Shown: positions 1 to 51,494, counted from the first letter of the stretch. The stretch: 51,494 nt of DNA from Patulibacter minatonensis DSM 18081 (GCF_000519325.1 NZ_KI912613.1:1321661-1373154), one strand, 5' to 3'. The notes: generated from the sequence alone by a model not told the origin. Translations and numbers: made by a program.

Positions 1-600
1 GCGGCGACCGGGAACGCCGGGTCGGCCGCGGCCGGCGGTGGCTCGTCCTCCGGGTCCGGAGGGTCGGGGTCCTCGTCCGCCGGCGGCTCCCGCTCCGCCG
101 GCGCGGGCGGCACGACCTCCGGGGCTCCGGGGTCGGTCGGCCGGGCGGGTGCCGGCGCCCCGCTGGGCTCCCGCACCGCACCGCAGCCGCCGATCCCCGT
201 CGGGGCGGTGCGCTTCGGCGGCGGCACGTGGACCCTCGACCTGCCCGCTTCCGAGGGCTGGCGGCAGACGGCGGTGCAGGAGCTGGAGAACGGCGCCCGG
301 GTCGTCACCCGGCTGCGGCGCCCGGACGGCGCGCGGATCCTCGTCGAGGCGCTCCCCGGCCGGACGGCGGTCGCGGGCGTCGCGGGCGGGACGGCGTTCC
401 CGGTCCGCCTGCCCGACGCCGGCCGCACCGCCGGGGTGCTCTTCCGCGGCGGCCGCTACGCCATGTGCGCGACCGGGGTCTGCGCGGCGCTGCCGGTCAA
501 CGGGCCCGCGGGGGGCGTCGTCCTCGTCGTCGGCGCGACCCGCACGTACGGCGCCAAGCGGATCACCCGGCGCGCGGCGTCCGGGCTGCGGGTCCGCTGA
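1..600 (+). CDS. C-terminal part of an unknown protein with a Gly/Ser-rich linker (5' truncated)
   Basis: The frame is open from the first base of the window, so the start lies outside. The visible 199 residues begin with about 65 residues of low-complexity Gly/Ser/Ala/Pro sequence. A compact, beta-rich domain of about 130 residues follows (starting near VRFGGGTWTLDLP, with two Cys in a MCATGVC stretch). The ORF ends at TGA 598-600. A flexible linker before a small beta domain is typical of extracytoplasmic C-termini of actinobacterial membrane proteins such as Ser/Thr kinases, but nothing visible fixes the family. An internal ATG or GTG start near 208 is possible; the continuous in-frame linker argues against it. 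Confidence 0.6.
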   Translation, partial: AATGNAGSAAAGGGSSSGSGGSGSSSAGGSRSAGAGGTTSGAPGSVGRAGAGAPLGSRTAPQPPIPVGAVRFGGGTWTLDLPASEGWRQTAVQELENGARVVTRLRRPDGARILVEALPGRTAVAGVAGGTAFPVRLPDAGRTAGVLFRGGRYAMCATGVCAALPVNGPAGGVVLVVGATRTYGAKRITRRAASGLRVR

Positions 601-759
601 GGGCGGTCCGCGTCTCGGGGCCGGCCGGTCGGCCCGGCGACGCATCCCCGGGGGCCCGGCCCTCCACGCCGCGTGCACCTCGGGCCGCACGGTCCCCCGG
701 CCCGCACGGTGCCCCGTCCCCCAGCGGGACCCGTGGCCGCGGGATACGGTGAGGAGCAC

Positions 760-1866
760 GTGCACGTCCGCCTGATCGACCCGTCCGCCTACACGCCGCC
801 CTACGACCACGCGCTCGCCAACGCGCTCGTGCGGGCCGGCGACCGCGTGACGCTCGTGACCAGCGAGTTCCCCTACGGCCGCATACCGGAGCCCGAGGGC
901 TACGAGATCGAGCACGGCTTCTACCGGCGGGCGATCGGTCCCGCGGGGTCGCGGATCCGGCGGGTCGCGAAGGTCGCCCAGCACGTCCCCGACATGCGGC
1001 GGCTGCGGCGGACGTCCAAGGACGCCGACATCGTCCACTTCCAGTGGCTGGCCGTCCAGCAGATCGACGGTCTGCTGCTGCCGAAGGGCCGCCCCGTCGT
1101 CCTGACCGCGCACGACGTGCTGCCGCGCGAGGCCCGGCCCGGCCAGCGCGACGCGCAGCGGCGGCTGTACGACCGGGTCGACGCCGTCGTCGTGCACTCC
1201 GAGCACGGGCGCGACCGCCTGATCGACGGCCTCGACGTCCCCCGCGAGAAGGTCCACGTGATCGCGCACGGCGCGTTCCGGCACCTGACCACGCTGGCGC
1301 CCGCGGAGCTGCCGCCGGCGTTCGCGAACACGAAGCGGCCCGTCGTCCTGTTCTTCGGCCTGCTGCGGCCGTACAAGGGGGTCGACGTCCTGCTCGACGC
1401 CTGGCGCCGCCTCGGCGCGACCGCGAGGACCGCCGAGCTGTGGATCGTCGGCCTGCCGAAGATGGACGTCCGGGCCCTCCGCGAGTCCGCGCCGCGCGGC
1501 GTCCGCTTCGTCGACCGCTTCGTGACCGACGAGGAGGCCGCCGCGTACTTCCGGCGCGCCGACGTCGTCGTGCTGCCGTACCGCGAGATCGACCAGTCGG
1601 GCGTCCTCTTCACCGCCCTCGCGTTCGGTCGCCCGATGGTGCTGACGAAGGTCGGCGGGTTCCCCGAGATCGCGCGCGAGGGTGCCGCCGAGCTGGTGCC
1701 GCCGGGCGAGGCAGGACCGCTCGCCCGGGCGCTCGGGACGCTCCTCCACGACGGCACGCGACGGCGTGCGCTCGCGGCCCGCGCGTCGCAGCTGGCGTCC
1801 GGGGCGTACTCGTGGGACGCGGTCGCCGCCGCGCACCAGCGGCTGTACCGGTCGTTGCTGGACTGA
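760..1866 (+). CDS. Glycosyltransferase family 4 (GT-B fold)
   Basis: This 368-aa protein is a probable cytoplasmic glycosyltransferase that moves a sugar from a nucleotide donor onto a glycan or lipid acceptor. The N-terminal Rossmann half starts VHVRLIDPSAYTPPYDHAL. The C-terminal donor-binding half carries FFGLLRPYKGVDVLLDAW near residue 198 and LPYREIDQSGVLFTALAFG near residue 270, the usual position of the GT4 EX7E-type motif. I chose the GTG at 760 because GGTGAGGAG lies just upstream and because upstream in-frame sequence is Pro/Arg-rich non-coding style. The GT2 and sugar transferase genes 3-5 kb downstream suggest a role in surface or exopolysaccharide synthesis, which is inference. 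Confidence 0.85.
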   Translation: MHVRLIDPSAYTPPYDHALANALVRAGDRVTLVTSEFPYGRIPEPEGYEIEHGFYRRAIGPAGSRIRRVAKVAQHVPDMRRLRRTSKDADIVHFQWLAVQQIDGLLLPKGRPVVLTAHDVLPREARPGQRDAQRRLYDRVDAVVVHSEHGRDRLIDGLDVPREKVHVIAHGAFRHLTTLAPAELPPAFANTKRPVVLFFGLLRPYKGVDVLLDAWRRLGATARTAELWIVGLPKMDVRALRESAPRGVRFVDRFVTDEEAAAYFRRADVVVLPYREIDQSGVLFTALAFGRPMVLTKVGGFPEIAREGAAELVPPGEAGPLARALGTLLHDGTRRRALAARASQLASGAYSWDAVAAAHQRLYRSLLD

Positions 1867-1993
1867 GCCTCGATCGACCGATCGGGAGCACGCGATCGGA
1901 CCACCCGTCCGGGCCGGGTGGCGCGCCCGGGGACGGATCGACCTCCGGGTGCAGGACCGACCGCTGCGGGCGGCGTATCCTCCCGATACCCCG

Positions 1994-2566
1994 ATGCCGC
2001 CCGGTTCCCCGACACCCCGCGCGTCGTCGCCGCGGGTCAGCCCGCCGCCCGTCACGTCCGACGGCCTGCGCGACGGCGACCCGTTCGTGCTGGCGACGCT
2101 CGTCGCCGCGCACGGGGGCGACGTCCTCGTGTACGCCCGCGAGGTCGCACCTCCGGACGAGGCCCTGCGGATGGCGGCGGCCGTCTTCGTCGACCTCCGC
2201 CTCGCGGTGCTGTCCGGCGACGACCTGGCGGAGGACGTCGACGCGGCGCTCCTCTCGGCCACCCGCCGCGTCGCCGCCCGGCAGGCGGAGAACCCGTTCC
2301 GTCCCGGCGAGCACCGCCGGCCGACGACCCGGACCACCGTCTGCGACCGCTTCCCGCGGCTCCTGACCGCGTGGGCCGACCACCGGCTCCCGCGCGCCGA
2401 CGCGGTCCGCCTGCGCGAGCACGTCGTCGACTGCCCGGACTGCGACGCCCTGAACGTCGCCTTCGACCGCGCGGAGACCGCCTACCGCGACGGCCCCCCG
2501 GCGGAGCTCGCCCCGGAGGAGACCGGGGCGCTCGTCGCCGCGATGGCGCTGGCGTCCCCGGGCTGA
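1994..2566 (+). CDS. Sigma-region-2-like protein with C-terminal zinc-finger (ZAS/zf-HC2-like) motif
   Basis: This 190-aa protein has a Pro/Ser-rich head. A helical segment (about residues 18-95, from GDPFVLATLVAAHGGDVLVY) then resembles region 2 of ECF sigma factors. The C-terminal part contains HVVDCPDC, the H-x3-C-x2-C zinc-binding motif of anti-sigma factors and zf-HC2 domains. No region 4 is present. It could be a degenerate sigma fused to an anti-sigma-like finger, or simply a zinc-finger regulator. The ATG at 1994 lies just before a Pro/Ser-rich stretch; longer frames upstream overlap the glycosyltransferase and are rejected. Function is inferred from motifs only. Confidence 0.6.
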   Translation: MPPGSPTPRASSPRVSPPPVTSDGLRDGDPFVLATLVAAHGGDVLVYAREVAPPDEALRMAAAVFVDLRLAVLSGDDLAEDVDAALLSATRRVAARQAENPFRPGEHRRPTTRTTVCDRFPRLLTAWADHRLPRADAVRLREHVVDCPDCDALNVAFDRAETAYRDGPPAELAPEETGALVAAMALASPG

Positions 2567-2641
2567 GCGCGGGGCGGCCGTCCCGGGTCGCGCGGCCCGG
2601 GTGAGGCGACGCCGACCGCGTCGAATGCAGATCCTCGCGCC

Positions 2642-2922
2642 GGGCGTGACGTCGGACCATCGGCGTCGGTCGGCCGGCGGGGCGGGTGCGGTTGGTCAAG
2701 CGGGGCTTGACGTCGAACCATCGGGATCGGTCGGCCGACGGGGCGGGTGCGGTTGGTCAAGCGGGGCTTGACGTCGAACCATCGGCGTCGGTCGGCCGAC
2801 GGGGCGGGTGCGGTTGGTCAAGCGGGGCCTGACGTCGGACCATCGGGATCGGCCGGCCGAGGGGGCGGGTGCGGTTCGCGGCGTGGGGCGACGCGTTCAA
2901 CCATCGCCGTCGGTTGGCGGGT
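2642..2922. repeat. 61-bp tandem repeat array (about 4 units plus a degenerate one)
   Basis: Units starting at 2688, 2749 and 2810 are nearly identical over the full 61 bp. A partial unit precedes them (from 2642), and a decayed copy follows to about 2922. Each unit contains two palindromes: GTCAAGC-ggg-GCTTGAC and GTCGGCCGAC. The whole unit is conserved, so this is not a repeat-spacer (CRISPR) layout. The array fills the 2567-3028 intergenic gap in front of a small membrane-protein gene; I see no other gene there. Confidence 0.9.
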
Positions 2923-3028
2923 CTCGTGCACTCGGGGGTGGGTGGCGTCGGTACGGGTTCGTACGGCGATACGGATCTGATGGGTCGGCGACCGGGAGTC
3001 GATCGATGGTGGGCGCATCATCAGGTCC

Positions 3029-3181
3029 ATGCTCATCGTCCTGGTCCTCCTCGCCGCCTGGCTCGTCGTCAACGTGACGCTCCTCGGTGCCGTGGCCGTG
3101 GCGAACCAGCGCGGCCAGAAGGCCGTCGACCGCGCCGCCGTCGAAGCGGTCCACGCGCCGGTCTTCGCCGCCGCCCGCTGA
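3029..3181 (+). CDS. Small single-pass membrane protein, 50 aa (paralogue of 14706-14858)
   Basis: The 50-aa product begins MLIVLVLLAAWLVVNVTLLG, a single hydrophobic helix over about residues 2-24. A short hydrophilic stretch follows, and the protein ends APVFAAAR. It aligns without gaps to another 50-aa protein at 14706-14858 on the minus strand. The upstream DNA of both genes shares a GATACG(G/A)A box exactly 61 bp before the ATG, which supports the start. Function is unknown. The gene sits between a tandem-repeat array and a long palindrome. Its last ten codons, including the stop, are duplicated directly downstream. Confidence 0.65.
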   Translation: MLIVLVLLAAWLVVNVTLLGAVAVANQRGQKAVDRAAVEAVHAPVFAAAR

Positions 3182-3220
3182 CCCCGCGCCCACGCGCCGG
3201 TCTTCGCCGCCGCCCGCTGA
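3152..3220. repeat. 39-bp-spaced direct duplication of a gene's 3' end
   Basis: A 30-bp stretch at 3152-3181, covering the last codons and TGA of the small membrane-protein gene, recurs exactly at 3191-3220. Nine unrelated bases separate the copies. The second copy is not in an open gene. It looks like a recent tandem duplication. Confidence 0.9.
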
Positions 3221-3310
3221 GGTCACCCCTTTCGGGGCGGGCGCGGGGCCCGGGTCGGCCCGGGTCGGCCCCGTTCTGGTGTGCCGGGTCGGCGGGCCCG
3301 CGACCGTGAT

Positions 3311-3407
3311 GTGCCACGCCCTCGGGTCGAGCGCGGACCGTGGCGCGTCGCGGTCGTTCTACGACCGCGACGCGCCACGGTCCGCCCGCGAGTCAGGGGT
3401 GTGGCAC
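3311..3407. repeat. 97-bp palindrome with a perfect 24-bp inner stem
   Basis: The inner arms 3333-3356 and 3362-3385 are perfect inverted repeats around the 5-nt loop TTCTA. The outer arms GTGCCAC (3311-3317) and GTGGCAC (3401-3407) pair symmetrically about the same centre (3359), with partial pairing between. The gap 3182-3502 otherwise holds only the duplicated 3' end and the downstream promoter. This could be a mobile-palindrome (REP/MITE-like) element or a very strong terminator; no T-run follows on either strand. Confidence 0.9.
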
Positions 3408-3477
3408 GTGAGGGCCGCCGGGTGATCGGTCGCCTGCGCCGTCCGCCCCGCGTTCGCGCCGCCCGCTCCGCCAGAAG

Positions 3478-3493
3478 CTACCTGCGGTAGGAT
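3478..3493 (+). promoter_or_regulatory. Possible operator/-10 upstream of the DUF4442 gene
   Basis: CTACC-TGC-GGTAG (3478-3490) is a short perfect inverted repeat. It overlaps TAGGAT (3488-3493), a fair -10 hexamer, 9 bases before the ATG at 3503. The placement suggests a repressible promoter with a very short leader. No clear -35 is seen. Confidence 0.4.
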
Positions 3494-3502
3494 CACGGGA
3501 CG

Positions 3503-3976
3503 ATGCCCGCGATCGACCTGCCCTCCGCGTACCGCAAGCTCGAGGGGCTGCCGCTCGGGCGGTCGGCCGTGTCGCGGATCTACCGGACCGCCGCCCCGTA
3601 CTTCCTGACGATCCCGGCGAAGCTCGCCGCGCTGGAGCCCGGCCGCGCGGAGGCCACGATGCCCGCGGTGCCGTGGACGCGCAACCACCTGGGGACCGTC
3701 CACGCGATCGCCCAGTGCAACCTGGCCGAGTACGTGATGGGCGCGCTCGCGGAGGCCACGATCCCCGCGACGCACCGGTGGATCCCCCGCGGGATGACCA
3801 TCGACTACCTGGCGAAGGCGACCGGCCGGCTGACGGCGGAGGCGGTCCTCGTGCTGCCGGACGACCTGGCGGAGAAGCAGGAGCTCCCGGTCGAGATCCG
3901 CATCACCGACCCGACGGGCGTCGAGGTCTCGCACGCCCAGATCCGCATCTGGGTGACGGAGAAGCCGGCGCGCTGA
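3503..3976 (+). CDS. DUF4442 / hotdog-fold thioesterase-like protein
   Basis: This 157-aa protein has the features of the DUF4442 branch of the hotdog thioesterase superfamily: a MPAVPWTRNHLGTVHAIAQCNLAEYVMG stretch (about residues 53-80, split here by reading) and a strand-rich C-terminal half. Members are presumed acyl-CoA thioesterases, but the substrate is not known. The length is normal for the family. The ATG at 3503 follows a weak GGGA and a likely promoter. The gene stands alone between repeat sequence and an opposing acetyltransferase gene, so neighbours give no hint of substrate. Confidence 0.75.
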   Translation: MPAIDLPSAYRKLEGLPLGRSAVSRIYRTAAPYFLTIPAKLAALEPGRAEATMPAVPWTRNHLGTVHAIAQCNLAEYVMGALAEATIPATHRWIPRGMTIDYLAKATGRLTAEAVLVLPDDLAEKQELPVEIRITDPTGVEVSHAQIRIWVTEKPAR

Positions 3977-4037
3977 CCGCGCTGGGGCGTGGCGGCGGCC
4001 CCTCGCCGGACTCGTCCGGTCGCCGGCGCGCTCGCCC

Positions 4038-4739
4038 TCAGCCGCCGGCCGCTCCCCCGCGCAGGTCCTCCAGCGTCCGGCGCTGGGTCCCGTCCTCGGC
4101 GAAGTTGTCCGCCGCCAGCCAGTCCCGGAACGCCGCCCCGGCCCGCGGCCACTCCCGGTCGAGCAGCGAGAACCAGGCCGTGTCGCGGTTGCGGCCCTTG
4201 ACGACCATGTCCTGCCGGAACGTGCCCTCGTACGCGAAGCCGAACCGCTCGGCCGCCCGCCGCGACCGGGCGTTCAGCGCGTTGCACTTCCACTCCAGGC
4301 GGCGGTTGCCGAGCGCCTCGAAGGCGTGGGCGGCGAGCAGGAACACGGCCTCCGTCGCGTCCGGCGTCCGCTGGAGCGCGGCCCCGAACCACACGTGGGC
4401 GATCTCGATCCGCCCGAGCTCGGGCGCGATCCGGGCGTAGGCGAGCATGCCGGCCGGAACGTCGTCGGCGACCCGCACGATCGCGAAGAAGCGCTGGTCG
4501 GCCGGCATGCCGGCGTGGAGGGCGACGAGCCACGCGTCGAACGCCGCCCGGTCGTCGAACGGCCCGTACGGGAGGTAGTCCCAGAGGTGCGGATCCCCGG
4601 ACGCCGCGGCGTCCCAGAGCGCCGCCGCGTGGTCGGCCGGATCGAGCGGCTCCAGCCGGACGTGGGTCCCCGTCAGCGTCTCGCGGCCCGGCGCCCGCGC
4701 GCCCGCGAAGTCGACGGGCGGACCGAGCTCGGGAGCCAT
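4038..4739 (-). CDS. GNAT N-acetyltransferase, RimJ/RimL-like
   Basis: The 233-aa protein contains the acceptor-side motif LTGTHVRLEPLDPADHAAAL (residues about 21-40). The GNAT core EIAHVWFGAALQRTPDATEA follows, and then the RimJ/RimL-type signature with RRLEWKCNALNARSRRAAE and FGFAYEGTFRQDMVVKGRNRD. It should transfer acetyl from acetyl-CoA to an amine, possibly an N-terminal residue of a ribosomal protein or a small molecule. The ATG at 4739 directly precedes MAPELGPPVDF; much longer in-frame upstream sequence is non-coding on this strand. It is transcribed divergently from the GT2 gene at 4803. Confidence 0.85.
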   Translation of the reverse strand: MAPELGPPVDFAGARAPGRETLTGTHVRLEPLDPADHAAALWDAAASGDPHLWDYLPYGPFDDRAAFDAWLVALHAGMPADQRFFAIVRVADDVPAGMLAYARIAPELGRIEIAHVWFGAALQRTPDATEAVFLLAAHAFEALGNRRLEWKCNALNARSRRAAERFGFAYEGTFRQDMVVKGRNRDTAWFSLLDREWPRAGAAFRDWLAADNFAEDGTQRRTLEDLRGGAAGG

Positions 4740-4802
4740 GCCGCCACGGTAGACCCCTGCGGCGGGCGATGCGGGACCCGCGCGCTCTGGGACGATCCCT
4801 CC

Positions 4803-6218
4803 GTGCGCGCCCTGCACCTCCTCGCCCTCGGCCTCCTCGCGTGGACCCACGCCGGGTGGGCCGTCGTCCTCCGCGCCCTCCGTCGCGCGGGCCGGGGGCG
4901 CGTGCCCGACGACCGGGAGGCCGCGCCGGCCTCGACGGTCCCGTCGACCCCCGTCCCGCGGAGCCCGGCCCCCGGTCGCGACGTCCCGACGGTCGCGTCC
5001 TCGTCGTCCGTCGCCACGGCCACCGAGGCCGTCGCCCCGTCGGCCGCGGTCCCCGGTCCGGCCGTCCGGTCGGCGGTGACCCCGTCGTCCGGACCCTCCG
5101 CGCTCCGCGTGTCCGTCGTCATCGCCGCGTACGCCGAGGAGGACGCGATCGCCGAGACCCTCCGCCGTCTGGCCGCGCAGACGTGGCCCCGCGAGCGGCT
5201 GCAGATCATCGTCGCCTGCGACGGGTCGACCGACCGGACCGCCGAGCGGGCCCGCGAGGCCGGGGCCGACCTCGTGCTCGAGCTGCCGCGCGGCGGGAAG
5301 CACGCGGCGCAGGCCGGCGGGGTCGCCCGGGCCGACGGGGACGTCCTGGCCTTCAGCGACGCCAACACGTCGTGGGAGCCCGACGCGCTGGCGGAGCTCG
5401 TCGCCGCGTTCGCCGATCCGCGCGTCGGCTACGCGTGCGGCCGGGTGACGTTCACGTCCGAGGACGGCGGGACGAACCAGGAGGGCGCGTACTGGCGCCT
5501 CGAGATGGCCCTGCGTCGCATGGAGAGCGACTGGTGGTCGGTGACCGCCGGCAACGGCGCGATCTACGCGCTCCGGGCGTCGCTGTGGCCGCGGCTGCGG
5601 ACCGCCTTCGGCCACGACCTCGCGCTGCCGCACCAGACGGTCCGGGCCGGGATGCTCGCCGTCGACCGCCCGACGGCGCGGGCGAGCGAGCCGATGGTCC
5701 CGACCGTCGAGGGCGAGTGGCGCCGGAAGCGGCGCATGATGAACCAGATGTGGCGGGTCGTCCTGCGTGGCGGCGAGGACGGCGGTCTGCGCGGCGGCGT
5801 CCTCGACCCCCGCGGCGTGCCGCCCCGCTACCTGGCGGCGCTCGTCAGCCACCGCCACCTCCGGTACGCGAGCCCGTTCCTGCACCTGCTGGCGCTGGCG
5901 GCCGGATTCGTCGTCGCGGTGGGCGGCGTGCCGGGCGGGGCCGCGACTCCCGTGGGCGGCGGATCGCTGCCGGTCGCGCCGACGTCGCGCGCCGGCCGCG
6001 GGGCCCGCCGTCGCGTCCGCCCGCGCCTGCACCTGCTGCTGCTCGCCGCGCACCTCGCCCTGTTCGCGGGAGCCGCGGGCGCGGGCGTCCGACCGTCGCG
6101 GCCCCTGCTGCTCGCGCGGTACTACGTGCTGATGACCGCCTCGATCGCCGCCGGCCTGGCCGACCACCTGCGCCACGGGACCCCCGCGGGCTGGGACCCG
6201 GCGGAGGGGACGCGATGA
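4803..6218 (+). CDS. Membrane glycosyltransferase family 2
   Basis: The 471-aa protein has an N-terminal membrane helix (residues about 3-25) and an 80-residue Ser/Pro/Val linker. A GT-A domain then starts near residue 103 (VSVVIAAYAEEDAI), with DGSTD and SDANT (DXD-like metal site), GNGAIYALR, and an RKRRMMNQMWR stretch at the place of the QXXRW motif of processive synthases. Two more hydrophobic segments occupy the C-terminus. It probably polymerises or extends a polysaccharide at the inner membrane. GTG 4803 is chosen because the frame upstream lacks coding character. Its stop overlaps the next gene (ATGA at 6215), so the two are likely co-translated. Confidence 0.82.
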   Translation: MRALHLLALGLLAWTHAGWAVVLRALRRAGRGRVPDDREAAPASTVPSTPVPRSPAPGRDVPTVASSSSVATATEAVAPSAAVPGPAVRSAVTPSSGPSALRVSVVIAAYAEEDAIAETLRRLAAQTWPRERLQIIVACDGSTDRTAERAREAGADLVLELPRGGKHAAQAGGVARADGDVLAFSDANTSWEPDALAELVAAFADPRVGYACGRVTFTSEDGGTNQEGAYWRLEMALRRMESDWWSVTAGNGAIYALRASLWPRLRTAFGHDLALPHQTVRAGMLAVDRPTARASEPMVPTVEGEWRRKRRMMNQMWRVVLRGGEDGGLRGGVLDPRGVPPRYLAALVSHRHLRYASPFLHLLALAAGFVVAVGGVPGGAATPVGGGSLPVAPTSRAGRGARRRVRPRLHLLLLAAHLALFAGAAGAGVRPSRPLLLARYYVLMTASIAAGLADHLRHGTPAGWDPAEGTR

Positions 6219-7147
6219 GCGCCCCGGAGGATCCGGGCGCAGCTGCGGAGCCTCCCGTGGGCGACGCCCGCGGAGTGCATCCGCCGGGCCACGCCCCCGC
6301 CGATCGCGCCGCCGAGGGCCGGTCCGCCGACGGAGACGATCACCATGGGCCGGCCCGGCCCGGCGACGGCCCGCGCGTCCACGACCTCACCGGCCGCGCG
6401 CCCGACGGCCACGCCGACCTGCGCGCCGCGATGCGCGACGCCGGACGCGACGTCGGGCCCGACGGACCGATCCCGCTGCCCACGCGGATCTCCTGCGGCG
6501 ACGTGACGCGGCGCGCGTTCGACGTCGTCGTGTCGTTCCTCGCGGTCGTGGTCCTCGCGATCCCGCTGGCGCTCGTGCTCCTGGTCGTGCGGCTGGAGTC
6601 GCGCGGCAACCCGATCTTCCGGCAGCGCCGGGTCGGCCTGGGCGGTCGGGAGTTCGACGTCCTGAAGGTCCGGACGATGGTCCAGGGCGCCGAGAAGCTC
6701 GGCGCCGGACTGGCGATCGAGAAGGGCGACGCCCGCATCACGCGCCTCGGCCGGCTGCTGCGCCGCACCTCGATCGACGAGCTGCCGCAGTTCTGGAACG
6801 TCCTGCGCGGCGAGATGGCGATCGTCGGCCCCCGACCGACGGTGCCGGTGCAGGTCGAGCGCTACGACGAGCGTCAGGTCGAGCGGCTGATCGTCCGGCC
6901 GGGCCTCACGGGCTGGGCGCAGGTCCAGGGCCGCACCACGCTCTCCTGGCCCGAGCGGATCGAGTTCGACCGCTGGTACGTCGCGCACCGCACCCTGCGG
7001 ACGGACGCCCGGATCCTCCTGATGACCGTCCGGGTCGTCCTCGGCGGATCGGGCGTCGAGCGGGATGGCGCCGCGTGGACGGTGCCGGACGCCGAGGCGG
7101 GGCCGGCGGCCGACACCACCACGGACGAGCGCGGCGACAGGGCCTGA
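6215..7147 (+). CDS. Sugar transferase (polyprenyl-phosphate glycosyl-1-phosphate transferase, PglC/WcaJ C-terminal type)
   Basis: The 310-aa protein has about 90 disordered residues, one membrane helix (FDVVVSFLAVVVLAIPLALV) and the bacterial sugar-transferase domain. The domain motifs are FRQRRVGLGGREFDVLKVRTM (key residues R-R-G..F..K-R-T-M), RRTSIDELPQFWNVLRGEM with the catalytic DE-type pair, GPRP, and RPGLTGWAQVQGR. This monotopic enzyme transfers a sugar phosphate to undecaprenyl phosphate, the first committed step of a glycan repeat. The multi-helix N-terminal half of WbaP/WcaJ is absent. ATG 6215 overlaps the GT2 stop codon. With the upstream GTs it supports a polysaccharide locus. 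Confidence 0.88.
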   Translation: MSAPEDPGAAAEPPVGDARGVHPPGHAPADRAAEGRSADGDDHHGPARPGDGPRVHDLTGRAPDGHADLRAAMRDAGRDVGPDGPIPLPTRISCGDVTRRAFDVVVSFLAVVVLAIPLALVLLVVRLESRGNPIFRQRRVGLGGREFDVLKVRTMVQGAEKLGAGLAIEKGDARITRLGRLLRRTSIDELPQFWNVLRGEMAIVGPRPTVPVQVERYDERQVERLIVRPGLTGWAQVQGRTTLSWPERIEFDRWYVAHRTLRTDARILLMTVRVVLGGSGVERDGAAWTVPDAEAGPAADTTTDERGDRA

Positions 7148-7161
7148 CCGGGACGTCGCGC

Positions 7162-7503
7162 GCGTTCCTACCCGTGGAGCGCAGGAACGCACGCCGGCGC
7201 GGGCCACCGCGACCCGAGCGGCTGACCCCGCCGCGCCGGTCCACACCGAGGACCGCCGGCGCGGGGCGGCTCGTCACCGCGACGGACGTGCGGTCGGAGT
7301 CGCGGCGTCACTGCGGCGCGCAGACCGCAGGAAAGAACGCCACCACCGTGTCGGACCGGGGCGTGGCGTTCGTTCCTGCGCGCGGAGCGCAGGAACGAAC
7401 GCCGGCTCGCGTCCGGCGGCCGCGTGGCGTGCGTTGCTGCGCTCACGGCGCAGCAACGAACGCCAGGTAGTGCCGGTGCCCGAGGTGGCGCGCATTCCTG
7501 CGG
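7162..7503. repeat. Array of hairpin repeats with 61-bp spacing
   Basis: Left arms of the type GGCGTTCGTTCCTGCG begin at 7304 (imperfect), 7365, 7426 and 7487, exactly 61 bp apart. The matching right arms lie at 7326, 7388 and 7449. The 7365-7380/7388-7403 hairpin is a perfect 16-bp stem with a 7-nt loop; 7426-7441/7449-7464 has one mismatch. A more diverged hairpin lies at 7162-7169/7183-7190, and 7487-7503 is a left arm only. The array occupies the first part of the 540-bp gap 7148-7687, which holds no gene. Confidence 0.88.
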
Positions 7504-7634
7504 TGGCCCCTGTGGTCGCCCCGGCCCCGCATCGACCCCGACGACCCCCGGGGTCGGTCCGGGGGGATCCCCCATGGTGGGCGCGAGGGTCCGGTGGCAC
7601 CCTCCGGGTCGACCGTCCCCCGACGTCCGGACCA

Positions 7635-7663
7635 GTGCCTCCGCCCAGCCGGCGCGGAGGCAC
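7635..7663. promoter_or_regulatory. Inverted repeat 25 bp upstream of the MMPL gene
   Basis: GTGCCTCCGC (7635-7644) and GCGGAGGCAC (7654-7663) form a perfect 10-bp inverted repeat with a 9-nt loop, just before the ATG at 7688. It could be an operator, or a leader hairpin affecting translation. No regulator gene is adjacent. Confidence 0.5.
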
Positions 7664-7687
7664 GACCCGGCCCCGAGACCGAGACCC

Positions 7688-10018
7688 ATGCCATCCCACC
7701 CGCACGCCGCCCCGACGCCGGACGACGACTCGCCCGGCCTCGGGAGCCCGTCGTCCGACGCCACCCCGCCCGGCGCCGCGACCCCGTCCTCCGGTGCCAC
7801 CCCGCTCGGCCCGAGCACCCCGCCGTCCGCCACCCCGAGGCCCGGTCCTCCGGGCCCCGCCGCCCCGCCTCCCGACGGCCTCCTCCACCGCCTGGCGCTG
7901 ATCTGCGTACGCCGGCGCCGCACCGTCGTCGCCGTCTGGGTGCTCGCGCTCGTCGTGATGGCCGCCGGCGTCTCGCACCTCGCGGGCGACTCGGCCGAGG
8001 ACTACGCGACGCCCGGCGCCGAGTCGACCCGGGCGGCGGACCTGATCGACGCGCACCTCGGCGGACGCGGCGCGCAGGGGATCACCGTCGTGTGGCAGGA
8101 CGCGCGCGGCGCCGACGGGGCCGCCGCGAAGGCCCGGATCCAGCCGCTGCTCGACCGGGCCGAAGCCCTCCCCGGCATCGGGGAGGCCGAGCCGCAGCGG
8201 GTGTCCCGCGACGGGACGATCGCGTCCGTCGAGCTCGGCCTGACCACGAAGCCGTGGAACCTGCCCGACGACACCGCGAAGGACGTCATCGAGCTCGCCG
8301 AGCAGGCCGAGGGCGGCGGCACCCGGATCGAGCTGGGCGGAGGCCCGATCACGAACGCCGAGGGCGGCTCCAGTCCCGAGGTCGCGTCGATGATCGCCGC
8401 CGCGGTGATCCTCCTGATCGCGTTCGGCAGCGTCGTCGCCGCCGGCCTGCCGCTGCTCGCGGCGCTGCTCGGCCTGGGGATCACGTTCGCGCTCGTCGGG
8501 CTGCTGCAGCACGTGATCGACGTGCCCGAGTGGGCCCCCGCGGTCTACAGCCTGATCGGCATCGGGGTCGGGATCGACTACGCCCTGCTCGTGGTCTCGC
8601 GCTTCCGCTCCGCACTGCACGACGGCAAGGACACCGAGGGCGCCGTCGTCGAGGCGATCTCCACCGCCGGGCGCAGCGCCCTGGTCGCCGGCGGCACGGT
8701 CGTCGTCGCGATGCTCGGCCTGCTGCTGATGCGGGTCTCGTACATGAACGGCGTGGCACTCTCGGCGAGCATCTCGGTCCTCGTCGTCCTGCTCGCGTCG
8801 GTGACGTTCGTCCCGGCGCTCCTGGCGATGCTCGGCACGCGCGTGAACCGCCTGCGGGTCCCGCTCGTCGGTCGGCAGCAGCGCGAGGGCCACAGCCCGC
8901 TCGCCGCACGGTGGGCGCGCGGGGTGCAGCGCCGCCCGAAGACCGCGGCGATCGTCGGCGCGACGGTCCTCGTCCTCCTCACGATCCCCGCGAAGGACCT
9001 CCGGTTCGGCTTCCCCGACGCCGGCAACGACCGCGCGTCGACCACGACCCGCCAGGCGTACGACCTGACGACGGAGGGCTTCGGCCGCGGCTCCAACGGC
9101 GCGCTGCTGCTCGTCGCCGAGGGTGGGGCGCAGCAGCGCCTGGGCGCGGTGACCGCCGCCGTCCGTCGCGACCGGGACGTCGCCGCGGTCCTCCCGGCGC
9201 GCGCGTCGAAGGACGGCGCGATCTCCGTCGTCACCGTCCTCCCGCGCAGCGCGCCGCAGGACGCCTCGACCTCCGACCTCGTCCACCGCCTGCGCGACGA
9301 CGTGCTGCCGGCCGCGACCCGCGGCGGCGACGGGAGCGTGCTCGTCGGCGGGGTGACGGCCGCGTCGATCGACCAGTCCGACGTCCTCGGCGCCCGCATC
9401 CCGTACTTCATCGGGGGCGTCGTCGTGCTGTCGCTGCTGCTCCTGCTCGCCGCGTTCCGGGCGCCGCTCGTGGCGCTGAAGGCCGGCGTGATGAACCTGC
9501 TGTCGGTCGGCTCGGCCTACGGCGTGGTGACCGCGTTCGCGCAGGGCGGCACCCTCGGCGGGCTGATCGGGATCGACACGAACACGCCGGTCCCGCCGTT
9601 CATCCCGGTGATGATGTTCGCGATCCTCTTCGGGCTCTCGATGGACTACGAGGTCTTCCTCGTCTCCCGCATCCGCGAGCGGTTCCGCCACCACGGCGAC
9701 ACCGAGCGCGCGGTGACCGAGGGCCTGGCGTCGACCGCCCGGGTGATCACCGCGGCGGGGGCGATCATGGTCGCGGTCTTCCTGAGCTTCGCGCTCGCCC
9801 CGGAGGCGTTCCTGAAGCTCATGGGCGTCGGGATGGCCACGGCGATCCTCGTCGACGCGACGATCGTCCGGATGGTCCTCGTCCCGGCCCTGATGCAGCT
9901 CCTGGGCCGCTGGAACTGGTGGATCCCGGCGTGGCTGGACCGCGTGCTCCCCGACCTCGAGGGCGCGCCGGCGACCCCGCGGCAGGCGCCGTCGGTGGCG
10001 GCGGGATCGGCGGACTGA
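7688..10018 (+). CDS. MMPL/RND-family membrane transporter
   Basis: The 776-aa protein has a Pro/Ser-rich cytoplasmic head of about 65 residues. It then shows the two-fold repeated RND/MMPL architecture: a first helix (TVVAVWVLALVVMAAG), an external domain, a block of five helices, a second external domain and a second helix block. Both signature motifs are present: GIGVGIDYALLVVSRFRSAL in the first half and FGLSMDYEVFLVSRIRERF in the second, with the proton-relay Asp-Tyr pair. Such proteins export lipids or hydrophobic compounds using the proton gradient. The ATG at 7688 is the last Met before the disordered head; an earlier in-frame Met would run into the repeat region. No clear substrate is indicated. 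Confidence 0.9.
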   Translation: MPSHPHAAPTPDDDSPGLGSPSSDATPPGAATPSSGATPLGPSTPPSATPRPGPPGPAAPPPDGLLHRLALICVRRRRTVVAVWVLALVVMAAGVSHLAGDSAEDYATPGAESTRAADLIDAHLGGRGAQGITVVWQDARGADGAAAKARIQPLLDRAEALPGIGEAEPQRVSRDGTIASVELGLTTKPWNLPDDTAKDVIELAEQAEGGGTRIELGGGPITNAEGGSSPEVASMIAAAVILLIAFGSVVAAGLPLLAALLGLGITFALVGLLQHVIDVPEWAPAVYSLIGIGVGIDYALLVVSRFRSALHDGKDTEGAVVEAISTAGRSALVAGGTVVVAMLGLLLMRVSYMNGVALSASISVLVVLLASVTFVPALLAMLGTRVNRLRVPLVGRQQREGHSPLAARWARGVQRRPKTAAIVGATVLVLLTIPAKDLRFGFPDAGNDRASTTTRQAYDLTTEGFGRGSNGALLLVAEGGAQQRLGAVTAAVRRDRDVAAVLPARASKDGAISVVTVLPRSAPQDASTSDLVHRLRDDVLPAATRGGDGSVLVGGVTAASIDQSDVLGARIPYFIGGVVVLSLLLLLAAFRAPLVALKAGVMNLLSVGSAYGVVTAFAQGGTLGGLIGIDTNTPVPPFIPVMMFAILFGLSMDYEVFLVSRIRERFRHHGDTERAVTEGLASTARVITAAGAIMVAVFLSFALAPEAFLKLMGVGMATAILVDATIVRMVLVPALMQLLGRWNWWIPAWLDRVLPDLEGAPATPRQAPSVAAGSAD

Positions 10019-10092
10019 GGCCGGAGCCGTCCGGTCGCCCCGGGCCGTCCGGTACCCCCGCCGGCCGCCGGGGCAGGAGCGGCGCGCCCACG

Positions 10093-10725
10093 TCAGTCCC
10101 TCGCGACCGTCGGCCGGCCGACGGTCGCGGGACGCAGCCGGAGCAGCGTCATCCCGCCTCCCAGCGGGGTGGCGTCCTCCGTCGCGAGCGCCTGGGGCGG
10201 GACGCCCTCCGGGAACAGGCGCGCGCCGCCGCCGATCACGACCGGGTTGAGCAGCAGGAGCAGCTCGTCGATCAGGTCGTGCGGCAGCAGGGCGCGCATC
10301 AGGGTCGGGCTGCCGTACATCAGGAGGTCGCCTGTTCGGCGGGGCGCGTCCTCGTCGGCGTCGCCCGCGTCCTGCGGCCCGGCCCGTGCGCCCTCGCCCG
10401 TCGCCTTCAGTCGCCGGACCTCCTCGACCACGTCGTCGGCGATCACCCGCGTGTTGTTCCACCGCGGACGCCGGAGGGTGGTGGAGACGACGTGCTTGGG
10501 CAGCGCGTTCATCCGGTCGGCGAACCCGAGCTCGTCGCGGCGGCTCGGCCACGCGGCCGCGAACGTCTCGTACGTGCGACGCCCGAGCAGCAGGGCGTCG
10601 GCCGCGAACAGGACGTCGACCGCACGCCGCAGGGTGTCGGGGCTCTGGAAGTCGAACGACCACCGGTGCGGCGCCTCGACGACCCCGTCGAGGGTCACGA
10701 AGGTGGAGACGACGAGGCGACGCAC
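10093..10725 (-). CDS. Dihydrofolate reductase-family protein (RibD C-terminal-like)
   Basis: The 210-aa protein matches the RibD_C/DHFR-like fold. It has a first strand and loop VRRLVVSTFVTLDGVVEAP, the LLLGRRTYETFAAAWP NADP-binding segment, PKHVVSTTL, GDLLMYGSPTLMRALL and the terminal NPVVIGGGARLFPEG motif. These stand-alone proteins are probably NADPH-dependent reductases of unknown substrate rather than true folate or riboflavin enzymes. A 20-residue Gly/Asp-rich insertion sits near residue 115. The start is GTG 10725. The gene is divergent from the VOC gene, and the intergenic region carries an ATGACG palindrome. Confidence 0.8.
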   Translation of the reverse strand: MRRLVVSTFVTLDGVVEAPHRWSFDFQSPDTLRRAVDVLFAADALLLGRRTYETFAAAWPSRRDELGFADRMNALPKHVVSTTLRRPRWNNTRVIADDVVEEVRRLKATGEGARAGPQDAGDADEDAPRRTGDLLMYGSPTLMRALLPHDLIDELLLLLNPVVIGGGARLFPEGVPPQALATEDATPLGGGMTLLRLRPATVGRPTVARD

Positions 10726-10810
10726 GGGATGGGGGCTTCCAGGCGGGGGGACGCTCCGATCCTCCGCGTTCGCCCGCGGTGCCGCCAGGGGTCGATGTCG
10801 TCGGCCGGAG

Positions 10811-10824
10811 ATGACGAACGTCAT
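10811..10824. promoter_or_regulatory. Palindromic operator copy 1 (ATGACGAACGTCAT)
   Basis: A near-perfect 6-2-6 palindrome lies 86 bp upstream of the reductase gene start and 186 bp upstream of the VOC gene. The same sequence recurs at 11492 and 14352, around the two-component genes. It is a likely binding site of the adjacent NarL-type response regulator (inference). Confidence 0.6.
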
Positions 10825-11009
10825 CGGTCGGCTTGGACATCCGGCTCTGGCGACGCGCGAGCCGGCACGCCAGGATCCGGCCGGGGAGCACGACGGCTCC
10901 GACGGGTTCCGGATCGGAGCGATGAGTTCCGGGAGACCGCGCGGTCTTGTGTTCCGTACCCCACGAAACGCGCCCCGCGCCCCGCGACGGCCACCCAAGG
11001 AGACCCCCG

Positions 11010-11444
11010 ATGCGCATGATCTTCCCCAACCTGCCCGTGACCGACGTCAAGGCCTCACGCGCCTTCTTCTCGGCGCTGGGCTTCGGCTTCAACGAGCAGT
11101 TCTGCGACGAGACCACCGCCTGTCTGGTGATCGAGGAGAACATCATGGTGATGCTCATCGAGGAGGAGAAGTTCCGGACCTTCATCAAGGGCGACATCGC
11201 GCCCCGCGACGTCACGGAGTCGATGATCGCCCTGTCGTGCGACAGCAAGGACGAGGTCCTCGACCTCGCCGGCAAGGCGAAGGCGGCCGGCGCCGAGGCG
11301 TGGAAGGACCCGCAGGACTACGGCTTCATGTACGGCGAGAGCTTCCGCGACCTCGACGGGCACGTCTGGGAGCTCATGTGGATGGACCTCGAGCAGGCAC
11401 AGGCCGCGCAGGAGCAGGCCGACGGCGAGCCCGCCACCGCCTGA
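11010..11444 (+). CDS. VOC-superfamily (glyoxalase/bleomycin-resistance-like) protein
   Basis: The 144-aa protein shows the VOC beta-alpha-beta-beta-beta layout: MIFPNLPVTDVKASRAFFSA at the N-terminus, ACLVIEENIMVMLI in the middle, and DLDGHVWELMWMD near the end, where the metal-ligand Glu of the family often sits. It is probably a small-molecule-binding or metal-dependent enzyme of unknown substrate. AAGGAGA (about 10997-11003) is a strong ribosome-binding site fixing ATG 11010. A GC-rich hairpin follows the gene. Confidence 0.85.
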   Translation: MRMIFPNLPVTDVKASRAFFSALGFGFNEQFCDETTACLVIEENIMVMLIEEEKFRTFIKGDIAPRDVTESMIALSCDSKDEVLDLAGKAKAAGAEAWKDPQDYGFMYGESFRDLDGHVWELMWMDLEQAQAAQEQADGEPATA

Positions 11445-11460
11445 GCCGCACCGTCGGATC

Positions 11461-11487
11461 CGGGGCCGCGCGGGAGGCGCGGCCCCG
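11461..11487. terminator. GC-rich hairpin after the VOC gene
   Basis: CGGGGCCGCGC-gggag-GCGCGGCCCCG is a perfect 11-bp stem with a 5-nt loop, 16 bp after the VOC stop. No T-run follows, which is common for high-GC actinobacterial terminators. Confidence 0.65.
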
Positions 11488-11489
11488 AC

Positions 11490-11507
11490 CGATGACGAAC
11501 GTCATCG
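11490..11507. promoter_or_regulatory. Palindromic operator copy 2, upstream of the histidine kinase gene
   Basis: CGATGACGAACGTCATCG is symmetric except for the central AA. It ends 50 bp before the kinase GTG at 11558 and about 20 bp before a CATACG -10-like box, so it overlaps the likely -35 region. Position and repetition suggest autoregulation of the two-component operon. Confidence 0.65.
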
Positions 11508-11557
11508 ATCCGCCTCCGACCCTCGCCATACGGCGTCCCACCTGGCAAGGTCGTCGC

Positions 11558-13675
11558 GTGGACAGGCCCCCTCCATCGAGCCGCTGGCCGGCGTACGCGA
11601 CCATCGGCGCCTACGTCATCAGCGTGCTGCTGCCGCTGGTCGAGGTCACCCGGATCGCGGTCTTCGAGCCACCCTCGGACGCCTGGGTCGCGGTGATCGC
11701 GACCGCGCTGTACCTGCCGCTGCACCTCCGCCACGTCGGCTACGCCCTCGGGCGCCGGGCGGCACCCGGCGGCGCCTGGTCGCTCGCCGCGGTCGCGGTC
11801 ATCACCCTCACGGCGTACGCCCTGATCGGGGCGGCCTGGTCGTTCGCGCTCTCGTCGCTCGTGGTCTCGACCGCGATCGTCCTGCGGCCCCGCTGGTCGG
11901 TGCCCCTCGCGGCCGCGATCATCGTCCTGGTCCACGTCGTCGGCCTCAGCTCCGGCAGCGAGACCGCGCGGCTCTTCAGCCAGGGCCTGTACCTCGCGAT
12001 CTCGGTGGCGTTCCGCTCCGCGATCCTGCTCGTGACGATCTGGCTCGTCGCCGCGGTCCGCGACCTGCACGCCGCGCGGGCCGCGCTCGCCGAGCAGGCG
12101 GTGACGTCGCAGCGCGCCGAGGCGGAGCAGGCGCTCGGGAGCACGCTGCTGCGGGGCCTCGAGTCGTTGGCGGCCGTCGCGTCGGAGGCCGAGGACCACA
12201 CCGCCCGACGCAGCCCCGACGCCCGCCGGGTCCTCACCGCGCTCGTCGCCTCCTCGCGGGAGCGGCTCGACGAGACGCGGCGGATCGTGGCCGGGCATCG
12301 CGGCGCGGTCGACCGCCGTCGCCTGGAGGCGGTCGCGACGCTGCTCCGGGGCGACCGCGCGCCGCGGGCGGCGGACCCGCCGGCTCCGGGGAGGGCGTCG
12401 TCGGCGTCCGCGTCCGGGTCGACGGCCGCCGATCCGCGGGACACCGCACCGCCGGCCGGGTCGGACCGGAGCGGCCCGTCCGTGCGGGCCCGCCTCCTCG
12501 ACCGCTGGAGCCGCGCCGTCGAGGCCGCCCGCGCCCGGACGAGCCCCGTCGACGCGGCCCTCGCCGTCGCCCGACGCTCGCGGTGGCTGCTCGTCGTCCT
12601 CCACCTGCCGATGTTCGCCTACCTGCTGACGATCTCGACCGTCGGGTTCGACACGGGCGAGCCGACGGCGGCGTGGCTCGCCGGGCCGGTCGTCCTGCTC
12701 TGCGGGCTGCAGCTGTGGCTGAGCCTCGCGGCGGCGTCCGGCGAGCGACCCCGCCACGCGTACCTCGCGCTGGCCGCGATGTTCGCCCTCGCGGCCCTCG
12801 GCATGGTCGTCGTCGGGAACCAGTTCCTCTCGTCGATCTGGATGCTCGGCGGGGCGCTGGGCGTCCTCACGACGGGGCGCCTGCGGGCGGTCCTGATCGT
12901 GGCGGTGATCGTCGGCCAGGTGGTCCCCAACGTGCTGCTGTTCCTCGACTACTTCGACGACGCGAAGCACCTGTCGTGGTACCTGCTCTACATCGTCACG
13001 ATCTCGTCGCTCGCGCCGCTGTCGCTGATCGGGGCCGTCGGGCTGTGCCGGATCACCGGGGAGCTCGCCCGCACCCGTGCCGAGCTCGCCGACCAGGCGG
13101 TCGATCTGGAGCGCCGGCGGCTCTCGCGGGACCTCCACGACGCCCTCGGCCAGAGCCTCTCGGCGATCTCGCTGAAGGGCGACCTCGCCCTGGCGCTGCT
13201 CGACCGCGACCCCGACGCCGCGGCCGCCGAGGCCCGCGACGTCCGCCAGGTCGCGGAGCGCCTGGCCGACGACGTCCGCGCCGTGGTGGCCGGGGGACGG
13301 CCGGTGTCGTTCGTGGTCGAGGTCGCCGGCGCCGTCGACCTGCTCCGCGCCGCGGGCGTGGAGGCCGAGGTCGACGTGGACCTCGGCCCGCTGACGACCG
13401 AGGCGGACGCCCTGTTCGGCTGGGCCGTCCGGGAGGGCACCACGAACGTGCTGCGCCACAGTCGCGCGGAACGGTGCGTGATCAGCGCGGTCCGCGACGA
13501 CGGGCGGTTCGGCCTGGAGCTCGTCAACGACGGTGCGGCGCACCAGCTCGACGTGTCGGGGAGCGGCCTGGCGGGCCTCGCTGACCGGGCACGGACGCTG
13601 CGTGGCGTCGTCACCGCCGACCGCGAGGGCGGCAGCTTCCGCCTGCGCGTGCTGCTGCCGGAGGACGCCTCGTGA
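11558..13675 (+). CDS. DesK/NarX-type sensor histidine kinase with a duplicated, degenerate first module
   Basis: The 705-aa membrane kinase contains two sensor-DHp modules. Module 1 (about residues 1-260) has six predicted helices and then a DHp-like coiled coil, in which the catalytic His position is replaced and no ATPase domain follows. After a Ser/Ala/Pro linker, module 2 (from about 335) has six more helices and an intact HisKA_3 segment, RRLSRDLHDALGQSLSAISL, with His527. Its HATPase_c domain carries EGTTNVLRHS (N-box) and GSGLAGLADRA (G-box). It should phosphorylate the response regulator whose GTG start overlaps its stop. GTG 11558 is chosen as it directly precedes the first helix; the long upstream frame crosses other genes. 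Confidence 0.85.
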   Translation: MDRPPPSSRWPAYATIGAYVISVLLPLVEVTRIAVFEPPSDAWVAVIATALYLPLHLRHVGYALGRRAAPGGAWSLAAVAVITLTAYALIGAAWSFALSSLVVSTAIVLRPRWSVPLAAAIIVLVHVVGLSSGSETARLFSQGLYLAISVAFRSAILLVTIWLVAAVRDLHAARAALAEQAVTSQRAEAEQALGSTLLRGLESLAAVASEAEDHTARRSPDARRVLTALVASSRERLDETRRIVAGHRGAVDRRRLEAVATLLRGDRAPRAADPPAPGRASSASASGSTAADPRDTAPPAGSDRSGPSVRARLLDRWSRAVEAARARTSPVDAALAVARRSRWLLVVLHLPMFAYLLTISTVGFDTGEPTAAWLAGPVVLLCGLQLWLSLAAASGERPRHAYLALAAMFALAALGMVVVGNQFLSSIWMLGGALGVLTTGRLRAVLIVAVIVGQVVPNVLLFLDYFDDAKHLSWYLLYIVTISSLAPLSLIGAVGLCRITGELARTRAELADQAVDLERRRLSRDLHDALGQSLSAISLKGDLALALLDRDPDAAAAEARDVRQVAERLADDVRAVVAGGRPVSFVVEVAGAVDLLRAAGVEAEVDVDLGPLTTEADALFGWAVREGTTNVLRHSRAERCVISAVRDDGRFGLELVNDGAAHQLDVSGSGLAGLADRARTLRGVVTADREGGSFRLRVLLPEDAS

Positions 13676-14277
13676 TCCGCGTGCTGATCGCCGAGGACCA
13701 GCACCTGATCCGCGGCGCGCTGGTGGCCCTGATCGGGCTGGAGGACGACCTCGAGGTCGTGGCCGATCTCGAGCGCGGCGACGAGATCGTCGGCACGGCG
13801 GTGCGCGTCCGGCCGGACGTCGCGGTGCTCGACATCGACCTGCCGGGACTGGACGGCCTGAGCGCCGCGGACCAGCTGCGGACGGCGTCGCCGGACTGCC
13901 GGGTGCTGATCCTGACGGGCCTCGGCCGCCCGGCGCACCTGTTGCGCGCGCTGCAGCTGCAGATCCGTGGGTTCCTCCCGAAGGACGCCCCGGCCGCCGA
14001 GCTCGCGGCGGCGATCCGTCGCGTCGCCGCCGGGGAGCGCGTGCTGGACCCGGACCTGGTGGCCGCGGCGCTGGAGACCGGCGAGAGCCCGCTGACCGAG
14101 CGCGAGGCCGACGTCCTGCGCACTGCCGCGACCGGCGTCTCGACGGCGGAGATCGGTACCACCCTGTTCCTGTCGCCGGCCACGGTGCGGAACTACCTGT
14201 CGAACGCGGTCGCGAAGCTCGGCGCGCGGAACCGCCTGGACGCCATCCGGATCGCCCAGGACAACGGCTGGCTCTGA
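13672..14277 (+). CDS. NarL/DesR-family response regulator
   Basis: The 201-aa protein has a receiver domain (EDQ acidic pair near residues 8-10, phospho-acceptor Asp in VAVLDIDLPGLDG near residue 55, Thr in LILTGLG, Lys in GFLPKDAP). A LuxR-type HTH follows, with LTEREADVL and TAEIGTTLFLSPATVRNYLSNAVAKLG. The GTG start overlaps the kinase stop (GTGA), so the pair is translationally coupled. Three copies of ATGACG-NN-CGTCAT around this locus are its best candidate targets. Confidence 0.92.
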   Translation: MIRVLIAEDQHLIRGALVALIGLEDDLEVVADLERGDEIVGTAVRVRPDVAVLDIDLPGLDGLSAADQLRTASPDCRVLILTGLGRPAHLLRALQLQIRGFLPKDAPAAELAAAIRRVAAGERVLDPDLVAAALETGESPLTEREADVLRTAATGVSTAEIGTTLFLSPATVRNYLSNAVAKLGARNRLDAIRIAQDNGWL

Positions 14278-14351
14278 CCGGCCGGGCCGTTGCCTCGGCC
14301 GCGCGGCACTCCCAGCGACGACCTGCGTCGTCGGTCGGGTCCGCCGCCCGG

Positions 14352-14365
14352 ATGACGTTCGTCAT
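14352..14365. promoter_or_regulatory. Palindromic operator copy 3 (ATGACGTTCGTCAT)
   Basis: This is the same palindrome as copies 1 and 2, read on the other strand at its central two bases. It lies 74 bp after the response regulator stop and upstream of a weakly supported small ORF at 14472. Confidence 0.6.
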
Positions 14366-14471
14366 GCCCTCCCGGTGACGATCGGCCCTGTCGCGGCCCG
14401 TGCCATGGGCGCATGATCGGTGGCACGCCCGGCGGACCCGCGACGGGGCGACCGACCGCGAGGACCACGCC

Positions 14472-14678
14472 GTGCCGAACCCGAGCTCCGAACCCCTGTC
14501 CAGCGTCGAGGGCCGTGCGGTCGTCGGAGGTGGTCGGCGGGCGGACGGACCATTCGCCCCGAGGGGGACCGTCCTGTCGTCCGCAGGTCCGCTCCTGGGT
14601 GGCGCTGTCGCGGCACCGCTGTTCATCGGCCTCCCCCCGATCCAGGAGGCGATGCGGGTGCCGGCGAGGGAGTGCTGA
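14472..14678 (+). CDS. Possible small protein, 68 aa, doubtful
   Basis: A GTG preceded by GAGGA opens a 68-codon frame. The product has a polar Ser/Gly/Arg half and one hydrophobic segment (VLSSAGPLLGGAVAAPLFIG). About 80% of third positions are G or C, below the roughly 95% of surrounding genes, so it may not be a gene. It follows operator copy 3, which is the only contextual support. I do not recognise the sequence. Confidence 0.25.
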   Translation: MPNPSSEPLSSVEGRAVVGGGRRADGPFAPRGTVLSSAGPLLGGAVAAPLFIGLPPIQEAMRVPAREC

Positions 14679-14705
14679 GGAGCAGGACCTGCCGGGGCTG
14701 ATGCC

Positions 14706-14858
14706 TCAGGCGGTGGTGGCGGCGAAGACGGGGGTGCGGCGGGCGGGGGTGGTCTGCTGGTCGTTCTTGGTGCCGCGGTGGTGGGCGGCGGCCACGGCAC
14801 CGAGGAGGGCGACGTTCAGGACGACCCAGGCGGTGAGGAGGACGAGCGCGATGACCAT
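14706..14858 (-). CDS. Small single-pass membrane protein, 50 aa (paralogue of 3029-3181)
   Basis: The product MVIALVLLTAWVVLNVALLG... ends TPVFAATTA. It matches the 3029-3181 protein in length, hydrophobic helix, RG-K turn and PVFAA tail, with no gaps. ATG 14858 is chosen over the Met four codons upstream because it aligns with the paralogue start and keeps the shared GATACG box exactly 61 bp upstream. Function is unknown. A short hydrophobic peptide in a repeat-rich gap recalls type I toxin peptides, but that is speculation and no antisense RNA can be shown. Confidence 0.6.
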   Translation of the reverse strand: MVIALVLLTAWVVLNVALLGAVAAAHHRGTKNDQQTTPARRTPVFAATTA

Positions 14859-14952
14859 GTGATGGATCATGCGCTCGCGTCGGATCAGGTCGGGACCGTG
14901 GTTCGATCGGGTTCGTATCAGCGCGGGGGGATCGCGTTGGTTCTGCGCGCGT

Positions 14953-14986
14953 ATTCCTTGATCGCGTATGTACGAGGGCTGGGAAT
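14953..14986 (-). promoter_or_regulatory. Conserved ATTCC-N24-GGAAT element, copy 1
   Basis: On the minus strand the element reads ATTCC, 24 bases, GGAAT, and then A-N-GC-N-CGCAG-N-AC. A 28-nt block (14940-14967) matches 34813-34840 at 23 positions with identical half-site spacing. It lies about 95-130 bp upstream of the 50-aa membrane-protein gene. It is a candidate regulator-binding site or leader element. The rest of 14859-15142 shows no gene. Confidence 0.5.
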
Positions 14987-15142
14987 GGTGCGCGAGGGGT
15001 GTGTGTGGTCGCGGCGCGGCCGGTCGACGGTCGTTCTTCCCACCTCCATCGCCGCACCCCCGTCGGCGAGGATGAGCCCGATGCCGGCGCGTCGTCGCCG
15101 GACCGCCCGCCGGTGATCCGCCGGTGCCACCAGGAGAACGCC

Positions 15143-15329
15143 GTGCTGCTGCAGGGGAAGACCGCGATCGTCTACGGGACCGGGGGGCTCGGGGCCGGCG
15201 TCGCCCGCGCGCTCGCGGGGGAGGGGGCGCGAGTGTTCGTCGCCGGGCGGACCGCGCGGACGGTCCTGGTGGGCGGCGGGCATGACCGGCACCACGGTCA
15301 ACGTCACCTGCGGCCTCGTGCCGGGCTGA
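15143..15329 (+). pseudogene. Internally deleted short-chain dehydrogenase (SDR) remnant
   Basis: A GTG with CAGGAG upstream starts VLLQGKTAIVYGTGGLGAGV, an SDR N-terminus with a TGxxxGxG-like cofactor loop, continuing to FVAGRTAR. Soon after, in a different frame (15279-15329), comes GMTGTTVNVTCGLVPG and TGA, a typical SDR C-terminal end. About 180-200 central codons, including the catalytic Ser-Tyr-Lys, are missing and the frame is shifted. It is a decayed gene, not a functional enzyme. Confidence 0.75.
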
Positions 15330-15361
15330 CCGGCGCGCGTCCGGGCCGGTCGCGGCCCCGG

Positions 15362-15480
15362 GGCCGTGGACCGATGCGTCGGCGACCCGTCGTGCGGGCC
15401 AACGGCGCATCGCCCGGTCGCGTGCCGTGGACCGACGCGTCGGCGACCCGTCGTGCGGGCCGACGGCGCATCGCCCCGAC
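15362..15480. repeat. Two-copy 61-bp tandem repeat
   Basis: Copies starting at CCGTGGACCG (15364) and CCGTGGACCG (15425) are offset by exactly 61 bp and differ at few positions, until they diverge near 15476. Each copy can fold through its GATGCGTCGG and GCGCATC parts. The array lies between the SDR remnant and the promoter of the intact SDR gene. Confidence 0.85.
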
Positions 15481-15490
15481 CCCGGACCGC

Positions 15491-15520
15491 TTGCGCTCCC
15501 CGGCCCGACCCCGCTAGTGT
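15491..15520 (+). promoter_or_regulatory. Sigma-A-like promoter of the SDR gene
   Basis: TTGCGC (15491-15496), 18 bp, TAGTGT (15515-15520). The predicted start leaves a leader of about 70 nt before ATG 15596. Confidence 0.5.
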
Positions 15521-15548
15521 CAAACATGACGGAGGCGTCAAGTTTGGC
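15519..15548. promoter_or_regulatory. TetR-type operator overlapping the SDR promoter
   Basis: GTCAAACATGAC (15519-15530) and GTCAAGTTTGGC (15537-15548) form an inverted repeat of 12-bp arms with two mismatches and a 6-bp spacer. It overlaps the -10 and the transcription start. Size and symmetry suit a TetR-family repressor, none of which is encoded nearby. Confidence 0.6.
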
Positions 15549-15595
15549 GACGCCGAGGGACGGCCGCCCCGCGCGGCCCCACGAGAGAGATCCAC

Positions 15596-16516
15596 ATGGC
15601 ACGACACGAGCCCCGAGTCCTGGTCGGCCGCACGGCCGCGATCACCGGCGGTGCGCGAGGGATCGGCAAGGAGACCGCACGGGCGCTGCTCCGCGAGGGG
15701 ATGAAGGTGGCGATCGGGGACCTCGACCTCGCGCTGGCCGAGTCCGCCGCCGCCGACCTCCGCGCGTCCGTGCCGGCCCGCGGCGGCGTCGCGGTCGAGG
15801 TCCGCGCCTACGCGCTCGACGTCGTCGACCGCGCCTCGGTCCGGGCGTTCGTCGACGCGGTCGAGGCCGACCTCGGCCCGATCGACGTCTTCGACAGCAA
15901 CGCCGGGATCATGCCGCTCGGCACGTTCCTGCAGGAGTCCGACGAGAGCACCCGGAGGCAGCTCGACGTCAACGTGATGGGCGTCGTCAACTGCGCGAAG
16001 GAGATCCTGCCGCGGTTCGTCGACCGGGGACGCGGGCACCTCGTCAACGTCGCGTCGATGGCCGGCAAGGCCGGCTTCCCCGGGGCGGCGACGTACTGCG
16101 GGACGAAGCACTTCGTCGTCGGCCTGTCCGAGGCGATCCGGGGCGAGCTCCACCACGCCGGCTCGTCGGTCGACCTCAGCTGCGTCATGCCCGCGATCGT
16201 CCAGACCGACCTGTCGGCGGGCACGAAGGACACCCGCGGGGTCAAGAAGGTGACCCCGGAGGACGTCGCCCAGGCGATCGTGGACGTCCTGAAGGTCCCG
16301 CGGTTCGACGTGTACGTCCCGAAGTCCGCGGGCGTCGCGAACACGGTGATCGGCGTGCTGCCCCGCCGGGGTCGCGAGGGCGTCTCGCGGGCGCTCGGAG
16401 CGGACAAGGCGCTGATGGAGGCCGACCCGCACGCCCGCGCCGCGTACGAGCTGCGCGCCGCGGAGAGCGACCCGCACCTGACGGCGGGCACCGCGCCCCG
16501 GTCGCTCGCGCCCTGA
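15596..16516 (+). CDS. SDR-family oxidoreductase
   Basis: The 306-aa protein has the classical SDR fold: TGGARGIGKETA cofactor loop (residues about 17-28), DSNAGIM at the NNAG position, catalytic Ser in LVNVASMAGKAG, and YCGTKHF containing the catalytic Tyr and Lys. It should reduce or oxidise a hydroxyl/carbonyl group with NAD(P)(H). The asparagine motif reads SNAG rather than NNAG. GAGAGA upstream supports ATG 15596. It has its own promoter and a palindromic operator, so expression is probably inducible by its substrate or a related lipid or steroid (inference). Confidence 0.88.
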   Translation: MARHEPRVLVGRTAAITGGARGIGKETARALLREGMKVAIGDLDLALAESAAADLRASVPARGGVAVEVRAYALDVVDRASVRAFVDAVEADLGPIDVFDSNAGIMPLGTFLQESDESTRRQLDVNVMGVVNCAKEILPRFVDRGRGHLVNVASMAGKAGFPGAATYCGTKHFVVGLSEAIRGELHHAGSSVDLSCVMPAIVQTDLSAGTKDTRGVKKVTPEDVAQAIVDVLKVPRFDVYVPKSAGVANTVIGVLPRRGREGVSRALGADKALMEADPHARAAYELRAAESDPHLTAGTAPRSLAP

Positions 16517-16682
16517 CGGTCGCGGTCGGGCCCGGCCGACGGACGGGCCGCGCGGTGCCACGTCCGCGGGTCGCGCGTCACGGACCCGCGCGAGCGACGG
16601 CCCCCGGACCCGCACGGACGGTCGCGGGCCCCGCGGGTCGCCCGCGGACCGACCCTCCCGCGCCGTCCGTCCCGGTATTACG

Positions 16683-19121
16683 ATGGCGGGGATGAACGCG
16701 ACGGGGTCCGGGCCGGCTTCCCGTCGCGACAGCCTGACCACGCCGATCGTCACGGCGTCGGCCGCCATCGCGGTCCTGCTCGCCGCGATCGTCGTCACGA
16801 TGACCCTCGCGGTCGGCAACCTCCGCGACGCGGGCCGCGACTCCAGCCGCTCGGAGAACACGATCGTCCTCGTGACGACCGCGGAGCGGTACGTCGTCGA
16901 CATGCAGACGAGCCTCCGCGGGTTCCTCGCGACGGGGGACGACACGTTCCTCGAACCGCTCCGCGCCGCCGACCTCGCGCTGCCGCGGCTCCTGCGCGAC
17001 CTCGACCGGCAGGTCACGGATCCGTCGCAGCGCCGGCAGCTCGAGGTGATCACCCGGACGATCACGGAGTTCCGCAAGCGCATCGTGGCGTTCGTCGAGA
17101 CGGCGCGGAAGGACCTTCCGGCCGCACGGCGGACGGTCGCCGCGACGAAGGGCGGCGGCACGGTCGCCGAGCTCCGCACGCGGTTCGCCCGGTTCATGAC
17201 GGGGGAGGACGAGCGGGCCGCCGCGACCCGGCAGGAGGCCGACGACGCCGGCCGCCGGGGCATCCTCCTCGGGGTCGCCGGGGCGACGGCGTCGGTGCTC
17301 GCGGTCCTCCTGTTCGCGCTCTTCCTGCACCGCCGGGTCGTCCGGCCCGTCAAGCGGCTCGCGGCCGCCGTCCCGCAGCTGGGCCGCGGCGACCTGCAGG
17401 TGGAGGTCCCCGAGTACGGCGGCGAGCTCGGGCTGCTCGCCGGCGACTTCAACGCGATGGCGCGTCGCCTGCAGGAGCAGACCGACGAGGTCGAGGGCCA
17501 GACGGCCGAGGTCGAGGCGCAGCGCAACGACCTCGAGGGCACCTACGAGGCCCTGACCGACGAGAAGGCGTGGTCGGACCGCCTGTTGCGCTTCGTCGAG
17601 CAGCTCGTCGCGGAGGCCGGTGTCGAGGCGGTCTCCGAGCGCACCGTGCTGGCGATCCTGGACCTCGCCGGCGCGGACGCCGGCGCGGTCTGGCTCGTCG
17701 ACACGGAGGGGACGCTCCGGCCGGCCGCGGCGGTCGGGGTCGCGCACGACCACGAGGTCACCTGCCGCGCACCCGAGATCGAGGTGCTGCGGACCGCGGC
17801 GTCCGACCGGCGCCCGGTCGCGCTCGCCGGCGCCGACACGTGCATCGAGGTCCCGGGCTTCGCGGGCCCGGTGCCCGCGTCGCACGAGCTCCACCTGCCC
17901 CTCCACGCCGGCGACGACCTCCTCGGCGGCGTGGTCGTCGGGCGCGTGGCCGACGCGCCGTTCAGGGCGGACGAGACCCGGCGAGCACGCGGGATGGTGG
18001 AGCAGGCGACCGTCGCGCTGGTCCGCGCGCTCGAGGTCGTCCGCGTCGCGCACCTCGGCGCGGCGAACGCGTCGATCCTGGAGGCCGCGACCTTCGGCGT
18101 CGTGCTGTTCGACCCGGACGGCAGCATCGCCCTGATGAACGCGTCGCTGCGGCGGATGTGGGAGGCCCTCGGCATCGACCCGGACAGCGACGACCGCGAC
18201 GCGCGGGCGCGGCGCTTCATCGAGCTCGCCGTCGACCGGCAGCAGATGGAGGCCGACGTCCGGGCCGCGGTCGGCGACCCCCTTCTCCGCTTCCGGTTCG
18301 AGCTGCACGACCCGGGCGCCGACCGGTGGTTCCGGGCGATCACGGTGCCCGTCTTCGACGACGTGCGCACGTACATCGGCCGGATGGTCACGATCGAGGA
18401 GACCACCGAGCAGCGCGAGGTCCAGCGGCTCCGCGACGAGTTCACCGCGACGGTCACCCACGAGCTGCGGACCCCGCTGTCGGCCGTCGTGGCCGCGGTC
18501 GACCTGCTGTCGGACGAGTACGACGAGCCGACGCCGGGCCAGCAGCACTGGGGCGGCGTGATCCGGCGCAACGCCGACCGCCTGCTGCGACTCGTCGACG
18601 ACCTCCTGACCGTCGCCCGCGCCGAGTCCGGGCAGTTCAGCCTCACCGCGGAGGACTGCGACCTCGCCGTCGTCGCCGGCGACGCCGTCGTCAGCGCCCG
18701 TGCCGCGGCCGCGCCCGCGGGCGTGACGGTCGAGCTCGTCGCCGAGCCCTCCCCGGCGCGGGCGGACGTCACGAGGATCGCCCAGGCCTGCGACAACCTG
18801 CTCTCGAACGCCGTCAAGTTCACGCCGTCGGGCGGGCTGATCCGGCTCACGATCGGACCGTGCACGACGGGCGGCGTCCGGATCGAGGTCGCCGACTCGG
18901 GATCCGGGATCCCGCAGGCCGAGCGTGAGCGGCTGTTCGACCGCTTCTACCGGACGACCGGCGCCACCCGCGCGGCGGTGCCCGGCACCGGCCTCGGCCT
19001 GACGATCACCCAGGCGATCGTCGTCGCGCACGGCGGCACGATCCGCGTGGAGGACGGCATCGACGGCGGCACGGCGTTCGTCATCGAGCTCCCCGCGGGC
19101 GGGCCTCCGGGCGACGACTGA
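16683..19121 (+). CDS. Hybrid-sensor histidine kinase: CHASE3-HAMP-GAF-PAS-HisKA-HATPase
   Basis: The 812-aa membrane kinase has helix 1 (about 20-43) and an extracytoplasmic CHASE3-like helical domain (to about 190, with MQTSLRGFLATGDDTFLEPL). Helix 2 (about 198-220), a HAMP (RPVKRLAAAVPQLGRGDL) and a coiled coil rich in Glu/Val follow. Then come a GAF-like domain (about 300-450), a PAS domain (about 455-575), HisKA with THELRTPLSAV (His593) and HATPase_c with NLLSNAVKFT, DSGSGIP and GTGLGLTI. No receiver or response regulator gene is adjacent, so it is an orphan kinase. The start may instead be the ATG at 16692; a TATTAC box at 16675 suggests a very short leader. Confidence 0.88.
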   Translation: MAGMNATGSGPASRRDSLTTPIVTASAAIAVLLAAIVVTMTLAVGNLRDAGRDSSRSENTIVLVTTAERYVVDMQTSLRGFLATGDDTFLEPLRAADLALPRLLRDLDRQVTDPSQRRQLEVITRTITEFRKRIVAFVETARKDLPAARRTVAATKGGGTVAELRTRFARFMTGEDERAAATRQEADDAGRRGILLGVAGATASVLAVLLFALFLHRRVVRPVKRLAAAVPQLGRGDLQVEVPEYGGELGLLAGDFNAMARRLQEQTDEVEGQTAEVEAQRNDLEGTYEALTDEKAWSDRLLRFVEQLVAEAGVEAVSERTVLAILDLAGADAGAVWLVDTEGTLRPAAAVGVAHDHEVTCRAPEIEVLRTAASDRRPVALAGADTCIEVPGFAGPVPASHELHLPLHAGDDLLGGVVVGRVADAPFRADETRRARGMVEQATVALVRALEVVRVAHLGAANASILEAATFGVVLFDPDGSIALMNASLRRMWEALGIDPDSDDRDARARRFIELAVDRQQMEADVRAAVGDPLLRFRFELHDPGADRWFRAITVPVFDDVRTYIGRMVTIEETTEQREVQRLRDEFTATVTHELRTPLSAVVAAVDLLSDEYDEPTPGQQHWGGVIRRNADRLLRLVDDLLTVARAESGQFSLTAEDCDLAVVAGDAVVSARAAAAPAGVTVELVAEPSPARADVTRIAQACDNLLSNAVKFTPSGGLIRLTIGPCTTGGVRIEVADSGSGIPQAERERLFDRFYRTTGATRAAVPGTGLGLTITQAIVVAHGGTIRVEDGIDGGTAFVIELPAGGPPGDD

Positions 19122-19214
19122 CGCCGCCGGCCTCCGGACGACGACGGACACCGCGCGGACGAGCCGCCGGGTGCCGTCCGCTCCGGCGCGCCCGAGCCCC
19201 GGGCGTCGACGACC

Positions 19215-19742
19215 TCAGCGCGCGGCGCCCGGAAGGCCGTCGCCCGCGGCGCCGGTCGGCGTCGGCCGGCCGGTGCGGCGCAGCCGAGCGGCCCAGCGCC
19301 GGCGCCGCTCGGGGCCGCGCAGCTCGGCCGCGACGGCCTGGAGCCGGTCGACGGCGCCGTCGGTGGGAACACCGGGGTCCGCGAGGACGCGGCGGTCGAG
19401 GACGCCGATCGCGGCGACGACGGCACCTCCGGCCTCGGCGACGAGGACCGGGGCGCGGGGGGTGCGCCCGCCGTCCTGCTCGGCGAGCCGGGCGAGGGCG
19501 GGGCCGTCGAGCGCGCCGGCATCGCGGACCACGACGCCGGCGGTCCGGGCGGCGCGGCCGCCGAGCATCGCCGTACGCGCGTCGGCCCGGCGGGCGACGG
19601 CGCGCGGCGCGGACGGGGTGGACGCGAGGAAGCGGTCGACCGGACTGGTGGACCGCGGCGCGTCGGTGCGCTCGGCGGTGTCGGGCGCGCGGTCGGCCGC
19701 AGTCGGGGTGGTGGGGTCTCGGGGGTCGGAGGAACGGGCCAT
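19215..19742 (-). CDS. Hypothetical protein with partial GNAT-like core
   Basis: The 175-aa protein has a disordered polar head of about 80 residues. A short domain follows with VVVRDAGALDGPALARLAEQD, PVLVAEAGGAVVAAIGVLDRR and VLADPGVPTDGAVDRL. This pattern resembles the first half of a GNAT acetyltransferase but lacks the acetyl-CoA P-loop half, so catalysis is doubtful. Small proteins of this shape are, as I recall, common in this actinobacterial lineage. ATG 19742 lies in the shared divergent region with the MocR gene. Confidence 0.6.
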   Translation of the reverse strand: MARSSDPRDPTTPTAADRAPDTAERTDAPRSTSPVDRFLASTPSAPRAVARRADARTAMLGGRAARTAGVVVRDAGALDGPALARLAEQDGGRTPRAPVLVAEAGGAVVAAIGVLDRRVLADPGVPTDGAVDRLQAVAAELRGPERRRRWAARLRRTGRPTPTGAAGDGLPGAAR

Positions 19743-19804
19743 GGACCGAAGGTGACAGCAACTGGCATTGCGATCCAGGGCCAATTGCGGCAGAGTGGTC
19801 TGCG
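19743..19804. promoter_or_regulatory. Divergent regulatory region with MocR-type direct repeats
   Basis: ATTGCG occurs at 19767-19772 and 19784-19789, a direct repeat 17 bp apart within the 62-bp gap between the two divergent starts. Direct repeats are the usual operator form for MocR/PdxR-type regulators, so autoregulation is plausible. Confidence 0.45.
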
Positions 19805-21274
19805 ATGACGCCCAGGAGCATCAGCAGCACGTCACTCGTCCGCCAGCTCGGCGAGTGGCGGGACGACGACCGCGCGGGCGCCGGGGGCGATCCGCTGTAC
19901 GTGCAGCTCGCCGGGGCGATCCGGCTGCTGATCCTCGACGGCCGGGTGCCGCTCGACGTGCGGCTCCCGGGCGAGCGCGAGCTGGCGTCGGCGCTGGGGG
20001 TCAGCCGGACGACGGTCTCGACCGCGTTCGGCCGGCTCCGCGAGGAGGGGCACCTCGTCAGCCGTCACGGGTCCGGGAGCCGGACGAGCGTGCCCGCCGG
20101 CCCCGGCGGTCGCGTGATCGGGAGCCTGATCGCCGCCGACGACACGTTCGCGATCGACCTCGGCGCCGCCGCGCTCCCCGCGGCGCCGGGCGTGCACGCG
20201 GCCTACGCCGACGCGCTGGCCGCGCTCCCCGCCCACCTGCCCGGCCACGGCTACCAGGCGCTCGGCATCCCGGAGCTCCGCAGGGCGCTGGCCGACCGGT
20301 ACACGGCGCGGGGGCTCCCGACGGTCCCCGAGCAGCTGCTCGTCACCAGCGGGGCGCAGCACGCGTTCGTCCTCGTCCTCCAGCTCCTGGCCGGTCCGGG
20401 CGACCGCGTCCTGATCGACCACCCGACGTACCCGCACGCGATCGACGCGATCCAGCGCGCGTCCTGTCGGCCTGTGCCGGTCGGGCTGCCCGGCAGCGGG
20501 TGGGACGTCGACGGCGTCGTCGCCGCGCTCCAGCAGACGGGGCCGCGTCTGGCGTACCTGCTGCCGGACTTCCACAACCCGACCGGGCGCTGCATGGATC
20601 CGGAGAGCCGGTCCCGCATCGCCGAGGCCGCGGCCCGCACCCGCACGACGCTCGTGATCGACGAGACGATGGTCGACCTCGGCCTCGAGGGCCCGCCGCC
20701 CGCGCCGTTCGCCGCGCACGACCCGACCGGTGGCGTCGTGATCACCGTCGGCGGGACGAGCAAGAGCTTCTGGGGCGGCCTGCGGGTCGGGTGGGTCCGC
20801 GCCGACGAGGGCACGATCGCGGGCCTCGGGGGCGTCCGGCCGGGCCTGGACCTCGGCACGCCGATCGTGGAGCAGCTGGCCGCAACGTCGCTCCTCACGG
20901 GGCACGAGTCCGGGCTCGTCGACCGCCGCGCGGCCCTGCGGGAGCGCCGGGACCGCCTGATCGCCGCGCTCGCCCGCGACCTGCCGGACTGGCGCGTCGA
21001 GCGGGCCCCGGGCGGCAACTCCCTGTGGGTCGAGCTCCCGGCCCCGGTCAGCTCGGCGCTCACCGCGTCGGCGGAGCGCCACGGCGTCCGCGTCGTCGCC
21101 GGTCCCCGGTTCGGCGTCGACGGCGCGTTCGAGCGGTTCCTCCGCCTGCCCTACACCCGGCCGGCGGAGGAGCTCGAGGACGCCGTCGCCCGCCTGGCGC
21201 GGGCCTACGAGGACCTCCGGGTCGCGCCGGGTCCGCGGGCGGTGCCGACGACGGCGACGGGCGCGGTGGTCTGA
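19805..21274 (+). CDS. MocR/PdxR-family regulator (GntR HTH + aminotransferase-like domain)
   Basis: The 489-aa protein has an N-terminal winged helix (about 28-95: YVQLAGAIRLLILDGRVPLD, LPGERELASALGVSRTTVS) joined to a fold-type I aminotransferase-like domain. The latter has LLVTSGAQHAF, the DFHNPTG motif, the Asp of VIDET, and TSKSFWGGLRVGW, whose Lys320 should bind PLP. Such proteins sense PLP, amines or amino acids and control transcription. ATG 19805 gives a normal N-terminus. The divergent neighbour is a GNAT-like hypothetical gene; no pyridoxal genes are adjacent, so the effector cannot be inferred. Confidence 0.9.
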   Translation: MTPRSISSTSLVRQLGEWRDDDRAGAGGDPLYVQLAGAIRLLILDGRVPLDVRLPGERELASALGVSRTTVSTAFGRLREEGHLVSRHGSGSRTSVPAGPGGRVIGSLIAADDTFAIDLGAAALPAAPGVHAAYADALAALPAHLPGHGYQALGIPELRRALADRYTARGLPTVPEQLLVTSGAQHAFVLVLQLLAGPGDRVLIDHPTYPHAIDAIQRASCRPVPVGLPGSGWDVDGVVAALQQTGPRLAYLLPDFHNPTGRCMDPESRSRIAEAAARTRTTLVIDETMVDLGLEGPPPAPFAAHDPTGGVVITVGGTSKSFWGGLRVGWVRADEGTIAGLGGVRPGLDLGTPIVEQLAATSLLTGHESGLVDRRAALRERRDRLIAALARDLPDWRVERAPGGNSLWVELPAPVSSALTASAERHGVRVVAGPRFGVDGAFERFLRLPYTRPAEELEDAVARLARAYEDLRVAPGPRAVPTTATGAVV

Positions 21275-21368
21275 CCCGCGCGGGCGTCGGGAGTTCCCCG
21301 ATGTCGTGCCGGGGGACCGGTCCTACGGTGACGCTCACCCGTCGTCCGCAGACCGAGAAGGACCCCCG

Positions 21369-22904
21369 ATGCACCCCGCCCGCCGTCGTTCCCTGCTGCT
21401 CACGCTCGTCGTGGGCTCCGTCGCCGCGGTGCCCGCGACCGCGTCGGCGGCCGGCACCGCCACGTTCGACGGCAGCGTCCTGCGCGTCGGCGAGGCGTCG
21501 CCCGGCGAGCAGAACGCGATCACGATCGGCATCCAGGAGGAGGGGCTCGTCGAGGTCTCCGACTTCGGCGCCGTGACCGCCGGTCCGGGGTGCGCGCCCA
21601 AGGAGACCGAGACGACGACCGCGGTCTGCCCGCTGCCGCCCGGCGGCGTCGAGGTCGTCACGGGCGGGGGCGACGACACCGTCGGCACCTACTACTCGCC
21701 CGTGGTGCGGCCCCTGGCCGACGGCGCCCTGCGCGTGGACCTCGGCGACGGGAACGACCGCTTCCTCGGCGGGGTCACCGGCGAGGTCGTCAGCGGCGGC
21801 GCGGGCAACGACGACCTGAAGGGCGGCCTCGGCGGCGACACGCTCGACGGCGGCGCGGGCGACGACACCGTCGAGGGTCAGGAGGGCGCCGACGTCGTCC
21901 GCGGCGGCGACGGGAACGACCTGCTGAAGGCCGACCAGTTCAGCGACTCCGGCGTCTTCGCGGACGTGATCGACGGCGGCGCCGGCTTCGACGTCCTGCA
22001 GGACTGGCGGCACACCGGCGGCGAGGCGACCGCGCCGGCGATCGACGTGCGGCTCGACGGCCTCGCCGACGACGGCCGGCCCGGCGAGGGCGACGACGTG
22101 CGCGGCGTCGAGCGGCTCGACTCCGGGAGCGCCGGCACGTTCGTCGGCGACGAGGGCGCGAACGAGTTCGTCGCGCCCGAGACCGGGGCGGCCGGCTCCT
22201 ACTCCGGCGCGGGTGGTGCCGACCGCCTGCTCGCGGGCGACGCGCACGGCGACGTCGTCGACGGGGGCGCGGGGGACGACGACCTCTCCGGTGGCTTCGG
22301 CGACGACCGCATCGTCGGCGGTCCGGGCCGCGACGTCCTGGCCGGCGACCGCCCGGCGCGCTGCAACGAGCTCCACTGCGACATCGGTGGCGGCTTCGGC
22401 AACGACCTGATCGAGGCCCGCGATGGCGAGGTCGACTCGATCTCCTGCGGCCCCGGGACGGACACCGTGACGGCGGACCCCGACGACGTCGTCGCGGCCG
22501 ACTGCGAGACCGTCGAGTGGGCGGTCTTCGACGGGGGCGGCGGCGACGGCGGGAAGAAGGACGGCGGGACCGCGAAGGCCACGGCGAAGCTCTCCGGGAA
22601 GACCGGGCTGCGGACGGTCCTGAAGCGCGGCCTCACGGTGAAGGTGACGGGTGCCACGGCGGGGCGGACCGTGACGGTGGCGCTCCGCGTCCCCGGCAGC
22701 ACGGCGAAGCGCCTGCGGCTCGCGACGCGCCAGCGGGTCGTGACGGTCGCGACCGGGAAGGCGAAGGCCTCGAAGGCCGGGACCGCGACGGTCCGCGTGC
22801 GGTTCTCGGCGACGGCGCGCCGTCGGCTGGCGACGGTCCGGAAGGTCGGCGTGACGCTGCGGGCCACCGGGGCGGACGACCGGACGCTCACGCTGCGGCG
22901 GTGA
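21369..22904 (+). CDS. Secreted RTX-type calcium-binding repeat protein
   Basis: The 511-aa protein starts with a signal peptide (RRRSLLLTLVVGSVAAVPATASA, cleavage near residue 27; GAAGGA RBS before ATG 21369). Two blocks of RTX-like nonapeptides follow (GGAGNDDLKGG, LDGGAGDDTVEG, GGDGNDLL; and later DGGAGDDDLSGGFGDDRIVGG), expected to form calcium-stabilised beta rolls. The last 120 residues are Lys/Arg/Thr-rich with strand-like repeats ending LTLRR, a tail style common in secreted proteins of this lineage. No adjacent type I secretion genes are seen; export is probably by Sec. No enzymatic domain is recognised. Confidence 0.82.
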   Translation: MHPARRRSLLLTLVVGSVAAVPATASAAGTATFDGSVLRVGEASPGEQNAITIGIQEEGLVEVSDFGAVTAGPGCAPKETETTTAVCPLPPGGVEVVTGGGDDTVGTYYSPVVRPLADGALRVDLGDGNDRFLGGVTGEVVSGGAGNDDLKGGLGGDTLDGGAGDDTVEGQEGADVVRGGDGNDLLKADQFSDSGVFADVIDGGAGFDVLQDWRHTGGEATAPAIDVRLDGLADDGRPGEGDDVRGVERLDSGSAGTFVGDEGANEFVAPETGAAGSYSGAGGADRLLAGDAHGDVVDGGAGDDDLSGGFGDDRIVGGPGRDVLAGDRPARCNELHCDIGGGFGNDLIEARDGEVDSISCGPGTDTVTADPDDVVAADCETVEWAVFDGGGGDGGKKDGGTAKATAKLSGKTGLRTVLKRGLTVKVTGATAGRTVTVALRVPGSTAKRLRLATRQRVVTVATGKAKASKAGTATVRVRFSATARRRLATVRKVGVTLRATGADDRTLTLRR

Positions 22905-23123
22905 GCCGCCGCGGCCGGGGCGCCGGGCCCGCCGTCCGCCCTCGCCCGCTCGCGGCGGCGGACCGCCCGGCCCGGCGCGCGGGCCATCGTCCATCCGTGT
23001 ACTGCGCCCCGTCGTCCTCGCCCCGGAGGGCCGCGGCGCCGATCACGAGGGCATGGGGCCGGCCGTCGGCCCCGCCGGATCGCCGCCGTCCGATCCGTCC
23101 GCACCGTCTTCCGGGAGTCCGTC

Positions 23124-23285
23124 ATGAGCACCGTCCGTTTCCCTCGCCCGAGCGCCCTCCACGGCGCGCGCGAGAAGCGGACGGCGCTCGACGAACCCGG
23201 GCGCCTGGCCCTCATGGCCGGGGGAGTCTTCGCCCTCGTCGCGCTGCCCGTGGGGTTGGTGGCGCTGTCGCTGCTGCTGCCGTAG
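23124..23285 (+). CDS. Small membrane protein, 53 aa
   Basis: A frame of 53 codons has GGGAG upstream of the ATG. The N-terminal half is basic and polar (MSTVRFPRPSALHGAREKRT) and the C-terminal half is one hydrophobic helix (LALMAGGVFALVALPVGLVA), ending at LLP. Third positions are almost all G or C, as expected for a real gene here. It is not similar to the two 50-aa peptides elsewhere in the window. Function is unknown. A strong hairpin about 90 bp downstream may end its transcript. Confidence 0.6.
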   Translation: MSTVRFPRPSALHGAREKRTALDEPGRLALMAGGVFALVALPVGLVALSLLLP

Positions 23286-23374
23286 CCGCGACGGGCGAAC
23301 GCGCCGGAAACGGTCCCCGGACGCGTCCTCCGCGGCGCGTCCGGGCCGGCGTGCGTCCGGGGCCGCCCGCCCTT

Positions 23375-23396
23375 CCGGGCCGGCGTGCCGGCCCGG
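23375..23396. terminator. GC-rich hairpin after the 53-aa gene
   Basis: CCGGGCCGGC-gt-GCCGGCCCGG is a perfect 10-bp stem located between the 53-aa gene and the phosphodiesterase gene. No T-run follows. Confidence 0.5.
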
Positions 23397-23439
23397 GGGC
23401 AAGACGTCCGGGCCCCGCCCCGGGTGCCACACTGCGCCG

Positions 23440-25569
23440 ATGGGACCCGTGGTCCGCGGGGCGCTCTCGGCGCTGGCGGTCACGCTCGCGATCCTGGGCC
23501 TCGTCGCCGCCTACGTGCGGGCCGAGCTGGCGGAGCCCCAGGCGTTCGCCGATCGCGGCGTGACGGCGCTGCGCTCGGGACCGGTCCGCTCCGTCATCGC
23601 CGAGGAGGTCGCCGTCGACGTGCTCGAGCGGCGGTCGCCGAACCTCGTGGCCGCCCGGCCGCTGGTGCTGACCGCCGTGGACGCGGTGCTCGAGACCGAT
23701 CGCTTCGAGCAGGTCCTGCGCCGCGCGGCGATCACCGCCCACGGGGTCCTGATCCGCGGCGACGACGACGTCGCGATCGAGCTGCGTGAGGTCCGGGAGG
23801 TGCTGCTGCCCGCGCTCCGCACCGCGTCGCCCGAGCTCGCGCGCAAGCTGCCGGGGGACCTGCGGCCGCAGATCGCCGAGATCCGGCGCTCCGACGCGGC
23901 GTCGCTGACCGTCCGCATCGCCGACCAGGCCCGCAACGTCGCCTGGCCGGCGCTCGGCGCGTCGCTGCTGCTGCTCGTCGCCCTCATCGCGACGGCACCC
24001 GACCGCCGGCGGACGGCGGCGGGCGTCGGGATCCGGATGATGGTCGGGAGCCTCCTGGCGGTCCTCGCGCTGTCGGGGCTCCAGTCGGAGGTCGTCGGCC
24101 ACGTCGCCCCGGTCGGCGTGCTCTCGGAGGACCAGGTCCGCGCGGCGGCGGACGCGACGTGGGACGCGTTCGCCGGCGACCTGCGCACGCTGCTGATCGC
24201 GTTCGGCGTCGTCGGGCTGCTGCTGACGGCGAGCGTCCTGCTCGCCGCGCTGCGGGTGGACCGCGAGGCCGTCGTCCGCCGCGCCGCGATCGTCCTCGCC
24301 GGATCGCACCTGCCGACCGCCGGACGGGTCGGACGGGGCCTGGCGCTCGTCCTCGTCGGGGCGCTCCTGCTGCTCCGGCGCGGGCCGCTCTACGAGATCC
24401 TCGTCGTCCTGCTCGGCGGCGCGGTGGTGCTGCTCGGGCTGACCGAGATGGTCTCCACCCTTCGCGGCGCCCCCGACCCCGGGGTGTGCGTCCCGTCGCT
24501 CCCGGCCCGACGCCGGCGGCTCCTCACGGCGCTGGGGTCGGCCACCGCTGTGCTCGTCGCGGTGGGCGTGACGCTGGTGCTCGTGCTCCCCGGGGACGGT
24601 CCGCCGCCGCTGAAGGACGAGGAGATCACGACGTGCAACGGCTCCGCGGCGCTGTGCGGCAGGCGGCTGGACCAGGTCGTCTTCCCCGCGACCCACAACT
24701 CGATGTCGGCCGCGGACCGGCCCGGTTGGCTGTTCGCGAACCAGCGCCACCCGATCCCGCGGCAGCTCGACGACGGGATCCGCTGGCTGATGATCGACCC
24801 GCACTACGGGGTGAAGAACGCGCAGGGCCGGATCCGCACCGACCTGCAGGCGGAGGGCACGACGCGCAACCGCGTCGCGGCGGAGCTCGGGGCCGACGGC
24901 ATCGGCGTCGCCGAGCGGCTGGCGGGCCGCCTGGGGCTCGTCCCTGCGGACGGGAAGCGCGGGATCTACCTCTGCCACTCGCTCTGCGAGCTCGGCGCGG
25001 AGCCGCTCGGTGGCACGCTCAAGAGCGTCCGTGGCTGGCTGGAGCGCAACCGGTCCGAGGTGCTCGTCCTGATGCTCGAGTCCAGCGTCGCGCCGAAGGA
25101 GATCGTCGCGGCGTTCGACAAGGCGGGCCTCGACCGCTACCTCGAGACGCTCCCGCGCGGCAGGCCGCTGCCGACCCTGCGCGACCTCGTCACGAGCGGC
25201 CGGCGGCTGGTCGTCCTCGACGAGGGCGACGGCGGCGGCGCCCCGTGGTTCCAGCCCGCGTTCGTCTTCGCGCAGAACACCGACATCGACGGCTTCACGA
25301 AGGACCCCCGCAGCTGCGGCGCCGGTCGCGGCACCCCGGACTCGCCGCTGCTGGTCCTGAACAACTGGGTCGACCGCTTCCCTCCGCCGGCCGCCGCCGC
25401 GGTCCGCGCCAACCGCGCCGCCGCGCTCCGGGACCGCGTCGCACGCTGCCGTCAGGTCCTCGGCCGCGCCCCGAACGCGATCGGCGTCGACTTCTACGAC
25501 CGCGGCGACCTCCTGTCCGTCGTGCGGACGCTGAACGAGCGCGGGCCGGTCGGGCGCGAGGCACCGTAG
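23440..25569 (+). CDS. Membrane protein with C-terminal PI-PLC-like phosphodiesterase domain
   Basis: The 709-aa protein has an N-terminal half with about seven hydrophobic segments (first at 8-28, then near 170-190, 200-220, 250-270, 290-345 and 365-390) and an extracytoplasmic loop after the first. The C-terminal half (from about 400) looks like a PLC-like TIM barrel: FPATHNSMS with His419, QLDDGIRWLMIDPHYG, YLCHSLCELGA with His513, LVLMLES, and VLNNWVDRF. His419 and His513 fit the catalytic pair of PI-PLC enzymes. It may cleave phosphodiesters of lipid head groups at the outer membrane face. The fusion to a multi-helix anchor is unusual compared with secreted PI-PLCs. The following operon starts 75 bp on. 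Confidence 0.78.
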   Translation: MGPVVRGALSALAVTLAILGLVAAYVRAELAEPQAFADRGVTALRSGPVRSVIAEEVAVDVLERRSPNLVAARPLVLTAVDAVLETDRFEQVLRRAAITAHGVLIRGDDDVAIELREVREVLLPALRTASPELARKLPGDLRPQIAEIRRSDAASLTVRIADQARNVAWPALGASLLLLVALIATAPDRRRTAAGVGIRMMVGSLLAVLALSGLQSEVVGHVAPVGVLSEDQVRAAADATWDAFAGDLRTLLIAFGVVGLLLTASVLLAALRVDREAVVRRAAIVLAGSHLPTAGRVGRGLALVLVGALLLLRRGPLYEILVVLLGGAVVLLGLTEMVSTLRGAPDPGVCVPSLPARRRRLLTALGSATAVLVAVGVTLVLVLPGDGPPPLKDEEITTCNGSAALCGRRLDQVVFPATHNSMSAADRPGWLFANQRHPIPRQLDDGIRWLMIDPHYGVKNAQGRIRTDLQAEGTTRNRVAAELGADGIGVAERLAGRLGLVPADGKRGIYLCHSLCELGAEPLGGTLKSVRGWLERNRSEVLVLMLESSVAPKEIVAAFDKAGLDRYLETLPRGRPLPTLRDLVTSGRRLVVLDEGDGGGAPWFQPAFVFAQNTDIDGFTKDPRSCGAGRGTPDSPLLVLNNWVDRFPPPAAAAVRANRAAALRDRVARCRQVLGRAPNAIGVDFYDRGDLLSVVRTLNERGPVGREAP

Positions 25570-25644
25570 GCCGGTCCGCCCGGTTCGCGCCGCCCGCGTC
25601 GGGTATCGACCGACGGCCCGCGACCCGTCCCGGGCCCCCGAACC

Positions 25645-26703
25645 GTGCTCGACCAGCCGATCGCCCTCTCGTCCTCCACCCGCAGCGTCGCCCGCCGACC
25701 GGTCGACGGGGTGCTCGGGGCGATCGGCGACACCCCGCTCGTCCACCTGCGGCGGTACCCCGACCGCCGCGACGTCGCCTTCTTCGCGAAGCTCGAGGCG
25801 ACGAACCCCGGCGGCAGCGCCAAGGACCGCCCGGCCGCGCGGATGCTCGACGACGCGTGGGCCCGCGGGCTCGTCGGCCCCGGGTCGACGGTCGTCGAGT
25901 CGAGCTCCGGCAACATGGGCGTCGGCCTCGCGCAGGCCTGCCGGTGCCGCGACCTGGCGTTCGTCTGCGTCGTCGACAGCCGCGCGAACGTCGCGAACGT
26001 CCGGACGATGGAGGCCCTCGGCGCGGACGTCCGCATCGTCACCCGACCGGATCCCGAGACGGGGGACCTGCTGACCGCCCGCCGGGCGCTGGTGGCGGAG
26101 ATCGTCGCCGCGACGCCGGGGGCGTTCCGCCCCGACCAGTACGCGAATCCCGAGAACGCGGGGGCGCACGAGCACGGGACGATGCGCGAGATCGTCGAGG
26201 CCCTCGACGGCCGGCTCGACGTGCTGCTCGTCGCGACCAGCACGACCGGCACGCTGCGCGGCTGCGTCGACGCGCTCCGGGCCCACGGCCTGCACGACAC
26301 GACGGTGGTGGCGGTCGACGCGGTCGGCAGCGCGCTCTTCGGCGGCGAGCGCGGCCGGCGGATGCTGCCGGGCTTCGGCGCGGGCATGCGGACGGAGCTC
26401 TCCGAGTCCGCCGACTTCGACCGGCTCGAGCGCGTCGCGGACCTCGACTGCGTCGTCGGCTGCCGTCGGCTCGCGTTGCGGGAGGGCCTCCTGGCCGGGG
26501 CGTCCGGCGGGGCGGTCGCCGCGGCGTTCGACCGGATCGCGCCCGGCCTCGAGCCGGGGTCGCGCTGCGCGGCGATCCTGCACGACGGCGGCACCCGGTA
26601 CCTCGAGACGGTCTACGACGACGCCTGGGTCGCGCGCGAGCTCGACTGCCCGCCGGCACGGCTCGCGGCGTTGGTGGACGGGACGCCGGGGAGCGGCCGA
26701 TGA
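25645..26703 (+). CDS. PLP-dependent synthase of the cysteine-synthase family, SbnA-like
   Basis: The 352-aa fold-type II PLP enzyme has IGDTPLVHL, then NPGGSAKDRPAARM with the PLP Lys60, then SSSGNMGVGLAQA (the substrate-binding loop), TSTTGTLRG (phosphate-binding glycine-rich turn) and LAGASGGAV near the C-terminus. The GGSAKDR and ATSTTGT details resemble SbnA, which joins O-phosphoserine and glutamate on the way to 2,3-diaminopropionate, rather than housekeeping CysK. It starts with GTG 25645 and its stop overlaps the next ATG. The exact substrates are unproven; the absence of an SbnB-like gene suggests a different second step here. Confidence 0.82.
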   Translation: MLDQPIALSSSTRSVARRPVDGVLGAIGDTPLVHLRRYPDRRDVAFFAKLEATNPGGSAKDRPAARMLDDAWARGLVGPGSTVVESSSGNMGVGLAQACRCRDLAFVCVVDSRANVANVRTMEALGADVRIVTRPDPETGDLLTARRALVAEIVAATPGAFRPDQYANPENAGAHEHGTMREIVEALDGRLDVLLVATSTTGTLRGCVDALRAHGLHDTTVVAVDAVGSALFGGERGRRMLPGFGAGMRTELSESADFDRLERVADLDCVVGCRRLALREGLLAGASGGAVAAAFDRIAPGLEPGSRCAAILHDGGTRYLETVYDDAWVARELDCPPARLAALVDGTPGSGR

Positions 26704-28484
26704 GCGAGGCGACGCCCCTCCGCGTCGCGATCGTCGGGCTCGGGCCGAAGGGCCTCTTCGCCCTGGAGCGGCTGCTCGAGCACGCCGCCGGTCCCCTCGA
26801 GGTCGACGTCTTCGAGCCGCACCGCGCCCCCGGTGCCGGCCCGGTCTACGACCCCCACCAGCCGTCGTGGCTCCTGATGAACAACGCGGCGGAGCACGTC
26901 GACCTGTGGTGGCCGGGCGGGACCCGGGTGCCGGTCGAGGAGCGGCGTCCGTTCGTCGCGTGGAACGCGGGCGGGCCGGGCGGCCGCGGGTCGTTCGTCC
27001 CGCGCGCGGCGGTCGGCGCGTACCTCGAGGACGGCCTCCGCACCGTGCTCGCCCACGCCCCCGACGGCGTGGTCGTCCGCGTGCACCCCGTCCGCGTCCG
27101 CGAGGTCCGGCGGACCGCGACCGGCTGGCACGTCGACACCGGCGCGGCGACGGCGGAGGCCGACCACGACGAGGTGCTGCTCGCCACCGGCCACGCGCGC
27201 GGGCCCGACCCGCTGCTGGAGGCGTCGTGGTCCGGTCCGGCCCGCCTCGTGCCCGGGGTGTTCCCGGTCGAGCGGCGGCTCACCCCGTCCGTCGTCCCGC
27301 CGGGCTCCACCGTCGGGATCCGCGGCTTCGCGCTGACCGCGATCGACGCGATCCTCGCCCTGACCGAGGGCCGTGGCGGGTCCTTCCTGCCCGACGCGCG
27401 CCCCGGTCGCCTGCGGTACGTGCCGCCCGCCCCGGACCGCACCGCCGGGCCGCCGCGGTCGATCGTCCCGTTCTCGCGGACCGGCGAGCCGATGCACCCG
27501 AAGCCCGCGACGGGCCTGCACGACGGCGAGCCGGGACTCGACCAGGACGTCGAGGCCGCGGTCGAGCGGATCCGGGCGCTTCCCGGTCGCGACGCGGCGA
27601 CCGTCCGCGCGCTGGCCGCGGAGGTCGCGGCGGTGGCCGCGGCGGCGCTCGACGCGATCGGCGGGCCGGCCGACGACGAGGCGCACGCCCCGCGGGCCTG
27701 GACCGACGCCGTGCTCGACGGCCGCCTGCCGGACGCGTCGGACCCGGCGGCCGTCCTCGGTCGCGCGCTCGACGTCGCCGTCGGCGTGCGACCGGCGGGG
27801 ACCGCCTGGGCGCTCGGCCACGCGTGGCGGACGCTCTACCCCGCGATCGCCGGACGGTGCGCGGGCGACGCGCTCGACGACGACGGCTGGGCCACGTTCC
27901 GGGCGCTCGCCGTCGCGTTCGAGCGCATCGCGTTCGGCCCGGCACCGGTGAACGTCGCGAAGCTCCTGGCCCTCGCCGAGGCGGGGGTGCTCGACCTGCG
28001 GCACGCGCGCGGGACGATCGACCACGTCGCGGCGGACGACGGGCCGATCGTGGCCGTCGGAACCGCACGCGGGATGGACCCGTCGTCGGGCGCGGCGTCC
28101 TCGGACCCGCCCGCCGTGCCCCGCACCGTCGTCCGGTCCGCGGCGGGCGAGCAGCCGGTCGACGTCGTCGTCGACGCGGTCCTCGCCCCGCCCGGCGTCC
28201 CCGCCCACGCGGACGGACCCGCCGCCCGGCTGATCGCCGGCCACCACGCCAGGCTGCTGGCCGGCCGGCGCGGCCTCGACGTGCTCCCCGACGGCACCTG
28301 CCGCGCCGCCGACGGCACGCCGAGCAGCGGCCTCGCGGCGGTCGGCCGACCGACCGAGGACGCCGAGATCGGCCACGACACCCTCTCCCGCACGCTCCAC
28401 GCGCAGACCGACCGCTGGGCCCGCCGCGTCGCCGCGCGCGCCACGGCGTCCCACCCGACGACGACCTCCGAGGTGACGGCGTGA
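26700..28484 (+). CDS. FAD/NAD(P)-binding protein (PF13454-like) of a PLP-enzyme operon
   Basis: The 594-aa protein opens with VAIVGLGPKGLFALERLL, a dinucleotide-binding fold. APGAGPVYDPHQPSWLLMNN and the AAEHVDLWWPGG stretch follow, as seen in FAD-NAD(P)-binding-domain proteins related to lysine/ornithine hydroxylase-like flavoproteins. LLATGHARG and TVGIRGFALTAIDAI mark the second nucleotide-binding half. The C-terminal third is variable. The ATG overlaps the SbnA-like stop (ATGA) and its own stop overlaps the next GTG, so all three genes form one tightly coupled operon. It probably oxidises a product or substrate of the two PLP enzymes (inference). Confidence 0.72.
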   Translation: MSEATPLRVAIVGLGPKGLFALERLLEHAAGPLEVDVFEPHRAPGAGPVYDPHQPSWLLMNNAAEHVDLWWPGGTRVPVEERRPFVAWNAGGPGGRGSFVPRAAVGAYLEDGLRTVLAHAPDGVVVRVHPVRVREVRRTATGWHVDTGAATAEADHDEVLLATGHARGPDPLLEASWSGPARLVPGVFPVERRLTPSVVPPGSTVGIRGFALTAIDAILALTEGRGGSFLPDARPGRLRYVPPAPDRTAGPPRSIVPFSRTGEPMHPKPATGLHDGEPGLDQDVEAAVERIRALPGRDAATVRALAAEVAAVAAAALDAIGGPADDEAHAPRAWTDAVLDGRLPDASDPAAVLGRALDVAVGVRPAGTAWALGHAWRTLYPAIAGRCAGDALDDDGWATFRALAVAFERIAFGPAPVNVAKLLALAEAGVLDLRHARGTIDHVAADDGPIVAVGTARGMDPSSGAASSDPPAVPRTVVRSAAGEQPVDVVVDAVLAPPGVPAHADGPAARLIAGHHARLLAGRRGLDVLPDGTCRAADGTPSSGLAAVGRPTEDAEIGHDTLSRTLHAQTDRWARRVAARATASHPTTTSEVTA

Positions 28485-30064
28485 GCACGACCCACGACGC
28501 AGAGGACGCCCGCACGACCACCACCCACGGCGCGGGGGACGCCCGCACCACCGCGACCACCGGACCGGGACCCACCGCCCTGCGGCCCATGGCGGACGAC
28601 CTCGGCCTCCGCGACCGCTGTCACGGCGCGGCCCCGCTGACCGCGCGACTGGAGCCCTGGCTGGAGGACGTCCTCGCCCGGCCCGACGACCTCGCCGCGT
28701 GGCTCGCCGAGCACGGGTCGCCGCTGAACCTGCTGCACCCCGGAGCGATGGAGCAGAACGCGGAGGCGCTGCTGGTCGCCGCGGACGCGCACGACCTGGA
28801 CCTCGGGATCTTCTTCGCGCGGAAGGCGAACAAGGGCCTGGCGTTCGTCGACGAGGCGCTGCGGCTCGGTCTCGGGGTCGACGTGGCGAGCGAGCGCGAG
28901 CTCCGGCAGGTCCTCGACCGCGGCGTGCCGGCGGAGCGGATCGTCCTGACCGCGGCGGTGAAGTCCGCGTCGCTCCTGGACCTCGCGGTCCGCACGCGGC
29001 CGACCGTCGCCCTCGACAACGCCGACGAGCTGGACGCGCTGCTCCTCGCGGCGCACGACACCCCCGACCCGGTCCCGGTGGCGCTGCGGCTCGCGCCCGC
29101 CCTCGGTCCGGACCGGCCACAGACCCGGTTCGGGCTGCCGGCGGACGCGTGGCTGCGGCTCGTCGACCGCGGCGGGCAGGCCCCGGGACGTGGCGGCGGC
29201 CTCACGATCACGGGCGTCCACTTCCACCTCGACGGCTACGACGCCGGCGAGCGCGCGGTCGCGATCGGGCAGGCGACGGAGCTCGTCGACGCGCTCCGCG
29301 AGCGCGGGCACCGCCCGGCGTTCGTCGACATCGGCGGCGGCATCCCGATGTCGTACCTCGACGACGGCGACGAGTGGGAGCGCTTCTGGGACGCGCACCG
29401 CGCCGCGCTGTCGGGCGACGGTCCGCCGCAGACGTTCGGCGGCCACGGCCTGGGGTTCGCCGTCGACGACGGACGCCTGCGCGGTCGCTGGGGCGGCTAC
29501 CCGTACCACCAGACCGGGGTGCGGGGCGCTTGGCTGCACGGGCTGCTCGCCCACCCGGTCGCGCCCGGCGGTCCCACGGCGGCCGACGCGCTCCGGTCCC
29601 GCGGCCTCGAGCTCCGCTGCGAGCCCGGCCGCTCCCTGCTCGACGGCTGCGGCGCGACGGTCGCGCGCGTCGCCTTCCGCAAGCCGCGCGACGACGGCTC
29701 GTGGCTGGTCGGCCTGGAGATGAACCGCACCCAGTGCCGGACGACGTCGGACGACTTCCTCGTCGACCCGCTCGTGGTCCGGCCGGCGAGCGCGGACGGT
29801 GGCTCGCCGTCGCCCGACCCGGTGGCCGACGCGGCGATCGAGGGCCACCTGGTCGGCGCGTACTGCATCGAGCGCGAGCTCCTGACGTGGCGTCGCCTGC
29901 GCTTCCCGCACGGCGTCGCGGTCGGCGACCTCGTCGTGTTCCCGAACACGGCGGGCTACCTGATGCACATCCTCGAGAGCGCGTCGCACCAGATCCCGCT
30001 GGCCCGGAACGTCGTCGTCGGCCGGGACGGCGTGCGCCCGGACCCGATCGACGCCGCGGCCTGA
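28481..30064 (+). CDS. Y4yA-type PLP-dependent decarboxylase-family enzyme (fold type III)
   Basis: The 527-aa protein has a Thr-rich head of about 35 residues and then an alanine racemase-type barrel with GIFFARKANKGLAFVDEA, where Lys115 should bind PLP. VDVASERELRQVL, GVHFHLDGYD, FVDIGGGIPMSYL and CEPGRSLLDGCG (phosphate/carboxylate site) follow. ECIERELL-like AYCIERELLTWRRL near the end corresponds to the dimer-interface Cys/Asp region. It is longer than diaminopimelate or ornithine decarboxylases (about 420 aa), matching the Y4yA group as I recall it. It overlaps the flavoprotein gene (GTGA). The likely reaction is decarboxylation of an amino-acid intermediate. Confidence 0.78.
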   Translation: MSTTHDAEDARTTTTHGAGDARTTATTGPGPTALRPMADDLGLRDRCHGAAPLTARLEPWLEDVLARPDDLAAWLAEHGSPLNLLHPGAMEQNAEALLVAADAHDLDLGIFFARKANKGLAFVDEALRLGLGVDVASERELRQVLDRGVPAERIVLTAAVKSASLLDLAVRTRPTVALDNADELDALLLAAHDTPDPVPVALRLAPALGPDRPQTRFGLPADAWLRLVDRGGQAPGRGGGLTITGVHFHLDGYDAGERAVAIGQATELVDALRERGHRPAFVDIGGGIPMSYLDDGDEWERFWDAHRAALSGDGPPQTFGGHGLGFAVDDGRLRGRWGGYPYHQTGVRGAWLHGLLAHPVAPGGPTAADALRSRGLELRCEPGRSLLDGCGATVARVAFRKPRDDGSWLVGLEMNRTQCRTTSDDFLVDPLVVRPASADGGSPSPDPVADAAIEGHLVGAYCIERELLTWRRLRFPHGVAVGDLVVFPNTAGYLMHILESASHQIPLARNVVVGRDGVRPDPIDAAA

Positions 30065-30077
30065 CGGGGCCCGTCAG
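30061..30077. terminator. Short bidirectional hairpin between convergent genes
   Basis: CTGACGGG-G-CCCGTCAG overlaps the stop codons of the Y4yA-type gene (+) and the GST gene (-). It could act as a shared terminator, although the one-base centre forces a smaller stem in practice. Confidence 0.4.
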
Positions 30078-30733
30078 GCCGGCGCCCCCGTGTTCTGCGC
30101 GAGCTGGTCGGCGAAGGCGCGCGCGTAGGCCGGCCGCGCCTCGCCCCGGGCGACGTAGGCGGCGAGGTTCGGGAACTCGTCGAGCAGCCCGGGCGGCCGG
30201 ACGCGGAGCAGCACGGAGACCATCATCAGGTCGCCGGCGCTGAAGTCGCCGTCGAGCCAGTCGGCGTCCCCGAGCCGGTCGGAGAGGGGACGCAGGCGGT
30301 CGCGGACGCGGTCCTTGACGATCGGCAGGCGATCCTGCGCCCACGGCTGGTCGCGCTCGAAGATCACGGCGGCGGAGAGCTCGAGGATCGGCGGCTCCAC
30401 GGTGTTGACCGCCGCGAACATCCACGAGATCGCCCGGGCGCGCCCTCCGGCGTCCGCCGGGAAGAGACCCTCGTGCCGCTCGGCGAGGTGCAGGACGATC
30501 GCCCCGGTCTCGAAGATCGCCAGGTCGTCCTGCTCGAACGTCGGGATCAGCCCGAACGGGTGGATCGCGAGGTGCGCGGGCTCCTTCTTGGCCTCGAAGG
30601 ACAGCGGGCGCACGTCGTAGCGCAGGCCCACCTCCTCGAGCGCCCAACGGACGCGGGTGTCGCGGGCGAGCCCTCGGCCGCCGTCGGGGGAGCGTTGAAA
30701 CGCGGTGATGGTGATGTCGCTGGAGGAGGTCAT
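30074..30733 (-). CDS. Glutathione S-transferase family protein
   Basis: The 219-aa protein has an N-terminal thioredoxin-like domain: a Ser/Arg-containing first loop SPDGGRGLARDTRVRWALEE, HPFGLIPTFEQDDLAIFETGAI with the cis-Pro and the Glu-Thr (ES-type) pair that holds glutathione. A helical C-terminal domain follows (WLDGDFSAGDLMMVSVLLR, the N-capping box). Most actinobacteria lack glutathione, so the thiol may be another compound (established knowledge of the phylum, not visible here). ATG 30733 follows no strong RBS. It is convergent with the PLP operon and is probably a separate unit. Confidence 0.82.
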   Translation of the reverse strand: MTSSSDITITAFQRSPDGGRGLARDTRVRWALEEVGLRYDVRPLSFEAKKEPAHLAIHPFGLIPTFEQDDLAIFETGAIVLHLAERHEGLFPADAGGRARAISWMFAAVNTVEPPILELSAAVIFERDQPWAQDRLPIVKDRVRDRLRPLSDRLGDADWLDGDFSAGDLMMVSVLLRVRPPGLLDEFPNLAAYVARGEARPAYARAFADQLAQNTGAPA

Positions 30734-30870
30734 GCCCCAGGGACGGGACGGTCCACGCGGACTCATCGGGCGATGCCGAACGCGCCACGTCCTCGGCGCT
30801 GTGGGTCGGTACGTTCGCCACCGGTGGGGTGGCAGACGTGCCAACCCGTGTCCGGGCGTCCCGCCGGGCG

Positions 30871-31221
30871 TCACCCCCGCCGCATCATGCGCCCGACCGC
30901 CGCCATCAGCTCGTCGGTGCGCTCCAGGCGCTGCGCGCCCTCCGCGTTCGCGACGCAGGTGCGGGCGTGGTCGTCGAGCAGCCCGAGCGCGACCTTGTCG
31001 AGCGCGGCCTGCACGGCGGAGATCTGCGTGAGGACGTCGATGCAGTACCGCTCCTCGTCGACCATCCGGTCGATCCCGCGGACCTGGCCCTCGATGCGCT
31101 TCAGCCGGGAGCGGAGCTGGTCCTTCGTCGCGGAGTAGCCGCGCGTGGGGGGCGTGGCGGGCACGGAATCGGCGGTGTCCGCGGCGGGCGTGGGGTCCGT
31201 GGCGGCGGGCGCGGGGTCCAT
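30871..31221 (-). CDS. csoR: CsoR-type copper-sensing repressor
   Basis: The 116-aa protein has a disordered head (about 28 residues) and a CsoR/FrmR helical core. Cys60, His85 and Cys89 show the same spacing as the Cu(I) ligands of mycobacterial CsoR, in RYCIDVLTQI and LLDDHARTC. DQLRSRLKRIEGQVRGIDRM is the family signature. It should release DNA on binding Cu(I) and so derepress the divergent copper genes. TAGAAT (minus strand, 31228-31233) sits 6 bp before the ATG, so the mRNA may be leaderless. An operator lies just behind this box. Confidence 0.9.
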   Translation of the reverse strand: MDPAPAATDPTPAADTADSVPATPPTRGYSATKDQLRSRLKRIEGQVRGIDRMVDEERYCIDVLTQISAVQAALDKVALGLLDDHARTCVANAEGAQRLERTDELMAAVGRMMRRG

Positions 31222-31237
31222 GGACCGATTCTAGCCA

Positions 31238-31252
31238 TACCCCCGGGGGGTG
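31238..31252. promoter_or_regulatory. CsoR-type operator 1 (csoR side)
   Basis: TACCCCCGGGGGGTG is a G/C-tract palindrome of the CsoR class, placed between the -10 and -35 of the csoR promoter on the minus strand. Confidence 0.75.
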
Positions 31253-31293
31253 CCGGAAACGTCGCCGGCGGGCTCGCGGGTCGACGTCGCTGG

Positions 31294-31308
31294 TACCCCA
31301 GGGGGGTA
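31294..31308. promoter_or_regulatory. CsoR-type operator 2 (copper operon side)
   Basis: TACCCCAGGGGGGTA matches the CsoR operator form. It abuts TATGCT (31307-31312), a likely -10 for the plus-strand copper operon. A weaker ATACCCCC...GTAT half-palindrome follows near 31328. Confidence 0.8.
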
Positions 31309-31399
31309 TGCTACGTTCTCGAGCGGATACCCCCGACCCGTATCCTCGAAGGAGGGTCCCGGGGGCACGACCGTCCCCCGAGACCACCGGATCCCCGCC

Positions 31400-32317
31400 A
31401 TGCCCACGCTCTCCGTCCCCACGAGGCTCGCGCTCTTCGGCGCGCTCCTGGCCGTCGCCTTCGGCGCGGCGCTCGGCCTCGGCGCCCTGGTCGACCCGAC
31501 CGACGGGGCGCCGAAGCCGGCGGACCACGGTGGGATGGCCGCGGGCCACGGGACGACGGGCGACGCGGGCCACGGTGACGAGGCGTCGTCCGGCCACGGC
31601 GGGGAGCACGCCGCGACCGCCCCGGGCGGCCTCTCGGCGACGCAGGACGGCTACCGCCTCGTCGCCGATCGCACCCGGTTCACCGCCGGGGACCGCACGA
31701 CCTTCCGCTTCCGGATCGACGGCCCGGACGGCCGCCCGGTGCGGTCCGGCTACGAGCTCGAGTCCGAGCGCGAGCTGCACCTGATCGTCGTACGCCGCGA
31801 CGGCAGAGGCTTCCAGCACCTGCACCCGCGCCGCGCGGCGGACGGCACCTGGAGCGTGCCGCTGACCGTGACGTCGGCCGGCAGCCACCGCGTCCTGGCC
31901 GACTTCGTCGTCGGCGGGGTGCGCCGGACGCTCGGGCTCGACGTCGAGGCAGGCGGCGTCTACCGCCCCGCGGCCCCGGCGACACCCTCGTCGGTCGCGA
32001 CCGTCGACGGCTACCGCGTCGCCCTGGACGCCAACCCGCCGCGCGCGGGCACGTCGACGCCGCTGTTCTTCCGGGTGACCCGCGGGGGCCGGCCGGTCCG
32101 TGACCTGCAGCCGTACCTCGGCGCCCGCGGCCACCTCGTCGCGCTGCGCGAGGGCGACCTCGCGTACCTGCACGTGCACCCCGAGGAGGACGCCGCCCCC
32201 GGCGACGTCCCGTTCGCGGCGACCTTCCCGAGCGCCGGCCGCTACTCCCTCTACCTGCAGTTTCGCGTGGGCGGCGTCGTCCGCACGGCGACGTTCGTGA
32301 CGGAGGTCTCCCGATGA
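31400..32317 (+). CDS. Membrane-anchored His-rich protein of the copper operon (YtkA/CopC-like beta domains)
   Basis: The 305-aa protein has an N-terminal hydrophobic signal/anchor ([21 protein letters not shown]). A His/Gly-rich stretch (about 38-75, with repeated GHG and DHGG) is suited to metal binding. Two beta-sandwich domains follow, each with a LHLIVVRRD...FQHLHP or [18 protein letters not shown] motif. It lies directly upstream of CopA, with a 4-bp overlap, behind a CsoR operator. It probably binds copper outside the membrane and passes or buffers it. ATG 31400 is preferred over an upstream Met that would overlap the promoter. Confidence 0.75.
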
Positions 32318-34671
32318 GCTCCACGACCCCGTCGGGGGCGACCCCCGACCTCGCCCCGGACGACGGGACGGGCACGGTCGCCGTCGCCACCGAGCAGCTC
32401 GACCTCGCGCTGCAGGGCATGACGTGCGCGTCGTGCGCGAACCGGATCGAGCGCAAGCTGAACAAGCTCGACGGCGTCACCGCGACGGTGAACTACGCGA
32501 CGGAGAAGGCCTCCGTGGTGTTCGACCCGAAGGTCGCCACACCCGAGGCGCTGGTCTCCACGGTCGAGGGCGCCGGCTACCACGCGACGCTCCCCGCCCC
32601 GCCCGCCGCGCCCGGCGGCACGGCCGGCGACGACGCCGGGACCGCGACCGACGGCGCGTCGACGGGTGGCGGCACGACCGCCGACGGCTGGGGCCCCCAC
32701 GAGCGCGCGCTGCGGACGCGGCTGATCGGCTCGGCGGTCCTCTCCGTCCCGCTGCTCCTCGTCTCGATGATCCCGGCGCTCCAGTTCGAGCACTGGCAGT
32801 GGCTGGCGCTCCAGCTCGCCACGCCGGTCGTCCTCTGGGCCGGCTGGCCGTTCCACCGCGCCGCGTGGCAGAACCTCCGGCACGGATCCGCGTCGATGGA
32901 CACGCTGATCTCGGTCGGCACGCTCGCGGCGTGGACGTGGAGCGTCGTCGCGCTGTTCTTCCTCGGCGCCGGCGATCCGGGCATGAAGATGCCCTTCGAC
33001 CTGTGGCTCGACCGCGGCGCGGCGAGCGACCACATCTACCTCGAGACCGCGGGCGTCGTGACGACGCTGCTCCTGGCGGGTCGGCTCTTCGAGGCCCGCG
33101 CCAAGCGACGCTCGGGCGACGCCCTCCGCGCGCTGCTCGAGCTCGGCGCGAAGGACGTCGCGCTCCTCGACGCCGACGGCACCGAGCGCCGCGTGCCGGT
33201 CGAGCTGCTGACCGTCGGCGCGCGGTTCGTCGTCCGCCCCGGCGAGCGGATCGCGACCGACGGCACCGTCGTCGACGGGCGCTCCGCGGTCGACGAGTCG
33301 CTGCTGACCGGCGAGTCCGTCCCGGTCGAGAAGGCGCCGGGCGACGCGGTCGTCGGGGCGAGCGTCAACGCGGGCGGTCGCCTGGTCGTCGAGGCCACGA
33401 AGATCGGCGAGGACACCGCGATCGCGCAGATCGCCCGGCTCGTCGAGGACGCCCAGACCGGCAAGGCGCCGGTCCAGCGCCTGGCGGACCGGATCTCCGG
33501 CGTCTTCGTCCCGATCGTCCTCGTGCTCGCGGTCGCGACGCTCGGGTTCTGGCTGGGTGACGGCGCGGGCGCGGCGTACTCGTTCAGCGCCGCGGTCGCG
33601 GTCCTGATCATCGCCTGCCCCTGCGCGCTCGGCCTGGCCACCCCGACGGCGCTCCTCGTCGGCACCGGCCGCGGCGCCCAGCTCGGCGTGCTGATCAAGG
33701 GCCCGGAGGTCCTCGAGTCCACCCGCCGCGTCGACACGATCGTGCTCGACAAGACCGGCACCGTCACGACCGGCCGCATGCGCCTGACGGCGGTCCACCC
33801 CGCGGACGGCGAGGACGCCGACGAGGTCCTGCGCATCGTGGGCGCCCTGGAGTCCGGCTCCGAGCACCCGGTGGCACGGGCGATCGCGGCGGCGGCCGGA
33901 GAGCGCCTCCCGACCCCCGAGTCGTTCGCCAACCGCGAGGGCCTCGGCGTCGAGGGGACCGTCGAGGGCCGCGCCGTCGTCGCCGGTCGTCCGTCGCTGC
34001 TGGAGGAGTGGGGGATGCCGCTCACCGACGACCTCCGCACCCGGCTCGCCGACGAGCAGTCCCACGGCCGCACCGCGATCGTCGCCGGGTGGGAGGGCCG
34101 GATCCGCGGGCTGCTGGTCGTCGCGGACACGCCGAAGGAGACGAGCCGCGAGGCCGTCGCCGCGCTGAAGGGCCTCGGCCTGCGCACCGTGCTGCTGACC
34201 GGCGACAACGCGGCGACCGCCCGCGCCGTCGCCGACGAGGTCGGGATCGACGAGGTGATCGCCGAGGTCCTGCCCGCCGGGAAGGCCGCGGTCGTCCGCG
34301 ACCTGCAGGCCGACGGCCGCGTCGTCGCCATGGTCGGCGACGGGGTCAACGACGCGCCGGCGCTCGCGCAGGCCGACCTCGGGCTGGCGATCGGGACGGG
34401 CACCGACGTCGCGATCGAGGCGTCGGACCTGACCCTGGTCTCCGGCGACCTGCGCGGCGCGGGCGACGCGATCCGCCTGTCCCGCAGCACCCTGCGGACG
34501 ATCCGGACGAACCTCTTCTGGGCGTTCGCCTACAACGTGATCCTCATCCCGGTCGCCGTGGCGGGCCTCCTGAACCCGCTCCTGGCGGGCGCGGCGATGG
34601 CGCTGTCGAGCGTCTTCGTGGTCTCGAACTCGCTGCGCCTGCGGTCGTTCCGGGCCCAGCGGGACGGCTGA
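32314..34671 (+). CDS. copA: Copper-translocating P1B-type ATPase
   Basis: The 785-aa protein contains one N-terminal heavy-metal domain with GMTCASC (Cys38, Cys41) and a linker. It then shows the P1B transport core: actuator loop with [14 protein letters not shown] metal motif (435-437, [11 protein letters not shown]), phosphorylation Asp479 in DKTGTVTTG, the HP dipeptide in SEHPVARAI, and the hinge [14 protein letters not shown]. It exports Cu(I) using ATP. The ATG overlaps the stop of the His-rich protein, and both are controlled by the CsoR operator. Length and motif order are complete. Confidence 0.95.
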
Positions 34672-34793
34672 CGGCGGCGCCCGCCCGGCGCGACCGGCGC
34701 GGTGGCGCGTCGGGCCGGTCGAGCCGACCGGCGGGTCGGGGGCGCGCCCGAACGGGCCCGCCTCGGTCCGGGAACCATGCACCCGCGGCGGAT

Positions 34794-34827
34794 ATTCCTG
34801 GAATGCGCGATCACGCGATCCGGGAAT
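34794..34827 (+). promoter_or_regulatory. Conserved ATTCC-N24-GGAAT element, copy 2
   Basis: ATTCC (34794-34798), 24 bp, GGAAT (34823-34827), and then the A-N-GC-N-CGCAG-N-AC tail shared with the copy at 14940-14986. It lies about 55 bp upstream of the ECF promoter of the DGPF gene. The 34672-34989 gap is locally less GC-rich here and holds no gene. Confidence 0.5.
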
Positions 34828-34881
34828 ATGCCCGCAGGACGTGTGTGTTCCTCCGTCGTGCTCGAACTCCGCCGAAACTCG

Positions 34882-34908
34882 TGTCGTTCTGCGCGATGGT
34901 GGTCCGTC
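34882..34908 (+). promoter_or_regulatory. ECF-type promoter upstream of the DGPF/sigma operon
   Basis: TGTCGT (34882-34887), 17 bp, CGTC (34905-34908). As I recall, ECF42 promoters read TGTCGA at -35 and CGA/TC at -10, so this fits autoregulation by the sigma factor encoded two genes on. The leader would be about 75 nt. Confidence 0.6.
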
Positions 34909-34989
34909 TTCACCCCAGAGGCCGCGACCGGCGGCCTCGGGGCAGGACCCGATCCGCCCCCGGAACCACCGACACGAAGGATCACCACG

Positions 34990-35361
34990 ATGCGCTACTC
35001 CCTCCTCCTCAGCCACCCCGAGCCCACCCCGGGCGAGATCCCCGAGGAGACCATCGCCCAGTTCCAGGAGGCGTTCGGCGACTACGCCCGGGCGCTCGAG
35101 TCCGCCGGCGTCCTGCGCTCGGCCGACGTGCTGCAGCCGACCGACGTCACGACCACGGTCACCCTGCGCGGCGGCAGCCTGCAGGTCCAGGACGGGCCGT
35201 TCGCCGACACGAAGGAGGCCCTCGGCGGCGTCTTCGTGATCGACGTCGCGGACCTCGACGCCGCGATCGCCTGGGCCGAGAAGTGCCCCGGCGCGCAGTA
35301 CGGCGTGATCGAGATCCGCCCCACCGCGGTCGCGTTCCTGGACGGTCAGTGGCGGAGCTGA
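34990..35361 (+). CDS. YCII-related DGPF-domain protein
   Basis: The 123-aa protein starts MRYSLLLSHPEP and contains VQDGPFADTKEALGGVFVID, the DGPF signature of the YCII-related family that accompanies ECF42 sigma factors. The ferredoxin-like fold continues with LDAAIAWAEKCPGAQYGVIEIRP. The biochemical role of DGPF proteins is not established; an effector, enzyme or sensor for the sigma factor has been considered. The gene overlaps the sigma start by 13 bp, indicating coupled translation. Confidence 0.88.
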   Translation: MRYSLLLSHPEPTPGEIPEETIAQFQEAFGDYARALESAGVLRSADVLQPTDVTTTVTLRGGSLQVQDGPFADTKEALGGVFVIDVADLDAAIAWAEKCPGAQYGVIEIRPTAVAFLDGQWRS

Positions 35362-36575
35362 CCACGGTCGAGGCGCGCGTGGCCGAGGTCACCCGCGCCT
35401 CGTACGGCCGGCTCCTGGCGCTGCTCGCGGCGCCGACCCGCGACATCGCGGCGGCCGAGGACGCCCTCGCCGACGCGCTCGAGCAGGCGCTCCGCCGGTG
35501 GCCCGACGCGGGCGTCCCGGACAACCCGGAGGCCTGGCTCCTCACCGTCGCCCGCAACCGCGAGCGCGACCGGTTCCGCTCCGCCGCGCACCGCACGGCG
35601 GCCCCGCTGGAGGACGCCGACCACGTCGGCACGACCGACGACCCGGACCCCGACGCGATCCCGGACCAACGGCTCGCACTGCTCTTCGTCTGCACCCATC
35701 CGGCGATCGACCGCACGATCCGCACGCCGCTGATGCTCCAGACGGTCCTCGGCTTCGACACCGAGCAGATCGCCCGGGCGTTCGCGATCCCCGCGCCGAC
35801 GATGCTCCAACGGCTGGTGCGTGCCAAGCGGCGGATCCGCGACGCCGGCATCGCGTTCGTCGTCCCCGACCGCGCGCTGATGACGGAGCGGATGCCGGCG
35901 GTGCTCGAGGCGATCTACGGCACCTACGCGATCGACTGGCAGGGCGTCGCCGGCGCGACGGAGCGCACGAGCCTGTCGGGCGAGGCCCTGTACCTCGCCG
36001 AGACGCTCGTCGAGCTGACCGGCGACGACCCGGAGGTGCTCGGCCTGGCGGCGCTGATCGCCCTGTCGAGCTCCCGGGCCGCCGCGCGCGTCGCGGACGA
36101 CGGCGCGTTCGTCCCGCTCGGCGAGCAGGACCCGGCGGCGTGGGACGACGCGCTGATCGCCCGCGGGGAGGCCCACCTGCATCGCGCGCACGCGCAGGGC
36201 CGCGTCGGGCGGTACCAGCTCGAGGCCGCGATCCAGTCCGCGCACCTCGCCCGACGCACGTCGGGCACGACCGACTGGCGGGCGCTTCGCACGTTCCACG
36301 TCGCCCTGCAGGACCTCGCACCGAGCCTCGGGGGCGCCGTCGCCCTGACGGCGGTCGTCGGCGAGACCGACGGGCCTGCGGCCGGCCTGGCGCTGCTCGA
36401 CGAACTCGAGGGTCCGCACGTCGAGCGCTTCCAGCCGGCGTGGGCGACCAGGGCGCACCTGGCGGAGCGCGCGGGAGACCGCGCCGCCGGCCGCGCCGCA
36501 CTGGACCGTGCGATCGCGCTCACGACGGACCCGGACACCCGTGCGTTCCTGGAGCGGCGACGGTCGGAGATGTGA
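35349..36575 (+). CDS. ECF42-group RNA polymerase sigma factor with long C-terminal extension
   Basis: The 408-aa protein has sigma region 2 (about 10-75: ASYGRLLALLAAPTRDIAAAEDALADAL, NPEAWLLTVARNRERDR) and region 4 (about 115-165: RTPLMLQTVLGFDTEQIARAFAIPAPTMLQRLVRAKRRI). A helical extension of about 230 residues follows, typical of the DUF6596/TPR-containing tail of ECF42. No anti-sigma gene is nearby, as usual for this group; the tail and the DGPF partner may control activity. GTG 35349 gives a complete region 2; an in-frame GTG at 35379 is an alternative. Confidence 0.88.
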   Translation: MAELTTVEARVAEVTRASYGRLLALLAAPTRDIAAAEDALADALEQALRRWPDAGVPDNPEAWLLTVARNRERDRFRSAAHRTAAPLEDADHVGTTDDPDPDAIPDQRLALLFVCTHPAIDRTIRTPLMLQTVLGFDTEQIARAFAIPAPTMLQRLVRAKRRIRDAGIAFVVPDRALMTERMPAVLEAIYGTYAIDWQGVAGATERTSLSGEALYLAETLVELTGDDPEVLGLAALIALSSSRAAARVADDGAFVPLGEQDPAAWDDALIARGEAHLHRAHAQGRVGRYQLEAAIQSAHLARRTSGTTDWRALRTFHVALQDLAPSLGGAVALTAVVGETDGPAAGLALLDELEGPHVERFQPAWATRAHLAERAGDRAAGRAALDRAIALTTDPDTRAFLERRRSEM

Positions 36576-36599
36576 CGGTCGATCCCGGGGTCGGCGGGC

Positions 36600-36733
36600 C
36601 CCTGGTCGACGGCCGCGGTCACGCGTCGTCGGAGACCGACCTGCGGTGACCTCCGCGCCGGCCGACCGGTCGACTCCTCGGCCGCCGTGGTCCGGGGTGG
36701 TCGGACGTCGACCATCGGTGACCTCCGCCGCCG
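36600..36733. repeat. Imperfect direct repeat, 72-bp offset, in the 36576-36922 gap
   Basis: The stretch 36611-36661 resembles 36683-36733 (about three quarters identical; both end GGTGACCTCCGC). The second contains GACGTCGACCATCGG (36704-36718), one base short of the core of the 61-bp repeats at 2.7 kb. The rest of the gap to 36922 shows no gene. A locally AT-richer stretch with AGATAC near 36800 could be the promoter of the next gene. Confidence 0.5.
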
Positions 36734-36922
36734 CCGGAGCGCCCGCGGACGCGGTACCCGGGACACCCCGTCCCGCCTGTTCGGTGATCCGTAGCACGCA
36801 GATACCAAACCGACGCACGACGGACGGGGGAGTGCGACGACCGCGCGTCATGGTTCTCGTTCGAAGTCCCGCCTGTCCCGCCCTCGGCTTCCCCGGCCGG
36901 CCCCGACCCAGCACCCTTCCCC

Positions 36923-37384
36923 GTGTTCGCTCCCTTCTCCTCCGATCCGCAGAACGACCCGGTTCGTCCCGTCGCGGCCGCCCCGGGCCTCGACGCGTCG
37001 CAACCCGTCGACGTGGCCCGCGCCACGGCCGACGTGGTCCGCAAGACGGCCGAGGTCGCTGCCGACATCGCTGCGACCACCGAGCGCCTGCAGGAGCTCG
37101 AGCGGCTCCAGGCGCTCGTCGTCTCCACCACCGCCCACGAGCTCCGCAGCCCGCTGACGGTCCTGCGGGCCCACGCCGACATGCTCATGGACGGCAGCGA
37201 CCACCTCGACGACAGCGAGCGCGCGTCGCTCGAGGCGATCAGCCGCGCGGTCGTCCGCCTGCAGGAGGTCAGCGACCACCTCGTCGCCGAGCTCCGCGGC
37301 ACCGCCGGCGGTGCCGAGGAGGCCCTCCGCCGCTGGCTGCAGCTCGAGCCGGGCGCCACGCGCACCCGTCCGCGGACGGCCTAG
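36923..37384 (+). CDS. Stand-alone HisKA (DHp) domain protein without an ATPase domain
   Basis: The 153-aa protein has a polar head, a coiled coil (about 30-65: RATADVVRKTAEVAADIAA, RLQELERLQAL) and then STTAHELRSPLTVLRAHADML with a conserved H-box His72, followed by the second DHp helix (SLEAISRAVVRLQEVSDHLV). The protein stops about 30 residues later, with no HATPase_c motifs. It cannot phosphorylate itself; it could accept phosphate in trans, or dimerise with and modulate another kinase. The start is GTG 36923. A perfect hairpin follows the gene. No response regulator is adjacent. Confidence 0.75.
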   Translation: MFAPFSSDPQNDPVRPVAAAPGLDASQPVDVARATADVVRKTAEVAADIAATTERLQELERLQALVVSTTAHELRSPLTVLRAHADMLMDGSDHLDDSERASLEAISRAVVRLQEVSDHLVAELRGTAGGAEEALRRWLQLEPGATRTRPRTA

Positions 37385-37389
37385 ACCAC

Positions 37390-37413
37390 CCCGCCGACCG
37401 ATGAGTCGGCGGG
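37390..37413. terminator. Hairpin after the HisKA-only gene
   Basis: CCCGCCGAC-cgatga-GTCGGCGGG, a perfect 9-bp stem, lies 6 bp after the stop codon. No T-run follows. Confidence 0.65.
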
Positions 37414-37424
37414 TCCGCCGGAGT

Positions 37425-37437
37425 CTCACGGTGTGAG
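37425..37437. promoter_or_regulatory. Short inverted repeat upstream of the VOC gene
   Basis: CTCAC-ggt-GTGAG, 67 bp before the ATG at 37504. It is a possible operator; there is no other support. Confidence 0.3.
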
Positions 37438-37503
37438 GACCACGCGCCACGGCGCAGGTCCCGACCGCCACGGCGCGTCCGCGCCCAGCCCGAGGAGACT
37501 CCG

Positions 37504-37869
37504 ATGTTCCAGGACACCAAGGCGTTCAGCGGCTTCGCGGTCGACGACCCCGGGGCGGCGAAGACGTTCTACGGCGACGTCCTCGGCCTCGACGTCGAGA
37601 CGAACGAGATGGGTTTCCTGACGCTCCGCCTCGGGAGCGGCGCGGAGGTCCTGGCCTACCCGAAGCCCGACCACGTCCCGGCGACGTTCACGATCCTGAA
37701 CTTCCCGGTCGACGACGTCGAGGCCGCCGTCGACGCGCTCACGGCGAAGGGCGTCGTGTTCCTCCGTTACGACTCGACCGACGAGAAGGGCATCCAGCGC
37801 GGGTACGGCCCCGACATCGCGTGGTTCACGGACCCCGCGGGAAACGTGCTGTCGGTGCTCTCGGCGTAG
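37504..37869 (+). CDS. VOC-superfamily glyoxalase-like protein
   Basis: The 121-aa single-domain protein has [23 protein letters not shown], then [23 protein letters not shown], and ends [15 protein letters not shown], the classical final VOC strand with a DPxGN turn. It is likely a small enzyme or binding protein of unknown substrate. GAGGAGA upstream of ATG 37504 is a strong ribosome-binding site. It is more typical of the glyoxalase group than the VOC protein at 11010 and is not its close copy. Confidence 0.88.
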
Positions 37870-37983
37870 GCGCGCATCCGCTGGTGGACGAGGGGGCAGC
37901 TGCGCCCACCGCCACCGGGCGCACCGCCGACGCTGCCGTTCGTCGACGCGGACGGCCTGAGGGGACATCGTTCGTCCACGGGG

Positions 37984-38012
37984 TTGCGCGGCGGGGAACC
38001 GCCCCCGATACT
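37984..38012 (+). promoter_or_regulatory. Sigma-A-like promoter of the DUF4091 gene
   Basis: TTGCGC (37984-37989), 17 bp, GATACT (38007-38012). The predicted transcription start coincides with the ATG at 38019, implying a leaderless mRNA. Confidence 0.55.
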
Positions 38013-38018
38013 CGCCGG

Positions 38019-41000
38019 ATGCGCCGTGTGTGGCCTGTAAACCCTCGGGGTTCGGACGTCCCGTGCCCATCCCGATCAGACCGCCCTGGCGCGGCCCGGA
38101 CGAGGACGGTGGTCCTCGTGCTCGGCGCCTTGGTCGGGGTGGGCGCGTCGCCGTCGCCGGCGACCGCCGCAGACACGAACCTCGTCGGGAACCCGTCGTT
38201 CGAGTCCGGGTACTCGGGCTGGATCTCCTACCAGGGCACCCCCGGCAACGTCCAGCAGAGCGGTGCTCCGGACGGGAACTGGGTCGGAACGGCGAAGGCG
38301 TCGACCACCGGCGCGGCGTACACGCTGGACAACTACCCCACCGCCACGGCGAGTGGCGGCCGCACGTACACGGCGACGGCCTGGGTGAAGGCCGGGACCG
38401 CCTCGAGCGGCAAGCCGATCAAGCTGATCGTCCGGTCCTCGCCGTCGAGCGGGAACGCCACGGAGTGCGGGGCGTCCACGCCGCAGAACCTGACCACCAC
38501 CTGGTCGTCGATCACGGTGACCTGCGTCGCCCCGCGGTCCGGCGACGCCCTCGACGTGTACCTCGTCCGGGAGGACGGCGTCACGATGAACGAGACGTTC
38601 TTCGCCGACAAGGTCTCGCTGGTCGGCCCGGACCAGGCGACGGTCCCGAGCGGCAACATCACGGCGAACCCGTCGTTCGAGGCGGACGTCGCCGGCTGGG
38701 ACCGCTACCGGTCGACCGTGTCGCAGACCCCGGTCGCCGACGACCCCGACGCCGCTTCCGGCAGCCGGTCCGCCACGGTGAAGGCGAACGCGGGCGTCAC
38801 CGACTCGTACTCGATCGTCCAGGCCCCGACGTCGCTGAACAAGAAGGCCGCGGGCGCCTACACCTACACCGCCACCGCCTGGGTCAAGGGCACGCCGTCG
38901 AGCGCCGGGAAGACCGTGACGCTGTTCGTCCGCGAGAAGGACGCGGCCGACGGTGACGTCCAGTCGCGGAGCGCGCCGGTCACGCTGTCGGCCGACCGCT
39001 TCAAGAAGGTCACGGTGTCGGCGACCGCCCAGGCCACAGGCGACTCGATCGACGTCTACGCGGCCCGGCTGGACGACGTCTCGAGCGGTGAGTCGTTCCG
39101 CATCGACGCCTTCACGCTGACGGCGTCCCAGCCGGGCGAGGTCCCGGCCGGCAACCTCACGGCGAACCCGAGCGTCGAGCCCGACGCCACCAACTGGAGC
39201 AGCTACCAGGGGACGACCCCGACGTCGGTCCTGGCCACCGCCGCCCCGGCGTCCGCCGGCGTCGCCGACGCGCCGCTCGGGACGCGGGTCGGGAAGGCGA
39301 CGGCGAGCACCCAGGGCGGCTACGACGGCTACACCTTCGACGACGCGAACGCCGCGGTGCAGGACTCCGTCGCGGGCACGACCTACACCGCAGGCGCCTG
39401 GGCGAAGGCCGCGGCGGCCGGCGGCGTGGCGAAGAACACGTACCTGGTCGTCCGCGAGACCAACGCGGCCGGCGCCACGGTCGGGTACGCCGACTCCCGG
39501 GTCGTCCCGCTGCGCGCCGACCGGTACAGCCGACTGGAGTCGTCGTACGTCGCGAAGGACGACCACAACAAGATCGACGTCTACCTCGACCGGCGCGGCG
39601 ACGTGGTGCCGGGCGAGAGCTTCTACGCGGACGACATCACGCTCACCGCCACCCGGCTCGCCAACGTCTTCGGGTCGTCCGTCACGGTGCGACCGGACGT
39701 CGACCAGCCGTCCGGAGGCACCCTCGCGGCCACCGTGTCGGCGGCCAAGAACGAGTCTGCGTCGTTCCAGATCGCGCTCCGGACCACCGGGGCCGGCGCG
39801 ACGGTCACGGGCCAGTCCCTCCTCGGCGGACAGCTGACCGGCCCGTCCAACGCGACGATCGCGGAGTCCGCGGTGACGGTCGCCCGCGAGGCGAACTACA
39901 CCGTCGAGCAGCCCTCCGACGGGGAGGGTGCCGTCGGGAAGTGGCCCGACGAGCTGATCCCCGACAAGGACCCGCTCCTCGGCGGCGTGGGGAGGACCCT
40001 CGGGTCGAACCAGAGGGCGTTCCCGATCGTCCTCGGCGAGCGTGAGGCCTCGACGCTCTGGGTGGACGTGAACGTCCCGACGTCCGCGGCGAAGGGCACG
40101 TACACCGGCACCATCCGGTTGACGCTCTCGGGCGGGTCGAGGATCGACGTCCCGGTGACGGTGAAGGTCCGCGACTTCACGCTGCCCTCGACCTCGTCGC
40201 TGCGCAGCATCTTCACCCTGAACCCCTTCGAGGTCTGTCGCGCCCCCGAGACCGCGGGGAACGACGGGGGGTACGCCGACATCCGACCCTCCTACGGCGG
40301 GTGCGACCCGTCGAACGAGAAGACGTGGCAGGTGTTCGCGCGCTTCGCGCAGCTCGGCCTGCGCAACCGGATCTCGATCAGCAACCCGTACGCCACGCGC
40401 AACCAGGAGGCCCCGACCACCGATCCGGTGACCCGGGCCGCGCTCCCGGGCGCCCCGACGCCGCCTCCGGGCACGTACACCCAGGAGGACGCGTTCGACA
40501 CCTACGTCAAGCCGCTGCTCGACGGCACCGCCCCGCAGGGCACGTTGACCGGCGCGAAGCTCACGACGTTCTCCACCTGGTGGGGGTGCATCAGGATCGA
40601 GAAGGCCGGGTGCCTCTCGCGCTGGAAGTCGGTCATCGACCGGCACGTCCCCAGCGCTGCGAGCCGGTTCCTCCCGTGGGTCTGCGACGAGCCGTTCTTC
40701 GACGACGCGAAGCACAAGACGCCATGGCGGTACTCCGCGACGTCGCCCAGCGGCGACACCCCGGACCTCGGGGCGCCCGCCAACGGGGAGACGCCGTACG
40801 AGTATCCGCCGTTCTCGTGCGCCTGGTCGCGCAAGACCGCGACCGACGGCTGGCCGGGGGTGCCCGTGAAGATCACCACCGACCTCGACGATCCGGGGCT
40901 CTACGACCGCTACGTCGCGGACCGCAACAACCCGCCCGCGGTCCCGACCGCCGCACCGACGACCTCGAAGGTCAACGTCCTCGCGAACCTCGTGACCGAC

Positions 41001-41651
41001 CTGGTCCCGCGCAACCCGAAGGACCCGAACCAGAAGTACTCCGTCCGGAAGGCGAAGTTCGACCGGTTCGCCGCCCAGTCGGGTGCGGAGCTCTGGGGGT
41101 ACACGGCCTGCTCCAGCGCGGGCTGCGATCCGGGTGTCCCCGCGAGCGACCCCACGACCACCGACCCCGAGCACGACGGATGGCCGTCCTACTCGATCGA
41201 CCAGCCCGGATCCCAGGCGTCGGCGATGGGGTGGATGTCGTTCATGTACGGCCTCAAGGGCGAGAGCTACTTCGACACCGCCTACGGCTTCAGCGAGGGC
41301 CCGGAGTTCCATCGCGGATTCGCGGACTACGGCGCCAACGGCGACGGGCTGCTGTTCTACCCGGGCCTGTCGGACGTGACGAAGAACGGGGCGACCACGA
41401 CGGTCGACATGCCGTTCGAGTCGATCCGACTGAAGCGGATCCGTGAGGGCCGGGAGGACTACGAGTACCTGGCACGGCTGGCGACGCCCGCCTGCGGCAA
41501 GCGGACGCAGGCCATGGCGATCGCCCAGGGCCTCTTCGGCGACCTCGATCACGCGATGTTCAGCACGACGGTCACCCAGGCGCAGCTCGACGCGGCGCGG
41601 GACAGCCTCGAGGCCCTGATCACCTCGACCACGCAGTGCAAGAACCCCTGA
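38019..41651 (+). CDS. Large secreted DUF4091 glycosidase-like protein with three carbohydrate-binding-like modules
   Basis: The 1210-aa protein has a signal peptide (RTRTVVLVLGALVGVGASPSPATAA split over about residues 28-52). Three beta-sandwich modules of CBM4/9 style follow, each starting with a N-(P)-S-(F/V)-E turn (NPSFESGYSGW, NPSFEADVAGW, NPSVEPDATNW), about residues 52-545. The remainder contains an N-terminal beta domain and a barrel with FLPWVCDEPFF (Asp890-Glu891, a plausible acid pair), ending in SIRLKRIREGREDYEYLARL, the DUF4091 signature related to GH123. It probably degrades an external glycan. No transporter or sugar genes are adjacent. The start is supported by the promoter. 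Confidence 0.82.
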   Translation: MRRVWPVNPRGSDVPCPSRSDRPGAARTRTVVLVLGALVGVGASPSPATAADTNLVGNPSFESGYSGWISYQGTPGNVQQSGAPDGNWVGTAKASTTGAAYTLDNYPTATASGGRTYTATAWVKAGTASSGKPIKLIVRSSPSSGNATECGASTPQNLTTTWSSITVTCVAPRSGDALDVYLVREDGVTMNETFFADKVSLVGPDQATVPSGNITANPSFEADVAGWDRYRSTVSQTPVADDPDAASGSRSATVKANAGVTDSYSIVQAPTSLNKKAAGAYTYTATAWVKGTPSSAGKTVTLFVREKDAADGDVQSRSAPVTLSADRFKKVTVSATAQATGDSIDVYAARLDDVSSGESFRIDAFTLTASQPGEVPAGNLTANPSVEPDATNWSSYQGTTPTSVLATAAPASAGVADAPLGTRVGKATASTQGGYDGYTFDDANAAVQDSVAGTTYTAGAWAKAAAAGGVAKNTYLVVRETNAAGATVGYADSRVVPLRADRYSRLESSYVAKDDHNKIDVYLDRRGDVVPGESFYADDITLTATRLANVFGSSVTVRPDVDQPSGGTLAATVSAAKNESASFQIALRTTGAGATVTGQSLLGGQLTGPSNATIAESAVTVAREANYTVEQPSDGEGAVGKWPDELIPDKDPLLGGVGRTLGSNQRAFPIVLGEREASTLWVDVNVPTSAAKGTYTGTIRLTLSGGSRIDVPVTVKVRDFTLPSTSSLRSIFTLNPFEVCRAPETAGNDGGYADIRPSYGGCDPSNEKTWQVFARFAQLGLRNRISISNPYATRNQEAPTTDPVTRAALPGAPTPPPGTYTQEDAFDTYVKPLLDGTAPQGTLTGAKLTTFSTWWGCIRIEKAGCLSRWKSVIDRHVPSAASRFLPWVCDEPFFDDAKHKTPWRYSATSPSGDTPDLGAPANGETPYEYPPFSCAWSRKTATDGWPGVPVKITTDLDDPGLYDRYVADRNNPPAVPTAAPTTSKVNVLANLVTDLVPRNPKDPNQKYSVRKAKFDRFAAQSGAELWGYTACSSAGCDPGVPASDPTTTDPEHDGWPSYSIDQPGSQASAMGWMSFMYGLKGESYFDTAYGFSEGPEFHRGFADYGANGDGLLFYPGLSDVTKNGATTTVDMPFESIRLKRIREGREDYEYLARLATPACGKRTQAMAIAQGLFGDLDHAMFSTTVTQAQLDAARDSLEALITSTTQCKNP

Positions 41652-41736
41652 CGGCCGAGCAGGCCCCGTCCTGGCCGGCGGATGCGCCGCTCCGGACGGT
41701 GCCCGCACCCCGGTGCGACCGTCCGTGCAGGGCCCC

Positions 41737-42246
41737 TCAGGCGTCCGCCAGCCGCGCGAGCAGCGGGATCGCCGCGGCGAGCTGCGCCCGCTCGTCGTCG
41801 TCGAACAGGTCGTCCAGCGCGGCGGTGAGCCACGCCTCGCGCTCGACCCGGATCGCCAACAGGCGCTCGCGCCCCGCGTCGGTCAGCTCGACGAACGCGC
41901 GCCGGCCGTCGGCCGGGTCGGGGCGGCGCGTCACGAAGCCGCGCTCCTCGAGCTCGCGGACGGTCTGGGCCATCGACTGCGGACGGACGCGGTCGGCGGT
42001 GGCGAGGTCGGCGCTGCTCATCGGCCCCTCGCGGTGCAGGCGACCGAGGACCGCGAAGCGGCCCTCGCCCGGCGCGGCCTCGGCCCGCAGACGACGGATC
42101 ACGTCCCCCAGGGCCTCGCGCAGCTCGTGGGCGGTGCGGGCGGTCGACGGCGCCGGGGCGTTCGGCGTGCCCCCGCTCCCGCGACCGGAGGCGGTCGGCG
42201 TGCCCCCGGAGGTCGGGGCGGTGACGGGCGTCCGGGCGGGCGGCAC
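41737..42246 (-). CDS. MarR-family transcriptional regulator
   Basis: The 169-aa protein has a Pro/Thr/Ser head of about 35 residues. The MarR winged helix follows: RFAVLGRLHREGPMSSADLATADRV, PQSMAQTVRELEERGFVTRRPDPADGRRAFVELT (recognition helix and wing with the DxR motif) and the C-terminal dimerisation helices. It begins with GTG 42246, divergent from the MFS gene, and the 65-bp gap carries a 26-bp palindrome. It probably represses the transporter and itself until a ligand, possibly a drug or aromatic compound, binds. Confidence 0.9.
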   Translation of the reverse strand: MPPARTPVTAPTSGGTPTASGRGSGGTPNAPAPSTARTAHELREALGDVIRRLRAEAAPGEGRFAVLGRLHREGPMSSADLATADRVRPQSMAQTVRELEERGFVTRRPDPADGRRAFVELTDAGRERLLAIRVEREAWLTAALDDLFDDDERAQLAAAIPLLARLADA

Positions 42247-42269
42247 CCCGACAGTCTAGAGGCCGGCCG

Positions 42270-42295
42270 ACAGGAAGACTGATCAGGCTGCCTGT
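42270..42295. promoter_or_regulatory. MarR operator between the divergent marR-like and MFS genes
   Basis: A 26-bp imperfect palindrome centred on TGATCA, with outer ACAGG and CCTGT, is symmetric at 22 of 26 positions. It ends next to TGTAAT (42295-42300), a likely -10 of the MFS gene, 11 bp before the ATG. Confidence 0.7.
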
Positions 42296-42311
42296 GTAAT
42301 GTGCTGGGACG

Positions 42312-44033
42312 ATGCACCCGACCGTCGACGACCGCTACAAGTGGATCGCCCTGGGCAACGCGACGCTCGCGGTGCTGCTGGCGACGCTCGACGCGTCGAT
42401 CACGATCATCGCGATGCCCGACATCTTCCGGGGCATCCACCTGGACCCGCTCGTGCCCGGGAACTCCTTCTACCTGCTGTGGATGATCCTCGGCTACCTC
42501 GTCGTCACCAGCGTCCTGGTCGTCAGCCTCGGTCGGCTCGGGGACATGGTCGGGCGCGTCAGGATCTTCAACGTCGGCTTCGTGATCTACACGGTCGCGT
42601 CGCTGCTCCTGGCGATCGACTGGATGACCGGCGAGGCCGGCGCGCTGTGGCTCATCGGCTTCCGCGTCGTGCAGGGCATCGGCGGCGCGTGCCTGATCGC
42701 GAACTCCGGCGCGATCATCGCCGACGCGTTCCCCGCCCACCAGCGCGGGATGGCGCTCGGGATCAACAACATCGTCGGCGTCAGCGGCCAGTTCGTCGGG
42801 CTCGTCCTGGGCGGGCTGCTCGCCCCGATCGACTGGCGTCTCGTCTTCCTCCTCTCGGTGCCTGTCGGGATCCTCGGCACCGTCTGGGCGTACCGCTCGC
42901 TGCGCGAGGTCTCGACCCCGCACCCGGGCCGCATCGACTGGACGGGCAACGTCTCCTTCGCGCTGGGCCTGATCCTGGTCATGGTCGCCGTGACCTACGG
43001 GATCCGGCCCGCCGGAGGCCACGCGACCGGCTGGGGGAGCCCCACCGTGATCGGCCTGATGGTCGCCGCGGCGGTCTGCCTGGTCACCTTCGTGGTCGTC
43101 GAGCGCCGCAGCACCCACCCGATGTTCCGGCTCGGCCTGTTCCGCATCCGGGCGTTCACGTTCGGCACGCTCTCGACGTTCCTCGCGGCGATCGCCCGCG
43201 GCGGCCTGATGTTCATGCTGATCATCTGGCTCCAGGGGATCTGGCTGCCGCAGCACGGCTACAGCTTCAGCGAGGCGCCGCTGTGGGCCGGCATCTACAT
43301 GCTGCCGCTGACGGCGGGGATCCTCGTCGCGGGTCCGCTGTCCGGGATCCTGTCGGACCGCTACGGGGCCCGGCCGTTCGCGACCGCGGGGATGCTGCTC
43401 ACGGCGGTCGGATTCGGCCTGCTCCTGCTGCTGCCGACGAACTTCTCGTACCCGGCGTTCGGGGCGATCCTGCTCCTGATCGGCCTGGCGATGGGCCTCT
43501 TCGCGTCGCCGAACCGCGCCGCGGTGATGAACAGCCTCCCGGCGGCCGACCGCGGCGCCGGCGGCGGGATGAACACGACGTTCCAGAACTCCGCCCAGGT
43601 CCTGTCGATCGGCGTCTTCTTCACGCTGATGATCATCGGACTGGCCGCCACGCTGCCGCAGACGATGTCGGCCGGCCTGCAGGCCCACGGCGTCTCGGCG
43701 GCCGACGCGCAGCACGCGTCGGACCTGCCCGCCGTCTCGATCCTCTTCGCGGCGTTCCTCGGGTACGACCCGATCCAGCACCTGCTGGGGACCCACGCGC
43801 TCGCCGGCCTGTCGCCGGCGGACCACGCCGCCCTGACCGGCCATTCGTTCTTCCCCGACCTCATCTCGGGCCCGTTCCAGGACGGGCTGCACGCCGCGTT
43901 CGCGTTCGCGATCGCCGCCTGCCTGATCGCGGCGCTCGCCTCGCTGATGCGCGGCCGCCGGCAGGTCGACGACCCGGACGCCGTCGTCCCGCAGGCCGGC
44001 GGCGCGCGGCCGGTGCGGCCGCTGGCGGAGTGA
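42312..44033 (+). CDS. MFS transporter, DHA2-type (14-helix drug:proton antiporter)
   Basis: The 573-aa protein has about 14 hydrophobic segments. Key motifs are LDASITIIAMPDI in helix 1 (the LDxTxVNVALP position of DHA2), GRLGDMVGRVRIF (MFS motif A), and GVSGQFVGLVLGGLLAPIDWRLVF (motif C-like with the downstream WRxxF), with GPLSGILSDRYGARPF in the second half. It probably exports a toxic compound. The divergent MarR gene and the shared palindrome suggest ligand-induced expression. The predicted leader is only a few bases. Confidence 0.92.
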   Translation: MHPTVDDRYKWIALGNATLAVLLATLDASITIIAMPDIFRGIHLDPLVPGNSFYLLWMILGYLVVTSVLVVSLGRLGDMVGRVRIFNVGFVIYTVASLLLAIDWMTGEAGALWLIGFRVVQGIGGACLIANSGAIIADAFPAHQRGMALGINNIVGVSGQFVGLVLGGLLAPIDWRLVFLLSVPVGILGTVWAYRSLREVSTPHPGRIDWTGNVSFALGLILVMVAVTYGIRPAGGHATGWGSPTVIGLMVAAAVCLVTFVVVERRSTHPMFRLGLFRIRAFTFGTLSTFLAAIARGGLMFMLIIWLQGIWLPQHGYSFSEAPLWAGIYMLPLTAGILVAGPLSGILSDRYGARPFATAGMLLTAVGFGLLLLLPTNFSYPAFGAILLLIGLAMGLFASPNRAAVMNSLPAADRGAGGGMNTTFQNSAQVLSIGVFFTLMIIGLAATLPQTMSAGLQAHGVSAADAQHASDLPAVSILFAAFLGYDPIQHLLGTHALAGLSPADHAALTGHSFFPDLISGPFQDGLHAAFAFAIAACLIAALASLMRGRRQVDDPDAVVPQAGGARPVRPLAE

Positions 44034-44074
44034 TCAGTCCGTGATCTCGGCGCCCTTCCAGAAGGCGACGTGGT

Positions 44075-45172
44075 CTACGGCGACGCCTCCCCCGTCTCGT
44101 TCCACGCGGCGTCCCAGCGCGCCAGCAGCGCCGCGAGACCGTCCTCCGTGGGCGCGCCGAACGCGCGCAGGCGGGCGAGGCCGCCGTCCGGGCGGACCTC
44201 CAGCCGCAAGCGCCGGACGGGCCGGGTCCCGAGCAGCGCGAAGCGGTGCCGCACGTCCGGCACGACCGCGGTCCGCTCGAGCAGCGCGAACCACTCGTCC
44301 GGGTCGGCCTCGTCGGTGTCCGTGTCGCGGCCCAGGATCCGGACGGTGCCCGGCGCGTTGCCGACGAAGTGCCGGGCGTCGACCTCGAGCATGCGCACGA
44401 CGCCCGAGACCGCGAGGCGGAGCTCGACCCAGTCGTACCCGCCGTCGCGCCGGCGCGAGGTCTCCCACCCCTCGCCCATCGTGCGTGCCGGGCCCGGCGC
44501 GATGAGGTTGCTCGCCGCGCTGTAGAACGCGTTCGACGACGACGTGACGCGGCCGCCGTTCTCCGTCGCCGCGAGGTCGAACGGCCCGGCGCGCAGGACC
44601 GCCGGGTCGGGCAGCGGCTCGCCGTGCACCCGCAGCCGCGCGACGCCGCCGTCGGGGTGGATCCGCAGACGGACGTGGGTGACGAGGCCCTCGTCCGCGA
44701 CGAGGAAGCGGTTGTGGGTGTCGCCCCGCACCGCGCCGAGGGGGACGAGCGGCCGCCACGGCGCGGCGCGGACCTGCGCGACACCCGGGTAGCCCGGCAG
44801 CGCGCAGCCGTCGACCTCGACCTCCGGCGGGAAGTTCCCGACGAAGTGGCTCGTGTCGACGTCGATGCCGCGGACGATGCCCGGCAGGCCGAGCCGCACG
44901 ATCGCCTCGTCGTGCCCGGCCTCGCGGCGGCGCCGGGTCTGCCAGCCGTCGTAGACCTGACCGCGCGACCCGAACGTCGCGGGCGTGAAGACGGACGGAC
45001 CGTCGGCGACGAGGTTGTCCCGGGGTGCGAAGAGCTCGTCGTTCGCCCACGGGACCGTGCCGCCGACGGAGCGCGCCGCCAGGTCGGGGAGCGCCTCGAA
45101 CGGATCCAGCCCCGGCAGGACGCGGTCGTCCTCGGGCAGCTCGGACGGGCTCACGGGATCCACGGTGCTCAT
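44075..45172 (-). CDS. alc: Allantoicase (allantoate amidinohydrolase of purine catabolism)
   Basis: The 365-aa protein has two homologous beta-jelly-roll halves. Each half contains a SNAFYSAASNLIAP- or NDELFAPRDNLV-like start, a GWETSRRRDGGYDW- or GWQTRRRREAGHDE-like loop, and an EVDARHFVGNAPG- or DVDTSHFVGNFPP-like motif. This twofold pattern and the FxGN signatures are diagnostic of allantoicase, which cleaves allantoate to ureidoglycolate and urea. ATG 45172 is chosen over longer in-frame starts. No other purine-degradation gene is in the window, so the pathway is presumably completed elsewhere. It is convergent with the MFS gene. Confidence 0.9.
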   Translation of the reverse strand: MSTVDPVSPSELPEDDRVLPGLDPFEALPDLAARSVGGTVPWANDELFAPRDNLVADGPSVFTPATFGSRGQVYDGWQTRRRREAGHDEAIVRLGLPGIVRGIDVDTSHFVGNFPPEVEVDGCALPGYPGVAQVRAAPWRPLVPLGAVRGDTHNRFLVADEGLVTHVRLRIHPDGGVARLRVHGEPLPDPAVLRAGPFDLAATENGGRVTSSSNAFYSAASNLIAPGPARTMGEGWETSRRRDGGYDWVELRLAVSGVVRMLEVDARHFVGNAPGTVRILGRDTDTDEADPDEWFALLERTAVVPDVRHRFALLGTRPVRRLRLEVRPDGGLARLRAFGAPTEDGLAALLARWDAAWNETGEASP

Positions 45173-45450
45173 CGCCACCAGTCTGCTGTCCGGGGCGTCG
45201 AGGTCCGTTGTCCAAGGGTCGCGGGAACGGCGGCGGGGCCCGTACGGCGCGGCGGTGCCGGGTGGCGCCACGACGCATCTCACGGACCCTCCGCGGCGTC
45301 CGTCACGCCCCGGGCGCGTCGCCGGTCACGGCCGCGAGCGGCACCGCGCCAAGCACCGCTCCGATCCCGAGATGGCGGTGTTGTATCGGCGTACACTGCC
45401 CGCGCACTCCGACCCCGGACGCCGACGGCCCACCGACCCGAAGGACCGCA

Positions 45451-46761
45451 ATGCCCGTCTCCCGCACCACCCCCGACGACCAAGAACCGGCCCGCGTCCA
45501 CCGCCGCGGCCGCCGCGCCGCCGCCACCCTCGGGGTCGCGACCGTCGCGTCGCTGACCCTGGCGGGCACCGCGCTGGCGGGCCCGCCGCCGGCCAACGAC
45601 CAGGTCCAGAACGCGACCGTCATCCCCGCGCTGCCGGCCGCGATCTCGGGCACGACCGTCGACGCGACCGCCGGGGTCGACGAGCCCTCGCCGCTCGTCG
45701 TCTCGTCGGGCGACGACCTCGTCGGCCTGGACCGGTCGGTCTGGTACTCGTTCACGTCCCCGCTGGACGGCAACGTCCTCCTGAACGCCTGCGACTCGAA
45801 CTTCGACAACTACGTCAACGTCTTCACCGGCTCCGCGCAGTCGCTGAAGCTCGTGAAGACCCGGAGCAACCCGTACCGCGCGTGCCGTGGCGACCGCCAG
45901 ACGTTCGCGGTGAAGAAGGGCGACCAGTACTTCGTCCGCGTCGCGACAGAGCGCGCCGGCAGCACCGCCCCGCAGGGCGGCGTCTTCCGGCTGAAGCTCG
46001 AGGCCCAGTCGACGCCGCAGAACGACGCCTTCGCGTCGGCGACGGTCCTGCCCGACAACGGCATCGGGGCGTTCGACGCGCCGCTGGCGTTCTCGACCGT
46101 CGAGTTCGGCGAGAAGCTCTACTCGAACGACCGCGGCTCGGTCTGGTTCCGCCTGAACGCGCCGACGAGCCGCCCGTACACGGTGCAGGTCCCCGCGCTC
46201 TCCACCTCCACGGCTCTCGAGGTCTTCTCGACCACCGGCCCGACGATCAACGCGCTGAAGCGCCTCGGCTCCGACTACGCCTCCGGCGACAGCGCCGCGA
46301 AGGTGAACTTCACCGGGCTGAAGGGCCGCTCCTACGTGATCCGGCTCTCCACGACGTCGCAGGTCCCGGACAAGGCGCGCCTCCTGGTGACGACGAACTC
46401 GGCCGCCGGCGCCGGGCTCTCCGTGAAGCCGGCGAGCAACTCGATCTCGGGTCTCCGGCGTCGCGGCTTCCAGGTCACCGCGTCGTGCATCGGCAGCTGC
46501 AGGGCGGCGATCGCGCTCTACGTGAGCCCGAAGGAGGCCGTCCGCTACAAGCTCGTCAGCGGGAGGAAGCGGCCGAGGAACGCGATCCGCATCGGCCGCC
46601 TGACCGGCGTCCTGCCGGAGGGCGGCACGAACGTCACGGTCCCGGTGACCCCGTCGATCGCGCGGAGGCTGCGCGGCGTCTCGCGCCTGCACGTGATCGT
46701 CGAGTCCTCCGTCGCCGGCGGCAAGGGCAAGGCCGCCCGGACGGTCCAGCTCGTGAAGTGA
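45451..46761 (+). CDS. Secreted protein with tandem PPC-like beta domains
   Basis: The 436-aa protein has a twin-basic signal region (RRGRRAAATLGVATVASLTL, cleavage after GTALAG). Two related beta domains follow: PPANDQVQNATVIPALP...SVWYSFTSPLDGNVLLNACDS... and PQNDAFASATVLPDN...SVWFRLNAPTSRPYTV. This NDxFxxAT...VWY(S/R)xxAP pattern is that of PPC-like extracellular modules. The C-terminal third has a CIGSC pair and repeated Arg/Lys-rich strands. Function is unknown; adhesion or cell-surface structure is possible. AAGGA precedes ATG 45451, and TACACT (45392-45397) may be its -10. Confidence 0.75.
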   Translation: MPVSRTTPDDQEPARVHRRGRRAAATLGVATVASLTLAGTALAGPPPANDQVQNATVIPALPAAISGTTVDATAGVDEPSPLVVSSGDDLVGLDRSVWYSFTSPLDGNVLLNACDSNFDNYVNVFTGSAQSLKLVKTRSNPYRACRGDRQTFAVKKGDQYFVRVATERAGSTAPQGGVFRLKLEAQSTPQNDAFASATVLPDNGIGAFDAPLAFSTVEFGEKLYSNDRGSVWFRLNAPTSRPYTVQVPALSTSTALEVFSTTGPTINALKRLGSDYASGDSAAKVNFTGLKGRSYVIRLSTTSQVPDKARLLVTTNSAAGAGLSVKPASNSISGLRRRGFQVTASCIGSCRAAIALYVSPKEAVRYKLVSGRKRPRNAIRIGRLTGVLPEGGTNVTVPVTPSIARRLRGVSRLHVIVESSVAGGKGKAARTVQLVK

Positions 46762-46766
46762 GCAGC

Positions 46767-46795
46767 CCGGCCGGGCGACGTCGTCGCCCGGCCGG
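46767..46795. terminator. Bidirectional terminator hairpin between convergent genes
   Basis: CCGGCCGGGCGACG and CGTCGCCCGGCCGG form a 14-bp perfect inverted repeat around one base. They fill the gap between the secreted-protein stop (46761) and the kinase stop (46796). Confidence 0.7.
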
Positions 46796-48364
46796 TCAGG
46801 CCCCCGACCGCGTCCTGGGGCAGAAGTCGAAGAGCAGGATGCTCCACGGGTACTGCGGCTTGAAGCGGGACGCCACGAGACGGAGCTCGCGCCGGCGGCC
46901 CTCGCCGTCGACGGCCTGCCCGCCCCACTGCAGGAGCTGGCCGCCGTCCCGCGTGTCGATGGTCCTCAGCGACGCCGGAGAGAGGCCCACGAGACGCACC
47001 GGCGCGCGCTTCGTCTGCCAGAGCCACTTCTGCACGGCCTCCGGGCCCTTGCTCAGCGCCACGTTCTTGCCCTTCGGCAGGACGAGCCCCTCGGGCAGCG
47101 TGTTCCCCGCGGGACACCGCTCGCCACGCCCGTAGAGGTCGAACCCGGTCCCGAGGTCCCCGAAGTGGAAGAACGCCTTGATGTCCGGTGCGCGGTTCAG
47201 CGCGGCGTAGTCGGCGAAGAGACCCGCGACCTCGTCGCGGTCCTCGCGCCCGGCGGGGACCCCCCGCTTCGAGAAGCCCGACGCGGCGGGCTGGGCGGGG
47301 GCGCGGTCCGCCCGGGCGAGGTCGCGCTCGTGCGACACCGGCGGGTCGGTCAGGAGCTCGTGCGCGGCGGCACCGGCCCCACCGGCGAGGACGGCGACGG
47401 CGAGCACCGACGCCGTCGCGAGGCCGCGCCGGAGCCCGGGCCGGGACTCCAGCGAGCCGAGGAACCGGCGCAGGGCGGCGCGGGGCCCCGGGGCCGGCCG
47501 GCCGCCCGGCGCGAGCCCGAGCGCGCGGTGCAGCCCGGCGATCAGCTCCGCACCGTCGCGGGGCCGGTCGGCGGGGTCGATCGCCATGCCGCGGGCGAGG
47601 ACCTCGTCGACCGCGGCGGGGAGCTCCGGCCGGCGCTCCGACGCCGACGGGCGGTCCCGGATCGCGTGCGCGACGAGCATCGCGGGCACCGTCGGCGCGG
47701 AGAACGGCGGCGTCCCGGTCAGGGTCTCGAAGGCGACGCACGCCAGGCCGTAGAGGTCGGAGCGCGCGTCGCCCGACTCGCCCTGGACGAGCTCCGGCGC
47801 CAGGTACGCGGGGGTGCCGACGATCTCGGTGGTCGCGTCGCCGCGGCCCCAGCGACCGGCGTCGTGCAGGGCGCCCGCGACGCCGAAGTCCGTCAGCGAT
47901 GCGCGCGGTCCGTCGGCGTCGTCGCGGACCAGGACGTTCGCGGGCTTGACGTCGCGGTGCAGGCACCCGGCCTCGTGGGCGGCGTCGAGCCCGGACGCGA
48001 GCTGCTCCAGGATCCGCACCGCGTCGGGGACCGACGGCGGACCCCCGGCCAGGCGGTGGCGGAGGTCGGAGCCCTCGACCCACTGCAGCGCGACGTACGG
48101 CCGGCCGTCGACGACGCCGACGTGGTGGACGGCCACGACCGACGGGTGGTCGATGCTCGCCGCCAGCCGGGCCTCGCGCCGGAGGCCCTCCTGCAGCTCG
48201 GGCAGGTCGGAGAGGCGCTCCGCGGCGACCTTCAGCGCGACGGTCCGGTCGAGCTCCTCGTCGTGCGCCCGGTAGACGACGCCCATGCCGCCGCGCCCCG
48301 CGACGGCCTCGACGACGTAGTGGTCGTCGAAACGCGCGCCGGGCTCGAGGTCCCAGGCGCTCAC
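46796..48364 (-). CDS. Membrane Ser/Thr protein kinase (Hanks type), active
   Basis: The 522-aa protein has a complete kinase domain: AGRGGMGVVYRAHD (P-loop), Lys45 in VALKVAAE, HRDVKPANV (Asp138), TDFGVAG (Asp159), an activation loop with Thr residues, GTPAYLAPE and SDLYGLACVAFETLTGTPPF. A membrane helix follows (about 327-350, LATASVLAVAVLAGGAGAAA). The extracytoplasmic C-terminal domain of about 170 residues ends SILLFDFCPRTRSGA. It lacks PASTA repeats. The GTG start overlaps the stop of the upstream pseudokinase (GTGA), so both are made together. The external domain probably senses a cell-envelope signal. Confidence 0.92.
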   Translation of the reverse strand: MSAWDLEPGARFDDHYVVEAVAGRGGMGVVYRAHDEELDRTVALKVAAERLSDLPELQEGLRREARLAASIDHPSVVAVHHVGVVDGRPYVALQWVEGSDLRHRLAGGPPSVPDAVRILEQLASGLDAAHEAGCLHRDVKPANVLVRDDADGPRASLTDFGVAGALHDAGRWGRGDATTEIVGTPAYLAPELVQGESGDARSDLYGLACVAFETLTGTPPFSAPTVPAMLVAHAIRDRPSASERRPELPAAVDEVLARGMAIDPADRPRDGAELIAGLHRALGLAPGGRPAPGPRAALRRFLGSLESRPGLRRGLATASVLAVAVLAGGAGAAAHELLTDPPVSHERDLARADRAPAQPAASGFSKRGVPAGREDRDEVAGLFADYAALNRAPDIKAFFHFGDLGTGFDLYGRGERCPAGNTLPEGLVLPKGKNVALSKGPEAVQKWLWQTKRAPVRLVGLSPASLRTIDTRDGGQLLQWGGQAVDGEGRRRELRLVASRFKPQYPWSILLFDFCPRTRSGA

Positions 48365-49986
48365 GATCCGGTCCCCGTCCGCGGGCAGAGGTCGACGAGG
48401 TCGACGAGCCACTCGGTCCCGAGCCCCGTGCGCGCCAGCCAGTAGCGGACCTCGCGTCGCTCGCCGGACGGCAGGACCGCGACGCCCGACCAGGAGGCCC
48501 GCAGCCGGCCGGCGAACCGGACCCCGGCCGGGGCGAGGTCCTCGAGCGCCCAGGGCAGCCGCCGCGCGGTGCTCAGGACCTGGAGCTGCCGGTACCCGGC
48601 GCCGCGCTTCAGCTCGGTGCCCGCGCGGGGCGGCGCGGTCCGGGTGCACCGTCCGTCGCTCTCCGGGGACTCGACCTGCAGCCGGGGGGAGAGCGCCTGG
48701 CTCCAGTCGGACTGGCTGAACGAGTCCGGCCGCGACCCGGACAGGACGTCCCGCAGCTGGAGCACGACGGCGCGCTGCGACACGGGACCTGGGGCGTCGG
48801 CGGGGCGCTGCGGCAGCTTCGTGCCCTCCTTGAAGCGCGGCGGTGCCGCGAGCGGCGGAGCACCGGCGTCCTCGGGCGGACCGTCGTCCGACGCGGCGAG
48901 CGCGACGCCGCCGACGGCGCCGCCGACCGCGGCGACCACGACCACGACGGCGGCGACGACCCGGCGCCGCACGCGGGTGGCCGACGAGGGGCGTGACCGG
49001 CGCCCGTCCCGTCGCCCGGCGTCCGCGCCGTCCCGCCGCCCGTCGCGGGACCCCGCGGAGGCGGGCAGGTCGTGGGTGACGTCCCACGCGACCGCGCCGG
49101 TGCCGGTCTCCATCGCCCGGTCGTCCCCGGCGTGCGGACGGTCGCCGAGCGCCCCGGCGACGGCGGCGGCGAGCGCCCCGGCCGACGGCGGCCGCTCGGC
49201 GGGGTCGATCGCCATCCCGCGCTCGAGGACGAGATCGAGCTCCCGCGGCAGCTCGGGGCGCCGGCTCGTGACCCGGGGCCGCGGCCGGGTCGCGTGGGCG
49301 GTGAGCACCGCGGCCCCGGTCGGGCCGGTGAACGGCGGGGTGCCCGACAGCAGCTCGAACGCGAGGCACGCGAGCGCGTAGACGTCGGCCCGCGCGTCGG
49401 GGGTCCCGCCGTCCGCGAGCTCCGGCGCCAGTGCGCCGGGCAGGCCGGCGGTCTCGGGGGCGCGGGTCAGTGCCGGTCCGACGCCGGCCTCCAGCACGGT
49501 GCGCCGCACGCCGAGCCCGGTCAGCCAGGCGCGCGGCCCCGACGGGGTGTCGCGGACGAGCACGCACGCGGGCCCGAGGTCACCGTGGACCTGTCCGGCA
49601 GCGTGCACGGCGTCGAGCGCGCCGGCGAGCTGCTCGACGAGATCGGCGGCCTCGGCGGCGGGCGGCGGACCCGCGGAGTAGCGGTGGCCGAGGTCGTCCC
49701 CGTCGATCCAGGCGGTCGCGACGTACGGCCGGTCGTCGTCCGTCCCGACGTCGACGGGACGCACCAGGACGGGGTGCTCGACCCGGCGTGCCTCGCCGAC
49801 CGCCCGGGAGAGCCGCTCGCCGAGGTCGTCCGCCACCAGCGCCTCGTCGCGGGCGACCTCCACCGCGACGGGCGCGTCCTCCTGCTCGTCGTGCGCGCGG
49901 AGGACCGGTCCGAGGACCCCGTCGCCGGCGGGCCCCTCGACCCGATGTCGCCCGCCGATCAGGCGGCCGGTCTGCGCACCCGACAT
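48361..49986 (-). CDS. Membrane pseudokinase (Ser/Thr kinase fold with lost catalytic residues)
   Basis: The 541-aa protein has the same layout as the kinase downstream: kinase-like domain, disordered Arg/Asp-rich linker, helix (about 322-345, VVAAVVVVVAAVGGAVGGVA) and an external domain ending WLVDLVDLCPRTGTGS. Key residues are changed. The beta3 Lys is Glu43 (VAVEVA), HRDxKPxN reads HGDLGPAC (134-141), and DFG reads GLG (157-159). The glycine-rich loop is also degenerate (GPAGDGVLG). PEL...ADVYALACLAFELLSGTPPF is retained. It should not transfer phosphate and may act as a scaffold or activator of the coupled kinase. TAGCGT about 8 bp before ATG 49986 suggests a nearly leaderless start. Confidence 0.88.
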   Translation of the reverse strand: MSGAQTGRLIGGRHRVEGPAGDGVLGPVLRAHDEQEDAPVAVEVARDEALVADDLGERLSRAVGEARRVEHPVLVRPVDVGTDDDRPYVATAWIDGDDLGHRYSAGPPPAAEAADLVEQLAGALDAVHAAGQVHGDLGPACVLVRDTPSGPRAWLTGLGVRRTVLEAGVGPALTRAPETAGLPGALAPELADGGTPDARADVYALACLAFELLSGTPPFTGPTGAAVLTAHATRPRPRVTSRRPELPRELDLVLERGMAIDPAERPPSAGALAAAVAGALGDRPHAGDDRAMETGTGAVAWDVTHDLPASAGSRDGRRDGADAGRRDGRRSRPSSATRVRRRVVAAVVVVVAAVGGAVGGVALAASDDGPPEDAGAPPLAAPPRFKEGTKLPQRPADAPGPVSQRAVVLQLRDVLSGSRPDSFSQSDWSQALSPRLQVESPESDGRCTRTAPPRAGTELKRGAGYRQLQVLSTARRLPWALEDLAPAGVRFAGRLRASWSGVAVLPSGERREVRYWLARTGLGTEWLVDLVDLCPRTGTGS

Positions 49987-50043
49987 CGCGGGAACGCTAG
50001 CGCGCCCGGCCGGGAGGCAGGGCCCGCGACGACGGCATGGCCC

Positions 50044-50454
50044 TCATGGACGGAGCCTCCGTGCCAGGCGGCGCGCCCGGCGGAGGCCGCCTCGGCGGTG
50101 GTCCTCGAGGTCGGCGTGCTGGCGGGCGAGGACCGACCAGGCCATCACCGCCTCGTCGACGACGTCGTCGTCCGGCTCGCGCGCGGACACGACCGCCAGC
50201 CGCCGGCGGAGGACGAGGGGGTGGGCGGCGTCGGGCCGGACGACGTGGTCGAGGGTGACGAGGACGGCGCCGGACCCGGCGGTGATCCCGACGACGAGGC
50301 GCGGTCGCCGGGGGGCCAGGCGCTCCGGCGCGCCCGGGCCGAGCTCGCGGGCGGGGACGACGATCGCGGGCGCGCGGGCGATCCGCTCGGCCAGCTCCCG
50401 GCGACCGGCCGGCGTGGCCAGGTCCGGGGCCCAGGGGTGGCGCGCGTCCGGCAT
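50044..50454 (-). CDS. Hypothetical protein, 136 aa
   Basis: I do not recognise this protein. It begins MPDARHPWAPDLATPAGRREL and has a strand-rich middle (RPRLVVGITAGSGAVLVTLDHVV) and an Arg-rich, helical, basic C-terminus (GGLRRARRLARRLRP) that could bind nucleic acid or a membrane surface. There is no signal peptide or helix long enough to cross a membrane. It lies 57 bp upstream of the pseudokinase gene on the same strand and downstream of an FHA gene, so it may belong to the same phospho-signalling unit. Confidence 0.55.
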   Translation of the reverse strand: MPDARHPWAPDLATPAGRRELAERIARAPAIVVPARELGPGAPERLAPRRPRLVVGITAGSGAVLVTLDHVVRPDAAHPLVLRRRLAVVSAREPDDDVVDEAVMAWSVLARQHADLEDHRRGGLRRARRLARRLRP

Positions 50455-50497
50455 CGGCCCAGCCTCCGCCTCCGGGGCGGCCGCGACCAGCCCCGCG

Positions 50498-50519
50498 GGG
50501 GGTGGTCCGGACCACCCCC
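50498..50519. promoter_or_regulatory. Perfect 22-bp palindrome upstream of the hypothetical gene
   Basis: The core is GGTGGTCCGGACCACC, extended by three G and three C at the ends. It lies 44 bp upstream of the 50454 start on the minus strand. A perfect dyad without a loop is better suited to a protein-binding site than a terminator. Confidence 0.55.
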
Positions 50520-50577
50520 TCGTGGCGGTGACGTCGACGGCGGCCGGCCGCGACCGCGGCTCCGCCTCCGTGTCGAC

Positions 50578-50600
50578 TCCTGTACCCCTGAGGTACAGGA
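50578..50600. promoter_or_regulatory. Inverted repeat between the FHA gene and the hypothetical gene
   Basis: TCCTGTACC-cctga-GGTACAGGA is a perfect 9-bp stem beginning 22 bp after the FHA stop. It could be the FHA terminator or an operator for the next gene. Confidence 0.5.
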
Positions 50601-50621
50601 CCCGATAAGGCGCCGTCCGGG

Positions 50622-51308
50622 CTACTCCACGTCGTGGCGCCCGACGATCCCCGTGGCGATCGCGATCTCCGCGAGCCGGACGCGCTTGGCGCCCTGCGCG
50701 AGGTCGGCGACGCGGGCGCGTTCGAAGAGCGCCTTCAGGTGCGTCCGGACGGCGTCGTCGGACAGCACGAGCTCGGCGGCGATCTCGCGGTTGGACGCCG
50801 GGGTCGGTCCCGGCGGATCGGCGAGCAGCGGGCGGCAGAGCGCGACGAGCACGCGGCGCTGCGCGGGGGTGACGTCGGGGCGCGCGGGCAGCCGGTCGCC
50901 CGCCAGCGTGGTGGCGGCCACGGCGCTGCGCGGTGCGCGGAACGCCAGGGTCGACTCGCCGACGGAGATCACGTCGCCGTCCTGCAGCCGCCGCCGCCCG
51001 ACGACCCGCTCCGCGCCGACGAACGTGCCGTTGCGCGAGAGGCCGTCGTCCGCGACCGCCCAGTCGCCGCCGGCCCGCACGAGCTCCGCGTGGGTGCGGG
51101 AGGCCTGCCCGTCGGTGTCCAGGGCGACGTCGCAGGCGGGGCTGCGGCCGACCCAGAGCGCCTCGTCGCCCTGCTCGAGCAGCACGATCCGCTGCCCGCC
51201 GCCGGCGGGGGAGACGACGAGGAACGGCAGCTCCTCGGCCTCGGCCCGGAGGATCGCCTGGAGCGTCACGGCGCGCGAGGAGTCCGGGGCCAGCTGCTCG
51301 ACCTTCAC
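50622..51308 (-). CDS. FHA-domain protein with C-terminal winged-helix-like region
   Basis: The 228-aa cytoplasmic protein has a FHA domain at about residues 35-130: VGRSPACDV, the Ser-Arg-Thr-His SRTHAELV, NGTFVGAERV and LQDGDVISVG. These are the phosphothreonine-binding residues. A C-terminal domain (about 145-220) carries an HTH-like segment, NREIAAELVLSDDAVRTHLKALFERARV, reminiscent of LuxR-type recognition helices. It would bind a phosphorylated partner, plausibly the kinase encoded 2 kb downstream, and couple it to DNA or RNA polymerase. The start is GTG 51308. Confidence 0.85.
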   Translation of the reverse strand: MKVEQLAPDSSRAVTLQAILRAEAEELPFLVVSPAGGGQRIVLLEQGDEALWVGRSPACDVALDTDGQASRTHAELVRAGGDWAVADDGLSRNGTFVGAERVVGRRRLQDGDVISVGESTLAFRAPRSAVAATTLAGDRLPARPDVTPAQRRVLVALCRPLLADPPGPTPASNREIAAELVLSDDAVRTHLKALFERARVADLAQGAKRVRLAEIAIATGIVGRHDVE

Positions 51309-51354
51309 CGGGCGACCGCCATGCGGCCGAGCCTAGATGATCGCCCCGGCCGCA

Positions 51355-51494
51355 TCACGACGCCGCCGGGCCGCGGTCCGCCGCGACGAGCGCGACCAGG
51401 TGCCGGGTCACGAGCTGGAGCGGGTCGACGTCCCAACCCTGCGGCACCCCGTCGGCGCGGTCGGTCAGGGCGCGGCCGGCGTGCGCCCGCCAGT
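51355..51494 (-). CDS. C-terminal fragment of an unknown gene (truncated by the window edge)
   Basis: The frame is open from the window end to TGA at 51355-51357. The visible 45 residues include GVPQGWDVDPLQLVTRHL and end AADRGPAAS. Codon use (G or C at nearly every third position) looks genuine. No family can be named. Confidence 0.5.
   Translation of the reverse strand, partial: WRAHAGRALTDRADGVPQGWDVDPLQLVTRHLVALVAADRGPAAS

What the first reader, a model, noticed from the sequence alone, without database searches (positions are those of the whole stretch)
46796..49986. Coupled active kinase and pseudokinase with matching extracytoplasmic tails
Two adjacent kinase-fold genes overlap by 4 bp. 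The downstream one keeps Lys45, HRD and DFG. The upstream one has Glu at the beta3 Lys, HGDLGPAC in place of the catalytic loop and GLG in place of DFG. Both end in a domain with a shared last motif (D-x-CPRT). This looks like gene duplication followed by conversion of one copy into an obligate regulatory partner, with both external domains sensing at the envelope. A FHA-HTH protein and a basic hypothetical protein lie directly upstream on the same strand, completing a possible phosphorelay to DNA.
Basis: partly seen in the sequence, partly recalled or inferred. Interest (0 to 1): 0.68.

Follow-up and report, generated by a model that had tools for sequence, protein, structure and literature searches.

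The report
Active kinase paired with dead twin
A high-GC bacterium carries two overlapping genes for membrane protein kinases, one apparently working and one that has lost the catalytic residues; unrelated but similarly built working/dead kinase pairs beside the same kind of DNA-binding phosphopeptide reader recur in relatives, which suggests a repeatedly evolved receptor/co-receptor signalling design.

Summary
Two same-strand genes overlap by 4 bp (GTGA). The downstream kinase (46796-48364) is intact. The upstream one (48361-49986) has lost the beta3 Lys, alphaC Glu, catalytic-loop Lys and Asn, DFG Asp and HRD Arg; it keeps GxGxxG, the HRD-position Asp, APE and the C-lobe. It is the only copy with these losses among 49 aligned kinase domains. 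The two are sisters (99-100/98), whole-gene duplicates including the external tail. Codon structure is preserved, so it does not look like a decaying pseudogene.

New: the FHA-LuxR gene beside the pair belongs to a family that lies within 3 kb of a Hanks kinase at 48 of 83 loci. Eight FHA-LuxR loci (7 genera, 3 families) hold a second, independent system: an active kinase followed by a C-lobe-truncated pseudokinase with the same ~285-aa external domain. Common origin with the window's pseudokinase is rejected (AU p=0.0098). Paired kinase/pseudokinase receptors beside FHA-LuxR thus arose at least twice. Most likely role: non-catalytic co-receptor and docking platform. This is inferred, untested. 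"Phosphorelay" is the wrong word.

The parts
46796..48364 (-). Active Hanks-type Ser/Thr kinase, 522 aa (GTG start): kinase domain ~9-283, TM ~315-333, extracytoplasmic tail ~345-522
   Evidence: Pfam Pkinase 3.6e-39; closest solved chains PknE 4.6e-54 and PknB 4.2e-46; VALK, HRDVKPAN, DFG, APE intact; TM by hydropathy
48361..49986 (-). Pseudokinase, 541 aa: kinase fold ~11-283, Thr-bearing juxtamembrane ~285-342, TM ~343-365, homologous tail ~372-541
   Evidence: Pfam Pkinase 1.4e-16; motif losses; sister of the active kinase; codon structure intact
48361..48364 (-). 4-bp GTGA stop/start overlap (translational coupling inferred)
46799..47341 (-). Extracytoplasmic tail of the active kinase, homologous to the pseudokinase tail
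   Evidence: score 96 vs shuffle max 60; alignment A3; profile of both tails found only in this genome among 396 of the phylum
48364..48870 (-). Extracytoplasmic tail of the pseudokinase, ending DLCPRT; two tail Cys align roughly with those of the active partner
   Evidence: only weak chance-level matches in 231 other genomes of the order
50044..50454 (-). Small basic protein of unknown family, 136 aa, coding-like, 57 nt upstream of the pseudokinase
   Evidence: no Pfam match; GC3 0.95; only weak matches (E>=3.8e-4) elsewhere in the order
50455..50621 (-). 167-nt intergenic region with palindromes 50580-50598 (CTGTACC-N5-GGTACAG, only perfect copy in the genome) and 50498-50519 (22-bp perfect); candidate operator, terminator or attenuator
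50622..51308 (-). FHA domain plus LuxR-type HTH protein, 228 aa
   Evidence: Pfam FHA 6.1e-15; GerE 0.0013, below cut-off; family found at E<=1e-20 in 78 of 232 genomes of the order

Best explanation
The locus encodes a two-subunit membrane receptor-kinase system. A tandem duplication of a membrane Hanks kinase gave an active kinase and a non-catalytic twin, co-translated through the GTGA overlap and both carrying the same type of extracytoplasmic domain. The twin most likely acts as a co-receptor: it pairs with the active kinase through kinase and/or external domains, and when phosphorylated on its Thr-containing juxtamembrane segment it can serve as a docking platform for the FHA-LuxR protein, which then changes transcription. 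Shown by computation: duplication, loss of the catalytic residues, retention of the fold and reading frame, homologous tails, family-wide linkage of FHA-LuxR with kinases, and independent recurrence of the same architecture. Inferred: translational coupling, heterodimerisation, direction of regulation, phosphosite, target genes, and the signal.
For: Sister relation and whole-gene homology. Catalytic residues lost while fold residues and codon structure are kept. FHA-LuxR within 3 kb of a Hanks kinase at 48 of 83 loci sampled by FHA similarity. Eight independent-type pairs of active kinase plus truncated pseudokinase with a matching ectodomain, all next to FHA-LuxR. In these pairs the pseudokinase ectodomain is as constrained as the active one (mean p-distance 0.56 vs 0.54) while its kinase part diverges 1.55 times more (0.58 vs 0.38), and the partner tails have mirrored distances (r=0.89; 6 of 40320 permutations as high). 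The pseudokinase juxtamembrane carries Thr (ETGT, DVTHD) while that of the active kinase has none (read by eye). Precedents: the MviN pseudokinase tail is phosphorylated by PknB and recruits FhaA (PMC12599244); EmbR, an FHA transcription factor, is controlled by PknH (PMC4601284).
Against: No orthologue of the window pair, so no comparative test of constraint on this pseudokinase itself. Its tail has diverged more (28% identity by MAFFT) than its kinase domain (48-49%), the opposite of the conserved pairs. The FHA-LuxR orthologue in G113 has no kinase beside it. The retained GxGxxG and catalytic-loop Asp leave nucleotide binding or unusual activity possible. The structure model failed (pLDDT 33), so no dimer evidence exists.
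Confidence: 0.5

Rival explanations
1. Pure docking scaffold, as in MviN/FhaA: the pseudokinase does not regulate the kinase but is its substrate and, once phosphorylated, recruits the FHA protein to the membrane and sequesters or releases it.
For: Thr residues in the pseudokinase juxtamembrane and none in that of the active kinase; MviN precedent (PMC12599244); adjacent FHA gene.
Against: Matching external domains in both partners, here and in the eight other pairs, are not needed for a cytoplasmic scaffold.
Confidence: 0.2
2. Decoy that competes with the active kinase for ligand, homodimerisation or FHA protein and damps signalling (dominant negative).
For: Matching tails; EmbR2 as a proposed dominant-negative paralogue of EmbR (PMC4601284).
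Against: Nothing in the sequence distinguishes damping from activation; stop/start coupling gives no hint of dose.
Confidence: 0.12
3. Decaying duplicate: one copy is losing function and will become a pseudogene.
For: Long branch (1.37 vs 0.57), unusual amino-acid make-up, restricted to one genome.
Against: Reading frame, codon-position GC (0.84/0.60/0.95), C-lobe motifs, TM and tail are intact over 541 aa; upstream position with stop/start overlap is kept; the same architecture recurs independently.
Confidence: 0.1
4. Atypical enzyme: the protein keeps the nucleotide loop and catalytic-loop Asp and has a different activity, as SelO (AMPylation) or SidJ (glutamylation) do.
For: GDGVLG and HGD kept.
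Against: beta3 Lys, alphaC Glu, loop Lys and Asn, and DFG Asp are all lost; [quoted passage not shown]
Confidence: 0.08

Closest known systems
M. tuberculosis MviN (ActPs3) pseudokinase with PknB and FhaA
   Same: Hanks-type pseudokinase, membrane protein, active kinase plus FHA protein in one pathway
   Different: MviN is a peptidoglycan-synthesis membrane protein with an appended pseudokinase, no homologous active partner in tandem, FhaA is not known as a transcription factor; ActPs3 has an activation-loop deletion and VALT, not seen here (PMC12599244)
PknH/EmbR
   Same: membrane kinase controlling an FHA-bearing transcription factor
   Different: EmbR is SARP-type with a C-terminal FHA; here N-terminal FHA and LuxR-like HTH; no pseudokinase described in that pair (PMC4601284)
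HER2/HER3-type receptor kinase and pseudokinase pairs (from memory); C. elegans OLD-1/FLOR-1 (PMC10523662, title and abstract start only)
   Same: receptor kinase with a degenerate partner
   Different: eukaryotic tyrosine kinases with unrelated outputs; heterodimer not tested here
ChrS pseudokinase / HrrS in Corynebacterium glutamicum
   Same: inactive membrane kinase shown to pair with an active paralogue and change transcription (PMC9491836)
   Different: histidine kinases, laboratory-evolved frameshift, not a Hanks fold
ActPs1, ActPs2, DYD and other bacterial pseudokinase families
   Same: Hanks-type pseudokinases, some actinobacterial and membrane-linked
   Different: family-defining substitutions or indels differ from K->E, HGDLGPAC, GLG without deletions (PMC12599244)

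Membership tests
Hanks-type (PknB-like) kinase superfamily, upstream gene | kinase fold by profile above curated cut-off | tested here: met
   Pkinase 61.2 bits vs cut-off 31.7
Pseudokinase (loss of canonical catalytic triad K/D/D) | beta3 Lys and DFG Asp absent | tested here: met
   E43, GLG
Pseudokinase (loss of canonical catalytic triad K/D/D) | HRD Asp absent (only in those that lose all three) | tested here: not met
   HGD retains Asp; a partial-triad pseudokinase
Pseudokinase (loss of canonical catalytic triad K/D/D) | no phosphotransfer activity | not testable with these tools
   needs purified protein
ActPs2 | beta3 Lys to Arg, HRD Asp to Asn, DFG deletion, ~32-aa and ~250-aa insertions | tested here: not met
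   Glu, Asp, GLG, no insertions (PMC12599244)
ActPs3 (MviN) | complete motif loss with activation-loop deletion | tested here: not met
   full-length activation segment, Asp and GxGxxG kept (PMC12599244)
ActPs1 | substitutions in all three catalytic residues, frequent loss of G-helix, PQQ domain | tested here: not met
   HRD-position Asp kept; no PQQ domain match (PMC12599244)
DYD | beta3 Lys to Arg, alphaC Glu absent, DYD motif | tested here: not met
   alphaC Glu absent, but Glu at beta3 and GLG motif (PMC12599244)
PASTA kinase PknB/Stk1 (NF033483) | whole-protein score above cut-off, PASTA repeats | tested here: not met
   232 and 143 bits vs cut-off 450; no PASTA match
Conserved kinase/truncated-pseudokinase pairs found here (A2 ectodomain) | A2 ectodomain and C-lobe-less pseudokinase of the same clade | tested here: not met
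   no A2 match in this genome; common origin rejected, AU p=0.0098
FHA-LuxR transcription factor | FHA domain with pThr-binding residues and LuxR-type HTH | tested here: inconclusive
   FHA strong (GR, SRTH, NGT present by eye); GerE match below its curated cut-off

The most novel reading that the evidence does not exclude
High-GC bacteria of this class have repeatedly evolved two-subunit receptor Ser/Thr kinases made of an active kinase and a pseudokinase co-receptor with matching external domains, which signal to DNA through an FHA-LuxR protein: a bacterial counterpart of kinase/pseudokinase receptor heterodimers coupled to a short transcriptional output.
Probability: 0.45. Interest if true: 0.78.

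Novelty: new variant of a known kind. Interest (0 to 1): 0.6.

Why it matters
Functions of bacterial Hanks-type pseudokinases are largely unknown. A recurrent, conserved pairing with an active paralogue, a shared external domain and an FHA transcription factor supplies a ready partner, input and output for testing what such a pseudokinase does. Two independent origins let one ask which features of a dead kinase are needed to partner a live one.

Tried and rejected
AlphaFold of the pseudokinase with only its twin as alignment gave mean pLDDT 33, so no fold search was run. A genome-contig scan for orthologues found only an unrelated Aquisphaera kinase. Tail searches in the genus, order and phylum found nothing beyond the pair itself except weak chance-level hits. 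The PknB back-to-back interface (Arg10, Leu33, Asp76, positions from memory) was mapped by eye from the PDB alignments: the pseudokinase has Arg and Asp but Glu for Leu33, the active kinase has His, His and Leu; uninformative. The palindrome CTGTACC-N5-GGTACAG was considered as an FHA-LuxR operator: unique at zero mismatches in the genome and absent around the G113 orthologue, so unsupported. G230 also has two tandem copies of the A2 ectodomain, but its frames are broken in a draft assembly and both copies look kinase-like; not counted.

Full report
OBSERVATION. The two genes lie on the minus strand: pseudokinase 48361-49986 (541 aa, ATG) and kinase 46796-48364 (522 aa, GTG), sharing GTGA. The kinase keeps GRGGMG, VALK, alphaC Glu, HRDVKPAN, DFG and APE. 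The upstream protein reads GDGVLG, VAVE, Ala at alphaC Glu, HGDLGPAC, GLG, APE. Among 49 kinase domains aligned, it is the only one with these losses. Profile support for the kinase fold is strong for both (Pkinase 135 and 61 bits, cut-off 31.7); the closest solved structures are PknE and PknB.

DUPLICATION. The pair is 48-49% identical over the kinase domain, the best match of either in its own genome (next 42% and 40%). In trees they are sisters with support 100/98 and 99/98; in the first, the pseudokinase end branch is 1.37 against 0.57. The external tails are homologous: local score 96, against a maximum of 60 in 500 shuffles, and each tail has two cysteines, the last in the shared D-x-CPRT motif. 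Duplication of the whole gene followed by one-sided change is therefore well supported. Codon-position GC in the pseudokinase (0.84/0.60/0.95) matches that of its neighbours, so it reads as a maintained coding gene.

DISTRIBUTION OF THIS PAIR. Searches with the full pseudokinase in 61 genomes (own and relatives), with a tail in the genus and in the order (232 genomes), and with a profile of both tails in 396 genomes sampled from the phylum found no orthologue.

THE FHA-LuxR CONTEXT. The FHA-HTH family was found at E<=1e-20 in 78 of 232 genomes of the order. Loci were fetched from the list of FHA matches; at 48 of 83 a Hanks kinase lies within 3 kb, in divergent, convergent or same-strand arrangement. 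This is a lower bound, since some contigs end nearby. With about ten kinases in a 4-5 Mb genome, chance would give a few per cent at most (my estimate). The same genome has a second such module at 1114126-1115855. But the closest orthologue of this FHA gene (79% aa, G113) has no kinase in the 19 kb fetched around it, and the DNA similarity stops at the gene's ends. Between the FHA gene and the small basic gene lies a 167-nt gap with two palindromes and a strong predicted hairpin region (z=-2.85), so FHA and the kinase pair may be separate transcripts.

A SECOND, INDEPENDENT SYSTEM. Eight FHA-LuxR loci carry an active kinase followed by a degenerate kinase with the same external domain: G014, G017, G043, G113, G204, G207, G225 and G698 (7 genera, 3 families). 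The degenerate copies stop shortly after the DFG region and have no APE or C-lobe. Catalytic loops read HGQLTAAS, HGAVRADN, HRALEPSC, HGPLTPAS, HGALTAGS, HGDVRARN, HGDVSAGN and HGDLTDAD; some keep the Lys, the Asp or DFG. In G113 the active partner is broken by a contig end, leaving its tail. The ~285-aa external domain has no Pfam match in the one pseudokinase scanned. In the tail tree, run on seven of the pairs plus unpaired kinases, pseudokinase tails form one clade (98/97) and their active partners another (97/98). Tail distances of partners correlate (r=0.89; 6 of 40320 permutations as high), which shows stable co-inheritance but not by itself interaction. External domains are about equally divergent in active and dead copies (0.54 vs 0.56), while the kinase part of dead copies diverges 1.55 times more. 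Selection therefore appears to keep the external domain while catalysis is released.

TWO ORIGINS. Holding the window pseudokinase together with seven of the truncated pseudokinases is rejected (AU p=0.0098; the test is sensitive to long branches). The tails are unrelated by sequence (no A2 match in the genome), the gene order is reversed (dead copy first here, active first in all eight), and the window copy keeps its C-lobe. The same architecture thus arose at least twice beside the same class of DNA-binding reader. HRD-Arg to Gly occurred in both lineages (7 of 8 truncated copies, and here).

MECHANISM. Best reading: the active kinase and its twin form a receptor with matching external domains; the twin modulates the kinase and, phosphorylated in its Thr-bearing juxtamembrane (ETGT, DVTHD; the active kinase has no Thr there, by eye), can dock the FHA-LuxR protein. 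Precedents are PknB-MviN-FhaA (PMC12599244) and PknH-EmbR (PMC4601284). Heterodimerisation, the phosphosite, targets and the signal are inferred. 'Phosphorelay' should be dropped: FHA proteins read phosphothreonine and do not carry phosphate onward.

KNOWN OR NEW. In the recent family survey (PMC12599244), none of the described bacterial pseudokinase families whose features I compared fits the motif pattern, and I found no paper describing tandem kinase/pseudokinase receptors with an FHA-LuxR gene in the open library searched; subscription papers and preprints were largely out of reach. The parts are known kinds; the recurrent arrangement is the new element.

Noticed in passing
L122, L101, L136, L149, L154, L166, L175, L224: Eight conserved active-kinase/truncated-pseudokinase pairs with a shared ~285-aa external domain next to FHA-LuxR, in 7 genera and 3 families; an independent and better conserved version of the window's arrangement.
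   Followed up: yes
window 50580-50598 and 50498-50519: Two palindromes in the FHA-to-operon gap: CTGTACC-N5-GGTACAG (only perfect copy in the genome) and a 22-bp perfect palindrome GGGGGTGGTCCGGACCACCCCC.
   Followed up: partly
window 50620-51310 vs L086 7689-8382: 80% DNA identity to genome G113 is confined to the FHA-LuxR gene; no flanking similarity, as if the gene moved alone.
   Followed up: partly
G000:C1:1266019-1371616 (around the window): Seven of the ten kinase-like genes of this genome lie within ~105 kb, including a kinase whose C-terminal part occupies window ~1-597 on the + strand.
   Followed up: no
L205 (G230:C25) 2648-6473: Tandem copies of the A2-ectodomain kinase with broken frames beside FHA-LuxR; draft-assembly error or decay.
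   Followed up: partly
L206 3960-6221 (G112:C311): A weaker A2-ectodomain match in a 754-aa frame with no kinase domain detected, a possible separate use of the domain.
   Followed up: no
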